Below, piece after piece: positions 1 through 45,003 of a DNA stretch of 45,003 bases. Positions within the stretch are counted from its first letter, which is position 1. Every line of letters starts with the position of its first letter. The DNA comes from a virus. A program made the position numbers and the translations under genes. The DNA lies in the IMG/VR virus record IMGVR_UViG_3300009038_000002, positions 1 through 45,003 of that record. One strand, written 5' to 3'. The notes under the pieces were generated by a model that made no database searches, was not told where the DNA came from, and saw nothing but the letters and a program-made list of their open reading frames with translations.

Positions 1-15
1 ATCGTCCACTCAAAT
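1..15. repeat. Terminal direct repeat, left copy
   Basis: These 15 bases (ATCGTCCACTCAAAT) are repeated exactly at 44989-45003. A gene reads in frame across the joint, so the repeat most likely marks the overlap of a circular or circularly permuted genome. It could also be a short physical terminal redundancy, which the sequence cannot distinguish. Confidence 0.85.
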
Positions 16-128
16 CCAGACATCAGCGCAAGAACAAACACACCATTTATATTGCCTTCTTTCACGCATCGTGAAATGGACAACTGACGCAATTCAACCG
101 CCCGTTTGATCTCCGCTTCAGTTTTCAT
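1..128 (-). CDS. Hypothetical protein, N-terminal part, gene spans the contig joint
   Basis: The ATG is at 128, 3 nt after the stop of the leftward RHH gene. The frame stays open to base 1. When the ends are joined through the 15-bp repeat it continues in frame from 44988 down to a TGA at 44898, giving about 72 residues. The product is small and acidic-to-mixed (it begins MKTEAEIKRAV and ends EQTIAAE), with no domain I recognise. It is the second gene of a leftward unit driven from the promoter at 336-364, and its stop overlaps the start of the next gene as ATGA. The intact frame over the joint is the best evidence that the contig closes. Confidence 0.75.
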   Translation of the reverse strand, partial: MKTEAEIKRAVELRQLSISRCVKEGNINGVFVLALMSGFEWT

Positions 129-131
129 TTC

Positions 132-329
132 TCAGCCGCTTGATTTGCGGGTTTTCTTTCGCTTGGGTTTGATCTGCCGGTTCATCGCCGCTGTTAAATA
201 GTGCCGCATCACAGCGGCCATCGAACGATTTACACGCAGCGAGGTCGCTTGAAGTTGATCGTACACCGCCCGGTTAATCCATGTTCCGACGTAAACCCGC
301 CCATCCGGTTGAAGGTTTTTCTTTGACAT
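132..329 (-). CDS. Ribbon-helix-helix (Arc/CopG-type) DNA-binding protein
   Basis: This is a 65-residue basic protein. A short beta strand (GRVYVGTWI) is followed by two helices (NRAVYDQLQATSL and NRSMAAVMRHYLTAA) and a lysine/arginine tail, which is the ribbon-helix-helix layout. The frame opens farther upstream at 368, but a TTGACA-N17-TATTGT promoter lies inside that extension, with its -10 only 6 nt from the ATG at 329. I therefore take 329 as the start and expect a leaderless message. It probably binds the three 10-bp GTGC repeats just upstream and controls both divergent promoters. That role is inferred from position; RHH regulators commonly bind short iterated sites. Confidence 0.75.
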   Translation of the reverse strand: MSKKNLQPDGRVYVGTWINRAVYDQLQATSLRVNRSMAAVMRHYLTAAMNRQIKPKRKKTRKSSG

Positions 330-335
330 GCGGAC

Positions 336-364
336 ACAATAAACGGAGATGAAATGACTGTCAA
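336..364 (-). promoter_or_regulatory. Leftward sigma-70-like promoter for the RHH gene
   Basis: On the minus strand TTGACA (364-359) is followed by a 17-bp spacer and TATTGT (341-336), then 6 nt and the ATG at 329. No Shine-Dalgarno sequence fits in that distance, so the transcript should start at or next to the ATG. Confidence 0.65.
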
Positions 365-370
365 GCATAA

Positions 371-396
371 AAGTGCATAAAAGTGCAAAATAGTGC
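371..396. repeat. Three 10-bp operator iterons between divergent promoters
   Basis: AAGTGC, AAGTGC and TAGTGC place GTGC cores at 373, 383 and 393, exactly one helical turn apart in an A-rich context. The array lies between an inverted pair of TGTCAAGC (359-366) and GCTTGACA (395-402), which are the two outward-facing -35 boxes. A protein bound here would contact one DNA face and could block or activate both promoters. Confidence 0.7.
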
Positions 397-425
397 TTGA
401 CACATTGATTTCATTGTGGTTTATT
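397..425 (+). promoter_or_regulatory. Early rightward promoter
   Basis: TTGACA (397-402), a 17-bp spacer and TTTATT (420-425). It should start transcription near 432 and serve the gene chain beginning at 536. Its -35 box abuts the third operator iteron. Confidence 0.6.
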
Positions 426-535
426 CATCGCGTGAATGCGAGACAACCTTTGATTTCCGGCGCTCTGGTGTTCCCCGATGGCGTGGTTCTCCATTCCACG
501 CATTCACCGCTGGGCCGCCGGTTTGAAAGGAACGA
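426..535 (+). other. Untranslated leader with competing inverted repeats
   Basis: No gene is visible in this roughly 110-nt leader. GTGAATGCG (432-440) can pair with CGCATTCAC (499-507), and GCGTGG (481-486) can pair with CCACGC (496-501). The two pairings share bases 499-501 and exclude each other. AAAGGA just before 536 is the ribosome binding site of the first gene. Confidence 0.35.
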
Positions 536-805
536 ATGAGCAAGCTAAATGGCAAAGTGCGGGTGTGTGTTGCGGCGTTTTGGGAATTTCCGGTGGCGGA
601 GTTGGAAATTGCCTTGGCGGCTAAAAATCCTGAAACCGCGATTTCGGATTTAATCCGCATAAGCATACCTGAGCGGGGCATAGGCGATTCTGGAATGACC
701 GCAATTCGGCGAGAATATGGCGATTATTTGGCTGAGAAGCGAATCGACGAGCTGCGCCAGTTGCCGGAGCATTCCACGGCTGAACCCGAAGCAGAGGTCG
801 TATGA
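536..805 (+). CDS. Hypothetical protein, first gene of the early rightward unit
   Basis: An 89-residue protein starting at an ATG preceded by AAAGGA at good spacing. The N-terminal half is mixed hydrophobic and the C-terminal third is acidic (ending TAEPEAEVV). I do not recognise a family. It overlaps the next gene by ATGA, and being first after the operator-controlled promoter it is probably made early. Some such first genes encode small regulators, but nothing in this sequence proves that. Confidence 0.7.
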   Translation: MSKLNGKVRVCVAAFWEFPVAELEIALAAKNPETAISDLIRISIPERGIGDSGMTAIRREYGDYLAEKRIDELRQLPEHSTAEPEAEVV

Positions 806-1002
806 ATCTGCAACATGCCGAATATCTCGGTGACGCGGTATATGCTCAATGGGACGGGCACTACATCTGGTTAAGCACGGGCGCACACATGGGAGCGCCG
901 GGCGTTGACAATACAATCGCTCTTGAGCCATCGGTCCTTCAGGCGCTTGACAGCTATCGAAAACGCTTGGCGGAATTGCTGAAACCGATAGAACCGGCAT
1001 GA
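802..1002 (+). CDS. Conserved small phage protein (YLGDAVY type)
   Basis: A 66-residue protein with the pattern EYLGDAVYAQWDG, then a WLSTG strand, NTIALEPSVL and a C-terminal helix. It resembles a small protein of unknown function that recurs in tailed phages, where YLGD.VY is followed by an ALEP.V motif. Start and stop are both coupled to neighbours by 4-nt overlaps. Confidence 0.75.
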   Translation: MNLQHAEYLGDAVYAQWDGHYIWLSTGAHMGAPGVDNTIALEPSVLQALDSYRKRLAELLKPIEPA

Positions 1003-1034
1003 CCTTCGAGATCAAACGCGCAAAGGAAATATGA
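999..1034 (+). CDS. 11-codon bridging ORF between two genes
   Basis: ATG at 999 overlaps the upstream stop as ATGA, and the TGA at 1032-1034 overlaps the next ATG at 1031 in the same way. The peptide would be MTFEIKRAKEI. Its last codons contain the AAAGGAAAT stretch that serves as the ribosome binding site of the next gene. It more likely carries ribosomes between genes than makes a functional peptide. Confidence 0.45.
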   Translation: MTFEIKRAKEI

Positions 1035-1342
1035 ATCCAATCCATTCAACTCCACACCCGATGGCCGGCAAAACCGTTCGCATTAAGGCCGGTATAGTTC
1101 ACCCTCAAGTTGAGAATTTCGGCGGGTCCGAATACCGGCTTGAAGATTGGTGGGATCGCTGCGCGGGCAAATCGTGGATGCGTTGTGACAGAAATCCAGC
1201 TTGTTTGATTTATGCAATACGAATTGGGTTTGCTTTGGAACCGCTACCGAATGACGACGAAGTAGTGTACGGCAAAGTTGGGCACTTGGGACATTTATTG
1301 CATGTTTCGGAACTTGAAGCGGCGGAAAGTGAGCAGGCATGA
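1031..1342 (+). CDS. Conserved phage protein (YRLEDWWDR...YGKVGHLGHL type)
   Basis: A 103-residue protein with a KTVRIKAG strand, the signature EYRLEDWWDRCAGKSW, then NPACLIYAIR and VVYGKVGHLGHLLHVSEL. I recognise this combination from many phage genomes as a conserved protein of unknown function, which makes the frame and strand secure. An AAGGAAAT ribosome site lies 5 nt upstream, inside the bridging ORF. It is coupled to the next gene by ATGA. Confidence 0.8.
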   Translation: MNPIHSTPHPMAGKTVRIKAGIVHPQVENFGGSEYRLEDWWDRCAGKSWMRCDRNPACLIYAIRIGFALEPLPNDDEVVYGKVGHLGHLLHVSELEAAESEQA

Positions 1343-1839
1343 GCCTATACAACATGCTTCACGGCAAGAATCCAATCGCCGATATGCTGCTGGCAATGAT
1401 AAATCTGACCGGCGCAGACGTTGGCCGCTATCGGGACTATTACCTCAATGAGTTGGGCACGGAAATATGCGTCTATACCCGCAACGGCGGGGGGAATCGT
1501 GAAGGTTATATGCCGGATTTCTCAGGACACCCGTACTTCTTGCGAGATGCCGATGACGATTTCGATTGCACGTACGCAACGCTCTATTTTGCGGTCCCGC
1601 CGGAGTTTGCCGGGGTCTGCAAACAACTTGCCGATCAAAGCGATACGCGGACGGGCGCTCAGAAATTTGAGCAGCTAATGAGCGATCTGGATGCGGGCAA
1701 AGACAATGCCTCTGTATCTCGCGCTCTTGGAGTCGGAAAGAAAATCATTGACCCCATTAGCGGGCATAAAACCGGGCCGATTACAACGCTGGAAGGCGGC
1801 ATTGTCATGGAATCTTTTCCGAAAAAAGAAACACCATGA
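1339..1839 (+). CDS. Conserved phage protein with DDDFDCTYATLYF motif
   Basis: A 166-residue protein. Its N-terminal half has YNMLHGKNP, DVGRYRDYYL and IcVYTRNGGGNRE, followed by DDDFDCTYATLYFAVP. Phages of many hosts carry proteins with the same RNGGGNRE and DDFDCTYAT(F/L) blocks, function unknown. The C-terminal 50 residues look less conserved. It sits in the early small-gene chain upstream of the recombination genes, with 4-nt overlaps at both ends. Confidence 0.8.
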   Translation: MSLYNMLHGKNPIADMLLAMINLTGADVGRYRDYYLNELGTEICVYTRNGGGNREGYMPDFSGHPYFLRDADDDFDCTYATLYFAVPPEFAGVCKQLADQSDTRTGAQKFEQLMSDLDAGKDNASVSRALGVGKKIIDPISGHKTGPITTLEGGIVMESFPKKETP

Positions 1840-2159
1840 GCCTGCGAGATTTAGGGGTATTCACGCCAATTAAAGCTATGCACCCTTTGGCGATCAATAA
1901 TGAGAAGTGCTGGAAATGCGGCGCAACCATCGGCGAAGGGACGCGAACAGCTTTATTGCCTTTTGAAACCGAAGATGAAAGTGGTTCATTTACGGTCGAA
2001 GCACGAATTATCTGCGGCACCTGCCATTTACGCGGGCAAGAAGTCGGAACGCCGCGCGGGCGCAGAATTGTGGAAACGGTTAAGGACGATGACGGATCGC
2101 CGTTCCCTGTCATCACAACTGACTTAGCACAATGGAGAGATGAGGAAATCACACCATGA
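1836..2159 (+). CDS. Zinc-ribbon protein, function unknown
   Basis: A 107-residue protein with CWKCG near residue 25 and CGTCH near residue 60, a four-cysteine zinc-ribbon arrangement around a short beta region. No catalytic motif is visible. It is translationally coupled to the PD-(D/E)XK nuclease downstream (ATGA at 2156), so it may be an accessory to nucleic-acid metabolism; that is inference from position only. Confidence 0.7.
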   Translation: MSLRDLGVFTPIKAMHPLAINNEKCWKCGATIGEGTRTALLPFETEDESGSFTVEARIICGTCHLRGQEVGTPRGRRIVETVKDDDGSPFPVITTDLAQWRDEEITP

Positions 2160-2986
2160 CCCAACCCACCGCCGCCAGACCGACGCAAGAGTCCAGTGCC
2201 CACTTTTACAGCCGCGATAGACTTCCGTTTTATCAGGTGCCATACGCGGACGCCAGCAAAGGGATGCGGGCACCGACCCTCGCCGACGCCCGCAAGGTTG
2301 CGGCGATCCCCAGCGTCACGACTTACCTGCAAATCCTGGACAAACCAGCTTTGAACACTTGGAAAGTCGAGCAAGGCGTGAATGCGGTGATGACCTCGCC
2401 GCGTGGCGTGGAGGAAGAACTTGATGCTTTCATCCATCGCGTCATCCAGATCGAGCGGGTGCATGAGCAAGAATCCGAGATTGCGCGGGACAAAGGCAAC
2501 GAGATTCATGCGGCGATGGAAGCGCTGTTCCGCAACGAACCGGAATCGGAATGGACGCCGTTTGCGCGGCCCGCTTTCGAGCATGTATGGAAAACGGTGG
2601 GCTTCGTGCGCGATTTGCACTTGGAGATCATCCTGACTTCCGAACGGCACGCCGGGAAAGTCGATTTCATCGCCGAAACACCAGAAGGCAATTGGATTAT
2701 CGACTGGAAATCCACGGGCAAGCTACCGACGAAGGAATCTTATCCTGAGCATCGCCTTCAACTTGCGGCGTATGCGAAGTCGTGGTCGGAGCTTGGGCAC
2801 GGAGTCATTCGCACGGCGAACTGCTACATTTCGACAAAGGAAGAAGGCAAGTTCGCTTTCTTCGAGAATCCGCCGTGGCAAGAAGACTGGCCAGCGTTTG
2901 AGGCAGTGATGAAGATTTGGAGTTGGATGCACCGGGGTTACGATCCGGTGGAAGCCGCGAAGAAATTGAAGGAACCAGAATTATGA
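2156..2986 (+). CDS. PD-(D/E)XK exonuclease, RecB/Cas4-like fold
   Basis: A 276-residue protein. A GNEIHAAME motif (about 114-122) matches the conserved G-x-x-x-H helix of phage RecB-type nucleases. The active site follows as GKVDFI with Asp170, then IIDWKS with Asp183 and Lys185, then a QLAAYA helix (202-207) matching motif QxxxY. This is the expected order and spacing for phage recombination exonucleases. The next gene overlaps it by 4 nt and looks like its partner, as in lambda Red or RecE/RecT pairs. It probably resects double-stranded ends during replication and recombination. Confidence 0.85.
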   Translation: MTQPTAARPTQESSAHFYSRDRLPFYQVPYADASKGMRAPTLADARKVAAIPSVTTYLQILDKPALNTWKVEQGVNAVMTSPRGVEEELDAFIHRVIQIERVHEQESEIARDKGNEIHAAMEALFRNEPESEWTPFARPAFEHVWKTVGFVRDLHLEIILTSERHAGKVDFIAETPEGNWIIDWKSTGKLPTKESYPEHRLQLAAYAKSWSELGHGVIRTANCYISTKEEGKFAFFENPPWQEDWPAFEAVMKIWSWMHRGYDPVEAAKKLKEPEL

Positions 2987-4176
2987 TTGACGCAAAACCA
3001 ATCGACGTTGAAGTGGAGTCCAAGGCGCTGGCGGTTGTGCCGGAAACACCAGCCGAGCTAATGGGCCATGCGGGGAGTGTCGCCGCTGCCTGCAAAGAGA
3101 TCGTGCTGCGGACTTCCTGCACCATCCAAGGTCGGAAGTACGTCAAAGTGGAAGGCTGGGAGAGCATCGCAACCGCGCACGGCTGCTGTGCCGGGGCTGG
3201 TGAAGCCGAACGCGCCTTCGATGAAGACGGCATCCACATCGGCTACAAAGCGAAGGGCTATATTCGCAATGGTGCAGGCCACATCATTTCCACTGGCGAG
3301 GGTTTCGTCGGCTTCGACGAGAAAGATAGAAAAGGCAATCCGACTTGGGAAGGACGGGCGGAATACGCCGGGCGGGCAATGGCTCAAACCCGCGCTATCT
3401 CGCGAGCGTGCCGTTCGGCGTTTGCCCATGTTGTTGTTCTCATGGATGCGAATTTGTCCACGACCCCGGCTGAGGAAGTGCCGCCCGATGGCTTTAACGA
3501 TGAACCGGCGACTAAAGCGCCACCCAACGCGCAGAAACCACCCGCCAAGGCGTCGCAAACAGGCGGTCCTGACACACCCGGTTTCGCCGAACGCTGCAAA
3601 GCCAAATTCATCAAAGCCATGAACGGCCCGATGGAGCCGTACGCCTGGGCGTGGGCGGTGAACAACGGCGTCATCATGGACACAGAAATGTTGGCCGATG
3701 GGGAGGCACAGAAGTTCCCGCAAACCGCCGAAACTTATGCGATTGCCACACGAGACATGGACAAGATTCGAGAGTCGTGGACCAAGCACCAAGAGGCGGT
3801 CTATCAAGCGGCGGTAAAGCAAGAGGCCGATAAGAAGCCAACCAAAACCGAGACGGGCTTCGTGATTAAACCGAAGAAGGAGCAGGAGCCGTGGCGAAAT
3901 TTTCCTACCCCATTCGGCAACGATGCTGGGGTGCTGATGGGCGATCTACCAAAGAAAAAGCTGTACGGTTGGTGGGCGAACTTCAAAGTGGAAACCGAGT
4001 ACAAAGGGAAGCCGAAGAATCCGTCAACGATTGCCCACGACCAGCAATTCCGAGCGATGCTGGATGCTGCCGGAGCGCATTACGAGTTTGAACCCCCGGA
4101 AGATGCCAAGCTGGAATCGAGTAGAGCCGCAGAGAAATCCGGGACTGACCCTGACGAAATTGACGTTCCATTTTGA
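2983..4176 (+). CDS. Putative recombination partner of the upstream nuclease
   Basis: A 397-residue protein. The N-terminal domain (to about residue 160) has RKYVKVEGWESIATAHG, a beta-rich middle, and AQTRAISRACRSAFAHVV, a signature I know from phage proteins encoded beside RecB-like nucleases. A proline/lysine-rich linker (about 165-195) leads to a C-terminal domain with YGWW motifs. The last residues (DPDEIDVPF) form an acidic tail like those of SSB proteins, which recruit partners. I infer a single-strand annealing or loading role from context. I cannot assign it to RecT, Erf or Redbeta by sequence alone. Confidence 0.65.
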   Translation: MIDAKPIDVEVESKALAVVPETPAELMGHAGSVAAACKEIVLRTSCTIQGRKYVKVEGWESIATAHGCCAGAGEAERAFDEDGIHIGYKAKGYIRNGAGHIISTGEGFVGFDEKDRKGNPTWEGRAEYAGRAMAQTRAISRACRSAFAHVVVLMDANLSTTPAEEVPPDGFNDEPATKAPPNAQKPPAKASQTGGPDTPGFAERCKAKFIKAMNGPMEPYAWAWAVNNGVIMDTEMLADGEAQKFPQTAETYAIATRDMDKIRESWTKHQEAVYQAAVKQEADKKPTKTETGFVIKPKKEQEPWRNFPTPFGNDAGVLMGDLPKKKLYGWWANFKVETEYKGKPKNPSTIAHDQQFRAMLDAAGAHYEFEPPEDAKLESSRAAEKSGTDPDEIDVPF

Positions 4177-4177
4177 T

Positions 4178-4369
4178 ATGAGCACAAAATCAAACAGCAA
4201 TAGCGGTATTGGTTTTACCGGCCTGCTTGCCTTGGCGTTCATTGTCCTGAAACTGTGCAAGGTCATCGACTGGTCATGGTGGTGGGTCTTAAGCCCACTC
4301 TGGATTTCGCTTGGTATCGCGCTGGTTATCCTGCTGGTGATGCTTATTGTATGGCTCAAAGCCCGCTGA
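4178..4369 (+). CDS. Small two-helix membrane protein (Tmemb_185A-like)
   Basis: A 63-residue protein with a hydrophobic helix at about 10-27, a WSWWWVLSPLWI turn and a second helix at about 40-60. The VIDWSWWWVLSPLWI block is found in many phage proteins matched to the Fragile-X-F transmembrane family; the function is unknown. Start chosen at 4178 because the upstream part of the frame overlaps the previous gene. It would sit in the inner membrane. Confidence 0.8.
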   Translation: MSTKSNSNSGIGFTGLLALAFIVLKLCKVIDWSWWWVLSPLWISLGIALVILLVMLIVWLKAR

Positions 4370-4452
4370 CAATTTCCGCCTGCGCCGGTAACATTAACCA
4401 AACAAACGACTGGTTTCGACATCGCCTTGAGGCGACGGCGCGGGCGGATTGA
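4351..4452 (+). CDS. Possible 33-residue ORF
   Basis: ATG at 4351 inside the end of the membrane-protein gene, giving MAQSPLTISACAGN and a charged C-terminus. There is no ribosome site and no recognisable family. A second short frame with CPSCGE follows at 4457 but soon runs antisense into the leftward gene at 4510. Either could be the degraded end of the rightward unit. Confidence 0.3.
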   Translation: MAQSPLTISACAGNINQTNDWFRHRLEATARAD

Positions 4453-4509
4453 ATTTATGAATGAGCAGTACCTCTGCCCATCGTGCGGCGAGCAACAAAG
4501 TGAGGGGTT

Positions 4510-4806
4510 TCATAAGCCCTGCCTTTTAAGCCAGTCGGCAATGCTTTCGCGGCTATGCCCCATATCATTCATTTCGACAATCATCTCAAAAAGGCTCTTA
4601 TTGTCGTAGAAATTTAGCAACGCAGAGAAACGCTGCCGTAGCTGGGCGGCTACATTGTCGGTCGCGGCAATATCCATGCCGATGGCTTCTGCGGCAGCCC
4701 CAAGAGCGCACGTCCTGTTGTCGATTAAATACCCTCCACGCGCTTGCGCCTTGAACGTCGCGCCCAGCCGAATCGCATCACTTAGTTTTTTGATTTTGTC
4801 GCTCAT
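4510..4806 (-). CDS. Conserved phage protein (RLGA...TCALGAA type)
   Basis: A 98-residue protein, last gene of a leftward four-gene unit. The pattern SDAIRLGA, then GGYLIDNRTCALGAAAEAIG, recalls small phage proteins of unknown function with a single conserved cysteine before ALGAA. Start at 4806 is set by an ATGA overlap with the upstream membrane-protein gene. The C-terminal 30 residues (MIVEMNDMGHSRESIADWL) look helical. It converges on the rightward early unit with no clear terminator between them. Confidence 0.7.
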   Translation of the reverse strand: MSDKIKKLSDAIRLGATFKAQARGGYLIDNRTCALGAAAEAIGMDIAATDNVAAQLRQRFSALLNFYDNKSLFEMIVEMNDMGHSRESIADWLKRQGL

Positions 4807-4988
4807 AATACCTTTCCATGATCCCGCCACACTACGCAAAGCCACAACATCATCGGCACAGCATCTATCTCCGCGAACGTCTGCCAAGGCATGTGGACCG
4901 CACCGGCGAATGTGGCGATGAAGGTGAATACAACGGTGAAGGCGATTGCCTGAAAAGGATGGCGTTTGATCCAGGTGAGCGGGTTCAT
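4803..4988 (-). CDS. Small membrane protein
   Basis: A 61-residue protein with a basic N-terminus (MNPLTWIKRHP), one clear transmembrane helix (about 13-33, FQAIAFTVVFTFIATFAGAV) and a second, more polar hydrophobic stretch around VPMMLWLCVVW. Coupled by ATGA to genes on both sides. It has no lysis signature, but a two-helix membrane protein beside a coiled-coil protein could be a holin or exclusion function; that is only a possibility. Confidence 0.6.
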   Translation of the reverse strand: MNPLTWIKRHPFQAIAFTVVFTFIATFAGAVHMPWQTFAEIDAVPMMLWLCVVWRDHGKVL

Positions 4989-5173
4989 GGTTTGTTCGGT
5001 GAATCGCAGTTCCAGACCGTGACGCCCTCGTGTCGCTCTAGCTTGTCCAGCCTCGCATTGATCGCGGCGATTTGCTCGTTAAGGGCTGAGAGGATATTGA
5101 GCACGTTTTCTTGCGCCGTGCTGCTGGCATCTCCGTGTTTAATCATGTCGTCGATTTCCGAAGTGGATTTCAT
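4985..5173 (-). CDS. Short coiled-coil protein
   Basis: A 62-residue protein dominated by a predicted coiled coil (VLNILSALNEQIAAINARL, then DKLERHEG). No other motif. It overlaps the membrane-protein gene by ATGA and the upstream basic-protein gene by TAATG. It may dimerise or pair with the membrane protein. Confidence 0.6.
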   Translation of the reverse strand: MKSTSEIDDMIKHGDASSTAQENVLNILSALNEQIAAINARLDKLERHEGVTVWNCDSPNKP

Positions 5174-5328
5174 TATGCCGCCTTTCTTTGCTGCCCCTTG
5201 CGCCCCTTGGCCAGTCCGCCCAAGCGTCCGGCGCGGACTTTGTCGGCGCGGCTGCCCTTCTTTCCGCCGATGCTGCCGAGAACACGAGCGAGAGTTTTGC
5301 GATCAGCTTCGCTTAAGGTAACTTGCAT
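5173..5328 (-). CDS. Small basic protein, first gene of a leftward unit
   Basis: A 51-residue, strongly basic protein: MQVTLSEADRKTLARVLGS, then glycine/lysine/arginine-rich repeats ending QQRKAA. The GRLGG.AKGRK pattern is common in short phage and host nucleic-acid-binding proteins. The ATG lies 6 nt after a TATTGT -10 box, so the message is probably leaderless. No ribosome site is present. Confidence 0.6.
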   Translation of the reverse strand: MQVTLSEADRKTLARVLGSIGGKKGSRADKVRAGRLGGLAKGRKGQQRKAA

Positions 5329-5334
5329 GACGCG

Positions 5335-5362
5335 ACAATACGACGAGCGGTTGCCAAGTCAA
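5335..5362 (-). promoter_or_regulatory. Leftward promoter for the 5328-4510 unit
   Basis: Minus strand: TTGACT (5362-5357), 16-bp spacer, TATTGT (5340-5335), then 6 nt to the ATG at 5328. The same -10 sequence and the same 6-nt distance occur before the RHH gene. The spacer contains CGAGCGGTTGC (5344-5354), which is repeated at 5410-5420 in the facing rightward element. Confidence 0.6.
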
Positions 5363-5372
5363 GGCTTTTCAC

Positions 5373-5438
5373 CATACGAAAAAAGTATAGTGATTTTCCT
5401 TGCAACTGGCGAGCGGTTGCTTTAACCTGCCCCCGCGA
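5373..5438 (+). promoter_or_regulatory. Rightward regulatory element, copy 1
   Basis: CATAC, 4 nt, AAAGTATAGT, 23 nt, then a 24-bp block. The same arrangement with identical spacing recurs at 7806-7871; the decamer is identical and the block matches at 18 of 24 positions. ATAC and GTAT form a dyad with a 7-bp centre, and TATAGT is a near-consensus -10 box. Genes follow rightward in both cases, so it is probably a phage-specific promoter. Confidence 0.6.
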
Positions 5439-5477
5439 CAGTGAAACCGGCCTGTGTTTACGGGCCAGAAAGGCAAA

Positions 5478-5783
5478 ATGACGCGAGACGAATTGACGGC
5501 AAAGAAAATGAGTTTGGTTGAAGCAGTGAATCTCGTTCAGCGGGCGGACGCGCTGTTTGAGCGGGCGGCGAAGGCTTGGGAGCGCGGGAACAATTCGGGC
5601 GATTCAGCGAGGCTGACAGCGTGCGAAGAATTGTGCGACACGTACCGCAACGAGGCAGAGGCAATGCTGACCCCACTTGGCATTGTCGTGGATTATCCCG
5701 GCCTATATCCGGCGTTCGCTGTGCGCGGTTACAGTTTCCACGACACTCTGAGCGCCGTGAGTGCGGCTTTGGAGGCCGCGTAA
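5478..5783 (+). CDS. Hypothetical protein
   Basis: A 101-residue, mostly helical protein (RDELTAKKMSLVEAVNLVQR, then AKAWERGNN). It probably starts at ATG 5478 after AGAAAGG; a GTG at 5454 is also in frame. It is the first gene after regulatory element copy 1. No family recognised. Its stop TAA shares a base with the ATG of the 14-codon bridging ORF that follows. Confidence 0.65.
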   Translation: MTRDELTAKKMSLVEAVNLVQRADALFERAAKAWERGNNSGDSARLTACEELCDTYRNEAEAMLTPLGIVVDYPGLYPAFAVRGYSFHDTLSAVSAALEAA

Positions 5784-5827
5784 TGAGCAACGAATCAGCA
5801 GCGCCGGTGCCGTGGAGACACGCATGA
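5783..5827 (+). CDS. 14-codon bridging ORF
   Basis: Starts in a TAATG overlap with the upstream gene and ends in an ATGA overlap with the HNH gene at 5824. The peptide would be MSNESAAPVPWRHA. It fits exactly between the genes, like the ORF at 999, and probably serves translational coupling. Confidence 0.4.
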   Translation: MSNESAAPVPWRHA

Positions 5828-6390
5828 ATCAATACACGCCACTTAGAAATCGCCTTTTGCGTTATGTGGTCGATGCAAAAGGCTGTTGGGTATGGACGGG
5901 ATCGCAAGGTTGGAGTCGATATAATGGCAGGCGACCAATAATGCGTTGGAGGGGTAAAAATGCTTATGCCTACCGGGTTATGTGGGAATTCAAGAACGGT
6001 GCTATCCCTGACGGCATGATGGTCTGCCATCACTGCGACAACGGATTATGTATCAATCCTGCTCATTTATTTCTCGGAACTGCAAAAGACAACGCGGCAG
6101 ATTCCATCTCCAAAGGCCGTTATCCATTTCAACGCTATCCCGAAGCAACGCGGGAACGAGCGCGACAATTAGGATTGCGAAAAGCTTGGCGGTTAGGTGC
6201 AATCGGGAAGTCTATTATTCCGCATCGCGACATTCCACTGATTCGCAAGCAACTTGCTCGCGGGCAAACGCTCCGAGCGATTGCCAGCCAGTACCGTGTT
6301 TCCCAGCAGGCTGTCCGGCAATTCATCAAAAGAGCGGATTTCCGCGCCGCCCTCGCCCTGGCCGCGCCCGCGAAGGAGGACTCGCAATGA
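5824..6390 (+). CDS. HNH endonuclease with C-terminal helix-turn-helix
   Basis: A 188-residue protein. Residues 20-100 form an HNH_3-type nuclease: GCWVWTGS, AYRVMWEFKNGAIPDG, the catalytic VCHHCDN (His-His-Cys), and CINPAHLFLGT with the second His/Asn pair, then NAADSISKGR. The C-terminal half ends in a helix-turn-helix (GQTLRAIASQYRVSQQAVRQFIK), giving sequence-specific DNA binding. This is the layout of free-standing homing-type endonucleases. It is embedded in a coupled gene chain with ATGA overlaps at both ends, which is unusual for a recent insertion and suggests long residence. Confidence 0.85.
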   Translation: MNQYTPLRNRLLRYVVDAKGCWVWTGSQGWSRYNGRRPIMRWRGKNAYAYRVMWEFKNGAIPDGMMVCHHCDNGLCINPAHLFLGTAKDNAADSISKGRYPFQRYPEATRERARQLGLRKAWRLGAIGKSIIPHRDIPLIRKQLARGQTLRAIASQYRVSQQAVRQFIKRADFRAALALAAPAKEDSQ

Positions 6391-6605
6391 TGAATTTCCC
6401 TGTGAAGTGTGGTTGCGTGCTGCATATCAATTCGCTAAGCCAAGAAGCAACAGTGGATTATTGCCCGCTCCACGCTGCGGCACCGACACTTGAAAAGGCA
6501 CTCGCGGAACTGCTGCGAGTGAAGGGACACAGCGACGAAGAATACGCGGCGCGGATTCAAGCCCGCGCCGCGCTGGCCTTGGCGCAGAAGGAGGGGACGA
6601 AGTGA
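6387..6605 (+). CDS. Small phage protein with Cys-rich start and helical tail
   Basis: A 72-residue protein. The N-terminal part has a CGC...CPLH cysteine/histidine arrangement, and the C-terminal part is an AAPTLEKALAELL...ARAALALA helix. The AAP.L..AL helix is a frequent element in small phage proteins of unknown function. It overlaps the HNH gene (ATGA) and the next gene (GTGA). Confidence 0.65.
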   Translation: MMNFPVKCGCVLHINSLSQEATVDYCPLHAAAPTLEKALAELLRVKGHSDEEYAARIQARAALALAQKEGTK

Positions 6606-6964
6606 AATTGGCCTTTATTCTCTCAATGCCGGGCGTTGGCTCATGGAATGGCAAATGGAGTGGCGAAAGCACGCTTTACGCTGTGGTCGAAGATTTCAAG
6701 ACGTTGAAACGCCTGGCGAAGGCCAGCGCGGTCCTCGAAAGGCGTCCGTATTTCTATCGCTGGGACGATGGATGGTGCGCTCGCATTGACGTGCGGCAAG
6801 TGGACAATGCAGAAGCGCGAAAGCTGAAACAGGAAAGTAAGGGCTTTTGTGGGTACGAATGGATGATCGTTTCAATCCTTGAGCGAGGCAAGATTCTAGC
6901 CGATCACGAAGTCGAAGAAGCAGCCCCTCAACTTTCCCGGCCCGATGCCGATGAGAAGACGTGA
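6602..6964 (+). CDS. Conserved phage protein (MPGVGSWNGKWSGE type)
   Basis: A 120-residue protein starting at GTG in a GTGA overlap. It contains SMPGVGSWNGKWSGE, a central YRWDDGWCARIDVR, and KGFCGYEWMIVSIL. This set of blocks matches a phage family of unknown function in which GSWNG.WSG and GFCGY.WM are conserved. It is probably a small soluble alpha/beta protein. Confidence 0.75.
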   Translation: MKLAFILSMPGVGSWNGKWSGESTLYAVVEDFKTLKRLAKASAVLERRPYFYRWDDGWCARIDVRQVDNAEARKLKQESKGFCGYEWMIVSILERGKILADHEVEEAAPQLSRPDADEKT

Positions 6965-7197
6965 GAAAGAATCGAGCGCCGCGCAAACCGCGCTTTTGCC
7001 AGTGGGTTGAGGGACCGCGCAGTCCCAATAACTATTGGGCGATCCAGTTTTGCCGAGAGCGGCCAGAAGCGAAGGTGTATTGTCATGGTCGTTTTGTCGG
7101 TTGGGTTTGTGGCGGCCATGCAATTTCGGCTCGTGAACACGACTGGCAAACAACCGAAATCAGCAATCGCCCGCAAGGGCAGAAAGGTGACAAGTGA
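6961..7197 (+). CDS. Hypothetical protein, basic and aromatic-rich
   Basis: A 78-residue protein from a GTG start overlapping the upstream stop (GTGA). Basic N-terminus (MRKNRAPRKPRF), then NNYWAIQFC and YCHGRFVGWVCGG. No family assigned; the Cys/His content hints at metal binding without a clean motif. Coupled to the DUF6166 gene downstream. Confidence 0.55.
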   Translation: MRKNRAPRKPRFCQWVEGPRSPNNYWAIQFCRERPEAKVYCHGRFVGWVCGGHAISAREHDWQTTEISNRPQGQKGDK

Positions 7198-7622
7198 AAA
7201 TCTATAAAGGCATTCGCCGGCCAGACGGCGCTAAAGTATTCGTTGGCGACCGCGAGCTTAACCCGCGCAACGATCTCCGCAACCATAGCCCCGATGGCTT
7301 CGAGTGGGGTTACGGCGGCAGCGGGCCATCACAACTGGCATTGGCGCTGTTGGCGCACCATCTCAGCGACGACCAGGCCGCATTTAAGCTTTACCAAGAC
7401 TTTAAGTGGATGTGCATTGCTTCGCTGCCAAAAGCCGGGTGGGTATTGACCAGTGAGGATTTGGACCGCGCCATCGCGGAAATTCTGGCCAGCGGCAACG
7501 CTCAGACCGAGTCACCGCCCCACGACTCTAACACAGCGGGAAGCCAAGCCGGAGTGGCCGTGTCTCCGGCAAACCCAAACGCGAACGTGAAGCAAGTGTT
7601 TCCGAAAGGGCGATGGACGTGA
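7194..7622 (+). CDS. DUF6166-like protein
   Basis: A 142-residue protein. The N-terminal 85 residues have RNDLRNHSPDGFEWGYGGSG, PSQLALALLAHHL and YQDFKWMCIASLP, the hallmark of DUF6166 proteins in phages and bacteria (function unknown). The last 50 residues are low-complexity and look like a disordered tail. GTG start in a GTGA overlap. Confidence 0.75.
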   Translation: MKIYKGIRRPDGAKVFVGDRELNPRNDLRNHSPDGFEWGYGGSGPSQLALALLAHHLSDDQAAFKLYQDFKWMCIASLPKAGWVLTSEDLDRAIAEILASGNAQTESPPHDSNTAGSQAGVAVSPANPNANVKQVFPKGRWT

Positions 7623-7813
7623 ACTGTAAATATCATCCGAAGCGGCCAGCCATCGGGCGCATTGTCAGTTGGATTTACACAACCCCGGGACGCAATCACG
7701 GCTACTCGGTGGATCACGGACCACAGTGCAAGCAGTGTTGCCGTCGATTGTTCAGCATGTCGGCGAACATCGGTTTGATGGGCTTGAATGACCCGCTCCC
7801 AGCAGCATACTAA
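7619..7813 (+). CDS. Small cysteine-rich protein
   Basis: 64 residues from GTG 7619 (GTGA overlap); ATG 7613 is two codons upstream. CKYHPKRPAI near the start and CKQCCR in the middle form a likely zinc knuckle. Last gene before regulatory element copy 2. Function unknown. Confidence 0.6.
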   Translation: MNCKYHPKRPAIGRIVSWIYTTPGRNHGYSVDHGPQCKQCCRRLFSMSANIGLMGLNDPLPAAY

Positions 7814-7871
7814 CAAAGTATAGTTAAAGTTCTCGACTTTAGCAACCGCTTGCCTTAATCTCCCCTCGTGA
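7806..7871 (+). promoter_or_regulatory. Rightward regulatory element, copy 2
   Basis: CATAC, 4 nt, AAAGTATAGT (7815-7824), 23 nt, then a 24-bp block (7848-7871). All internal spacings equal those of copy 1 at 5373. The upstream arm overlaps the last codons of the previous gene. The gene chain starting near 7868/7987 lies immediately downstream. Confidence 0.6.
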
Positions 7872-7990
7872 ACGTAGAAAGTCACAAAATACAAAACTCA
7901 GTTTCGCCGTTGCCCGTCGCGTCCAGCCCTGCTTTCTGTGGGACTGCTTTTCACCCGGCGGGTGACGGCGTTTTAAGGCTCAAACAATGA
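7868..7990 (+). CDS. Possible 40-residue leader ORF
   Basis: GTG at 7868 opens a 40-codon frame that ends in an ATGA overlap with the next ATG at 7987. The peptide has no recognisable feature. It contains a small hairpin, TCACCC/GGGTGA with a 3-nt loop, shortly before its stop, so it may be a regulatory leader rather than a protein gene. Confidence 0.3.
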   Translation: MNVESHKIQNSVSPLPVASSPAFCGTAFHPAGDGVLRLKQ

Positions 7991-8202
7991 TCTGCGAACA
8001 TACCATGCACGAATTCCAACGGAACTTGGATTCGGTTTCGACTTCAACCTTGCGAATAGCGGGCGACGTGTTGGAAAGAAAGAACGCCTTCGTATTCTTG
8101 GGGGATCGCGGCAACTTCACTCGCTTTACTGGTGAAGTGGATTTGGCCATCGCTCAGTTGAAACATCTTCGCGAGTGCATCCGTTACATGAAGCTCGGCT
8201 AA
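7987..8202 (+). CDS. Hypothetical protein
   Basis: A 71-residue protein (MICEHTMHEFQRNLDS..., then VFLGDRGNFTRFTGEVDLAIAQL). Mixed alpha/beta, no family recognised. It is followed 9 nt later by the next gene without overlap. No strong ribosome site; translation may depend on the 7868 frame. Confidence 0.6.
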   Translation: MICEHTMHEFQRNLDSVSTSTLRIAGDVLERKNAFVFLGDRGNFTRFTGEVDLAIAQLKHLRECIRYMKLG

Positions 8203-8211
8203 CCCCATCCC

Positions 8212-8484
8212 ATGAAAACTGAACCTTCCCTGACGGCGTGGCAGCAGGTCAACGATCCGTCGGACGGCCCCGTCATAAAGCACAACGGCACTGTCGTCGC
8301 GCAGTGCATCAACGAGTCTTTCTGCCGCGAGATAGCAAGTGCGCTTCAATCGCACGCCGCGCTCGTGGAGGCGTGTGAAGATGCGCTTGAAACGCTCAAG
8401 GCAGAGCAACGAGATTCAGACATTTTCAATACGTCCATTGGCTTGTGTGAAATTGCCCTTGCCTTGGCGAAAGGAGCGAAGTGA
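8212..8484 (+). CDS. Hypothetical phage protein
   Basis: A 90-residue protein. A beta-rich first half (WQQVNDPSDGPVIKHNGTVVAQC) resembles small phage proteins that have a VIDH.G..VA pattern. The C-terminal helix, with SHAALVEACEDALE and ALALAKG, resembles the tail of the protein at 6387. Function unknown. GTGA overlap with the next gene. Confidence 0.65.
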   Translation: MKTEPSLTAWQQVNDPSDGPVIKHNGTVVAQCINESFCREIASALQSHAALVEACEDALETLKAEQRDSDIFNTSIGLCEIALALAKGAK

Positions 8485-8678
8485 AAACCAAGACCCGTTT
8501 CCGGCTCGTTTCAACGGCTGGCCTCTACGCCGGCTTGGACGGATTGCGAGCCAGCCTGGTACCGCGTGAGCGGGCCGAACTGTTCGACGAGCGGGACAAC
8601 CCGGAAGTCAAAGCCAAGTTCTATGGCGCTTTGCTCGGTACCAGGTTCACCGTTGAGGTTGAATCGTGCGCGTGCTAG
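8481..8678 (+). CDS. Hypothetical protein
   Basis: A 65-residue protein from a GTG start in a GTGA overlap: MKTKTRFRLVSTAGLYAGLDGL..., ending VEVESCAC. No domain seen. It overlaps the methyltransferase-like gene by 13 nt. Confidence 0.55.
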   Translation: MKTKTRFRLVSTAGLYAGLDGLRASLVPRERAELFDERDNPEVKAKFYGALLGTRFTVEVESCAC

Positions 8679-9226
8679 TTGCCTGTGAGTTCTCTGGCAT
8701 TGTCCGGGACGCCTTTCGCGCCAAGGGCCATGACGCTTGGAGTTGCGATTTGCTGCCCTGCGAAAGCAACGCCCAATTCCATTTGCAACGGCGCGTTGAG
8801 GACTGCTTTGACTTCCGCCAGCCAGTGCGCTGGGATTTTCTCGTCGCCTTCCCGCCCTGCACATATCTCTGCGCGAGTGGTGCCCGATGGTGGAAACAGC
8901 GTAAAGCTGAACAGGCCGCTGCGCTTGACTTCGTTCGCCTGCTTCTCAACGCGCCGGTTGAACGCATCGCCCTTGAAAACCCTATCGGCATCATCTCAAC
9001 CGCAATCCGCAAGCCGGATCAAATCATTCAGCCTTGGCAGCACGGCCACGGCGAAACCAAGGCAACGTGTCTGTGGTTGAAGAACCTGCCCTGCTTGGTA
9101 CCGTCCAACATAGTCAAGGGCCGAGAGCCACGAGTGCATCACGAATCGGCCGGCCCGGAACGCTCGCAGAATCGCTCGCGCACTCTGCCCGGCATCGCTC
9201 TGGCAATGGCCGATCAGTGGGGCTGA
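8666..9226 (+). CDS. Orphan C5-cytosine-methyltransferase-like protein
   Basis: A 186-residue protein. VLVACEFSGIVRDAFRAKGH with an acidic residue after strand 2 (CDLLP) is the SAM-binding motif I. FPPCTYLCASGARWW carries the PPC catalytic cysteine of motif IV, and ALENPIGIIST is the ENP-type motif VI. KPDQIIQPWQHGHGETKATCLW is a block I know from a widespread phage family annotated as DNA cytosine methyltransferase. It is shorter than classical Dcm enzymes (300+), with a minimal target-recognition region. No restriction gene is adjacent, so self-protection of phage DNA is the likely role. Confidence 0.75.
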   Translation: MRVLVACEFSGIVRDAFRAKGHDAWSCDLLPCESNAQFHLQRRVEDCFDFRQPVRWDFLVAFPPCTYLCASGARWWKQRKAEQAAALDFVRLLLNAPVERIALENPIGIISTAIRKPDQIIQPWQHGHGETKATCLWLKNLPCLVPSNIVKGREPRVHHESAGPERSQNRSRTLPGIALAMADQWG

Positions 9227-9245
9227 TCTCCGCCCCTCCCCTCAC

Positions 9246-9270
9246 GCCGCGCCTCTCAGTGCGGCTTTTT
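9246..9270 (+). terminator. Intrinsic terminator after the methyltransferase-like gene
   Basis: GCCGC (9246-9250) and GCGGC (9261-9265) form a GC stem with a 10-nt loop, followed directly by five T. It lies 20 nt past the stop codon, where the rightward chain ends. Confidence 0.65.
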
Positions 9271-9426
9271 GCTGTACGCCCCTCAGAACGCTCACATTTG
9301 ACCGCAGACGCATCGCAGATGACTCCTGCGCTGTCCGTTGGTGGTGCAATCGCTCCCAGGCCAAACAGCTACCCCCTCCCAAGATGGTGATTGACATCCT
9401 CGACGCCGTACAGGACCGTCCAGACC

Positions 9427-9933
9427 ATGCCAGATGGCGTTTCCACAGGAACCGTTGCCTTCGCTGATCCTGCCAGACTCGAATTGGCCACCAATGGCCT
9501 GATCTCCGGCCAACCAGTCGTTGAACTCTCCCGGGCTTTGCAGTGTAGTCCAATGTCAATCAGAGCTTTACGCGATAGACTCGTCACCGAAGGAAAAATC
9601 GGGCAGCTAAAGGAACGGCTGGCCCGAAAGCTCGAACATATCGCCGAAACCGGGGCGGAAATCTATCTCCAAGCCCTTGATGCCGGGGAAGTTAAGCCGA
9701 GAGACATTGTCCTCTCAGTTTGCCAAGCCACCGACAAAGCTCTCCTGCTCCGCGGCGAAGCCACCGCCCGGCTGGAAGTCCGTGCAGGAGAACCAACTAT
9801 AGAGAGCGTCAACCGCAAACTCAAAGAACTGCTGGACTCACTGCCTGAGTTGGAAGTCATTGAGGTTAAAGCACTTGCAGATGAGAAGGCCGGGGGAGGG
9901 GGTGCGACGGTGGAGAAGGAGCGGATTGGGTGA
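9427..9933 (+). CDS. Helix-turn-helix DNA-binding protein, possible small terminase
   Basis: 168 residues from ATG 9427. A helix-turn-helix (about 25-50, VVELSRALQCSPMSIRALRDRL) is followed by a long helical region (QLKERLARKLEHIAETGAEIYLQAL) and a glycine-rich basic tail. The frame is open from TTG 9391, but TTGACA at 9391-9396 lies 36 nt before the ATG, matching other leaderless starts here. An HTH plus coiled oligomerisation region fits small terminase subunits, but the large subunit is 9 kb away and another HTH gene adjoins it. Plain transcriptional regulator is equally possible. Confidence 0.55.
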   Translation: MPDGVSTGTVAFADPARLELATNGLISGQPVVELSRALQCSPMSIRALRDRLVTEGKIGQLKERLARKLEHIAETGAEIYLQALDAGEVKPRDIVLSVCQATDKALLLRGEATARLEVRAGEPTIESVNRKLKELLDSLPELEVIEVKALADEKAGGGGATVEKERIG

Positions 9934-10073
9934 CTCAACGAACCTCTCACAAATTTATCACAAAGGAGCATAGTAAAGATACGGAAAGGACTGGTACAGA
10001 AGCAGATACATCAGGACCTATCGGCACGCACACAATTGATCGAGAGCGAGAACAACGCAGTAAGAGGGGGTAG
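9930..10073 (+). CDS. Possible 47-residue polar ORF
   Basis: GTG at 9930 overlaps the upstream stop (GTGA). The product is polar and disordered-looking (threonine, glutamate, arginine), ending REQRSKRG. The overlap is the main support. From 10074 to 10194 I see no convincing gene, only a short AATACC/GGTAT inverted repeat at about 10119-10134. Confidence 0.3.
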   Translation: MTQRTSHKFITKEHSKDTERTGTEADTSGPIGTHTIDREREQRSKRG

Positions 10074-10194
10074 TAGGGGGGATTTTGGGAAGAGTGTCAA
10101 GGAGAAAGTGATGATTCGAGAATACCTTTTGGGTATAGTCGTAAATGGACGGGAAGTACAGCCCAGGGGCAGATCGGCCGCCCCCGACGACGAG

Positions 10195-10665
10195 CTAAGG
10201 ATGGACAGCGTTCTTTGCCGTGCCGTTTATCCACGCCTCGCAGAATCGTTCGACGCTCGTTGGACTCGCCGCCATTTCGGCGACCGCATAAGCAAACCTC
10301 AGCGCATCGTACTGCTTCGTCGCCACTGCCAGCGCGCCGTTCAACACGCGAAGGCTGTCCGGCTTGAGGTAGCCAAAGACGTGCTTCCTAAAAGCGTTGA
10401 GGCATTCGTGCATCGCCTTGTGGCAGTCCTCACAGAGCACCGCAACCTCGTCGGGGCCGTACTCCCACATCTTGCGAGTTCGGTCATAGGCGAAATGGTG
10501 GACGTGAAGCAGGGCATCCGCGCGCCGGCAGATGTTGCAGCAGTTCCCGGCCTTCTCACGCATCTCGCGGGCGAAGGCTTTCCACTCAACTGCCTCGTAT
10601 TGCTGGTCGAACTCGCTCAAGAGCGGCGACCGAGACATGATTTCGCTGATGGATTTTACACTCAT
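10195..10665 (-). CDS. HNH-type zinc protein in the replication unit
   Basis: A 156-residue protein. CCNICRR (first Cys pair) is followed by LLHVHHFAYDRTRK, then DEVAVLCEDCHKAMH: the Cys2, His-His and Cys2-His arrangement of HNH endonucleases. Roughly 40 residues precede and 65 follow the domain; the C-terminal part is helical. It is encoded directly after the DUF1376 gene (ATGA overlap at 10662), so nicking or processing during replication or recombination is plausible. A mobile endonuclease is the alternative. Confidence 0.75.
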   Translation of the reverse strand: MSVKSISEIMSRSPLLSEFDQQYEAVEWKAFAREMREKAGNCCNICRRADALLHVHHFAYDRTRKMWEYGPDEVAVLCEDCHKAMHECLNAFRKHVFGYLKPDSLRVLNGALAVATKQYDALRFAYAVAEMAASPTSVERFCEAWINGTAKNAVHP

Positions 10666-11582
10666 GCCATTGCTCCGAGTTGATGATTTAGTTTTTTGAC
10701 CTCCCCTTTGAGTTTGAAAAATTCCTGCCGGGCCTTCGGATCGTTCCAGGTGTCACCCATTGCGACCTCTGAGCAATATCGCAAGCGGAGTTGCTGGCAC
10801 TCTCGTTCCTTGGCCTTGATGATGGTCGAGATGTCCAGCGGCGTCAGCGGCTTGCCATTGCCGGAGACCGAGTTTTGAAACCGGCCCTGGCGGTAGTTTT
10901 TCGACCACGTTCCTATGGCCCCTTGCCACGAACGCATCGGATTCTTGCCGACACGCCATCCGTTTGACTCGTAATAGTCGATGAAACCTTGAGCCTCATC
11001 CTCTGGCAAACCTGCCTTTGCCATTGCCAGCTTCACTGCTTCGAGCGACGGCTTTTGAAAGCGACTGGGAGATTTTGGCTCCCCCTCAGGGGGCGGGGGG
11101 GGTGATGCGTCGGTGCCGAAGGAAGGCTGTATTTTTGCCACTACTGGCGAATCAGAAAGGGACGGTGTACCTTCACCTGACGGTGAAGGTGAAGGTGCAT
11201 CCGTGACGCATTCCGTCATGCATCCGTGACGCATCCGTGACGCATCGGCCTTTTTGTGGTTTTTCCATCTTACGGAACTTGCTACCTTGCAGGCATTTAC
11301 CCTCGATGAATGGTTCTTTTTTGCCCTCGCCAATTCACGGTCAATGCGGCTGTGATGCCACTTTCCACCCTCGATTCGGAAGAAAAGTGCGATGCGTGCG
11401 GTATCCGTCGGCAATGCGTCACGCATAACCGCTTTGGCCTCAGCAGCCGAGAGCGGACCTCCGTTCCGCCAGTACGCGAAGATGAGCAGCAGGTAAGTTC
11501 CGTGTTGAGAGAGCGTTAGGCCGATTGTATCGGCCAAATAATCGCCGATGTAGAGGGGCATCCAGATCGCGGTTGCTTTCAC
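10662..11582 (-). CDS. DUF1376 (YdaU-like) putative replication initiator
   Basis: 306 residues from GTG 11582, chosen because WMPLYIGDYLADTIGLT normally begins such proteins; the frame is open to 11711 without a better ribosome site. The N-terminal DUF1376 domain continues as LSQHGTYLLLIFAYWRNGGPL and ALFFRIEGGKWHHSRIDREL. A low-complexity Ser/Pro linker is encoded by the repeats at 11169-11248. The C-terminal part (SNGWRVGKNPMRSWQGAIGTW) matches the tail of phage replisome-organiser proteins. It probably binds an origin and loads host helicase; no phage helicase is present. The layout, with repeats inside the initiator gene, parallels lambda O. Confidence 0.75.
   Translation of the reverse strand: MKATAIWMPLYIGDYLADTIGLTLSQHGTYLLLIFAYWRNGGPLSAAEAKAVMRDALPTDTARIALFFRIEGGKWHHSRIDRELARAKKNHSSRVNACKVASSVRWKNHKKADASRMRHGCMTECVTDAPSPSPSGEGTPSLSDSPVVAKIQPSFGTDASPPPPPEGEPKSPSRFQKPSLEAVKLAMAKAGLPEDEAQGFIDYYESNGWRVGKNPMRSWQGAIGTWSKNYRQGRFQNSVSGNGKPLTPLDISTIIKAKERECQQLRLRYCSEVAMGDTWNDPKARQEFFKLKGEVKKLNHQLGAMA
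11169..11248. repeat. Hairpin plus 11-bp iterons inside the initiator gene, candidate origin
   Basis: ACCTTCACC (11169-11177) pairs perfectly with GGTGAAGGT (11182-11190) around a TGAC loop. Next to it GCATCCGTGAC occurs at 11197-11207, 11220-11230 and 11231-11241, with degenerate units at 11208-11219 and 11242-11248. The following 30 bases are T-rich. Iterons within an initiator gene are how lambda-type origins are built. That this is an origin is inference. Confidence 0.5.
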
Positions 11583-11860
11583 AACGGAGAAAATGACGCG
11601 CCCCGCACCCCGTTCACTGGGGACCGGCACCATCGCTGTGCGCGACTGAGCAACCCACGGCGAGCGGGGCAGCGCCAAAAATGGAATACGACATCCATGC
11701 CGGTTTTTCAAGTGGCGCAGTGAGCGCCGTGCCCGAAGTCTTGGCGATCAGGCGATGGAAGGCAAGGAAAATCGGAGATCTCTTTCCCCACGCCGGGATG
11801 GCAAAACTACATAGCACCGCTTGTCACCAGTTCGGGGGACACGATGACAATAAATAATCC
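11583..11860. other. Intergenic region between divergent units
   Basis: I see no convincing gene. The initiator frame stays open to 11711 on the minus strand, and another minus frame runs 11817-11614, but neither has a ribosome site or recognisable sequence. The region should hold the leftward promoter of the replication unit, which I could not place. Confidence 0.3.
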
Positions 11861-11889
11861 TTGACTCATATCTGCCATTATGTTCCATT
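11861..11889 (+). promoter_or_regulatory. Candidate rightward promoter for the 11900 chain
   Basis: TTGACT (11861-11866), 17-bp spacer, TCCATT (11884-11889), then 10 nt to the ATG at 11900. The -10 box is poor, but the distance from TTGAC to the start codon (39 nt) equals that at 16174. Confidence 0.35.
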
Positions 11890-11899
11890 CAGGCCGTAA

Positions 11900-12184
11900 A
11901 TGAAACCGAAAACACGACCAGAGATTGAGAAGGGCGTACCATTCACTCCGTTCCGATCCGGGATTTGCTCTCTCATTGTGGGGAAAATGAAGCCTGGTGA
12001 TTCACTTTTTGTGGAATCACACCAACGAGCGACCGGCTATATCACCGCCGGTCAGCGACGTGGATTCAGGATGGCGTCGCACAAGGAAGGCGACGGTGTG
12101 CGAGTGTGGCGGCTGAACGATGGGGTTGCCATCGGCCAAAACGCGACGGGGGCGAATGCCGGTGGGCCGGAGGAACCGAAATGA
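11900..12184 (+). CDS. Hypothetical protein
   Basis: A 94-residue protein: MKPKTRPEIEKGVPF, then KMKPGDSLFVESHQRATGY and RMASHKEGDGVRVWRL, ending in a Gly/Asn/Glu-rich tail. The pattern GDS..V....R......A.....G......R....G.RVWR recurs in small phage proteins that may bind nucleic acid; the function is unknown. First gene of the long coupled chain to 15671. Confidence 0.65.
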   Translation: MKPKTRPEIEKGVPFTPFRSGICSLIVGKMKPGDSLFVESHQRATGYITAGQRRGFRMASHKEGDGVRVWRLNDGVAIGQNATGANAGGPEEPK

Positions 12185-12525
12185 CCGCTGACCAGATCGA
12201 TCAGATCAACTTTGAATCGTCGGTAAATTTGTCGCACGCAATCGCACTGCTGGAATTGCTGGACCGGAGCCTTGACGCTTCGACTGTGCGCACGTCCCTG
12301 ACTGAATCAATCGAGAATCTTAAAAATGAGAGCGACACGGTTGCCGCTTACTGTCGGACGATTATGCTTCAAAAACGGATGTCAACAAAACCATTTACCG
12401 ATCTGCTTGGAGCGCCGCATCCTCTTGGTCACGATCACTCGCCGATTCAATTATCCACGCCCACTGATACCGCCGCCTCGCCCGAGGCCGGGCACACGAA
12501 CTTCGAGGGGGAGGAAGGGAAGTGA
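12181..12525 (+). CDS. Hypothetical helical protein
   Basis: A 114-residue protein, start fixed by the ATGA overlap at 12181. The first 65 residues are helical (LSHAIALLELLDRSLDAS, then SIENLKNESDTVAAYC); the rest is proline/threonine-rich and probably disordered. No family recognised. It ends in a GTGA overlap. Confidence 0.6.
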   Translation: MTADQIDQINFESSVNLSHAIALLELLDRSLDASTVRTSLTESIENLKNESDTVAAYCRTIMLQKRMSTKPFTDLLGAPHPLGHDHSPIQLSTPTDTAASPEAGHTNFEGEEGK

Positions 12526-12692
12526 CCTTTGAATTAACTCTACCAGAGTTGCAGCTATTGATTGACGATCAATGCACTGCGCTTGCCAGAATGATTATCA
12601 GACACGCGGAACTTGGGCGTCAAATACAGCTTCAAAAGCATCTATTGGATGGATTCTTTGTTCAGGCTGACCTCCCGGAGGAAGGGAAGTGA
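12522..12692 (+). CDS. Small helical protein
   Basis: A 56-residue protein from GTG: VTFELTLPELQLLIDDQ, then a long amphipathic helix (ALARMIIRHAELGRQIQLQK). Overlapped at both ends by GTGA junctions. Function unknown. Confidence 0.55.
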   Translation: MTFELTLPELQLLIDDQCTALARMIIRHAELGRQIQLQKHLLDGFFVQADLPEEGK

Positions 12693-12865
12693 GCAATGGC
12701 AAGTCGCACGCGATGAGACGAAAGGAGCGGGCCATGCAAGCCGCTTGGGAAACACGGCGTCGGCGTTACGGTAAAAGTGGCCGCTGCTCTGTTGAGACTC
12801 CGCTTTATCTGCGAAAGTGCGTTGTCGGCACTCCCGCCGCGCAACCGGAGGGGAAACCGGAATGA
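12689..12865 (+). CDS. Small basic protein
   Basis: A 58-residue, arginine/lysine-rich protein from GTG (AMRRKERAMQAAWETRRRRYG), with two cysteines farther on. Between 4-nt overlaps (GTGA before, ATGA after). It could bind nucleic acid, but nothing specific is visible. Confidence 0.5.
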   Translation: MSNGKSHAMRRKERAMQAAWETRRRRYGKSGRCSVETPLYLRKCVVGTPAAQPEGKPE

Positions 12866-12960
12866 AGTTTACACCAACTGTCGGAAGATATTGTAAAACG
12901 TGTAAGATGGAAAGTGACCTCAAATGCCGGGAGCGACTCAAGGCCAAAGCGGTGCAATGA
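12862..12960 (+). CDS. 32-residue cysteine-containing mini protein
   Basis: ATGA overlaps on both sides. CKTCK and a later single Cys make a partial zinc knuckle (MKFTPTVGRYCKTCKMESD). Too short for a folded domain except as a metal-bound knuckle; it may also act as a bridging ORF. Confidence 0.45.
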   Translation: MKFTPTVGRYCKTCKMESDLKCRERLKAKAVQ

Positions 12961-13139
12961 GCGATCCACCCCTTTGCCGCCCCTCCCTCTGCTGCCGCAT
13001 CTTCGGGCATAAGTGGTTTACGAGAATTAAGATCAAGCAGTACCGTGATGCACTGGGAGACATCCATACTGACAAGAAATGGACTGAACGCCGACACTGC
13101 GACCGCTGCGGCGTGCCCAACCCGAACTGGATGGAATAA
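12957..13139 (+). CDS. DUF1660-like small zinc protein
   Basis: 60 residues from ATG 12957 (ATGA overlap). CCRIFGHKWF near the start and CDRCGVPNPNW near the end match prophage DUF1660-type proteins, which pair a C..FGHKW motif with a C..CG.PNP motif. Probably one zinc is bound by the four Cys/His ligands. Function unknown. Confidence 0.65.
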   Translation: MSDPPLCRPSLCCRIFGHKWFTRIKIKQYRDALGDIHTDKKWTERRHCDRCGVPNPNWME

Positions 13140-13153
13140 GAGAAAGACAAACC

Positions 13154-13915
13154 ATGACCACCGAACTCCAAACCACCCCGATTCAACCCGTTGTCGTCAA
13201 AGACCAAAACCTGGAACTGACCGCCACGAATCCTAAAGAGATGGTCGAGTGCCAGCAAGGTGCAATCGAATGGTGCACCCGGAAGCTCAAGCTCGCCATC
13301 CAGGAGCGAGATGAACTTAAGGAAGAATTTCAGATCGCGCAGAAAAACAAATGGCGCAGTCTGGCCCTGCACCGGCACTGGCAGCTTGGGATAAAACGCG
13401 TTCAATTCTACGAGAAAATCCAGGCGGCCCTAAAGAGCGGTTACTACATCATTCCTTCGTTCGACGCGCAAATAATCGTGATTCGCACTGATTCCGCCAA
13501 GCCATCAAAAATGATCTCCGTCACGACCTATAGTAGCGTGAATAAGGAACAAGATTCAAAGATGCTGCCCCTTGGCCAGGGCGACTATAAAAATCCAGAA
13601 CCGGAACAACGCCAACGAACGCTTAAGTCGTTCGATGAAAAAGGCAAGCCAGTCCTCAAATACGAAACTTGGGCTGACCATTGGAAAGATATCGAATTTC
13701 CGTTGAACATGGCCCGACCGCAAATCATGCGCGCCACTAGTGAAGCGATGGCCTTGAAGATTTTCGACGAGATCGGAGTGCTGCCCGACTATCGGCGGAA
13801 AGCGGACCCGGTTATCCTTGGCCGCATTTACAAACCGCAGGCGGTTGTCCCAAAACGAAACTGGGAATCAATCAGCTTCTTGATCGCTTGGCACCTGCGA
13901 ACTGAGAGCCTATGA
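13154..13915 (+). CDS. Conserved phage protein of unknown function
   Basis: 253 residues, the largest protein in this chain, after a weak AGAAAG ribosome site. A coiled-coil region (about 40-100, with IQERDELKEEFQIA) leads to a beta-rich domain (YIIPSFDAQIIVIR). The C-terminus has AMALKIFDEIGVLP, ADPVILGRI and ISFLIAWHLRT. I recall similar ADPVILGRI plus FLIAWHL.TE ends in phage proteins but no function. It ends in ATGA with the next gene. Confidence 0.65.
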   Translation: MTTELQTTPIQPVVVKDQNLELTATNPKEMVECQQGAIEWCTRKLKLAIQERDELKEEFQIAQKNKWRSLALHRHWQLGIKRVQFYEKIQAALKSGYYIIPSFDAQIIVIRTDSAKPSKMISVTTYSSVNKEQDSKMLPLGQGDYKNPEPEQRQRTLKSFDEKGKPVLKYETWADHWKDIEFPLNMARPQIMRATSEAMALKIFDEIGVLPDYRRKADPVILGRIYKPQAVVPKRNWESISFLIAWHLRTESL

Positions 13916-14103
13916 AACCCGCCGAGGAATGGGCTATTGAGTTATTGGAGACTTGTGCCGACGTGCGAATACCTCGGTATCGTGAACTCGTCCGCGCCAT
14001 CCAGGCCGACGCGATCCGGCATTGTGCGGACCTCTTGGAATTCAATCATTCCGCTGGCCACAGAATCTTACGTAGAGAAGCCGACCGGCTCGAAGGGAAA
14101 TGA
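13912..14103 (+). CDS. Small helical phage protein
   Basis: 63 residues: MKPAEEWAIELLETC, then LVRAIQADAIRHCADLLE and ILRREADRLEGK. The AIQADA.RHA......E.A..L pattern is common in short phage proteins of unknown function. Start set by the ATGA overlap. Confidence 0.65.
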   Translation: MKPAEEWAIELLETCADVRIPRYRELVRAIQADAIRHCADLLEFNHSAGHRILRREADRLEGK

Positions 14104-14106
14104 GCT

Positions 14107-14319
14107 ATGGCGATTGAATACACCATGCGGGCGCTATGCGACGGCTGCAAACGTACAATTGAGGACAAAGTAGAAGTTAACTTCAGCGACATTATGACAA
14201 CGCGCTGGAAGTGGGAACGGCGCTGGCATGGCGATGGCGTTCTGATTCGTCGAAGATTTAAGGGTACAACGATCATTATGTGTAAGAACTGCGCTGATGG
14301 ACCACCGAAAAGAAAATGA
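14107..14319 (+). CDS. Small zinc-ribbon protein
   Basis: 70 residues with CDGCK near residue 11 and CKNCA near residue 60, flanking a beta-rich basic core (WKWERRWHGDGVLIRRRFKG). This is a four-cysteine ribbon, function unknown. It overlaps the next gene by ATGA. Confidence 0.6.
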   Translation: MAIEYTMRALCDGCKRTIEDKVEVNFSDIMTTRWKWERRWHGDGVLIRRRFKGTTIIMCKNCADGPPKRK

Positions 14320-14456
14320 GAAAGACCAATTTCGACCAGGCGTGCGTAAAAGACAATATTGCCAGCTTGCTCTTTGGTTTTTCCAAGAAACGGCTGCGAC
14401 AGATTTTCCTGGCGCTGCTGGAACGGTTTGACATGACAGTGGAGGATTTGAAATGA
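14316..14456 (+). CDS. 46-residue helical protein
   Basis: ATG 14316 and stop 14454-14456, both in ATGA overlaps. The helix KKRLRQIFLALLERF is the main feature. No family. The coupling at both ends supports translation. Confidence 0.55.
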   Translation: MRKTNFDQACVKDNIASLLFGFSKKRLRQIFLALLERFDMTVEDLK

Positions 14457-14728
14457 AAGCCTGGCAACTGCTCAGTTCGCGGAAGACGTTTTGTAAGGCG
14501 CGCTATGCGAAAGACCGCAATGGATTGGGAGTCCCGCCCAAACATTCAAGTGCATGTGCCTGGTGTCTTGTTGGCGCGATTCAGAAGTGCTATCCGCCGT
14601 CAAAATCGAGTGGCAAAGCCTCCAAGGCTCGCATGGCCCTTGTTCTAATTGGAATCTCTCTTGAAGGATGGTCCGACACCCACGGCTGGCGCGCCGTCCA
14701 TCGGCTGCTGAAGAAACTTAACATATGA
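14453..14728 (+). CDS. DUF6197-like small phage protein
   Basis: 91 residues: MKAWQLLSSRKTFCKARYAKD at the start, CAWCLVGAIQKCYP in the middle, and WSDTHGWRAVHRLLK at the end. The order resembles DUF6197 proteins, where a (C/W)C..GA(I/L) motif is followed by ND.....W..V...L. Function unknown. Confidence 0.65.
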   Translation: MKAWQLLSSRKTFCKARYAKDRNGLGVPPKHSSACAWCLVGAIQKCYPPSKSSGKASKARMALVLIGISLEGWSDTHGWRAVHRLLKKLNI

Positions 14729-14775
14729 CTGATACTACTTGGGACCGATTGGACCATAACTGGAAGAAAGCATGA
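14725..14775 (+). CDS. 16-codon bridging ORF
   Basis: Starts and ends in ATGA overlaps (14725 and 14772). The peptide MTDTTWDRLDHNWKKA would be polar. It contains GGAAGAAAG, a ribosome site for the next gene, just as the 999 ORF does. Confidence 0.45.
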   Translation: MTDTTWDRLDHNWKKA

Positions 14776-15227
14776 CCGCCGACTCGTGGAAATCATTCAT
14801 CGCTGACGGACCGCCGCAGGTTGGGCAGGATGTGTTGCTTCACGACGAAGTAAGAGATAGAACTCAAAGGCTTAAATGGCCAAAAGATAGAATGATTCTT
14901 GGTTTCACCCACTGGACACCATTCAGGCCGCCAGCGAAGGAGGATGGGTTTGAGAAGTGGTGGAAAGGATTCGCGATTGATTGCACACCTACAAGTGGCC
15001 TGACAAGACGAGAGATAGCTAAAGCAGCCTGGACCGAAGCCACGCGACAAGAGCGATGTAGAAAACTTGCAGAAGAAATAATAGGCTGCGGATTACATCC
15101 TACTTCCGGCATGGCTGATCCAAGGCCGTTAGATGAACAAGTCATTGAAATCGACGAGCATGGCAAAGTTAATCCGACAATCTCAGGAAAACTGCGAGAA
15201 TCAGGACAAGCGGAGGGGAAGAAGTGA
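14772..15227 (+). CDS. DUF551-like phage protein
   Basis: 151 residues. The N-terminal part has PPQVGQDVLLHDE and GFTHWTPFRPP, the DUF551 pattern with a W-x-P strand pair. The middle (GFEKWWKGFA, TRREIAKAAWTEATRQE) matches the helical segment often fused to it in phages. Role unknown. A related THW/RWW-type protein is encoded at 23929. GTGA at the end could couple it to a longer form of the next gene. Confidence 0.65.
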   Translation: MTADSWKSFIADGPPQVGQDVLLHDEVRDRTQRLKWPKDRMILGFTHWTPFRPPAKEDGFEKWWKGFAIDCTPTSGLTRREIAKAAWTEATRQERCRKLAEEIIGCGLHPTSGMADPRPLDEQVIEIDEHGKVNPTISGKLRESGQAEGKK

Positions 15228-15259
15228 GTTGTGTCGGCTATTTATTTTGGAGCGGATCA

Positions 15260-15388
15260 ATGAGACCACCGCGCAAATCGCGCAAACTTAGCAAAGTTCG
15301 CAAGCGACACAAGTGCAAGAACTGTGGCGTGCCGATACAAAAAGGACGGCTCTGTAATGCCTGCGCCTGGGAGGCCAATCGTTTATGA
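15260..15388 (+). CDS. Small basic zinc-ribbon protein
   Basis: 42 residues from ATG 15260, which has a GGAG ribosome site 8 nt upstream. The frame is open from GTG 15224 in a GTGA overlap, which would add 12 residues. KCKNCGVPIQKGRLCNACAWE is a textbook CxxC...CxxC zinc ribbon after a basic arm. Confidence 0.6.
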   Translation: MRPPRKSRKLSKVRKRHKCKNCGVPIQKGRLCNACAWEANRL

Positions 15389-15588
15389 AGTGGACTCGCA
15401 AACCCCCACAGCAAGAAGGGCCGTATTGGCGTCGTGATTGCGTGCTACCACGTCCCAAAGGAACGCTGGTCACGGTTCATAACTTCTGCGGTTGGCGCTG
15501 GCAGCCATTGGGCAGTTTCGATTGGTTTCACGTCGGCAAAAGTGCTGAGGAATGGTCCGGCCCGCTCGTGCCGCCGAAAGGTAGGTGA
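15385..15588 (+). CDS. Hypothetical tryptophan-rich protein
   Basis: 67 residues (MKWTRKPPQQEGPYWRRD..., then WRWQPLGSFDWFHVG and EEWSGPLVPP). Short phage proteins with a W..PP.....YW start and EWSGPL.PP end are common; function unknown. Start set by ATGA, end by TGATG. Confidence 0.65.
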   Translation: MKWTRKPPQQEGPYWRRDCVLPRPKGTLVTVHNFCGWRWQPLGSFDWFHVGKSAEEWSGPLVPPKGR

Positions 15589-15671
15589 TGCCAAATGCCA
15601 GAAAACATCCCATTCGATCCCCGACAGAACACAGCGGCAAGTATGCCCTAACGGGGGCCGCGCATCCGTAG
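15588..15671 (+). CDS. Possible 27-residue ORF at the chain end
   Basis: Begins in a TGATG overlap and ends at TAG 15671; MPNARKHPIRSPTEHSG and so on. A further frame from 15694 begins MQNEPEHDTESSD but soon runs antisense to the leftward genes. No terminator is visible in 15672-15744. Confidence 0.3.
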   Translation: MPNARKHPIRSPTEHSGKYALTGAAHP

Positions 15672-15744
15672 AAACACGCGAGCGAGGAAGGTGATGCAAA
15701 ATGAACCCGAACACGATACCGAATCCTCCGATCTCGTACCCGGT

Positions 15745-15954
15745 TCAGTGACGAGCAGGGGCGCGTCTGCTCCGAACAACGCGCTTCGCAATCCCCCAAA
15801 ACAGTTCCGCCTCGGTGAGCGCGGGGAAGGTGACGGGCGGCGGTTGTCGCGGCAGCAAGTGGGCATCATCAATAAGCGCCTTGGTCTCGGCGCTAATCAT
15901 GCCGGACGCTTTCATGCGCTCGACGAGTTTTCGAGTGGCGGCGTAGTCGATCAT
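15745..15954 (-). CDS. Hypothetical protein coupled to the Xre regulator
   Basis: 69 residues: MIDYAATRKLVERMKASGMIS..., then FPALTEAELFWGIAKRVV and an arginine-rich end. Start fixed by an ATGA overlap with the Xre-type gene. No domain assigned; it may modulate that regulator. Confidence 0.55.
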   Translation of the reverse strand: MIDYAATRKLVERMKASGMISAETKALIDDAHLLPRQPPPVTFPALTEAELFWGIAKRVVRSRRAPARH

Positions 15955-16172
15955 TTCAACGCCTCGTCGTACGCCGTGATGTGGTGGGGAAGCCAGTTGC
16001 GTCGCCCCCGCTCAAGGTCGCTGATGAATGGGGCGGTGAAGTGCATACGCTTCGCAACTGTTCGCAATGACCACCCCGCCCGCAGGCGAGCCTTTCGCTT
16101 CGCTTCTCCAAAGGCGCGCTGGTCGATTTGTTTTCCGGTCCCGCCGCATTTTGAACAAGGTTCAAATTTCAT
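15951..16172 (-). CDS. Xre-family regulator with N-terminal zinc knuckle
   Basis: 73 residues. PCSKCGGTGKQID is a DnaJ-like CxxCxGxG zinc knuckle; AKRKARLRAGWSLRTVAKRMHFTAPFISDLERG is a classical Xre/Cro helix-turn-helix ending in GRRNW. The CSKCGGTGK plus GRRNW combination is familiar from phages of diverse hosts. It is encoded divergently from the sigma-4-like gene, and its promoter overlaps that of its neighbour, so it is a good candidate for a repressor in a switch. The start codon lies 12 nt after the proposed -10 box, without a ribosome site. Confidence 0.8.
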   Translation of the reverse strand: MKFEPCSKCGGTGKQIDQRAFGEAKRKARLRAGWSLRTVAKRMHFTAPFISDLERGRRNWLPHHITAYDEALK

Positions 16173-16173
16173 A

Positions 16174-16202
16174 TTGACATGAAAAGCTTATTCTTGTAAA
16201 TA
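16174..16202 (+). promoter_or_regulatory. Rightward promoter for the sigma-4-like gene
   Basis: TTGACA (16174-16179), 17-bp spacer, TAAATA (16197-16202), then 10 nt to ATG 16213 or 4 nt to GTG 16207. It lies across the leftward promoter for the Xre gene. Confidence 0.5.
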
Positions 16203-16213
16203 GCCAGTGTCAA
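16185..16213 (-). promoter_or_regulatory. Leftward promoter for the Xre gene
   Basis: Minus strand TTGACA (16213-16208), 17-bp spacer, TAAGCT (16190-16185), then 12 nt to ATG 16172. The -35 box touches the start of the opposite gene, and the two promoters share about 18 bp. Confidence 0.45.
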
Positions 16214-16431
16214 TGCTCGATTACGACACGATCAAGATTGCTCCGGGCGAAGAAGCCTATTTCACCCATCACGGCAGGGCTTCGTTGGCCCGCATGTCGC
16301 TGGGAGAGGCGGCAGTTGCGATGGGAATCTCACGGCAACGAGCGCACCAGTTGGAACGCAAGGCGATTCTAAAACTGAGACTGGCCTTGCAGCCATTGAT
16401 CGACGAACGATGGAGGAAAGAAAATGGCTGA
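16213..16431 (+). CDS. Stand-alone sigma-70 region-4-like protein
   Basis: 72 residues from ATG 16213; an in-frame GTG at 16207 would add two. After a 25-residue N-terminal arm comes RMSLGEAAVAMGISRQRAHQLERKAILKLR (about 29-58), which fits the sigma-70 region 4.2 signature: a helix-turn-helix with SRQR..QLE..A..KLR that reads the -35 box. Regions 1-3 are absent, so it cannot be a full sigma factor. It may remodel host RNA polymerase at -35 boxes or act as a simple DNA-binding regulator. It is divergent from the Xre gene with overlapping promoters. Confidence 0.75.
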   Translation: MLDYDTIKIAPGEEAYFTHHGRASLARMSLGEAAVAMGISRQRAHQLERKAILKLRLALQPLIDERWRKENG

Positions 16432-16609
16432 TGTGAAATGTTCTGAGCTTCGAGTCCTCACCGAAGCTTGGCGTGCCAAAGCCGGGCGCATCGAGGTGAA
16501 GTTCCACGAAGCCTCACCGAACACCGTGAAGCACTTGAAAGCCGCGTTCGAGACGTGCGCTGAGGAAGTGGAGGAATTGGTGAAATCGGCTGAGGCGAAG
16601 AAACCGTGA
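16424..16609 (+). CDS. Small helical hypothetical protein
   Basis: 61 residues (MADVKCSELRVLTEAWRAKAG..., AAFETCAEEVEELVKS). Overlaps the sigma-4-like gene by 8 nt and has GGAGGAAAGAAA upstream, one of the best ribosome sites here. Function unknown. Confidence 0.6.
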   Translation: MADVKCSELRVLTEAWRAKAGRIEVKFHEASPNTVKHLKAAFETCAEEVEELVKSAEAKKP

Positions 16610-16800
16610 AAGGCGAACCGAAAGTCATGCTCTGGTCGGCCCGATGGCAGGGACGTAAACGGCGCGGATCGCTGCGCTCGTGGGCGAAACTGACCGGCAT
16701 ACCGCATCTTCGTCTCCGGCACTTCGTCAAGGTCGGACGCCGCGAAGGAATGAAACCGGATGATGCACTCGCATTTGCGCTTTGGAAATCGACAATATGA
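16606..16800 (+). CDS. Small basic protein, possible DNA-binding
   Basis: 64 residues from GTG (GTGA overlap). Basic N-terminus (WQGRKRRGSLRSWAK), then LTGIPHLRLRHFVKVGRREGM, which could form a helix-turn-helix, and a C-terminal DDALAFALWKS helix. No confident family. Confidence 0.55.
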   Translation: MKGEPKVMLWSARWQGRKRRGSLRSWAKLTGIPHLRLRHFVKVGRREGMKPDDALAFALWKSTI

Positions 16801-17057
16801 AGCCCGACTTCCAAATGATCGTCCGAATGGTGGAGGATAAGCCCGTTGGCTCCATCCACGTCAGCCGACAGCTTGACATGATTCCGATTTGCGGCTTTCC
16901 GCATGGCGCGAAATGGTCCTGCATCTGGCAGGTCGATTTCATCGGCCCGGTGACGTGCGAGAATTGCCTGTCGATTGCGAGGCTGCGACCGGGCGACACG
17001 ACAGTGCTGCCGGGATTGGCAATACACGATTCCAGTGATGTTGGTGAAGCCGAATGA
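16797..17057 (+). CDS. Hypothetical beta-rich protein
   Basis: 86 residues from ATG 16797 (ATGA overlap). HVSRQLDMIPICGFPHG...WSCIWQVDF and VTCENCLSIA; three cysteines and a histidine suggest one metal site. Function unknown. It overlaps the interrupted frame at 17054 by ATGA. Confidence 0.6.
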   Translation: MKPDFQMIVRMVEDKPVGSIHVSRQLDMIPICGFPHGAKWSCIWQVDFIGPVTCENCLSIARLRPGDTTVLPGLAIHDSSDVGEAE

Positions 17058-17176
17058 TCTCTTTCCCGACAGCGGGAAGATGATGGTACCATATTGAAAT
17101 CAACCGCGCGCGGAAGAAGGCCTCGAAAGGCAAGCACGAGCCTGTCCGCGTTAGGCGATTACCAGACGTTCAGTAG
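17054..17176 (+). pseudogene. Small gene interrupted by an in-frame TGA
   Basis: ATG 17054 overlaps the upstream stop as ATGA, the usual start signal here. After nine codons (MISFPTAGR) there is a TGA at 17081, but the same frame continues for 30 codons reading WYHIEINRARKKASKGK, then HEPVRVRRLPDVQ, to TAG 17174. That part has normal composition for this genome. Either the gene is broken, the TGA is read through, or a non-ATG start after 17083 is used. Confidence 0.4.
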
Positions 17177-17493
17177 GACATAAGCTACTGCGCCATGTCA
17201 CCGCGCCGCTGAAAAGGAGTGAGCACCGTGAAAATATCGGTGGACGGATCACCTGGCGGCGCGGACCGTCCCATCTGCCGCCTGAGAATTTCCACGATGC
17301 CCAAATCAAAGTGCAGGACCGCCACACTCGGACGGTCCCGCGTCTCAGCGACGATGCGCCGAGAGAGGTAAACCAGCCGACTAAAATAACCCGGTCCGAG
17401 GCCGTTCCCGTCCGGCGTATCGAACCGGGAGAAATCAAACCGCTGGCGTCGGTGCGGGCGGCGTCGGGTTCACGCTCGCAATGGCCGTTGTGA
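17155..17493 (+). pseudogene. Open frame without a start, possible frameshifted gene
   Basis: This frame is open from 17155 to TGA 17491 and reads like protein (GGRITWRRGPSHLPPENF, QIKVQDRHTRTVPRL, EAVPVRRIEPGEI). The first GTG is at 17311 and there is no ATG. A -1 shift at 17171-17173 would join it to the frame at 17054. A separate 47-codon frame (17228-17371) has an AAGGAG ribosome site and competes with it. Its last 59 bases overlap the leftward gene at 17435. Decay, recoding and a base-calling error are all possible. Confidence 0.35.
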
Positions 17494-17800
17494 GACGACT
17501 GCTCTGCGCGTTCACCGCATCAGCAGCCGCCTGCGCCTGCGCGTCATTGACGTGCGGCGTTGTGATTTCGGTGACTGCCGCATCCACGGTTTTCGTGAGG
17601 CCAGTGACGGCATCGGTCAAGTTTTGTAAAGCTGCCATAGTTTGTTTGTGTCGTTCTTCGTTGCGGTTTTCAATATGCTCTGAACCCACCAACAGAGCAA
17701 GGATTAATTCATCCGTGATCGTGAAACGCTTCTGGCGCTCTGACTCCATACACATCAAAGTAGCCGAACTCTTTCGTAGCCACTGTTTGTGGAGAGACAT
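17435..17800 (-). CDS. Hypothetical helical protein with proline-rich tail
   Basis: 121 residues from ATG 17800, which is preceded by an A-rich AAAAAAGA stretch. An N-terminal basic part (HKQWLRKSSATLMC), a central helical region (HKQTMAALQNLTDAVTGLTK), an alanine-rich helix and a tail NPTPPAPTPAV. It looks like a coiled-coil structural or regulatory protein. It is divergent from the VRR-NUC gene. Confidence 0.5.
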   Translation of the reverse strand: MSLHKQWLRKSSATLMCMESERQKRFTITDELILALLVGSEHIENRNEERHKQTMAALQNLTDAVTGLTKTVDAAVTEITTPHVNDAQAQAAADAVNAQSSRLTTAIASVNPTPPAPTPAV

Positions 17801-17811
17801 TCTTTTTTCAG

Positions 17812-17839
17812 CTTGACGATCCGGAGCGGACAAGTCAAG
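17812..17839. promoter_or_regulatory. Inverted TTGAC pair between divergent genes
   Basis: CTTGAC (17812-17817) and GTCAAG (17834-17839) face each other over 16 bp. As -35 boxes they lie 37 nt (plus gene at 17850) and 38 nt (minus gene at 17800) from the start codons, within the range seen elsewhere. No good -10 box is visible. Confidence 0.35.
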
Positions 17840-17849
17840 GATTGGTTTT

Positions 17850-18275
17850 ATGACGATCACCGAGCAGGATTACCTCCGAATGCAGGCCCGTCTATCTAAG
17901 CCCAAGGGCACACTCGATCCCGACCTTCCGCTCACCGGGGCTTGTGAATCCGAGCGCCAACTGCATATGGACATTCTCGCCGAGTGCCGACACCGTGGAT
18001 GGATTTGTCTTCACGGATCAATGGCCCACCGCGCCCACCGAACTGTCGGCGAGCCGGATTTCATAATTTTCGCCGACCATCCGCGGCTGTTTATCATCGA
18101 AGGCAAATCACGGACCGGAAAACTGTCAGAACCACAAGTAGCGATGCTCGGATGGTTCACCGGACTCGGATGGAACGTAGAGATTGTCCGCAGCTTCGAG
18201 CAATTCCTAACGCTCATCTCGGCTGAACGGGAAACCTTGACAAGTCCAGCCGTTCCTGCTCAAACGCGAGCGTGA
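17850..18275 (+). CDS. VRR-NUC nuclease (PD-(D/E)XK fold)
   Basis: 141 residues. ESERQLHMDILAECRHRGW (helix and strand) is followed by GEPDFIIFADHPRLFIIEGKS, with Asp in GEPDF and Glu-Gly-Lys (ExK) as catalytic residues. Then LSEPQVAMLGWFTGLGWNVEIV matches the LS..Q......L...G..V end of VRR-NUC domains. These standalone enzymes act on branched DNA or as Holliday-type resolvases in phages. It sits just before the packaging genes (GTGA overlap with the next gene), so resolution of branched concatemers before packaging is a reasonable role. Confidence 0.75.
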   Translation: MTITEQDYLRMQARLSKPKGTLDPDLPLTGACESERQLHMDILAECRHRGWICLHGSMAHRAHRTVGEPDFIIFADHPRLFIIEGKSRTGKLSEPQVAMLGWFTGLGWNVEIVRSFEQFLTLISAERETLTSPAVPAQTRA

Positions 18276-18700
18276 ATCTTGTCCGCGAAGCTGATCTTGC
18301 GAAGGAACTGAACGTCAGCCGCCCCAAGCTCGCGGCGATTCGCAAAGGGCAATTCACCCCGGAAGAAGCAGGCCAGCGTGGTCCTTATGGGCCGATCCTC
18401 TATACGCCAGAAGCCGTTGAAAAGCTGCGGAATTTTCTAAAGCTGCCGGAACCGCTCAAGCCGATCCACAAAAACGGCAAAGTAAAACTCGAAATCCTGA
18501 CGGTCAAGCGAGCACGACTCCATAATCTGCAAATGATCGAAGTCATTCTTCCGAATGGCCAGACGGCTTGGTGTCGCGTGACTTCCAATGCCGATCTGAA
18601 ACCGGGAATGAAAGTGCAGGCGCATCCTCCGGCTGCTGCTGGACATCCTTGGTTTCAATATGGTCGATTGCCAAAACAAATTGCGAGAGGAAGCAGATGA
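18272..18700 (+). CDS. HTH protein adjoining TerL, candidate small terminase
   Basis: 142 residues from GTG. The N-terminal 60 residues are a winged-helix-like DNA-binding domain (READLAKELNVSRPKLAAIR, then GPILYTPEAVEKLRNFLKL). A beta-rich domain follows with LPNGQTAWCRVTSNADLKPGM. Its stop overlaps the TerL ATG at 18697. Position and HTH fit a small terminase; the beta-rich C-terminal half is atypical, so a regulator is possible. The HTH protein at 9427 is the competing candidate. Confidence 0.55.
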   Translation: MNLVREADLAKELNVSRPKLAAIRKGQFTPEEAGQRGPYGPILYTPEAVEKLRNFLKLPEPLKPIHKNGKVKLEILTVKRARLHNLQMIEVILPNGQTAWCRVTSNADLKPGMKVQAHPPAAAGHPWFQYGRLPKQIARGSR

Positions 18701-20484
18701 GCGAAGTCCTCGAAGCGCCACCGTTGGTTGTCCTCAAGAAGCGTTCGCCGCTGGACCTGCTCAATCGGCCAATGCACTTCGCCAAGCTTCTCGATGCTTT
18801 CAACGTCAAGCCGCATCCGGTCATCAAAGCACCGTCGCGTGAACGTCTGCTGCAAATCCGGGAGCTTAGGGGCGACGAAACCGTCCAGCAGTTGCTCGCG
18901 GAGATCGCCAAGGCACAAGCCAACGAGCGGGACGAACCTTTCTGGTTTGGATGGGAGCCGGAGCAATGGCGGGATGCCGACGAACTGCTCAAAATCTCCG
19001 ATGATATTCTAATCTCAGGGTCAAACCGTTCCGGAAAATCGTGTTACGCGGCAAAGCGAGTTGTGCAGAAGATGTACGAGAAGCCCGATTCTATCATTCT
19101 TTGTTTTTCAACCTCCGAATCCACAAGTATCAGGGACCAACAAAAACTCATCTGGCAATACTTGCCACGGGAATGGAAATATGCGCGACGCAACAATATC
19201 ACGAAGATCGGCTATAAAAGGGCTACTGGCTTTTCTGACGCCAAGCTGGTGGCTCCAAATGGCTCCGAGTGCTATTTTATGTTCTACACCCAGGACGGCC
19301 TCGACATCGAAGGCGGACAAGTCGATTTGTGGTGGGCTGATGAAATCATACCTCTTGATTGGGTTGTTACCCTGCGGGGAAGAACTGTGGACCGACGGGG
19401 TAAGGGTTTGGTCACATTTACCCCCATCCACGGTTGGAATCAGACTACATCTGAATACGTTTCAGGTAGTCGTGTGGTCAAATGGCAGGCATGTGAGGAC
19501 GTACCCTCTCAGAAGCTTTGGCCAGGCGGTTCCCCCGGAAGAATTCCCTATGTTCTCGAATGCTTTAGGCCCAAGCATCATGCGATCTTTTTTCATGCAC
19601 GGCACAATCCCTATATCGACTACGAAGATTTACGTGCCAAATGGATTACACACTCGACAGATCAAATACTTATCCGGCTCTATGGCATAACACGGAAAAC
19701 CGGCGGCGCGGCCCTCGCCAAGTTCGGCAAGCATAATATCATTCGCCATGAGGACATCCCCAAGCAGGGAACCAATTTTCATTTCGTCGATTTCGCCTGG
19801 AACCGGAACTGGGCGATGCTCTGGTTTAGAGTTTGCCAAATCGGGGACAAACCGCGTATATTCGTCTATCGTGAATGGCCGGACCAGCAAAACTTCGGTG
19901 AATGGGTGCTCCCCAGTGAGAAACCGGATGGAGCCAGAGGCCCGGCGCAACAAAGTCTTGGTTATGGAATTGACGACTACAAACGCCTTGTGGTGGAACT
20001 GGAAACTTCGACATTGGCAACCGGAACGAACGGAGGAAACGAGGATGGAAATCGGCAATCCTCGATTGCACGAACTGAGCAAATTTTTCTCCGATATGGC
20101 GACCCGCGATCAGGCAACACAAGTCGTATCACCGAGGAAGGCGGGACAACGGTCATCGAAATGCTCGCGGACGGCGAAAACCCGCTCTTTATCGAGCCAG
20201 TCGCCGGGCGCGAAGGCAAAGACCTCATCAAAGAAGGGATAATCGCGCTCGAAAAATGGCTGGCTTATGACGATTCAAAACCAATTTGCGCCATTCAAAA
20301 TGAACCGATGCTCTATGTCTCCGAACGCTGCCAGAATCTCATTGATTGCCTCAAGATTTGGACAGGCGAGGACGGACAGAAAGGTGCATCGAAAGATCCA
20401 ATTGATTTATGTCGCTACGCCGCCATGATGGAAATTGAACAGAGCGTTGGGAACCATGTCATTGCGAAGGGGGCGACGTACTAA
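18697..20484 (+). CDS. terL: Terminase large subunit
   Basis: 595 residues from ATG 18697 (ATGA overlap with the HTH gene). The ATPase domain has Walker A ISGSNRSGKS (about 106-115) and Walker B VDLWWADE (about 209-216), followed by the coupling region near VTFTPIHGW. The nuclease domain begins at FHFVDFAW with Asp365 in the first catalytic strand, followed by RYGDPRSGNTS and a final DPIDLCRYAAM with the acidic residues of the third strand. Length and order match TerL. It packages DNA into the prohead through the portal encoded at 21336. Confidence 0.9.
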   Translation: MSEVLEAPPLVVLKKRSPLDLLNRPMHFAKLLDAFNVKPHPVIKAPSRERLLQIRELRGDETVQQLLAEIAKAQANERDEPFWFGWEPEQWRDADELLKISDDILISGSNRSGKSCYAAKRVVQKMYEKPDSIILCFSTSESTSIRDQQKLIWQYLPREWKYARRNNITKIGYKRATGFSDAKLVAPNGSECYFMFYTQDGLDIEGGQVDLWWADEIIPLDWVVTLRGRTVDRRGKGLVTFTPIHGWNQTTSEYVSGSRVVKWQACEDVPSQKLWPGGSPGRIPYVLECFRPKHHAIFFHARHNPYIDYEDLRAKWITHSTDQILIRLYGITRKTGGAALAKFGKHNIIRHEDIPKQGTNFHFVDFAWNRNWAMLWFRVCQIGDKPRIFVYREWPDQQNFGEWVLPSEKPDGARGPAQQSLGYGIDDYKRLVVELETSTLATGTNGGNEDGNRQSSIARTEQIFLRYGDPRSGNTSRITEEGGTTVIEMLADGENPLFIEPVAGREGKDLIKEGIIALEKWLAYDDSKPICAIQNEPMLYVSERCQNLIDCLKIWTGEDGQKGASKDPIDLCRYAAMMEIEQSVGNHVIAKGATY

Positions 20485-20485
20485 G

Positions 20486-20686
20486 ATGCTTCAAACTATT
20501 CCATTGGGTCGAGTTGATCTTGATTGCCAGGCTTTCTGGCCGCAGAAAATCCTCGCCGTGAAGGATGATGCCGCCTTGGCAGAACTCAAAGCAGAAGCGC
20601 AAAAAACGATGGACAGGCTGGCAAACGAAGCAAATCAAACCAAGGAATACCCAAGGCCAAATTTGGGGATGGGAATTTATGCTTGA
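20486..20686 (+). CDS. Small protein, tandem paralogue A
   Basis: 66 residues: MLQTIPLGRVDLDCQAFWPQKILAV..., LAELKAEAQKTMDRLANEA. The same plan (an aromatic-W-P motif, an I-x-V strand, an acidic turn, then a K/A/D-rich helix with LxxL) recurs in the next ORF, so the two look like diverged tandem copies. Function unknown. Confidence 0.55.
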   Translation: MLQTIPLGRVDLDCQAFWPQKILAVKDDAALAELKAEAQKTMDRLANEANQTKEYPRPNLGMGIYA

Positions 20687-20867
20687 TAACCGAGAGATAC
20701 TTCGACAAGAACTCTATTGGCCGGCGAGAATCATTGTCGAAATGGATAGCCCAGAGGATCGAGAAGCACTGAAAACTGACGCCCAGGAATGGCTTAACCG
20801 GCTTGTTGATCTCGCTCGCAAACATGGGATTGCGCCTGATTACCAAAAGCATTATGAAATGCATTGA
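20679..20867 (+). CDS. Small protein, tandem paralogue B
   Basis: 62 residues: EILRQELYWPARIIVEMDS, then REALKTDAQEWLNRLVDLARK. It resembles the preceding protein in length, W-P motif and helical second half. It overlaps that gene by 8 nt and the HNH gene by 14 nt. Confidence 0.55.
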   Translation: MLDNREILRQELYWPARIIVEMDSPEDREALKTDAQEWLNRLVDLARKHGIAPDYQKHYEMH

Positions 20868-21327
20868 ACTTACCCAAGGCCGCGTTGCCGTGGTCGATGA
20901 CGACGATTTCGAGCGGCTGGCGCAGTGGAGGTGGCAGTATGACTGCGGATATGCCAGCCGGCGGGAACGGATCACGCCGTACGGAACAGCCAGGAAGTAC
21001 CGTAAGATTTACATGCACCGGGAGATTCTGAATCCTCCGAAAGGAATGGATACCGACCATGAGAACGGCAACAGACTAGACAATCGACGGGCTAATCTGA
21101 GATTGGCCACACGGGCTGAAAATCTTAGGAACCGAGGTTCTAACAAGAATAATGAGCTTGCTGTAAAAGGCGCATATTGAGACAAGAGTAGAAATAAATA
21201 TGCAGCCCATATCACCGTGGATCGAAAACATATTCATCTTGGAAGGTTCGACACTCTTGATGAAGCCAAAGCTGCTTACAATGCGGCTGCGATAAAGTAC
21301 TTCGGTAACTTTGCAAAATTGAATTAA
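20854..21327 (+). pseudogene. HNH-AP2 homing-type endonuclease with TGA at a conserved Trp
   Basis: The frame starts at ATG 20854 and would encode 157 residues including one internal TGA (21178-21180). The N-terminal half is an HNH_3 nuclease: IYMHREIL, GMDTDHENGNRLDNRRANLRLAT with the His-Asn catalytic set, then AENLRNRGSNKNN. After VKGAY comes TGA, then DKSRNKYAAHITVDRKHIHLGRF and DEAKAAYNAAAIKYFG, an AP2-type DNA-binding domain. Homologues normally read GV.W.K....W.A.I, so the TGA replaces the conserved Trp of the first AP2 strand by a single G-to-A change. It is either a fresh nonsense mutation or read-through. The truncated product (108 residues) would keep only the nuclease half. Confidence 0.75.
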
Positions 21328-21335
21328 GGCTAGAT

Positions 21336-23723
21336 ATGTTAGACGATCCTGAAAATAAGGCGATAGCCTCGGACGAGCCAGATATAGACTGGCTATGCAG
21401 GGAGTTTAGAAGGTCTGGCACGGGTGGAGATTTTTGGTCGAGGATTCGCGTCGCCGAAGACACCCGCCTGAACCGTTGGCCTGGCCAATCCGACGATGGC
21501 AAGAAGCACGACAACCAACTCGCGGAAGGCCAGCCCGCCGTGCCATTTGAAGGCGCGAACGATTCCCGCGTTTACATGGCCGACGACATTATCAATGAAG
21601 GCGTCGCCATCGACACTACGGCTTTCTGGCGGGCAGACCTCAAGGTTTCTAACATCACGCCAAACGCACTGGATGACGCTGGCCAGGCAACTATGTTCCT
21701 TTCGTGGCTCCGCGACGTGAAGTTGCGGGCCGAGCTTGAGGAAGAAGTCGAATTGTTCAGCCAATACCGGCGCTGGTACGGCTGGGCTGGATTGCACATC
21801 CTCTGGAACCGGGAAGTGAGTTACGAGAGCAAGACGGTTAAGCTTGATGAACTCATTGCCACGGCGCAGCAGGTTTCGCAAGCCCCACAGGCGCAAATGA
21901 GCGACGAGCAGCGCCAGATTATCTCCGTGCTTTCAGTTTTCCCACAGGCGATTCAAAATTCGGACATGCGGAAGCAGGCCGTGGACCTCATGCAGTTTCT
22001 CTACCGGACCTACGTGATGAACACCATGCCGGAACGCATGACTGAGGATGATTTGCCTAATCTGTCAGCTAAACGCGCCGGACAATTTGTGGATGACTTG
22101 CGCGATCACGGCGAGACAGAAATTCCATTTCCTTACCTGTGCAAAAATCAACCCAGTATCATGGCCCTCAAGCCGTGGCGAGACATTTTTGTTCCCACGG
22201 ACACTGCCGGTTTCCAGAATTCCAGGCTGGTGACGATCCGCTGGCACATGACGGAAGCGTTCTTGATGGCCAAGGTACTCGCGCAGGAATGGGATGAGGA
22301 ATTTGTCGAACTCGCGCTCAAGACCAAAGGCCGCACGAGCGTATGGAACTACAGCGACGTTGGCATGGCGATCACAACCTCTATCTCGCAATGGGGTTGG
22401 CTGCAACAGCAGACCGAGATGATAGAAATTCTTTGCTCCTATCAGAAGCAGATCGACCAGAACGGAGTGCTTTCGGTTTATTACACCATCTACAGTCCAT
22501 ATATCACTGATGACACCAAAAAAACCACGAAAGTCAAACGGAGCCGAAAATATGGCACCTTCTCAGGGGGTGAAATCGCGTCAGTCCACAATAGTCGGGC
22601 GTATGCTAAACATGGGTTGCTTGATTATCCCCAGTCGAACGGGTATCCAATTGTTCTTTCCCGACGCGAACATCTCGACCGGCAACTCGTCGCGACTCGC
22701 GGAGTTTCTGAGATTCTTATCACGCAGCAGCGCGAACAAAAAGTGATGCACGATGCCGTAGTTGACCATACGAACGTCTCGGTTGGCCCTCCCCTATTTG
22801 TGCCCAAGAGCAATCCGATGCAGCGGTACGATATGACGCCGTTCGCGCAAAATTCCTGTCAAAAAGGGCGTGAGCCGACCCCTTTGCAGCTTCCGACTGG
22901 CGGATTGCCCGTAGCCATCGAATTCATGGAATACTTGGACCGAAAGAATCATCGCTATTTCGGCCAGTTCTCGGAGGACGTTCCACCGGCGGTGAACCAA
23001 TCAAAGATCGAACGCGACGTGCGCGGTTTCTTGGCGGCTTGGGGACAAGCATTCCAGCAGGCTTACGAACTTTCACACAGATTTGCTCCTGAACTAATCG
23101 AGCGAGTGACGCGGATGCCAGTCTCAAATCGTAGCGACTCGCAGGCAGCGGAACTGGACTTTATTTTACACTATGATATTAGCCATCTCAACCCGGAAAC
23201 TTTCGAGCAGAAGTTGAAATTGCTCTCCCAGGTCAAAATGCAGGATCAGGGCAATGTCATCAATGGGAACAAGCTCACAAGCTGGATTGCCAGGGCCATT
23301 GACCCGATGATGGCCCGCGAACTCGTTCAGCCGGAGCAAATCGGCAACGCGATGACGATGAAGGAAGTCGGCGACGACATCATGGCCATGTTCCTGGGCA
23401 ATCCCCCGAATATACGCGACATGAAAAATGACGCCACTGCGCCCAGCCGGATGCAGATGGCCAAACAGATCGTCATGTCCAACCCGAAATACATGCAGGC
23501 GCTCGATCCGAAGCTCTTGCAGCAAATCGCCGGACAACCCTTGCCGCCGCAGATGATTCAGCAGCTTGGCATCGGCCAGCACCCACCCGATCCTTTCTTC
23601 TCGAATGGATTTGGGCAATATATGGCTAACATCCAGTTTGGGGTGCAGGAACAAAACAACAAAATCACCGGAATCACTGGTATTAAATCACCACAACAAT
23701 CACAAATAGGTCAAGCAGCATGA
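21336..23723 (+). CDS. Portal protein
   Basis: 795 residues, first large gene after TerL. The N-terminal third has KHDNQLAEGQPAVPFEGAND and YMADDIINEG, typical of large portal proteins that list pre-assembled subunits; the middle is mixed beta (MALKPWRDIFVPTDTAG, RLVTIRWHMTEAF). The C-terminal part has helical segments followed by Pro/Gln-rich sequence (ALDPKLLQQIAGQPLPPQM). Length, position and the E-G-A-x-D motif fit portals of large-portal podoviruses and SU10-like phages. It forms the dodecameric ring for packaging and tail attachment. Confidence 0.75.
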   Translation: MLDDPENKAIASDEPDIDWLCREFRRSGTGGDFWSRIRVAEDTRLNRWPGQSDDGKKHDNQLAEGQPAVPFEGANDSRVYMADDIINEGVAIDTTAFWRADLKVSNITPNALDDAGQATMFLSWLRDVKLRAELEEEVELFSQYRRWYGWAGLHILWNREVSYESKTVKLDELIATAQQVSQAPQAQMSDEQRQIISVLSVFPQAIQNSDMRKQAVDLMQFLYRTYVMNTMPERMTEDDLPNLSAKRAGQFVDDLRDHGETEIPFPYLCKNQPSIMALKPWRDIFVPTDTAGFQNSRLVTIRWHMTEAFLMAKVLAQEWDEEFVELALKTKGRTSVWNYSDVGMAITTSISQWGWLQQQTEMIEILCSYQKQIDQNGVLSVYYTIYSPYITDDTKKTTKVKRSRKYGTFSGGEIASVHNSRAYAKHGLLDYPQSNGYPIVLSRREHLDRQLVATRGVSEILITQQREQKVMHDAVVDHTNVSVGPPLFVPKSNPMQRYDMTPFAQNSCQKGREPTPLQLPTGGLPVAIEFMEYLDRKNHRYFGQFSEDVPPAVNQSKIERDVRGFLAAWGQAFQQAYELSHRFAPELIERVTRMPVSNRSDSQAAELDFILHYDISHLNPETFEQKLKLLSQVKMQDQGNVINGNKLTSWIARAIDPMMARELVQPEQIGNAMTMKEVGDDIMAMFLGNPPNIRDMKNDATAPSRMQMAKQIVMSNPKYMQALDPKLLQQIAGQPLPPQMIQQLGIGQHPPDPFFSNGFGQYMANIQFGVQEQNNKITGITGIKSPQQSQIGQAA

Positions 23724-23932
23724 TTTCGGAATCCAAAAACCGGCCTAAGTTCTCTGAAACTCAAATAACCACAATGGCCCATCTTGATATAATCGACGGG
23801 ATGACTGGCTTGAATGCAGCGGACTTGAAAACCTACACTGATTTCCTGGAAAACTGGAAAGAACCGGAACCGCCCTACTTCACTCGCGGCATTCAATATC
23901 TAATGCCCACGCCGGAGGATTACCAGATATGA
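23720..23932 (+). CDS. Hypothetical protein
   Basis: 70 residues with ATGA overlaps at both ends: MISESKNRPKFSETQI, HLDIIDGMTGLNAADLKTYTDFL, ending MPTPEDYQI. First of five small genes between portal and scaffold. Function unknown. Confidence 0.6.
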   Translation: MISESKNRPKFSETQITTMAHLDIIDGMTGLNAADLKTYTDFLENWKEPEPPYFTRGIQYLMPTPEDYQI

Positions 23933-24354
23933 TCCACACCGCAAATTACAAATGCCTGCGTAAGGGTTGTGCCCATACTGTAGAAATAGAATTGCGAGAA
24001 CTTCACAGCGGCATTTGTGGTGAGTGTGCGGACCTCCTGATGGCTGGGAAGATGGGGCTAGTCCAGGAATGGAGACCAAGTTCGGAGAAGCCGAAAGAAG
24101 GCCAATCCATTCAGTGCATCAGTGCTTCAGATAACCAAGTATTTGCTTTAGTTTGGTATTCTGACCATCCAATTACCCCAATTCGTTGGTGGAAACCCCT
24201 CGATGCGCCGCCCCCGAAACAAGATGAATTCGAGGAATGGTTTAAATCTCAGATTCCTGAAAATCGAAATCAATGGATTCCCAGTGATGAGAAAAAGTAT
24301 ATGAAAATCGGCTGGGATGCTCGCGGCGAATGGGATAAAGACCAACATGACTGA
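23929..24354 (+). CDS. Zinc-knuckle and DUF551-like protein
   Basis: 141 residues. CLRKGCAH and CGECAD form an N-terminal zinc ribbon; EWRPSSEKPKEGQSI and IRWWKPLDAPPP match the DUF551 strand pair, and DEFEEWFKS begins a helical tail. It resembles the protein at 14772 in domain order after the zinc ribbon. Function unknown. Confidence 0.65.
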   Translation: MIHTANYKCLRKGCAHTVEIELRELHSGICGECADLLMAGKMGLVQEWRPSSEKPKEGQSIQCISASDNQVFALVWYSDHPITPIRWWKPLDAPPPKQDEFEEWFKSQIPENRNQWIPSDEKKYMKIGWDARGEWDKDQHD

Positions 24355-24586
24355 CGCCCAAATCTACGAAGCGTTCAGCGCCTTCGAGCCGGAGAGCGCC
24401 ATCTGGCGGGCGCTTGGAGCGGTCCTTGATGCCGGGGTGAACAATGCCGTGGAGATCGTGCGCGTCGGGAGCCAGTCCAATGAAATTCTGCAATTCAATG
24501 CCGGGGCGCTTGATAATGCGATGCAGTTGCGCGAGAAGTTCTTCGATCTCCGCGACCGGGCGGCGGCGACAAGGAGGGTGAAGTGA
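24347..24586 (+). CDS. Hypothetical helical protein
   Basis: 79 residues from ATG 24347 (8-nt overlap): YEAFSAFEPESAIWRALGAV, NNAVEIVRV and NAMQLREKFFDLRDRAAA. Similar short helical proteins with a W.AL........A.......L.......G....L..L plan occur in phages; function unknown. Confidence 0.6.
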   Translation: MTDAQIYEAFSAFEPESAIWRALGAVLDAGVNNAVEIVRVGSQSNEILQFNAGALDNAMQLREKFFDLRDRAAATRRVK

Positions 24587-24831
24587 CCAAGGATTTTTGT
24601 GATCGTTGCGGAGAATTGATGGATTCGATCGGTGCGTATAAGCATAGCCAGAACTTTGAATGGCTGGAAGGGAAACAAAGATGGTGGGGAGCAATCAGCA
24701 TTGGTCGAATAACTGGGTTCAAACCACAACCATTTTTATGTGAAGGTTGTGCCGATGAAATAATTCATCAATTCTTTTTGCTGCACAAACAGTCTGTGGA
24801 GAAAACTGCGAATGACGCAAAAGCAAATTGA
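24583..24831 (+). CDS. Small zinc-ribbon protein
   Basis: 82 residues from GTG (GTGA overlap). CDRCGELMDS near the start and CEGCADEIIHQF near residue 58 form a CxxC...CxxC ribbon around a beta-rich core. Function unknown. Confidence 0.6.
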   Translation: MTKDFCDRCGELMDSIGAYKHSQNFEWLEGKQRWWGAISIGRITGFKPQPFLCEGCADEIIHQFFLLHKQSVEKTANDAKAN

Positions 24832-25012
24832 CGATTTGCCGCCGCTCTTGAAGCGCCAGGATGTGCTGCGCCTTACCGGCATTGCCGAGCGCAAATATCT
24901 CGATTTCCTTCGCGCCTCAAAAATCCAAATTGTCCTTATTCCGGGCGTTTCCGACCGCCGAATAGTCAAAACCGAACTCCTTAAGCTTCTGCATCTCAAC
25001 TGCTCGCATTAG
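24812..25012 (+). CDS. Excisionase/MerR-like helix-turn-helix protein
   Basis: 66 residues. LLKRQDVLRLTGIAERKYLDFL followed by IVLIPGVSDRRIVKTELLKLL fits the AlpA/excisionase type winged HTH (helix, turn, recognition helix, then a basic wing and final helix). No integrase gene is visible, so it is more likely a transcriptional regulator of the head genes than an excisionase. Confidence 0.6.
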   Translation: MTQKQIDDLPPLLKRQDVLRLTGIAERKYLDFLRASKIQIVLIPGVSDRRIVKTELLKLLHLNCSH

Positions 25013-25135
25013 GCGGGCACTTCCGCTCCGTACCCGATCAATCCGGTTAATTTCTCTTGTAGATTTCTCATTCCGGCCCCATTGGACATGCACGGACGTA
25101 AATTGTCCGGGCGACCGACTTTGCAGGTTAAAGCA
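25013..25135 (+). other. Non-coding gap before the scaffold-like gene
   Basis: About 120 nt without a confident gene. CGGAC/GTCCG (25093-25110) is a short inverted repeat. This is the most likely place for a promoter serving scaffold and capsid genes, but no TTGAC box or copy of the 66-bp element is present. Confidence 0.3.
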
Positions 25136-26257
25136 ATGGCCAGTACTACAGCCGGGGCAACGGATACCCCGAAGAAAACAACCGTGGCGGACGTGATTAA
25201 CAGGTCACGCCAGTACACCAGTTCGATGGCGGCTTATGCCTCCCAGGACGATGTGCCACCGACTGTTACCGAAACGGCTGCACCTGAAACGGCTGATGCC
25301 GAACCAGTTGCGGAGACAGTCACCGAAGCTCTTTCTCAAGATCAACCGCCCGTTGTGGAGGAAATTCCGGCAGCGGAAGCAGTCCTGGAGCCGGAAGCCG
25401 AGGAACACGAGGCCCTTGCGCCCGAAGTTCAGGAAATCCTGAACCGGCGCATTGGCAAGATGACGGCCAAGACCAAGGAAGCGGTTGAAGCCGCAGAGGC
25501 GAAAGCCGCTGTCGCAGAGGCCAAAACCAAAGAACTGGAAGCCAAACTTGCCGAAAAAGCCACGATTCCAGCAGAAACGGCGGAAGATGTTCCACATGGA
25601 ACAATTGATGCCGGGCCGGTCAATGTGCCGGAGCATCCGGCCTCACGCGCTCGTCAGAAGGCCGAAATGTGCCTCGCGGCCATCGCGGCTAATGATCCTG
25701 GATATGCTGAACGCCAACTCAGACAGGAAAACGTCAGGCTGGAAGAATTCACGCCGGGAAATATGATCGAGTACCTCACCAGCGTAAAAACTGGGGCACA
25801 GCAGGCGGAACAGAAATTCTTCGCTTCATACCAGACCAATCTGGCTGAGGCGGTGAAACTCTATCCGGAAATCAAAGATGGTCGGACTAAACTATACGCG
25901 GCGGCTAAGGCTGAACTGGACGCCAATCCAGAGCTTTTCAATAAGCCCAATTGGCCCCTGCTCGCGGCGCACATCGCCGCAGCCAAAGTCGGGCGCGGTA
26001 CACAGGCAGCAGCACCGGCAGCGGTCGTTAAACCGACACTACCGACCAAATCGAAAGCCGTGCCAGTGAAGATTCCGGTCAAAACAGGTGGGGCGGCTCC
26101 GGCGAATGCCGGACGAAAATCAGGGACCTCGGTTCAACCGAAGGATTTTCTGTTGAGCAATGATCGAGAGACGAGAGTGCAGTGGCTACAGGACAAACTC
26201 AACGAGGGCAACGGCCTGATTGGGCCGACGACCTCAGCGGAAGAAGTTCCGCGCTAG
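25136..26257 (+). CDS. Scaffold-like protein
   Basis: 373 residues from ATG 25136; ATG 25088 is an in-frame alternative. The first 110 residues are acidic and Pro/Ala/Glu-rich, followed by a long coiled coil (KEAVEAAEAKAAVAEAKTKE and on), a globular middle (AEMCLAAIAANDPGYAE), and an Ala/Lys/Pro-rich tail. Highly charged, helical proteins immediately upstream of the major capsid gene normally act as scaffolds in prohead assembly. No protease motif is seen. Confidence 0.7.
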   Translation: MASTTAGATDTPKKTTVADVINRSRQYTSSMAAYASQDDVPPTVTETAAPETADAEPVAETVTEALSQDQPPVVEEIPAAEAVLEPEAEEHEALAPEVQEILNRRIGKMTAKTKEAVEAAEAKAAVAEAKTKELEAKLAEKATIPAETAEDVPHGTIDAGPVNVPEHPASRARQKAEMCLAAIAANDPGYAERQLRQENVRLEEFTPGNMIEYLTSVKTGAQQAEQKFFASYQTNLAEAVKLYPEIKDGRTKLYAAAKAELDANPELFNKPNWPLLAAHIAAAKVGRGTQAAAPAAVVKPTLPTKSKAVPVKIPVKTGGAAPANAGRKSGTSVQPKDFLLSNDRETRVQWLQDKLNEGNGLIGPTTSAEEVPR

Positions 26258-26271
26258 AAAAATTGTAGTCT

Positions 26272-27339
26272 ATGGCTCAACTTGTCGAGATCAATCAAGT
26301 CGGTAAACGGGAGGACTTGCGCGATTTCATTTCACTCATCGACATGAAGGAAAAACCCCTTCTGGCGATGATCCCAAAACTCCCGGATCAAAAAAACATG
26401 CTGGTCAACTGGCAGGCCGACCTCTACGCAACGCCAATCACGGCAGGTGTGGCAGACGGCCAAGACGTTGACACGTACGAAAACGCGGCGGTCAACCGGG
26501 GGCTGCTTCAAAATTATGGTCAGAAATTCCGCCGGACAGCGATGGTCGGGGATTTGGCTGAAAATGTCAGCAATGTTGCCGGGGCAAAAGCTGGCGAACT
26601 CGCCCGCTCCATCGACAAGAAATTGGAGGAAATCTCCCGCGACATCGAAGCGACCCTTTGTTCCGACAATTCCGGGCAGGCAGAAACATCCCAGTCAACG
26701 CCTTACAACACGCGCGGGTTGGGAATTTGGTTCGGGACCACTTACACTAATGCCACCGATGCCGCTCAAGTGCCTTCAAATTTCAGAACGCCATCAGCTT
26801 CGGTAAGGACCGATCCGGTTGCAACTCAGAACACAGCGTACATCGAGGACGTTCATTTTCGGCCATTGCTGAAATCCATCTTTGGATTTTATGGCAGACG
26901 CGAAAACCTGATTGCTCTGCTCGGAACATGGCACAAGGCCGCGATTACCAACTTCACGGGCGCGCAAGCCACGTACGGTGTTGCTGCCGGTACATCAACC
27001 TGGGCTGGTGTTCGTGCGTACACCGCCGGATTGGATACCGAGAAGGTCGTGAACAATATCATGTTCTACGAGGGTGATTTCAACACCGTGGAACTGCACC
27101 CGAGCCTCCTGCTAAATGTCCTCACGACTTCGGCAGTCAATGCGTTGCCGGGCGATTCATCGCGTATGTTCGTGTTCCCGATTGAGGCTTTGGGATTGAC
27201 GTTCAATCGCGCTCCCCGCGTGATGCGTCTGCCGGATATGGGCGGTGGCCCGCGTGCCCTCGTGGATGCGGTGTGCTGCTTGGTTTGCAAAAACCCGCTT
27301 TCTGGCGGACAAAACCGACCGACTGCAACCAGAACGTAA
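26272..27339 (+). CDS. Major capsid protein, SU10/HK97-like
   Basis: 355 residues. The N-terminus (VGKREDLRDFISLIDMKEKPLLAMIPK) and the following region (AVNRGLLQNYGQKFRRTAMVGD, then AGELARSIDKKLEEISRDIEATL) match the N-arm and E-loop region of the SU10-type/DUF5309 major capsid family. The P-domain follows as GLGIWFGTTYTN, and the A-domain ends near RVMRLPDMGGGPR. There is no canonical ribosome site before the ATG. It builds the icosahedral shell with the portal and scaffold. Confidence 0.8.
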   Translation: MAQLVEINQVGKREDLRDFISLIDMKEKPLLAMIPKLPDQKNMLVNWQADLYATPITAGVADGQDVDTYENAAVNRGLLQNYGQKFRRTAMVGDLAENVSNVAGAKAGELARSIDKKLEEISRDIEATLCSDNSGQAETSQSTPYNTRGLGIWFGTTYTNATDAAQVPSNFRTPSASVRTDPVATQNTAYIEDVHFRPLLKSIFGFYGRRENLIALLGTWHKAAITNFTGAQATYGVAAGTSTWAGVRAYTAGLDTEKVVNNIMFYEGDFNTVELHPSLLLNVLTTSAVNALPGDSSRMFVFPIEALGLTFNRAPRVMRLPDMGGGPRALVDAVCCLVCKNPLSGGQNRPTATRT

Positions 27340-27357
27340 ACCAAGGAGAATAAGACC

Positions 27358-27852
27358 ATGACCATTGTACCTTTTTCCGCCGATGAAGCCGCATTTGTTG
27401 GCTTCACTCATCGCATCATCCTGAAGTCCACCGACATCAACAGTGCAAACTTTGTCAGCGGAACTGCCTTCCAAATCTATCCATCTCTAAACAAGACGGC
27501 GGACACGAATGGCTTGCCTGCCGGTTTTCGTTGCGGCGATTTCTGCGTCAACGTCGTTACTGCGCCCGCTGGTGGAACGCTCACGACATTTGTTGCCCAA
27601 GCAGGCTTCGGGGCGGCTGGCGTTCAGCTTCTGGCAGCCGCCACGTCGATTCTAACTGCCGGTTGGGTAACAGATAACGCATTATCAGTGAAGCCGGTGA
27701 TAAACACCACCGCGACAAATGCAATCGACTTGCTCATCACGATTACCGGCGGTGGCACCATTGCCGGTTTGACAGCAGGCGAATGGCACTTCTACCTGCA
27801 ACTGTTCAACATGAACCGGGTTGACACGGACTCGATGCCGAGCGCGGCATAA
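27358..27852 (+). CDS. Probable head decoration protein
   Basis: 164 residues with a strong AAGGAG ribosome site. Beta-rich, glycine/threonine-rich sequence with little charge (VVTAPAGGTLTTFVAQ, LLITITGGGTIAGL). Position directly after the capsid gene, plus the good ribosome site, suggests an abundant decoration or cement protein. I do not recognise a specific family. Confidence 0.55.
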   Translation: MTIVPFSADEAAFVGFTHRIILKSTDINSANFVSGTAFQIYPSLNKTADTNGLPAGFRCGDFCVNVVTAPAGGTLTTFVAQAGFGAAGVQLLAAATSILTAGWVTDNALSVKPVINTTATNAIDLLITITGGGTIAGLTAGEWHFYLQLFNMNRVDTDSMPSAA

Positions 27853-27862
27853 GCGACTCAAA

Positions 27863-27889
27863 GCGTCCCCGTTCAACCGGCGGGGACGC
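27863..27889 (+). terminator. Strong hairpin after the capsid/decoration genes
   Basis: GCGTCCCCG (27863-27871) pairs perfectly with CGGGGACGC (27881-27889) around a 9-nt loop, 11 nt after the stop codon. It lacks a T-run, so it is more likely a partial terminator or an mRNA-stabilising end than a full stop for transcription. Confidence 0.45.
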
Positions 27890-27899
27890 CCCTAAAGCG

Positions 27900-28289
27900 A
27901 TGTCCGACATCATTCCGCTGGAATTTGTTGGCATCCCGGAAGAAGTCATCCATGAACTTCGCCAGGGTGCTTTTGCCAAGGATGCGATGGCTGCCATCGA
28001 AGCCGAAAAGAATCAGCGCCGGTTGCCTGGGATCGTGGGCGAACATCATCCGGTTAATGATCTTGGCCAACCAACACTTGCCATTGATCCGATTGTCTAT
28101 CAGGCATGGCTGAGGAAAGAAGGACGCGGATTTTGGAATGACAAAGCCAATCACCGCTGGCTGGCCAGAAACTTCCCGGAAACAAAAGTTCGAGTCATTC
28201 CAAATTCAAATCGAGTTGGATGGCTGCCGCCACATCCAAGATATAGCAAAAGCTATGGTGAAGATTTTGGGAGGAATGCGGCGAAATGA
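27900..28289 (+). CDS. Hypothetical head protein
   Basis: 129 residues (MSDIIPLEFVGIPEEVIHEL..., GFWNDKANHRWLARNFPETKV, GWLPPHPRYSKSYG). The Trp/Lys pattern around GFW.D....W..RN.P..RV is seen in small phage virion-region proteins. Function unknown; it overlaps the next gene by ATGA. Confidence 0.6.
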   Translation: MSDIIPLEFVGIPEEVIHELRQGAFAKDAMAAIEAEKNQRRLPGIVGEHHPVNDLGQPTLAIDPIVYQAWLRKEGRGFWNDKANHRWLARNFPETKVRVIPNSNRVGWLPPHPRYSKSYGEDFGRNAAK

Positions 28290-28423
28290 GACTGCCGATT
28301 AAGTTACAATTCTGTTCTTTCCGGTGGAAACCATATGCTCTCAATTTTGGCGGTCAGGGCGGCTCAGGCACGAATTTCGAGTGGCTTGGGATTCGGTTGT
28401 CGCTTTGGTGGAGGTTCGACTAA
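28286..28423 (+). CDS. Small aromatic-rich hypothetical protein
   Basis: 45 residues: MRLPIKLQFCSFRWKPYA..., GGSGTNFEWLGIRLSLWW. Aromatic and basic, possibly membrane-peripheral. ATGA overlap supports translation. The inverted HNH gene begins 11 nt after its stop. Confidence 0.5.
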   Translation: MRLPIKLQFCSFRWKPYALNFGGQGGSGTNFEWLGIRLSLWWRFD

Positions 28424-28434
28424 TGGCCGCGCAC

Positions 28435-29028
28435 CTAAACCCACTGTCCAAGTCCATTCCTCGCTCTGGATTCGGCTCTTTTAACAGCCTCCACGGCGAT
28501 GAGTCGATTATGGTTCGCGGGTCTGTTCAGGGCATACTTGCGAAGTTTCGCCCTCATTTCGGAACCTCGCTTCATTCCCGTGTGATGGTGCGTGGTATGC
28601 TTTCCCCATTCCATCAGTTCCAGATTTTCAAGGCGATTATCCTGACGATTGCCATTTTTGTGATGGATACAGAAACCTTTGGGAATAGGCCCATGCTTTT
28701 TCTGCCAAAGATGCCGATGTTCAGCGGTACGTTTCCCATTCAAACAGAGGATTCGGTATCCTTCCTTGAGCGTAAACCCTCGGAATCGGTTTGGACGCAA
28801 GTTCGTATTTGCATCACCATACTTACGAAACCTCTGCCAGTGCTTACTGCAAAACCCGCGGGCGATATGCTTTCCGCGACAGCCGAGAACCGAACACATT
28901 CCAGTTTTGCTTCTTGGAAAGATAATCCGCAATGGATTTCCATTCCTGTACCATCGGTCCCAGTGTGTAGAACACCATCCTCGCGCTTTAATTTTCTTAC
29001 TGCATCCGTCAATCGAGCATTTATTCAT
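28435..29028 (-). CDS. HNH endonuclease with duplicated Cys/His finger, inverted in the late region
   Basis: 197 residues from ATG 29028. Two consecutive finger-like repeats, CSIDGCSKKIKARGWCSTHW and CSVLGCRGKHIARGFCSKHW, each C-x4-C-x8-C-x3-H, precede a linker and an HNH_3 nuclease: RTAEHRHLWQKKHGPIPKGFCIHHKNGNRQDNRLENLELM. A C-terminal helical tail follows. Its own promoter (TTGACA-N17-TATATT, 7 nt before ATG) runs against late transcription. This is the layout of a free-standing homing endonuclease inserted between head and connector genes. Confidence 0.85.
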   Translation of the reverse strand: MNKCSIDGCSKKIKARGWCSTHWDRWYRNGNPLRIIFPRSKTGMCSVLGCRGKHIARGFCSKHWQRFRKYGDANTNLRPNRFRGFTLKEGYRILCLNGKRTAEHRHLWQKKHGPIPKGFCIHHKNGNRQDNRLENLELMEWGKHTTHHHTGMKRGSEMRAKLRKYALNRPANHNRLIAVEAVKRAESRARNGLGQWV

Positions 29029-29035
29029 GGAACAG

Positions 29036-29064
29036 AATATAATCCTTCCAGAATACATTGTCAA
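29036..29064 (-). promoter_or_regulatory. Promoter of the inverted HNH gene
   Basis: Minus strand TTGACA (29064-29059), 17-bp spacer, TATATT (29041-29036), 7 nt, ATG 29028. The best promoter match in the window; the message would be leaderless. Confidence 0.7.
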
Positions 29065-29087
29065 GCGAGGGGGATTCTGTGGCTGTA

Positions 29088-30152
29088 ATGAGAACTGTTA
29101 ATGCTGGCGATTTGATCCTTCAGTGCGCTGATTTGCTCGGTCTTGACCGGACCAATATCGCCATATTGGATTTCCTCGCGCTCCGGGATTATCTGGACAA
29201 ACGCCTTCAAACGGCGTGGGAAATGGGCTTTTGGCCAGACCTCATTCGCACCGAGAAACGGTACTACCGCGATCTTTATTCCACTACGGCTTCGTACGCC
29301 GCCCCGACGTTGACGACTGCCAGCGAAATCTATTATCCGCAGACGACGAAGTACTATCAATCAATGCTGGCGCAGTCGCCCGGAGGAACATTGCCCGCTG
29401 ATGCAAACGGGGTAACGAACACCACCGCCTGGCATGACTCCAAAACCGCCTATTCGCAAAACGCTTACAGCGCGACTACCACATACAACAACGGCGACGA
29501 AGCCTATTACCCGAATACGGACCGTTCGTACAGCGTTTACAATGGTCCGGTGATGGGCGTGCTGCCCACCGACACTACGAAATGGGGAGTCCTGACCGAA
29601 TTCATCCGGTTCATTGATTACACGCAAACCGGCAAAACCCCGCTTGGAATGGTGCTCCAAGTTGCCGATGCCAGCCCCCGCCTGACGACCAAGGGCAACG
29701 AATTAAACTGGTTTCTTACGGAAAACGGTGTCGAAGTCACATCGCCTACGAATTTCGCATGGGTGACGTTCAAAATCAGGACTATCCGGCTATTTGGAGA
29801 TACATTCGATTCCACGAAAGCCTACAAAGGTGGGGTGGACCAGATTTATTACAATGGGCTTAGGCAGGTTCCACCAACTACGACGGTGGCGAATTTTTAT
29901 GATATCGTGTCGGATACAACTGCGGGGGACATGCCAGATTCCGCTGCCGCCAAATTCAGCAAAACCAATGTGCCGCTTATTTTCCAACGTTATCTGATCT
30001 ACGGCGCTTGGGCTGACTATCTGCGGGGCGACGGTCAGGACGAGAAGGCCGGTGTGGCCGAGGAACGCGCCGACACGAGCTTGGAATATCAGCAGCAGAT
30101 TTTGGCGGGGGTGCAGCGCCAAGCTCCGCGAGCCTTGGTGAGAACAAGATAA
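29088..30152 (+). CDS. Head-tail connector/adaptor-like protein
   Basis: 354 residues from ATG 29088; the frame is open from 29058. The N-terminus (MRTVNAGDLILQCADLLGL..., LRDYLDKRLQTAWEMGFW) resembles adaptor proteins that contact the portal. The middle is beta-rich with Thr/Tyr repeats (DEAYYPNTDRSYSVYNG) that look like a carbohydrate- or fibre-type insertion. The C-terminal helix has QRYLIYGAWADYLRGDGQDEKA. Position between head and tail genes supports an adaptor or tail-tube role; family not certain. Confidence 0.6.
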   Translation: MRTVNAGDLILQCADLLGLDRTNIAILDFLALRDYLDKRLQTAWEMGFWPDLIRTEKRYYRDLYSTTASYAAPTLTTASEIYYPQTTKYYQSMLAQSPGGTLPADANGVTNTTAWHDSKTAYSQNAYSATTTYNNGDEAYYPNTDRSYSVYNGPVMGVLPTDTTKWGVLTEFIRFIDYTQTGKTPLGMVLQVADASPRLTTKGNELNWFLTENGVEVTSPTNFAWVTFKIRTIRLFGDTFDSTKAYKGGVDQIYYNGLRQVPPTTTVANFYDIVSDTTAGDMPDSAAAKFSKTNVPLIFQRYLIYGAWADYLRGDGQDEKAGVAEERADTSLEYQQQILAGVQRQAPRALVRTR

Positions 30153-30161
30153 AGGACCATT

Positions 30162-31031
30162 ATGGGTTTAATGAACGTGAACATTCAGGGCCGCTTGGCG
30201 AGTCCTACTCCTTCGGTAACTTCAATCAGCCTTACGGCCAGCGGAACGACGGCGACTTTTACCAGCGCATCCCCGCATGGGTTTTATCCGGGACAGATGG
30301 TGCAGATTACAGGCGCGGCCCCAGACGTGTTTAATACTCGTGGAGTGCTCACCTGGATAAGCGCGGGTAGTTTCACTTACATTCTATCAAGCACGCCTTC
30401 TCCTACCACAGCCACGATTCAAGGCGTCGCCTTGGGATTACAGGAGCGGCGCGAAATAACGGTCGATCCATCTGGACGACAGCTTGTCGCGCATTATCCG
30501 GCAAATACCGTCAATACGTATGCTTGCGGCGTCACCTTTACACCCGTTGCACTTGCCGGAGATATTTTCACGTTTCAAGGTTTCACCACGAAAACAATCC
30601 GCCTGGTGAGACTCATCATCAGCGGTACCGCCACGGCTGCCGCCGTTCAAGCTGTGGGTATAATCAGGCGATCCACCCTCACCACGTACACTGCCGGTGT
30701 GACGGCCTCCATGACGGCGGTTCCATTGGACGCGCAGAACATTGCGAGCGTGGCTTCGCCGATTGCTGTCACTGGCGGGACATTGCTGGCTCTTGGAACG
30801 CTCATCGGAAACATCGACGTTCGACAAATTACGTTCACGACGCCAGCGGCTTCATCGACAATTGCACCGATGATTTGGGATTTCGGAACGATTGCCCAGC
30901 CGATTGTGCTCCGCAACACGCTTGCCGATCTCATTGCAATCTCATTCATGAGCACGGCGACACCGAGCGTTCCGTTGGCGGCAACGGCGGGAACAACCTT
31001 GAGCATTGGGCTTGTCTGGACCGAGGAATAA
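30162..31031 (+). CDS. Beta-rich virion protein with HGF..GQ.V.ITGA domain
   Basis: 289 residues with an AAAGGA ribosome site. Residues 25-90 carry a small beta domain (ASPHGFYPGQMVQITGAAPDVF, then SFTYILSST). The same domain is seen near residue 80-150 of the large tail protein at 34077. The rest is a hydrophobic beta-rich domain with many Thr/Ala. Probably a tail or neck surface protein. Confidence 0.55.
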   Translation: MGLMNVNIQGRLASPTPSVTSISLTASGTTATFTSASPHGFYPGQMVQITGAAPDVFNTRGVLTWISAGSFTYILSSTPSPTTATIQGVALGLQERREITVDPSGRQLVAHYPANTVNTYACGVTFTPVALAGDIFTFQGFTTKTIRLVRLIISGTATAAAVQAVGIIRRSTLTTYTAGVTASMTAVPLDAQNIASVASPIAVTGGTLLALGTLIGNIDVRQITFTTPAASSTIAPMIWDFGTIAQPIVLRNTLADLIAISFMSTATPSVPLAATAGTTLSIGLVWTEE

Positions 31032-31033
31032 TT

Positions 31034-31348
31034 ATGGGCGCAGGAATTTTCAAACCTATAACCGCAATCTTAATCTCATCAGAGACTAAAATATGGGTGC
31101 CAACCATAGGCACTAAATTCAGGCTGATGGGCGGTTATCTGACCATGACAGTGGCAGCGGGCAATATTGTCCTCAAGGATGGCGTGGGCGGAAGCACCGT
31201 TTTCATCATTCCATGCACGGCTGTTGGAGTGGCAATCGCGCTTGATCTCGAAGATGGAATTTTATCGGCAGCCGCTGATAATGCCCTCACGGCTACCGGT
31301 CCAGCACTTTGCGTTCTCAATGGCACGATCTGGGGGACTGAAGAATAA
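31034..31348 (+). CDS. Small beta-rich virion protein
   Basis: 104 residues from ATG 31034 (MGAGIFKPITAILISSETKIW..., KFRLMGGYLTMTVAAGN). Its C-terminus (LNGTIWGTEE) parallels that of the upstream protein (IGLVWTEE), suggesting distantly related folds. Function unknown. Confidence 0.55.
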   Translation: MGAGIFKPITAILISSETKIWVPTIGTKFRLMGGYLTMTVAAGNIVLKDGVGGSTVFIIPCTAVGVAIALDLEDGILSAAADNALTATGPALCVLNGTIWGTEE

Positions 31349-31900
31349 ATGGCGCAAGACACGACGAATTCAAAAGTCCAACTGGCTGAGGTGTTTGCTC
31401 AATCCCAGCAAAACTCGCAGCAAATCGTTGTATTGGCCAAGGCCGTCGATGGCTTGCGCGAGTCCATCACGGTTGGATTTAATGAAGTCCGGGATAAGAT
31501 CAGTGACCGCGACAAACCCAATTTCCAACTGGCAATGGTCATCATCGCCATCATCGGCACCATCGGAGGCTCGGTTGCGTTCTCCTTTTATCGAGAGATG
31601 GACAAAAATCAAGCCGAAGCAGAACGCCAAATTGCCAGGGCTGAAACCGACATGCGCCGCACCACGGATATGCTGGACATCAAGTTGCAACGTGAGTTTC
31701 AGCTTGCAATGGAGACAACCAAGGAGGGGATCAAGGGCCTTGATTCAGTTTCGGCATCACGCCATGAGCAAGCGATCAAAGAAACTCAAGGGGTTATGGC
31801 CAAGATGCTTAAACTAGAAGGTTTTCTGGAACGCCAGACAGAAAATGATCTTCAGGAACTCAGGACAATCCGAAAAGAACAAAGAGAAAAGACAAAATGA
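31349..31900 (+). CDS. Single-pass membrane coiled-coil protein, candidate inner spanin
   Basis: 183 residues. An N-terminal helical part of 60 residues, one transmembrane helix (about 61-80, LAMVIIAIIGTIGGSVAFSF), then a long charged coiled coil to the C-terminus (ending RTIRKEQREKTK). It directly precedes, with an ATGA overlap, a small lipoprotein gene; that pairing is typical of i-spanin/o-spanin lysis genes. The 60-residue N-terminal region is longer than in classical Rz, so a membrane-anchored virion component is the alternative. Confidence 0.5.
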   Translation: MAQDTTNSKVQLAEVFAQSQQNSQQIVVLAKAVDGLRESITVGFNEVRDKISDRDKPNFQLAMVIIAIIGTIGGSVAFSFYREMDKNQAEAERQIARAETDMRRTTDMLDIKLQREFQLAMETTKEGIKGLDSVSASRHEQAIKETQGVMAKMLKLEGFLERQTENDLQELRTIRKEQREKTK

Positions 31901-32100
31901 AAAAACTACTGCTACTAATCCCATTGGGCATTATGCCGCTGCTTAGCGGCTGCGCCAGCACCGTGCGCGAATTGGCGCATGACAACGCGGAAGTCGATTT
32001 CCACAACGTCAATCCGTGGACCGGAACGACTGATTTTCACAGGAGAAATCCGGCGTCCACTAATTCCCTGCCAGCATTACCGGCCCAGCCTGTCAAGTGA
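31897..32100 (+). CDS. Small lipoprotein, candidate outer spanin
   Basis: 67 residues. MKKLLLLIPLGIMPLLSGCAS is a signal peptide with lipobox LSGC; the mature part is 48 residues and ends in a proline-rich tail (LPALPAQPVK), as o-spanins often do. Overlaps the membrane coiled-coil gene by ATGA and the next fibre-type gene by GTGA. It implies a Gram-negative envelope. No endolysin gene was recognised nearby. Confidence 0.6.
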   Translation: MKKLLLLIPLGIMPLLSGCASTVRELAHDNAEVDFHNVNPWTGTTDFHRRNPASTNSLPALPAQPVK

Positions 32101-32498
32101 GCGATACTTTCCAAGGCATCCTCGACTTCGCCGTGATTACCGTAGTCAACGGCGCTCAGGCATTCCAGCTTTTCGGAGGGGTGGGCACGGGTGATCCCCG
32201 CCTTTCAGACGCCCGTGTCCCACTCGCGCACATGCATCCTGAATCGGATGTAGCCGGTTTGGTGCCCGATTTGGCGGCTGGGGAAAAAACGCTAAATAAA
32301 AATCAGCCGAATGGCTATGCCGGACTGGACGGCAATGGCCTCGTGCTGACACAAACGCTTGGAAGCGGCACAGCTTCAACGGCGAGCTTCTTGCGCGGGG
32401 ACCAGTCTTGGAACCGGATCAATTACAACGCCATTATGGTTGATTCCAATGCCAATGTGATGACCGACAGCAAGGGCAACGTGATGACGAACGAATAA
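32097..32498 (+). CDS. Short tail-fibre-like protein
   Basis: 133 residues from GTG. VGTGDPRLSDARVPLAHMH and the block GYAGLDGNGLV followed by GSGTASTASFLRGDQSW are typical fibre-shaft or fibre-attachment elements. The C-terminus has an Asn/Asp/Met repeat (DSNANVMTDSKGNVMTN) that could be a metal-binding tip. Probably part of a fibre or its base. Confidence 0.65.
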   Translation: MSDTFQGILDFAVITVVNGAQAFQLFGGVGTGDPRLSDARVPLAHMHPESDVAGLVPDLAAGEKTLNKNQPNGYAGLDGNGLVLTQTLGSGTASTASFLRGDQSWNRINYNAIMVDSNANVMTDSKGNVMTNE

Positions 32499-33634
32499 TG
32501 GCCCTGTTCAATTTAACCGGCACTGCCGCTCCGGCAGTAGCCCCGCTCAATGTGGGCGAGCACTTTGTCGATACGACGAACAGCAATGTCTATATCGCCC
32601 TGGCGACAGCCACATCTTCCGACTTCAAACGCATTGCGCTGATCGGCGGGGTTGGAAGCGGTATCGCGCAATCGGACGTTACGGGATTGCCTGGTGCCCT
32701 CGCCTTGCAGTCCGGCTGGTTTGGAGATGGTTCGGATGGTGCAGTCACATTCGACGGGGCAGCTACCATCCTCGGCATGGCCCCGGTGGCGAACGTCTAT
32801 ACGATGACCCGTTCGATTTTCTGTTCATCCATCACGATCAACAACGGGGTGACGATCAAGACGGCAGGTTTCAGGATGTTCTGCACAGGCACAGTCCTCA
32901 ATAACGGCACGGTTCAAAACATGGGGGCTGGTGGTGGTGCAGGCGGGGCGACTGGCGGGGCAGGTTCCGGCGGCGCGGCTCTGAGCAGCACCGAAGTGGG
33001 CGGGGCCAGTGCCGGTGGCGGTGGTGGAGGGGGAGCCAATACTGGCGTCGGCGCCACCGGATCGGCCGGCAGCGCCCAGAGCAACAACATGGGAGTACAG
33101 GGTGGCACAGGCCGTGGCGGTGGTACGGGAAGTGGCGGAGCCGGTGGCGGCACATCTGCGGGGGGCACTTTGACAACGATCCGCGTCTTCCGCTCTCTAA
33201 ATCAGCACTTGCTCGCGGGTGGCACGATCATCATGGGTGGTACTGGCGGGGGTGGCGGGGGTCAAGGCGGCGGCAATGGCGCGGCAGCAGGCGGAGGTGG
33301 CGGCGGTGGCGGGACTGGTGGCGGCATTACCATGATTTTTGCCGCAACGATCAGTAACGGTTCAGGCACAATTTCCAGCGCCGGATCAACCGGAGGCGCG
33401 GGTGGCAATGCCTCGAACGCCAACGCTGGCGGTGGTGGGGGTGGGGGTGGTGGCGGCGGGGGTGTGATTTATCTCGCCTATAATGTCATCACTGTCGGCA
33501 CGATCACTGTAGCGGGCGGGGCAGGGGGAGCACTCGGCACGGGAAACGGCAGCGGCACAAACGGCACGGCGGGCGACGCGGGATCGACTGGCGTGATTTT
33601 AAAATACAACGGGACAACTCAAGCTTTTGAATGA
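32498..33634 (+). CDS. Glycine-rich fibre-tip/adhesin protein
   Basis: 378 residues. Residues 1-145 are beta-rich (GEHFVDTTNSNVYIALA, FCSSITINNGVTIKTAGFRM). From about 145 the protein becomes extreme in glycine, with stretches such as GGGGGGGAN and GGAGGGTSAGG, interrupted by one non-Gly insert (LTTIRVFRSLNQHLLAG). This organisation recalls glycine-rich distal adhesins (polyglycine sandwich) of T-even-like and related phages, which determine host range. The DNA is G-rich, so copy-number changes are likely there. Confidence 0.65.
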   Translation: MALFNLTGTAAPAVAPLNVGEHFVDTTNSNVYIALATATSSDFKRIALIGGVGSGIAQSDVTGLPGALALQSGWFGDGSDGAVTFDGAATILGMAPVANVYTMTRSIFCSSITINNGVTIKTAGFRMFCTGTVLNNGTVQNMGAGGGAGGATGGAGSGGAALSSTEVGGASAGGGGGGGANTGVGATGSAGSAQSNNMGVQGGTGRGGGTGSGGAGGGTSAGGTLTTIRVFRSLNQHLLAGGTIIMGGTGGGGGGQGGGNGAAAGGGGGGGGTGGGITMIFAATISNGSGTISSAGSTGGAGGNASNANAGGGGGGGGGGGGVIYLAYNVITVGTITVAGGAGGALGTGNGSGTNGTAGDAGSTGVILKYNGTTQAFE

Positions 33635-34077
33635 GCGAGATGAAACTTTTCTTTTCAATTTTGGCCGCGGCAATTTTTCTGCAAAAAGGGTTGGCGGCAA
33701 CCGTGACTGTGGCTTGGGACCCGCCCGCTGACAATGCGACTGGTTGGATCGTGTACGAGCAATTCGGAACGAATTGGACCCAAGTCTTCCGCGCCGGTAC
33801 CACCAATGTCGTCATTACGAACGTCCTTTCCGGGTTCCATATCTATTCCGTGACGGCCACGAATGCCGTCGGGCTGGAAAGCCCAAGGAGCCCATCTGCA
33901 AGCGCAATTATCTTTCCCGGAACACCGACGAATATTACGATCAAACTTAGCGCGGTTTTCCAATACTCGCCGGACGTGATTGGGCCGTGGACTGACTTTT
34001 CGGAGACGAAACTGCCGATTATCACGGCGTCGCAGCAACAGGCATTTTACCGGATGCGACTGGATATTTTACCCTAA
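33631..34077 (+). CDS. Secreted fibronectin-III-like protein
   Basis: 148 residues; M4 (33640) is an alternative start. MKLFFSILAAAIFLQKGLA is a Sec signal peptide cleaved after LA. The mature protein has VTVAWDPP, SGFHIYSVTATNAVGLESP (FnIII strands) and ends VIGPWTDFSETKLPI, then QAFYRMRLDILP, a tail common in secreted proteins of Verrucomicrobiota. A signal-peptide protein among fibre genes could act on the cell envelope, for instance in exclusion of other phages, or may have been acquired from the host. Confidence 0.65.
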   Translation: MSEMKLFFSILAAAIFLQKGLAATVTVAWDPPADNATGWIVYEQFGTNWTQVFRAGTTNVVITNVLSGFHIYSVTATNAVGLESPRSPSASAIIFPGTPTNITIKLSAVFQYSPDVIGPWTDFSETKLPIITASQQQAFYRMRLDILP

Positions 34078-36638
34078 TGGCGCGATTTGAAAAATACGGC
34101 AACCTGGATGAACCGGCGCAGATCGACGGCGATGTCGGCTGGAAAGGCGTAAATATGCGGCTTGAACCGCATCTGTTGGAAAAGGGCTATGCAGCCGACG
34201 CCCAAAACATGCGCTTCGATCACGGCGTCGCAGAGACGCGGCTTGGCATCGTGAACATGCCGTGGGGCAGCAAGATCACAGCGGCAGATTCTACCTCGAT
34301 TACGCGGGTTACGGTGACAGCAACCTTCACGAGTTTCGCCAATCACGGCTTTTTCAGCGGCCAAACGGTAACGATCACCGGGGCGACGCCATCGCAATAT
34401 AACGGCACTTTCGCCGTTACGGTAACGTCACCCACTGTTTTCACGTACGGCCCAATGACGAGCGATCCCGGCAGCAGCGCGACGCAGCAGGGCCACGCGC
34501 AAGCGCAAGGAACTGTCGCTTTTGGCACGATCTATGGCAGTGGAGTGTTTTCGGACCCCGTGACGAAACGCGAGTACGTTATCATCGCGGCGGACGGGAA
34601 TCTGTACTACACCTCGCCGAATAATGTGCCCATTCTGATGCCGCTTCCTCCGGGTGTTTCCGTGCTTCTGCCGTGCACTTTCACTCAGGCATTCAATGTA
34701 CTGTTCCTGCACCAGGACGAGACGCAAGACACGTTGCAATTAACGAACGTGTTCGGTTCCTGGACAACCGTATCCCAAACGACATCAGGGACGGGCACGC
34801 TTACGATCCCGAAAGTGAAGCGGAGCCTGTTCCAAAACAACCGCTTATTTCTGCCTCAATCCGACGACACCGTGAGCGTGAGCGATTTTGGCGATTACAC
34901 GCGCTATCTTCCGGCCTTGCAGGATTTCCGCGTGGCCCAAGGCAGCGCCGATAAGCTGGTGAGCATCCACAAGTTCAACGATGTGACGCTCATCGCGTTC
35001 AAAGACCACTCGATTTATGCGATCTACAACGTGTACGGCAATCTGGCCGCGACGCAGCAGGACCAGATCACCGGGCTTTTCGGACTCATCGCGCCGGAGA
35101 CTGTGGCGCACGTCGGCCCCGATCTTTGGTTTCTTTCCGAGCTTGGGGTGATGTCGCTGCGCCAGACTGAGTTCAATAAGATTCAAGGCGTGGTTCTGCC
35201 TGTGAGCGATCCGATCCAGCCGCTCATCAATCGGATCAACTGGCGCTACGCTGGCAATGCCCAGGCCGCGTATTGGAACAATCGGTATTATTTGGCGGTG
35301 CCGTTGGATGATGCGGAAATCCTCGGACCCGATCTGGCTGGAACTTTATTAACAACGGACGTTTCTCAGAATTCTATTCTCACCGGGCTGATTGCCGGAC
35401 AGACATACCGTTGGACGCCGAATGTAATCCCTGGCAGTAGCGATCTTTCCTTAACCAATGGCACCCAAGTGATTACCCTCGTGGCATCAGCAGTGCAATC
35501 GCCGATTGATTTTACGGCTCAAGGCACCACGATTACGCTTAAGACATTAACGGTAAATTTCGTTGGAGGTACAGTTCAGAGACTTTACAAGGGCGTGAAC
35601 AATGCTGTCCTGGTGTACGATTTCCTAAGCGGAGCATGGTCAGGTCTGGACAATGGACAGGGAATCAGCATCACACGATGGGTTCAAACGAAATATAACG
35701 GGAAACAGCGTCTATTTTTTATCGGTTCGGACGGATTTTTCCGTCTTTACGAGGAAGGGTATGAGGACGATATTGCCGTCCCATATACCGAGGTACGGGT
35801 GACGGCTACTCCAGCAGTTGGAAACACGATTCAAATAAATTCTGGTACGGTTGTGACCGCCGCCAATGCGATTGGAAATACCTCGCCCGCCACATGGGGG
35901 GCTGACAATCGGCCCGACGCCGCCAGCAATCTTTTTAGCGCAGCTTTGGTTTCCGGCTACGGCGGTCCAACCCAAGTGTTCACGGCTCCTAATACTACCA
36001 TTACAGGATTCATTGATGGCAGCGGTACTCTGGATAATCTCACTGGATTTCAAGCTGTTCGATTTTCTTCCACTAACGGACTTCTCCCAAATGTAGTAAC
36101 TACAGGCACATGGGCCAAAGTCACGCAGGTCAATCTTGCCCAAATCACTTCCTACATCGTCACTCGCGGCTATCAATCCCCGGAGAAGGAATTGCTCCAA
36201 TCGTTGTGGTTCGGATTCGACGTGCAATCGTGGAACCCAAACTACTCGCTCATCCTGATTGCCCAGGGTGCGAACGCGCAATTCACGCACATCAATCAGA
36301 CGACAAAGGATCGGGGGATTTTCTTCCGGCCATTCGACCGACCGCGCCAAGACCTCACGAACATCAATGGCGATTGGAATGACAAGTACAGCCTAGATTA
36401 TTCGCTGGCGCTGGGGAATGATGGCGCAGCGCAGACTTCGCCTTCAATACGCCTTGACACAACGCCCGGCGGAGTGCGACTCGATCTCCATCAGGAAATT
36501 CGCGAGACGGCCAAAGTCCAGCGTATCTATGGCCGAATGATTCAGGGCAAAATCATCAATATCACGGGGCGAGTCCGTGTGATCGCTTCGCGGCTTGAAT
36601 TCGGCGTCGAGCAAACCAGAGCGGGGAGCTACGTATGA
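34077..36638 (+). CDS. Large tail tube/stabilisation protein
   Basis: 853 residues. The N-terminus (FEKYGNLDEPAQIDGDVGWKGVNMRLEPHLLEKGYAADAQNMRF as a class) resembles phage stabilisation or nozzle proteins that begin with a D..G..G...R..P..L..G....A.N..F pattern. An HGFFSGQTVTITGATPSQYN domain (about 80-150) follows, then a beta-propeller-like middle (FGDYTRYLPALQDFRVAQG, LIAFKDHSIYAIYN). The C-terminus has DWNDKYSLDYSLALGND. It is likely the tail nozzle of a short tail. Confidence 0.6.
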   Translation: MARFEKYGNLDEPAQIDGDVGWKGVNMRLEPHLLEKGYAADAQNMRFDHGVAETRLGIVNMPWGSKITAADSTSITRVTVTATFTSFANHGFFSGQTVTITGATPSQYNGTFAVTVTSPTVFTYGPMTSDPGSSATQQGHAQAQGTVAFGTIYGSGVFSDPVTKREYVIIAADGNLYYTSPNNVPILMPLPPGVSVLLPCTFTQAFNVLFLHQDETQDTLQLTNVFGSWTTVSQTTSGTGTLTIPKVKRSLFQNNRLFLPQSDDTVSVSDFGDYTRYLPALQDFRVAQGSADKLVSIHKFNDVTLIAFKDHSIYAIYNVYGNLAATQQDQITGLFGLIAPETVAHVGPDLWFLSELGVMSLRQTEFNKIQGVVLPVSDPIQPLINRINWRYAGNAQAAYWNNRYYLAVPLDDAEILGPDLAGTLLTTDVSQNSILTGLIAGQTYRWTPNVIPGSSDLSLTNGTQVITLVASAVQSPIDFTAQGTTITLKTLTVNFVGGTVQRLYKGVNNAVLVYDFLSGAWSGLDNGQGISITRWVQTKYNGKQRLFFIGSDGFFRLYEEGYEDDIAVPYTEVRVTATPAVGNTIQINSGTVVTAANAIGNTSPATWGADNRPDAASNLFSAALVSGYGGPTQVFTAPNTTITGFIDGSGTLDNLTGFQAVRFSSTNGLLPNVVTTGTWAKVTQVNLAQITSYIVTRGYQSPEKELLQSLWFGFDVQSWNPNYSLILIAQGANAQFTHINQTTKDRGIFFRPFDRPRQDLTNINGDWNDKYSLDYSLALGNDGAAQTSPSIRLDTTPGGVRLDLHQEIRETAKVQRIYGRMIQGKIINITGRVRVIASRLEFGVEQTRAGSYV

Positions 36639-38173
36639 GTTTCAGTGTAACAGTAACGCCGGGAAAACAGTTCGCCTCAACCGAAACGGTGACGATTCCG
36701 AAGCTGAATCAGCTTGGCCAGCCGACGTTTACTGTCACGGGCACCGGAGGGACAACGGATTTGGCCAACGGCGCGGTCACGGCGCCTAAGACCGTCGCCG
36801 ATAATCATTTCTTCGCTCAAGGCGGCGCAACGGCGGCGGCGAGCGTACTCGGCAACGGGGTTGATACCTCTCGGAAGTACACTTTGGCTTGGGGCACCAA
36901 TGCCGTGCCAGGCACGCCCATCGACGGCATGATAATCAGCTTCAAAATGCCGGAAGATCACGCGGGGCCATTCGGCATGACGATTGACACAACTGTTGGC
37001 GGCGAGAAGCGGGCGCGCAAGAACAAGAGCGAAATCATTCTGCATGGCGATTTAGTACTCAATCAGGTCGTTGAATTCCGGTACGATTCTGCTGGCGGTG
37101 CCTGGCAACTGCTTTCGCCGCTTTCCCAAAAGGAGACTTATCATGCCGGGACGGCTGGCCGCAGTTCTAATGCGTACGTCATCACCATTTCGCCTCCGGG
37201 CGGACTCACGGCAGCAGTTCTCGGTGATCTGACCGGTAAACGGATTTCGTTCATCATTCCAGCGGCAGCGGCAAACACGGGAGCGACCTTGCTTACTGTG
37301 ACGCTTGGAACAACCACGCTAACGGCAAAGCCAATTCTAAAGAACGGCAGTTTGGGACTCAATTCGGGCGATCTGGCGGTCGGACAACTTGTGGAAGTCG
37401 TGTACGACGGAAGCAATTTTCAGATGACCAGCCATTTGGCAGTCCTTTACACAGCCGAACTCGCGGGTCATGCCAAGGAATTGTATCTGAAACGGGCCAG
37501 CGCGACGACAATCAGCATTGGGACATCTGGAATTACCGGCTCCATCGCCAATTTCGACGTGGTTCTCAAGAACATAAACAATGTCACCCAGTACACTTCA
37601 ATAAATACGTCTGGATTCACGATCAATACGGCCACGGCTGCTGGTGTTGGAGTCTTAAACACGCTCGACACCGGAACGCTCGGAACCGGGTGGTATTACA
37701 TTTGGATTGTCTCAAACGGAACCACCACCGGCGGAGTTTTGTCACTGAGCAATACGACCCTGGATGCTACGAATATAACCAATACCTATCCTTACATCGG
37801 TCTGGTAGGCATCGTTTATTCCAATGCCGGTTCTTTGACGGCATTTACGGCCATCGGTAGGAAACATTATCTCCAACAGGTTCAAATCACAACCGCAAGT
37901 ACCAGTCCAGGAACCATCAGCGGTTCACCTTTCAACACGATTATTCCGCCCATAGCAAAGAATTGGTGGGGAACGATAAACGATACTGCGGCTGCATCGC
38001 CAACGGCTCTGGCTTTCATCGCTGGTGAGTCAAACGGACTTGGACGGCAGGCGCTGGGCGGCGGCTCAGCGACCAAGAGCTTTGCCATTCCTTTGTCCGT
38101 ATACAGTTTCTATTATGATAGTGGCGGTGTCGCGCTTGCATGGACCTTTTTCGCCGATGGCTTCGAGATATGA
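36635..38173 (+). CDS. Tail fibre protein
   Basis: 512 residues, ATGA overlap. The N-terminus (VTIPKLNQLGQPTFTVTGTGG, then NGAVTAPKTVADNHFF) is a phage fibre head; the middle has regular beta-sheet, Thr/Gly/Asn-rich repeats. The C-terminus includes GLVGIVYSNAGSLTAFTAIGR and NWWGTINDTAAASPTAL, commonly seen in fibre tips. Probably trimeric and receptor-facing. Confidence 0.65.
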   Translation: MSFSVTVTPGKQFASTETVTIPKLNQLGQPTFTVTGTGGTTDLANGAVTAPKTVADNHFFAQGGATAAASVLGNGVDTSRKYTLAWGTNAVPGTPIDGMIISFKMPEDHAGPFGMTIDTTVGGEKRARKNKSEIILHGDLVLNQVVEFRYDSAGGAWQLLSPLSQKETYHAGTAGRSSNAYVITISPPGGLTAAVLGDLTGKRISFIIPAAAANTGATLLTVTLGTTTLTAKPILKNGSLGLNSGDLAVGQLVEVVYDGSNFQMTSHLAVLYTAELAGHAKELYLKRASATTISIGTSGITGSIANFDVVLKNINNVTQYTSINTSGFTINTATAAGVGVLNTLDTGTLGTGWYYIWIVSNGTTTGGVLSLSNTTLDATNITNTYPYIGLVGIVYSNAGSLTAFTAIGRKHYLQQVQITTASTSPGTISGSPFNTIIPPIAKNWWGTINDTAAASPTALAFIAGESNGLGRQALGGGSATKSFAIPLSVYSFYYDSGGVALAWTFFADGFEI

Positions 38174-38592
38174 CCGATTCGCCCCAGCAAATTTTGGACA
38201 AAAAGGCTCTGGACCGGAACGGTCAATTTATTGAACCGTTCCCGATTATTCGGCCCATTCGAGACGCCGTTGAGCTTCGCTTGCTTGAGCGCGAGGCGGC
38301 GCTGGACAATCATCGCGTCGTGGCCCCGACGCATCTGGTGGAACTTAAGGGCGAGATTGCCGGTTACATCGGCATAAATTCGCTGCCGATCTTTCAGGGC
38401 TGGTGGCACACGCAACGAATGAAACCGCGCAACACACTGATCGTGATGAGCCAAGTGGAGAACATGATGCGCTGCAATGGGGCAAAAGTAGCCGGATTCT
38501 TTGTTGTGAAAGGCAGCCCGTTCAACGGTTTCGTGGAGAAAGTCGGGTACGATCTGCTGGATGAGGGGCGGCTTATGGTGAAAGCACTCTAA
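38170..38592 (+). CDS. GNAT-like protein in the virion gene cluster
   Basis: 140 residues from ATG 38170 (ATGA overlap). VVAPTHLVELKGEIAGYIGI, NTLIVMSQVENMMR, and a terminal GAKVAGFFVVKGSPFNGFVEKVGYDLLDEG fit the beta-alpha order of a GNAT acetyltransferase, though the acetyl-CoA loop is not clear. T7 gp13, an acetyltransferase-like virion protein, occupies the same place before the ejection proteins, so a comparable role is likely. Confidence 0.6.
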   Translation: MTDSPQQILDKKALDRNGQFIEPFPIIRPIRDAVELRLLEREAALDNHRVVAPTHLVELKGEIAGYIGINSLPIFQGWWHTQRMKPRNTLIVMSQVENMMRCNGAKVAGFFVVKGSPFNGFVEKVGYDLLDEGRLMVKAL

Positions 38593-39443
38593 TGGGAAGC
38601 GCACTTTCAAATCTTGGTGTCGGCATCGCCGGACTCGTCGGAGCTTTCGATCCCAACGCGCCCGGTCAACTCAAAATCGAAGACCTCATCAAGCAGTACA
38701 CCGGGCAGGTGGGGAACATCTACGCCTCGCAGAATCAATATCTGCCCCTGTACGGCAACCTCTACAATCAATTGCAGCAGGGACAGGTTGGTTCGCAGGC
38801 GGGAAGTTTCGCTGGCATTTATCCACAACTTCGGGCCGGGTACCAGGGCGCATATCCGGAATACGGCGGATTGATCCAAGGCGCTGGCAACCTTTACAGC
38901 CAGACTCAAAGCGACTTGGCGCTTGGCACTGAGCTTGATCCGCGAGATGCGCGGCGGATTCAGCAGAATTACATGGCAGCCAGCCCAATGCACGGCGGTG
39001 GCGGCGGGTACGACCAGGCCGGGGCGGCGATCTCGCAATATTTGGCTGGAAATCAATTACGGCAGCAACGGATCGGAAATTATCTTGGAGCGCAAGGCGG
39101 GTATGCCCAACTTTTGCCGGGAGCGCCGGGATTGCAAGCGCCAAACGTCGGGGCGCAAGGCGCTTCTCAATGGTCCTCCGGGATGTACGGCAATCCATAC
39201 AATCCAGAAATTTTCAACGCCAATGCCTTCAATATCAACAGCCAGTGGGCGTATCAGAAGTTTATGAGCCAACTTCGCCAAGCATCGGCCAACCAGACCG
39301 GCCAAGGTGCAGGCGGAATTTTCGACGCGGCCATTGGCGGCGGTTTTGGCGGTATGGGTGGCATGATGGGTGGCGGCGGCTATGGAGGCGGATTCGGATC
39401 GCAATCGCCAGGATCGGGAATCGGCGGCACATTTGCTTACTGA
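38592..39443 (+). CDS. Ejection/internal virion protein
   Basis: 283 residues. A hydrophobic start (SALSNLGVGIAGLVGAF), a Gln/Tyr/Gly-rich helical middle (QNQYLPLYGNLYNQLQQ), and a glycine/methionine-rich end (GGMGGMMGGGGYGGGFG). It resembles the smallest of the three ejection proteins of short-tailed phages (T7 gp14-like place). It probably leaves the capsid with the DNA and lines a channel. Confidence 0.65.
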   Translation: MGSALSNLGVGIAGLVGAFDPNAPGQLKIEDLIKQYTGQVGNIYASQNQYLPLYGNLYNQLQQGQVGSQAGSFAGIYPQLRAGYQGAYPEYGGLIQGAGNLYSQTQSDLALGTELDPRDARRIQQNYMAASPMHGGGGGYDQAGAAISQYLAGNQLRQQRIGNYLGAQGGYAQLLPGAPGLQAPNVGAQGASQWSSGMYGNPYNPEIFNANAFNINSQWAYQKFMSQLRQASANQTGQGAGGIFDAAIGGGFGGMGGMMGGGGYGGGFGSQSPGSGIGGTFAY

Positions 39444-39445
39444 TT

Positions 39446-40885
39446 ATGGCCGACTTCCAAGACAGTAACAATAACGCCGGGATGATTGGCTATGGCATGG
39501 CGCAGCAGCAGGCCGGTTTTAATAGTCTGCTTGAACAGCACATCATCGAGCGGCACGAGAAGATTCGTGACACGGCGAAGGCGGCGGACACTTTCTTTAA
39601 GGCCAACCCGGAAGCCTTGAACGCGGCTGGATTCAGCAGCTTCGAGCAGTATGGGAATCAATCGGCGCTGGATCGTGGGCAGACGATGGCGGGAGTGATT
39701 CAGGGACAGGCGTACAGGAAGGGAGCAGCGGACGTTCTGCTTCAGCAGCAGCACGCGAATTACTGGCAGCAATTTGCCGCGCAACGCCAAGATGAAGTCG
39801 AAGGCGAAAAGGCCGAGAGCAGAGTGATGGCCAAATATGCCGAGAACCGCTCCGAAGATTCTGAAACCGGCGCTCCCGCGATGTCTCCGATGGCTGCATT
39901 CCATAGCGCAATGCAGGATGAACCGACCGGGTCGCGTTATTATTTCAGGCTGGCGCAAGGCGTCCAAAACTTGGAGAAGTTGAATCCCAATGCGAAACAG
40001 GGACCGCTTCAGACCTTCGCCACAAGATCGGGCGCTGAATATATGATTGGGCCGGATGGCAAGCCTGTCTTTACCGAAAAGCCCGGCGAGCAAATGCAAA
40101 TGCTCGACCGCTATCGGAAGATTCAGGACTCGCTTTCGGCCATTGGGAATGATCCAGGCAGCGCGCCATTGCGTAAATCTTTGGAATCCGAGAAAGATTT
40201 GATCGAAAACCATTTCCTAAAGGGCAATGAAGAACTTCGGGTTGGCCCTGACGGAACGGTTTCACTCGTGCGCGGCGGAAAAGGTTCGGGCAGTTCCGCA
40301 ACGCCAGCCTTCACCACCAAGGCCCAAGAGAAGGAAGTGACGTACACAAATGGCGTTCATCTGATGGATATCATTGCCCAAGGGTTGACGGCTGGCCACG
40401 TTGGCGTGAATGGTGTTGTGGGCGAATACCTTGTGGATCGTGGATTGGCTCAGTACTTTCCGAAACTTCAGAGCGATCAGCGCACCGAAATGCGCTCCAT
40501 GATTCAGGAATTGCGCGAGAGTCTGATGGGATCGCTGAATAAAGACAGCGGCAGATTCAGCCAGGTTGATCGGGATGAGATCGCCAAGGCGCTTCCCTCC
40601 ACGGGCATCTTTGAATCTTTGCCACACGCGCTCAAGGCCATTCAGACAGCCCGCGATATTCTCGTGGACCGCAGCCGGACCTATGCGGAAAAGACAGGAA
40701 CGCTTCCGCCTCCATTTGCCATGACGCCGACTGAAATCCAGAAAGCTTATCAAGGCGGGGCCGATGCGCTAAAGCGTGGATTGCGCGAGAGCGATGACGA
40801 ATTCAAGCGCAACTACCTTACGTATCGGCAGGCGCACGATGCCATCGCCAGATTCTATCCTCAAGCCGCTGCGGGGATGAAATGA
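39446..40885 (+). CDS. Internal virion/ejection protein
   Basis: 479 residues from ATG 39446. Helical and Gln-rich N-terminal half (QQQAGFNSLLEQHIIERHEK), a middle with EKPGEQMQMLDRYRKIQ, and a helical C-terminal half (REPL-type charge pattern, ADALKRGLRESDDEF). No enzymatic motif. Position and composition fit the second ejection protein of a podovirus-like particle. Confidence 0.6.
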   Translation: MADFQDSNNNAGMIGYGMAQQQAGFNSLLEQHIIERHEKIRDTAKAADTFFKANPEALNAAGFSSFEQYGNQSALDRGQTMAGVIQGQAYRKGAADVLLQQQHANYWQQFAAQRQDEVEGEKAESRVMAKYAENRSEDSETGAPAMSPMAAFHSAMQDEPTGSRYYFRLAQGVQNLEKLNPNAKQGPLQTFATRSGAEYMIGPDGKPVFTEKPGEQMQMLDRYRKIQDSLSAIGNDPGSAPLRKSLESEKDLIENHFLKGNEELRVGPDGTVSLVRGGKGSGSSATPAFTTKAQEKEVTYTNGVHLMDIIAQGLTAGHVGVNGVVGEYLVDRGLAQYFPKLQSDQRTEMRSMIQELRESLMGSLNKDSGRFSQVDRDEIAKALPSTGIFESLPHALKAIQTARDILVDRSRTYAEKTGTLPPPFAMTPTEIQKAYQGGADALKRGLRESDDEFKRNYLTYRQAHDAIARFYPQAAAGMK

Positions 40886-40886
40886 T

Positions 40887-43826
40887 ATGGCTGATGATGC
40901 GATTGATAAATTCCTGACTGCTCCGGTCGTTCCAACTCAACCCGATATAATGGCGGATCAGATCGGGGAGCGTATCAAGAACCGTCTGGCACGCGACGAG
41001 TTCCATGAAACATTCGTCGATCCTCTCCGTGCCGCGATGGGGACGCGCAAGGAACGGTACGAAGCGGCCAACATCGCCGGCGGAAGGCCATTGGACATCC
41101 AGACTGGTGCGCCTATCGGCGAACGAATGCACGCCGCTTTCCTCTCTGATCCAGAGGCCATGATGAAGTATTGGCAGGACCAATACGGGGCGGACAAAGT
41201 TAGACTTTCGACAGATGGAGTTCCGATTGTCACGACCACTGAAGAGAAAACAGGCAAATCGCTTGATCTCCGAGTCACCCCGGAAGACCTGCATTTGAGC
41301 GATGTCCCACTGCTGCTGAAAGAAGCCCCACAAGTGTTGGGAACCATTTTGGGAATGAAAGGGATGCAGGCATTGCTTCCACTCGCTAAATCGGGCAAGT
41401 TCTTGAAAGGCGCTCGGAGTGTAATCGGAACGTCACTCGGCATGGAAGGCGAAGGAGTTTTGCAGGATGTCGCATCGCGCATGGCTGAAGGACTTCCTGC
41501 AAATGTCACTCAACTTTCGATCCGGCACGCCGAACAATTGCCGCTTGACGCCGCGACAGCCACGGCAATGGGATTTGGCGGCGCTGTGCTTGGCAGAATC
41601 GCAACACCATTCATGGGTGAAATGCCGCCGGTCCAGTTCGATGCGCGGCAAGGCACCGCTTTTTTCAAGCGTAATCATGGGATTGATTTGGAGCCTCTAT
41701 TTTCCGCTGGGGAATTGACCGGCAGCCCGTTCCTTCAACGCTCAGAAGTTTTGGTGCAAAAGAGTCCGGCAGGCGCAGGCTTTTTCGAGCGACAACGGCA
41801 AGGCTTCGCGGCTGCGATTCAGCAGATTCAGAATATCATTGCCGGGCTGCCGAAAAATCCAACGGCGCAAGACCGGATGGCCGTGCCGTCAATTGAAGAT
41901 GTTGGGGAACGTGTTGCTTCGGTTCTGCAAGAGGCGAATGAACCTGCCGAGACTGCTATCCTTGGCGCTCGCGAGAGGGCAGTCCAGGCCGCCCATCGGA
42001 ATATCCTGTTGAGCATGGATAAAGCGAGTCTGCCAGAACGGCTATTGCAAGATTATGGGCCGGTGCAGGTGGGCCAGTCGTTCATTGATCGGGCGAAGGC
42101 TAAATTGGCCGACTTCACTGCCAAATCTAAAACACTTTACGATGCCGCCTATGCCCTGCCAGGCGGCACAGATCGGGCACTGGCGCCATCGAGTCTGTCT
42201 AGCCGGGCAGCCGAAGCCCTGAAAGATTTGCCCAGCAAAGACATGGTGAGCGAGGTTAAAAGCCCCATTCTGGATGCTCAAGGAAATGCCATTAAAATAG
42301 TGATTCACGGGCGCGAAGTGCTGAAGGAATTCGTTCCCACAGAAGTCATCCCAAAACTTCAAAAGCTTTCTGAACTTGGCACAACGAAATTTAGCCTTCG
42401 GGACTTGGTTCAAATGAGGAACGAAGTCAGCAATGACATTGCGCGTGGCGAGGCCGTGCCGGGCACGCAAACGCACCATCTGAATAAAATCCGGGAGATG
42501 CTGACCGACGCCATCCATGAAGGTACCGCTTCGATTGGCGATCCACGGCTGCGTCAGGCATGGGAAAAGGCGAACAATTTCTATCGGGACGAAGTCGGTC
42601 AATTTCATCGCCCTGGGATTGCTCCACTTCTAAAGAATCCTGGCGATCCGGGATATATTGGCCCGGCACAAGTCACTGGAAGGCTGACGGCAGAAAGTCC
42701 GGCCACGACGGATTTATTCAATGATATGAAGGATTTTGTTGGCGTCAACAGTCCCGAAATGAAGCTTTTGAAGCGCCGAATTCTTGATCGGCTTTACCAG
42801 ACTAGCCTTCAAGACGGAACCGACGTTCTGGATGCCAAATCATTTCTTGGAAAGCTGAGCGAATTTTATTCCAAACAGCCGGAAATGGCCAAGGAAGTAT
42901 TTGGCAAGCAGGGCGCGGATATGATCCGGCAGGCAAAGTCTCTGCTCGCCATTGGCGAACCTAAAATCAGCGCCAGTGAATTGGATAAGAGCCTGCAAGA
43001 CCCCCGGAAGTTCCCGGACCTATTCGCCTTGATCCGGGCGCAATCGGAGAAGGAAAAGCTCTATCGGAATTCCATCCTGAAAATGGTGGGATCAAAAAGC
43101 GTCCCTTCGGACTTTAACCCGAATGATTTCGTCAATTATTTCCTGAATAAAGCCAGCCCGAAAGAGGCGGCTGAGATAATGAAAATCATCCATCGCAATC
43201 CGATGATGGAACAGGAATTGCGGGCCAAGGTCGCTTCATCCATTCTGGACAAGGCCGAACGCCAACCGATGCCCCAGGATCGGGTTGCAACTCGCCTTGA
43301 CCCTCAGCGAATGGTCAGCAGTTTCTCGCTGCAAAAGCTGCTTGAGGATGAAAGCCGAGGCCCGGTTTATAGGGAAATCCTGGGCGATGAAGGCATGGAA
43401 AATCTGCTCAATTTGGCGCGTGTGCTGCGCCCCGGTGAGGCCAAAGAAAGAGCATTTGCCTCGGCGGGTGGAATCGCGGCGGGCATGGTCGTCAGCGGAT
43501 TTTATCAGGGCAAGATCGGAAAATTTGTGGACAAATCGCTGCACAATTATGTGGGCGGATTCCTGCTCACCACTCCGGGCGTGAAACGATGGACGGGCAA
43601 CACAGCTATGACACCACAGCGCACATACGCCTTGATGAATACCCTAATGGCTTCCACCCCCGTAATTGATTCGATGCTGCGGGATTATGGCGCTCAGGGC
43701 GCGGTGCGAATGACGGGTATCCTAAAGGCCAATCTTGACGAAAGTATGCGCGAGAAAATGCAAGCTGGCGCTCAGTCCACGAACCGAGTAACAACAGCGC
43801 AGATATTGAAGTTCCTGAATCAATGA
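40887..43826 (+). CDS. Large internal virion/ejection protein
   Basis: 979 residues, the longest gene. The first 250 residues include hydrophobic helices (LLLKEAPQVLGTILGMKG, LPLDAATATAMGFGGAVLG), then long helical repeats with Arg/Glu/Ala and Gln. A conserved-looking LPERLLQDYGPVQVGQSF and a C-terminal segment GGIAAGMVVSGFYQGKIGKF contain possible membrane-inserting helices. No transglycosylase Glu motif is seen, unlike T7 gp16. Likely the largest ejection protein. Confidence 0.65.
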   Translation: MADDAIDKFLTAPVVPTQPDIMADQIGERIKNRLARDEFHETFVDPLRAAMGTRKERYEAANIAGGRPLDIQTGAPIGERMHAAFLSDPEAMMKYWQDQYGADKVRLSTDGVPIVTTTEEKTGKSLDLRVTPEDLHLSDVPLLLKEAPQVLGTILGMKGMQALLPLAKSGKFLKGARSVIGTSLGMEGEGVLQDVASRMAEGLPANVTQLSIRHAEQLPLDAATATAMGFGGAVLGRIATPFMGEMPPVQFDARQGTAFFKRNHGIDLEPLFSAGELTGSPFLQRSEVLVQKSPAGAGFFERQRQGFAAAIQQIQNIIAGLPKNPTAQDRMAVPSIEDVGERVASVLQEANEPAETAILGARERAVQAAHRNILLSMDKASLPERLLQDYGPVQVGQSFIDRAKAKLADFTAKSKTLYDAAYALPGGTDRALAPSSLSSRAAEALKDLPSKDMVSEVKSPILDAQGNAIKIVIHGREVLKEFVPTEVIPKLQKLSELGTTKFSLRDLVQMRNEVSNDIARGEAVPGTQTHHLNKIREMLTDAIHEGTASIGDPRLRQAWEKANNFYRDEVGQFHRPGIAPLLKNPGDPGYIGPAQVTGRLTAESPATTDLFNDMKDFVGVNSPEMKLLKRRILDRLYQTSLQDGTDVLDAKSFLGKLSEFYSKQPEMAKEVFGKQGADMIRQAKSLLAIGEPKISASELDKSLQDPRKFPDLFALIRAQSEKEKLYRNSILKMVGSKSVPSDFNPNDFVNYFLNKASPKEAAEIMKIIHRNPMMEQELRAKVASSILDKAERQPMPQDRVATRLDPQRMVSSFSLQKLLEDESRGPVYREILGDEGMENLLNLARVLRPGEAKERAFASAGGIAAGMVVSGFYQGKIGKFVDKSLHNYVGGFLLTTPGVKRWTGNTAMTPQRTYALMNTLMASTPVIDSMLRDYGAQGAVRMTGILKANLDESMREKMQAGAQSTNRVTTAQILKFLNQ

Positions 43827-43827
43827 A

Positions 43828-43971
43828 TCAAAGCACCACGGCAAGCGCCAATCTTAATAGAAGCAGGATGGCAAATATGGCCGCTACGCCAATTCCAAGT
43901 GAAAACAGGAATTTGAACAGGCAGCCAATTCCGAAAGCTGCTTCATTCAGGAACTTTTCAAATGATTGCAT
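43828..43971 (-). CDS. Small hydrophobic membrane protein
   Basis: 47 residues: MQSFEKFLNEAAFGIGCLFK, then a single long hydrophobic helix (FLFSLGIGVAAIFAILLLLR, continuing LALAVVL). TTGACT lies 34 nt upstream of the ATG. An antisense 58-codon frame (43823-43999) has an ATGA overlap with the upstream late gene but looks like a polar shadow. I prefer the minus-strand gene. It could be a holin-like, toxin or exclusion protein. Confidence 0.55.
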   Translation of the reverse strand: MQSFEKFLNEAAFGIGCLFKFLFSLGIGVAAIFAILLLLRLALAVVL

Positions 43972-43977
43972 TATGGC

Positions 43978-44005
43978 AGAATCGTCCCTTTTGCAGTAAA
44001 GTCAA
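43978..44005 (-). promoter_or_regulatory. Leftward promoter of the small membrane-protein gene
   Basis: Minus strand TTGACT (44005-44000), 16-bp spacer, GATTCT (43983-43978), 6 nt, ATG 43971. The geometry equals that of the promoter at 5335-5362. Confidence 0.5.
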
Positions 44006-44029
44006 CAACAAGATAACCATAGGAAACAC

Positions 44030-44224
44030 ATGCATGGAATGAAACATCACGAAGAAAGTTTGAAGAACCAAGACAAAGCACGCGGCCCGCGCCTCAAGAA
44101 AGGCGGCAAACGGGCGAGCGGACACGGCAACGCGCCGAAATCGTTTGTGACCAGCGGACACGGCGGCGGTCATATCAGCCTTCCGCACAGTTCACGCTCG
44201 CAAGGTTTTGCGGCATCCAACTGA
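44030..44224 (+). CDS. Small basic histidine/glycine-rich protein
   Basis: 64 residues after an AGGAAA ribosome site; M4 at 44039 is also possible. HHEESLKNQDKARGPRLKKG, then SGHGNAPKSFVTSGHGGGH. Basic and probably disordered; may bind DNA in the virion. Function unknown. Confidence 0.55.
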   Translation: MHGMKHHEESLKNQDKARGPRLKKGGKRASGHGNAPKSFVTSGHGGGHISLPHSSRSQGFAASN

Positions 44225-44225
44225 T

Positions 44226-44393
44226 ATGCCCCCGATTTCTCAAGCGCAGAGGGCGCTTATGCGCCTATGCTCGAACCCGAAGGAACGCGCCAAAGCGACA
44301 CGAGCCTGTCCTCCGATGGACGTGGCGAAGGAATTCAACGCCGCTGATCCAGGTGGAAAGCTGCCGTACCACAAACGACCCAAAGCAAAATGA
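44226..44393 (+). CDS. Conserved small phage protein (SQAQRALM..KEFNAAD type)
   Basis: 55 residues: PPISQAQRALMRLCSNPKER, DVAKEFNAADPGGKLPYHKR. Many phages carry a short protein with S.AQ...M, then V..EF..AD......LP.R; function unknown, often near virion genes. ATGA overlap with the next gene. Confidence 0.65.
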   Translation: MPPISQAQRALMRLCSNPKERAKATRACPPMDVAKEFNAADPGGKLPYHKRPKAK

Positions 44394-44575
44394 AAGCTCA
44401 CAATCAAAATCACATGCTAACGCACAAACTTCGGCCCAGCGGCAAATTCCGGCTCGGCAATGCCGACATCGGCCACCAGGGGACGGGCGCTCCCAGCCTC
44501 GTCACCGGAGGCAATGCAGTCGGCAAAGTGAAGTTGCACAAGCCAAAGATCACCGGCTTTCACGGCAGCTATTGA
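44390..44575 (+). CDS. Small basic glycine-rich protein
   Basis: 61 residues: LTHKLRPSGKFRLGNADIGH, then GAPSLVTGGNAVGKVKLHK. Composition resembles the protein at 44030. Unknown function. It shares one base (TGATG) with the next start. Confidence 0.55.
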   Translation: MKAHNQNHMLTHKLRPSGKFRLGNADIGHQGTGAPSLVTGGNAVGKVKLHKPKITGFHGSY

Positions 44576-44691
44576 TGCTTTGGGTTGACATCTCGTACTG
44601 GGATTGGCGGTTCATTCTCGGCGGTATCGCCTGCATCCTCATTGCGGCCTCAATTTGCTGGCGGCGGTGGCGGAAGAACCGGGAGCCGTGA
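44575..44691 (+). CDS. 38-residue single-pass membrane protein
   Basis: MLWVDISYWDWRFILGG, then IACILIAASICWRRWRK: one transmembrane helix and a basic C-terminus, starting in a TGATG overlap. Its last 42 bases are antisense to the leftward zinc-ribbon gene. It could be a small holin or pinholin partner, without further evidence. Confidence 0.5.
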   Translation: MLWVDISYWDWRFILGGIACILIAASICWRRWRKNREP

Positions 44692-44901
44692 TTCGTCTGC
44701 CTCCGCATCCACCGTCGCGCAGAGCGCCTTGTAAGCATCGGCTTCGGTGCGGGCCTTGCGACCGATCCGCGAGACATCGCTCGGACAGCGTGGATTGGAG
44801 CAGAACACCATCGTCAGTGCATCCTCATCGAAGCCCTTGAATGAATCAATGGCGATCTTCAGCGGCGCTTGGCAGGCCGGGCATTTGTAGAAGGAGTTCA
44901 T
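44650..44901 (-). CDS. Zinc-ribbon protein, third gene of the leftward RHH unit
   Basis: 83 residues. CPACQAPLKIAIDSFKG and FCSNPRCPSDVSRIG form a CxxC...CxxxxC zinc ribbon; the C-terminus is proline-rich (LPVLPPPPPAN). Start in an ATGA overlap with the junction-spanning gene. It converges on, and overlaps, the 38-residue membrane-protein gene. Confidence 0.65.
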   Translation of the reverse strand: MNSFYKCPACQAPLKIAIDSFKGFDEDALTMVFCSNPRCPSDVSRIGRKARTEADAYKALCATVDAEADESRLPVLPPPPPAN

Positions 44902-45003
44902 TCAGCGGCAATAGTTTGCTCTGGAAAGTCTCGCGCCAAACCCGCCAATAATGTTTCCACTTGCCGCGCATCTTCATGGTCTATTTCCATCGTCCACTCA
45001 AAT
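44898..45003 (-). CDS. Junction-spanning hypothetical protein, C-terminal part
   Basis: Continuation of the gene that starts at 128. In the joined molecule the frame passes through the 15-bp repeat once and reads MEIDHEDARQVETLLAGLAR, ending at TGA 44898, which overlaps the next ATG as ATGA. The intact coupling shows that no bases are missing or duplicated at the joint beyond the repeat. Confidence 0.75.
   Translation of the reverse strand, partial: FEWTMEIDHEDARQVETLLAGLARDFPEQTIAAE
44989..45003. repeat. Terminal direct repeat, right copy
   Basis: Identical to positions 1-15; see the left copy. Confidence 0.85.

Follow-up and report, generated by a model that had tools for sequence, protein, structure and literature searches.

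The 45,003 bp record IMGVR_UViG_3300009038_000002, an IMG/VR virus record from an uncultured phage and here analysed over its whole length (the window), carries two promoter-like sequences of opposite orientation, interleaved between an Xre-type gene and a gene for a sigma-region-4.2-like protein, and beside them two abutting palindromes, O1 and O2 (Table 1). Our reading, in which confidence is evenly balanced, is that this is a compact divergent control node, with mutually exclusive promoters, Xre acting on O1/O2 and the sigma-4.2-like regulator acting elsewhere. If read correctly, it would be a very small divergent switch, with two complete promoters and two operators in about 65 bp, whose partner protein looks like a DNA-reading sigma helix freed from the remainder. 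It would then offer a clean system for polymerase competition and a repressor on one piece of DNA, as well as one in which to test whether a lone 4.2 helix regulates promoters.

Table 1. Features of the putative control node and its two transcription units (window coordinates).
Feature	Coordinates	Strand	Details
Second gene of leftward unit, 69 aa	15745..15954	-	ORF list; start overlaps xre stop
Xre-type HTH protein (xre), 73 aa	15951..16172	-	ATG at 16172; Pfam HTH_31 7.3e-8, HTH_3 1.4e-5
O1, candidate Xre operator	16150..16166		TTTGAACAAGGTTCAAA; TTTGAAC-AAG-GTTCAAA, perfect 7-bp arms; within xre codons 3-8
O2, candidate Xre operator	16167..16184		TTTCATATTGACATGAAA; TTTCAT-ATTGAC-ATGAAA, perfect 6-bp arms
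Rightward -35 box	16174..16179	+	TTGACA; sequence match
Leftward -10 box	16185..16190	-	TAAGCT, 3/6 match; 17-bp spacer; predicted start about 16178
Rightward -10 box	16197..16202	+	TAAATA, 3/6 match; 17-bp spacer; predicted start about 16209
Leftward -35 box	16208..16213	-	TTGACA; sequence match
Sigma-region-4.2-like HTH protein, 72 aa	16213..16431	+	ATG at 16213 (GTG at 16207 possible); Sigma70_r4 4.7e-7
Second gene of rightward operon, 61 aa	16424..16609	+	Overlaps preceding stop; GGAGG before ATG; codon score 0.13
Third gene of rightward operon, 64 aa	16606..16800	+	ORF list; codon score
Fourth gene of rightward operon, 86 aa	16797..17057	+	ORF list; codon score

The two facing TTGACA boxes that an earlier note had placed at 16174 (rightward) and 16213 (leftward) are both present and both perfect. 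As that note also held, each -10 lies inside the opposing promoter: the best -10 box of each falls in the spacer of the other, which in sequence is the arrangement of a pLS20-type switch. The predicted starts are divergent and 31 bp apart, in a gap of about 40–50 bases between the two genes, leaving predicted leaders about 4 and 6 bases long, and neither gene has a clear Shine-Dalgarno sequence. Ranked by the score of the weaker member, this was the top interleaved pair in the record (9.8 and 11.7 bits); 6/40 dinucleotide-shuffled genomes contained an equally strong pair anywhere (mean 0.15 per 45 kb), and the chance expectation for an equally good pair in this particular intergenic gap was about 2e-4. 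When the local 50 bp were shuffled 300,000 times, both TTGACA boxes occurred together in 83 shuffles, while across the record TTGACA showed no enrichment (24 found, 23 expected). Both -10 boxes are weak by the σ70 consensus, which was used with the sigma specificity of the host only guessed, and a stock σ70 scan reported neither promoter, because each -10 matches at only 3/6 positions. The anatomy supports the view that the divergent promoters would be mutually exclusive for polymerase. TTGACA and TGTCAA as half-sites of a single operator were ruled out, their centres being 35 bp apart.

O1 and O2, which the earlier note did not pick up and which are new here, abut exactly on the repressor's side of the promoter region and were the only perfect-armed inverted repeats in 16100–16300 (arms ≥5, spacer ≤12). 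O1 covers +13 to +29 of the left promoter and -59 to -43 of the right; O2 covers -6 to +12 of the left and -42 to -25 of the right, spanning the xre ATG together with the predicted start of the left promoter and the -35 box of the right one. No other abutting palindrome pair of this type (arms ≥6, one ≥7, gap ≤3) was found in 45 kb, and a similar pair arose in 2.5e-4 (0.025%) of local shuffles; because these limits were set after the palindromes had been seen, such rarity is strong but not formal evidence. A caveat on O1 as an operator is that it falls in coding sequence. The majority of Xre regulators have binding sites upstream of the gene that encodes them, and many of them bind palindromes as dimers (PMC12565409); the operator of the Xre regulator DdrO is a 17-bp palindrome located at -50 to +20 of starts (PMC8533742). 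Palindromic sequence of the kind expected at the promoter of an Xre autoregulator is present here as the candidates O1 and O2. Compared by eye with the DdrO-type motif, O2 bore no convincing likeness to it.

The leftward product was Xre-type, as had been claimed, with both Pfam matches over cut-off, and its nearest solved relatives were the repressors DdrO and ClgR; its own structure model was poor. The zinc knuckle formerly attributed to it did not hold up: the 73 residues contain a single CxxC (CSKC), and neither a CCHC motif nor two CxxC pairs. Its neighbour in the leftward unit has a codon score of 0.12, like that of true genes, and its product matched neither Pfam nor PHROG.

The rightward product had been described as a lone -35-recognition domain. 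The HTH half (4.2) passed the Pfam Sigma70_r4 cut-off (29.7 bits, cut-off 24.1) over model positions 19–49 of 50, and solved region-4 chains of 62–73 aa aligned with it over query residues 28–57 only. Region 4.1, the polymerase flap-binding half, was not recognisable, the Pfam match starting at model position 19. A single-sequence AlphaFold model placed HTH helices at 30–36 and 41–71, with low confidence for the first 20 residues, and a Foldseek search with this model returned no significant match. In an ungapped alignment of SRQRAHQLERKAILKLR with TRERIRQIENKALRKLR, R584 and Q589 were kept, E585 was replaced by Q and R588 by H, so that the R584/E585/R588 combination of a -35-reading helix is incomplete. 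In σ70, E585Q and R588H each make recognition less strict at position -33, which is the G of TTGACA (PMC2613000), and for this reason the 72 aa protein should not be assumed to read TTGACA; reading of a -35 box is the unproven part of the earlier description. The evidence fits a DNA-binding protein derived from sigma region 4.2 better than it fits an established -35 reader. A split sigma factor of the SigO-RsoA type was considered and set aside, since no region-2 partner was found in the record (no Sigma70_r2 at E≤1), though a partner might be supplied by the host.

We infer from these elements the following course of events. A σ70-type polymerase of the host would start either leftward or rightward from the 40-bp element 16174–16213, never both at once, leftward transcription yielding xre and the second small gene and rightward transcription the four-gene operon headed by the sigma-4.2-like gene. 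Xre dimers would occupy the abutting palindromes, and Xre on O2 would mask the -35 box of the rightward promoter together with the region where leftward transcription starts; the sigma-like operon would therefore be repressed and Xre's own synthesis limited, with side-by-side binding at O1 reinforcing repression. That Xre binds O1/O2 with these two effects is the likeliest reading. The sigma-4.2-like protein would be a DNA-binding regulator made from the -35-reading helix of sigma and acting on other promoters, no sigma factor itself.

The interleaved arrangement need not reflect two working promoters. The leftward promoter alone may be real, the rightward TTGACA being the centre of O2 (TTTCATATTGACATGAAA) and the sigma-like operon being served by another promoter or by read-through; this we regard as somewhat unlikely, though several details favour it. 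The O2 spacer contains five of the six rightward -35 bases, the conserved T is missing from position 6 of the rightward -10 (TAAATA), and in a PWM ranking across the whole window the rightward promoter came only #43, as against #11 for the leftward, which resembles the promoters of other leftward units. Read-through, on the other hand, would have to cross antisense xre and its partner gene just upstream, and the joint promoter pair is improbable by chance at this place.

How the sigma-4.2-like protein acts divides the remaining readings. The earlier note proposed a bistable switch, a variant of the CI/Cro theme, with one arm reading -35 boxes directly; in such a switch this protein would bind the TTGACA at 16213 and repress xre. 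Its exclusive divergent promoters are borne out by the anatomy, the genes are divergent, and the protein retains R584 and Q589 from the recognition helix of sigma (residue roles in PMC2613000). Bistability and lysogeny are unsupported. A switch of this type depends on mutual repression, and we see no indication that the sigma-4.2-like protein influences the xre promoter. E585 and R588 are replaced by Q and H, which in σ70 makes recognition of the G of TTGACA less strict; on that protein's side there is neither a palindrome nor a second site; and a tyrosine or serine integrase match is absent. We think this switch quite unlikely. The protein might instead cooperate with RNA polymerase, either supplying one half of a split sigma or serving as a late co-activator (compare SigO-RsoA of B. 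subtilis and T4 gp33). Lone region-4 proteins do recur in other phages, and late regulators often lie directly before packaging genes (PMC13123087), but flap-contacting region 4.1 is unmatched, a region-2 partner is absent from the record and an opposing gene parts the operon from the late genes, which makes this reading distinctly improbable. A long shot is that the 72 aa protein is a free-standing 4.2 reader of altered -35 specificity (Q585/H588), which would bind chosen -35 boxes, including that of the rival promoter, and set which promoters host polymerase uses, forming with Xre a switch of which one arm reads a promoter box. The node in which Xre acts on O1/O2 and the sigma-4.2-like protein acts elsewhere remains our preferred reading.

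Several known systems resemble this node in part. At λ OR (CI/Cro), a divergent repressor gene with a leaderless or near-leaderless message is associated with three operators of about 17 bp. The phage node shares the divergent repressor gene, (candidate) operators of about 17 bp and a near-leaderless repressor message (predicted here); it differs in having two candidate operators, both on the repressor's side, a partner that is not a Cro-like repressor, and no integrase found. The promoter anatomy has a published precedent in the Pc/Pr switch of pLS20, with its Xre-family regulator RcoLS20, where divergent promoters overlap and polymerase binds only one of them (PMC4207663); in the reading favoured by its authors, the -35 box of each promoter falls on the -10 box of its opponent. 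In both cases an Xre-family gene lies beside overlapping divergent promoters, and the pLS20 operator overlaps both promoters (PMC4207663). That system, however, controls plasmid conjugation and involves DNA looping and a long leader (PMC4207663), whereas the phage node has very short predicted leaders, two abutting candidate operators and a sigma-4.2-like partner. The best-supported mechanism for the phage node is of the pLS20 kind, with divergent promoters that would exclude one another under the control of a repressor.

The bidirectional promoters described by Warman, Grainger and colleagues share a -10 element and have starts 7–25 bp apart, typically 18 (PMC12825309, PMC10268837). They are alike in that a single element takes polymerase in two orientations, with competition when one direction is strong (PMC12825309, PMC10268837), but here the -10 boxes are separate and the predicted starts more widely spaced (31 bp). 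RinA and the Ltr proteins of staphylococcal phages (Ltrs of about 130 aa) are encoded directly before the promoter they activate (PMC13123087). Like them, the sigma-4.2-like protein is a small regulator whose gene lies between the early and the packaging genes of a phage; unlike them, it has 72 aa and an opposing gene between its operon and the late genes. T4 gp33 clamps the beta-flap, has no structural relationship with region 4 and does not bind DNA unaided (PMC7892883). Each is a phage protein taking over part of the job of sigma region 4, yet the 72 aa protein keeps the DNA-reading half and has no recognisable flap-binding half.

A 15-bp terminal direct repeat (ATCGTCCACTCAAAT) is present at 1–15 and 44989–45003, and a 72-codon frame (MKTEAEIKRA...TIAAE) crosses the join of the record ends when the repeat is counted once. 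This continuous frame makes it probable that the record is a complete, circularly closed map, though its ends may be classed as linear. The annotated phage closest to it was C75C1 (terminase 27%, portal 23% identity). Among bacterial genomes, the sole terminase relative found is on a contig assigned by binning to an Opitutae bacterium, making a host among the Verrucomicrobiota possible, if weakly supported. The node sits between early/recombination genes and packaging genes, and the leftward gene 17435–17860 stands between its rightward operon and the terminase. The record gave no Pfam Phage_integrase (tyrosine) or Resolvase (serine) match, and as neither tested class was found, a lysis-lysogeny role of the node is not indicated; lysogeny could nonetheless occur without an integrase.

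A search of IMG/VR recovered no useful relative of either protein, nor of the 23 bases that form the core of the promoter element. Searches with the Xre protein returned generic Xre proteins only, and a match to phage Skulduggery was rejected as a generic HTH. For the sigma-like protein, no relative was found in genomes sampled at one per species or in 388 genomes from the phylum of the Opitutae contig. Both xre and the sigma-like gene were absent from the terminase relatives (L005–L085), and Sigma70_r4 was absent from the 14 terminase-relative records tested. A pattern scan of IMG/VR for the Q..H helix did find other phage proteins sharing it, some of them small and with a full region 4, which suggests that phages carry region-4-like domains of the Q..H type. 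Lone proteins with this helix and a complete region 4 occurred in L100, L109 and L112, the last of 85 aa. That of L100 (1601–2083, + strand) is a 160 aa protein with a ribbon-helix-helix-like N-terminus ahead of its region 4.

Three other leftward units (first genes 329, 5328 and 29028) have σ70-like promoters at 364, 5362 and 29064 with predicted starts at or beside the ATG, on which ground this phage seems to make use of host-type promoters; the placement suggests leaderless messages for minority-strand genes. At 323–425, back-to-back promoters TTGACA-17-TATTGT (leftward, 364–336) and TTGACA-17-TTTATT (rightward, 397–425) enclose three AGTGC repeats of 10-bp period (371–396) and adjoin a 65 aa ribbon-helix-helix-like gene (132–329; no Pfam match). 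The region 330–425 is probably the main early switch, a stronger candidate than the xre/sigma-like node. An HNH endonuclease is encoded at 5761–6390, with a C-terminal HTH weakly matching Sigma70_r4 (E 0.0044). Another HNH endonuclease gene (28435–29028, - strand) lies among the structural genes in the opposite orientation to them; it is likely a mobile homing-type gene, and has the top σ70-like promoter of the whole window (TTGACA-17-TATATT).
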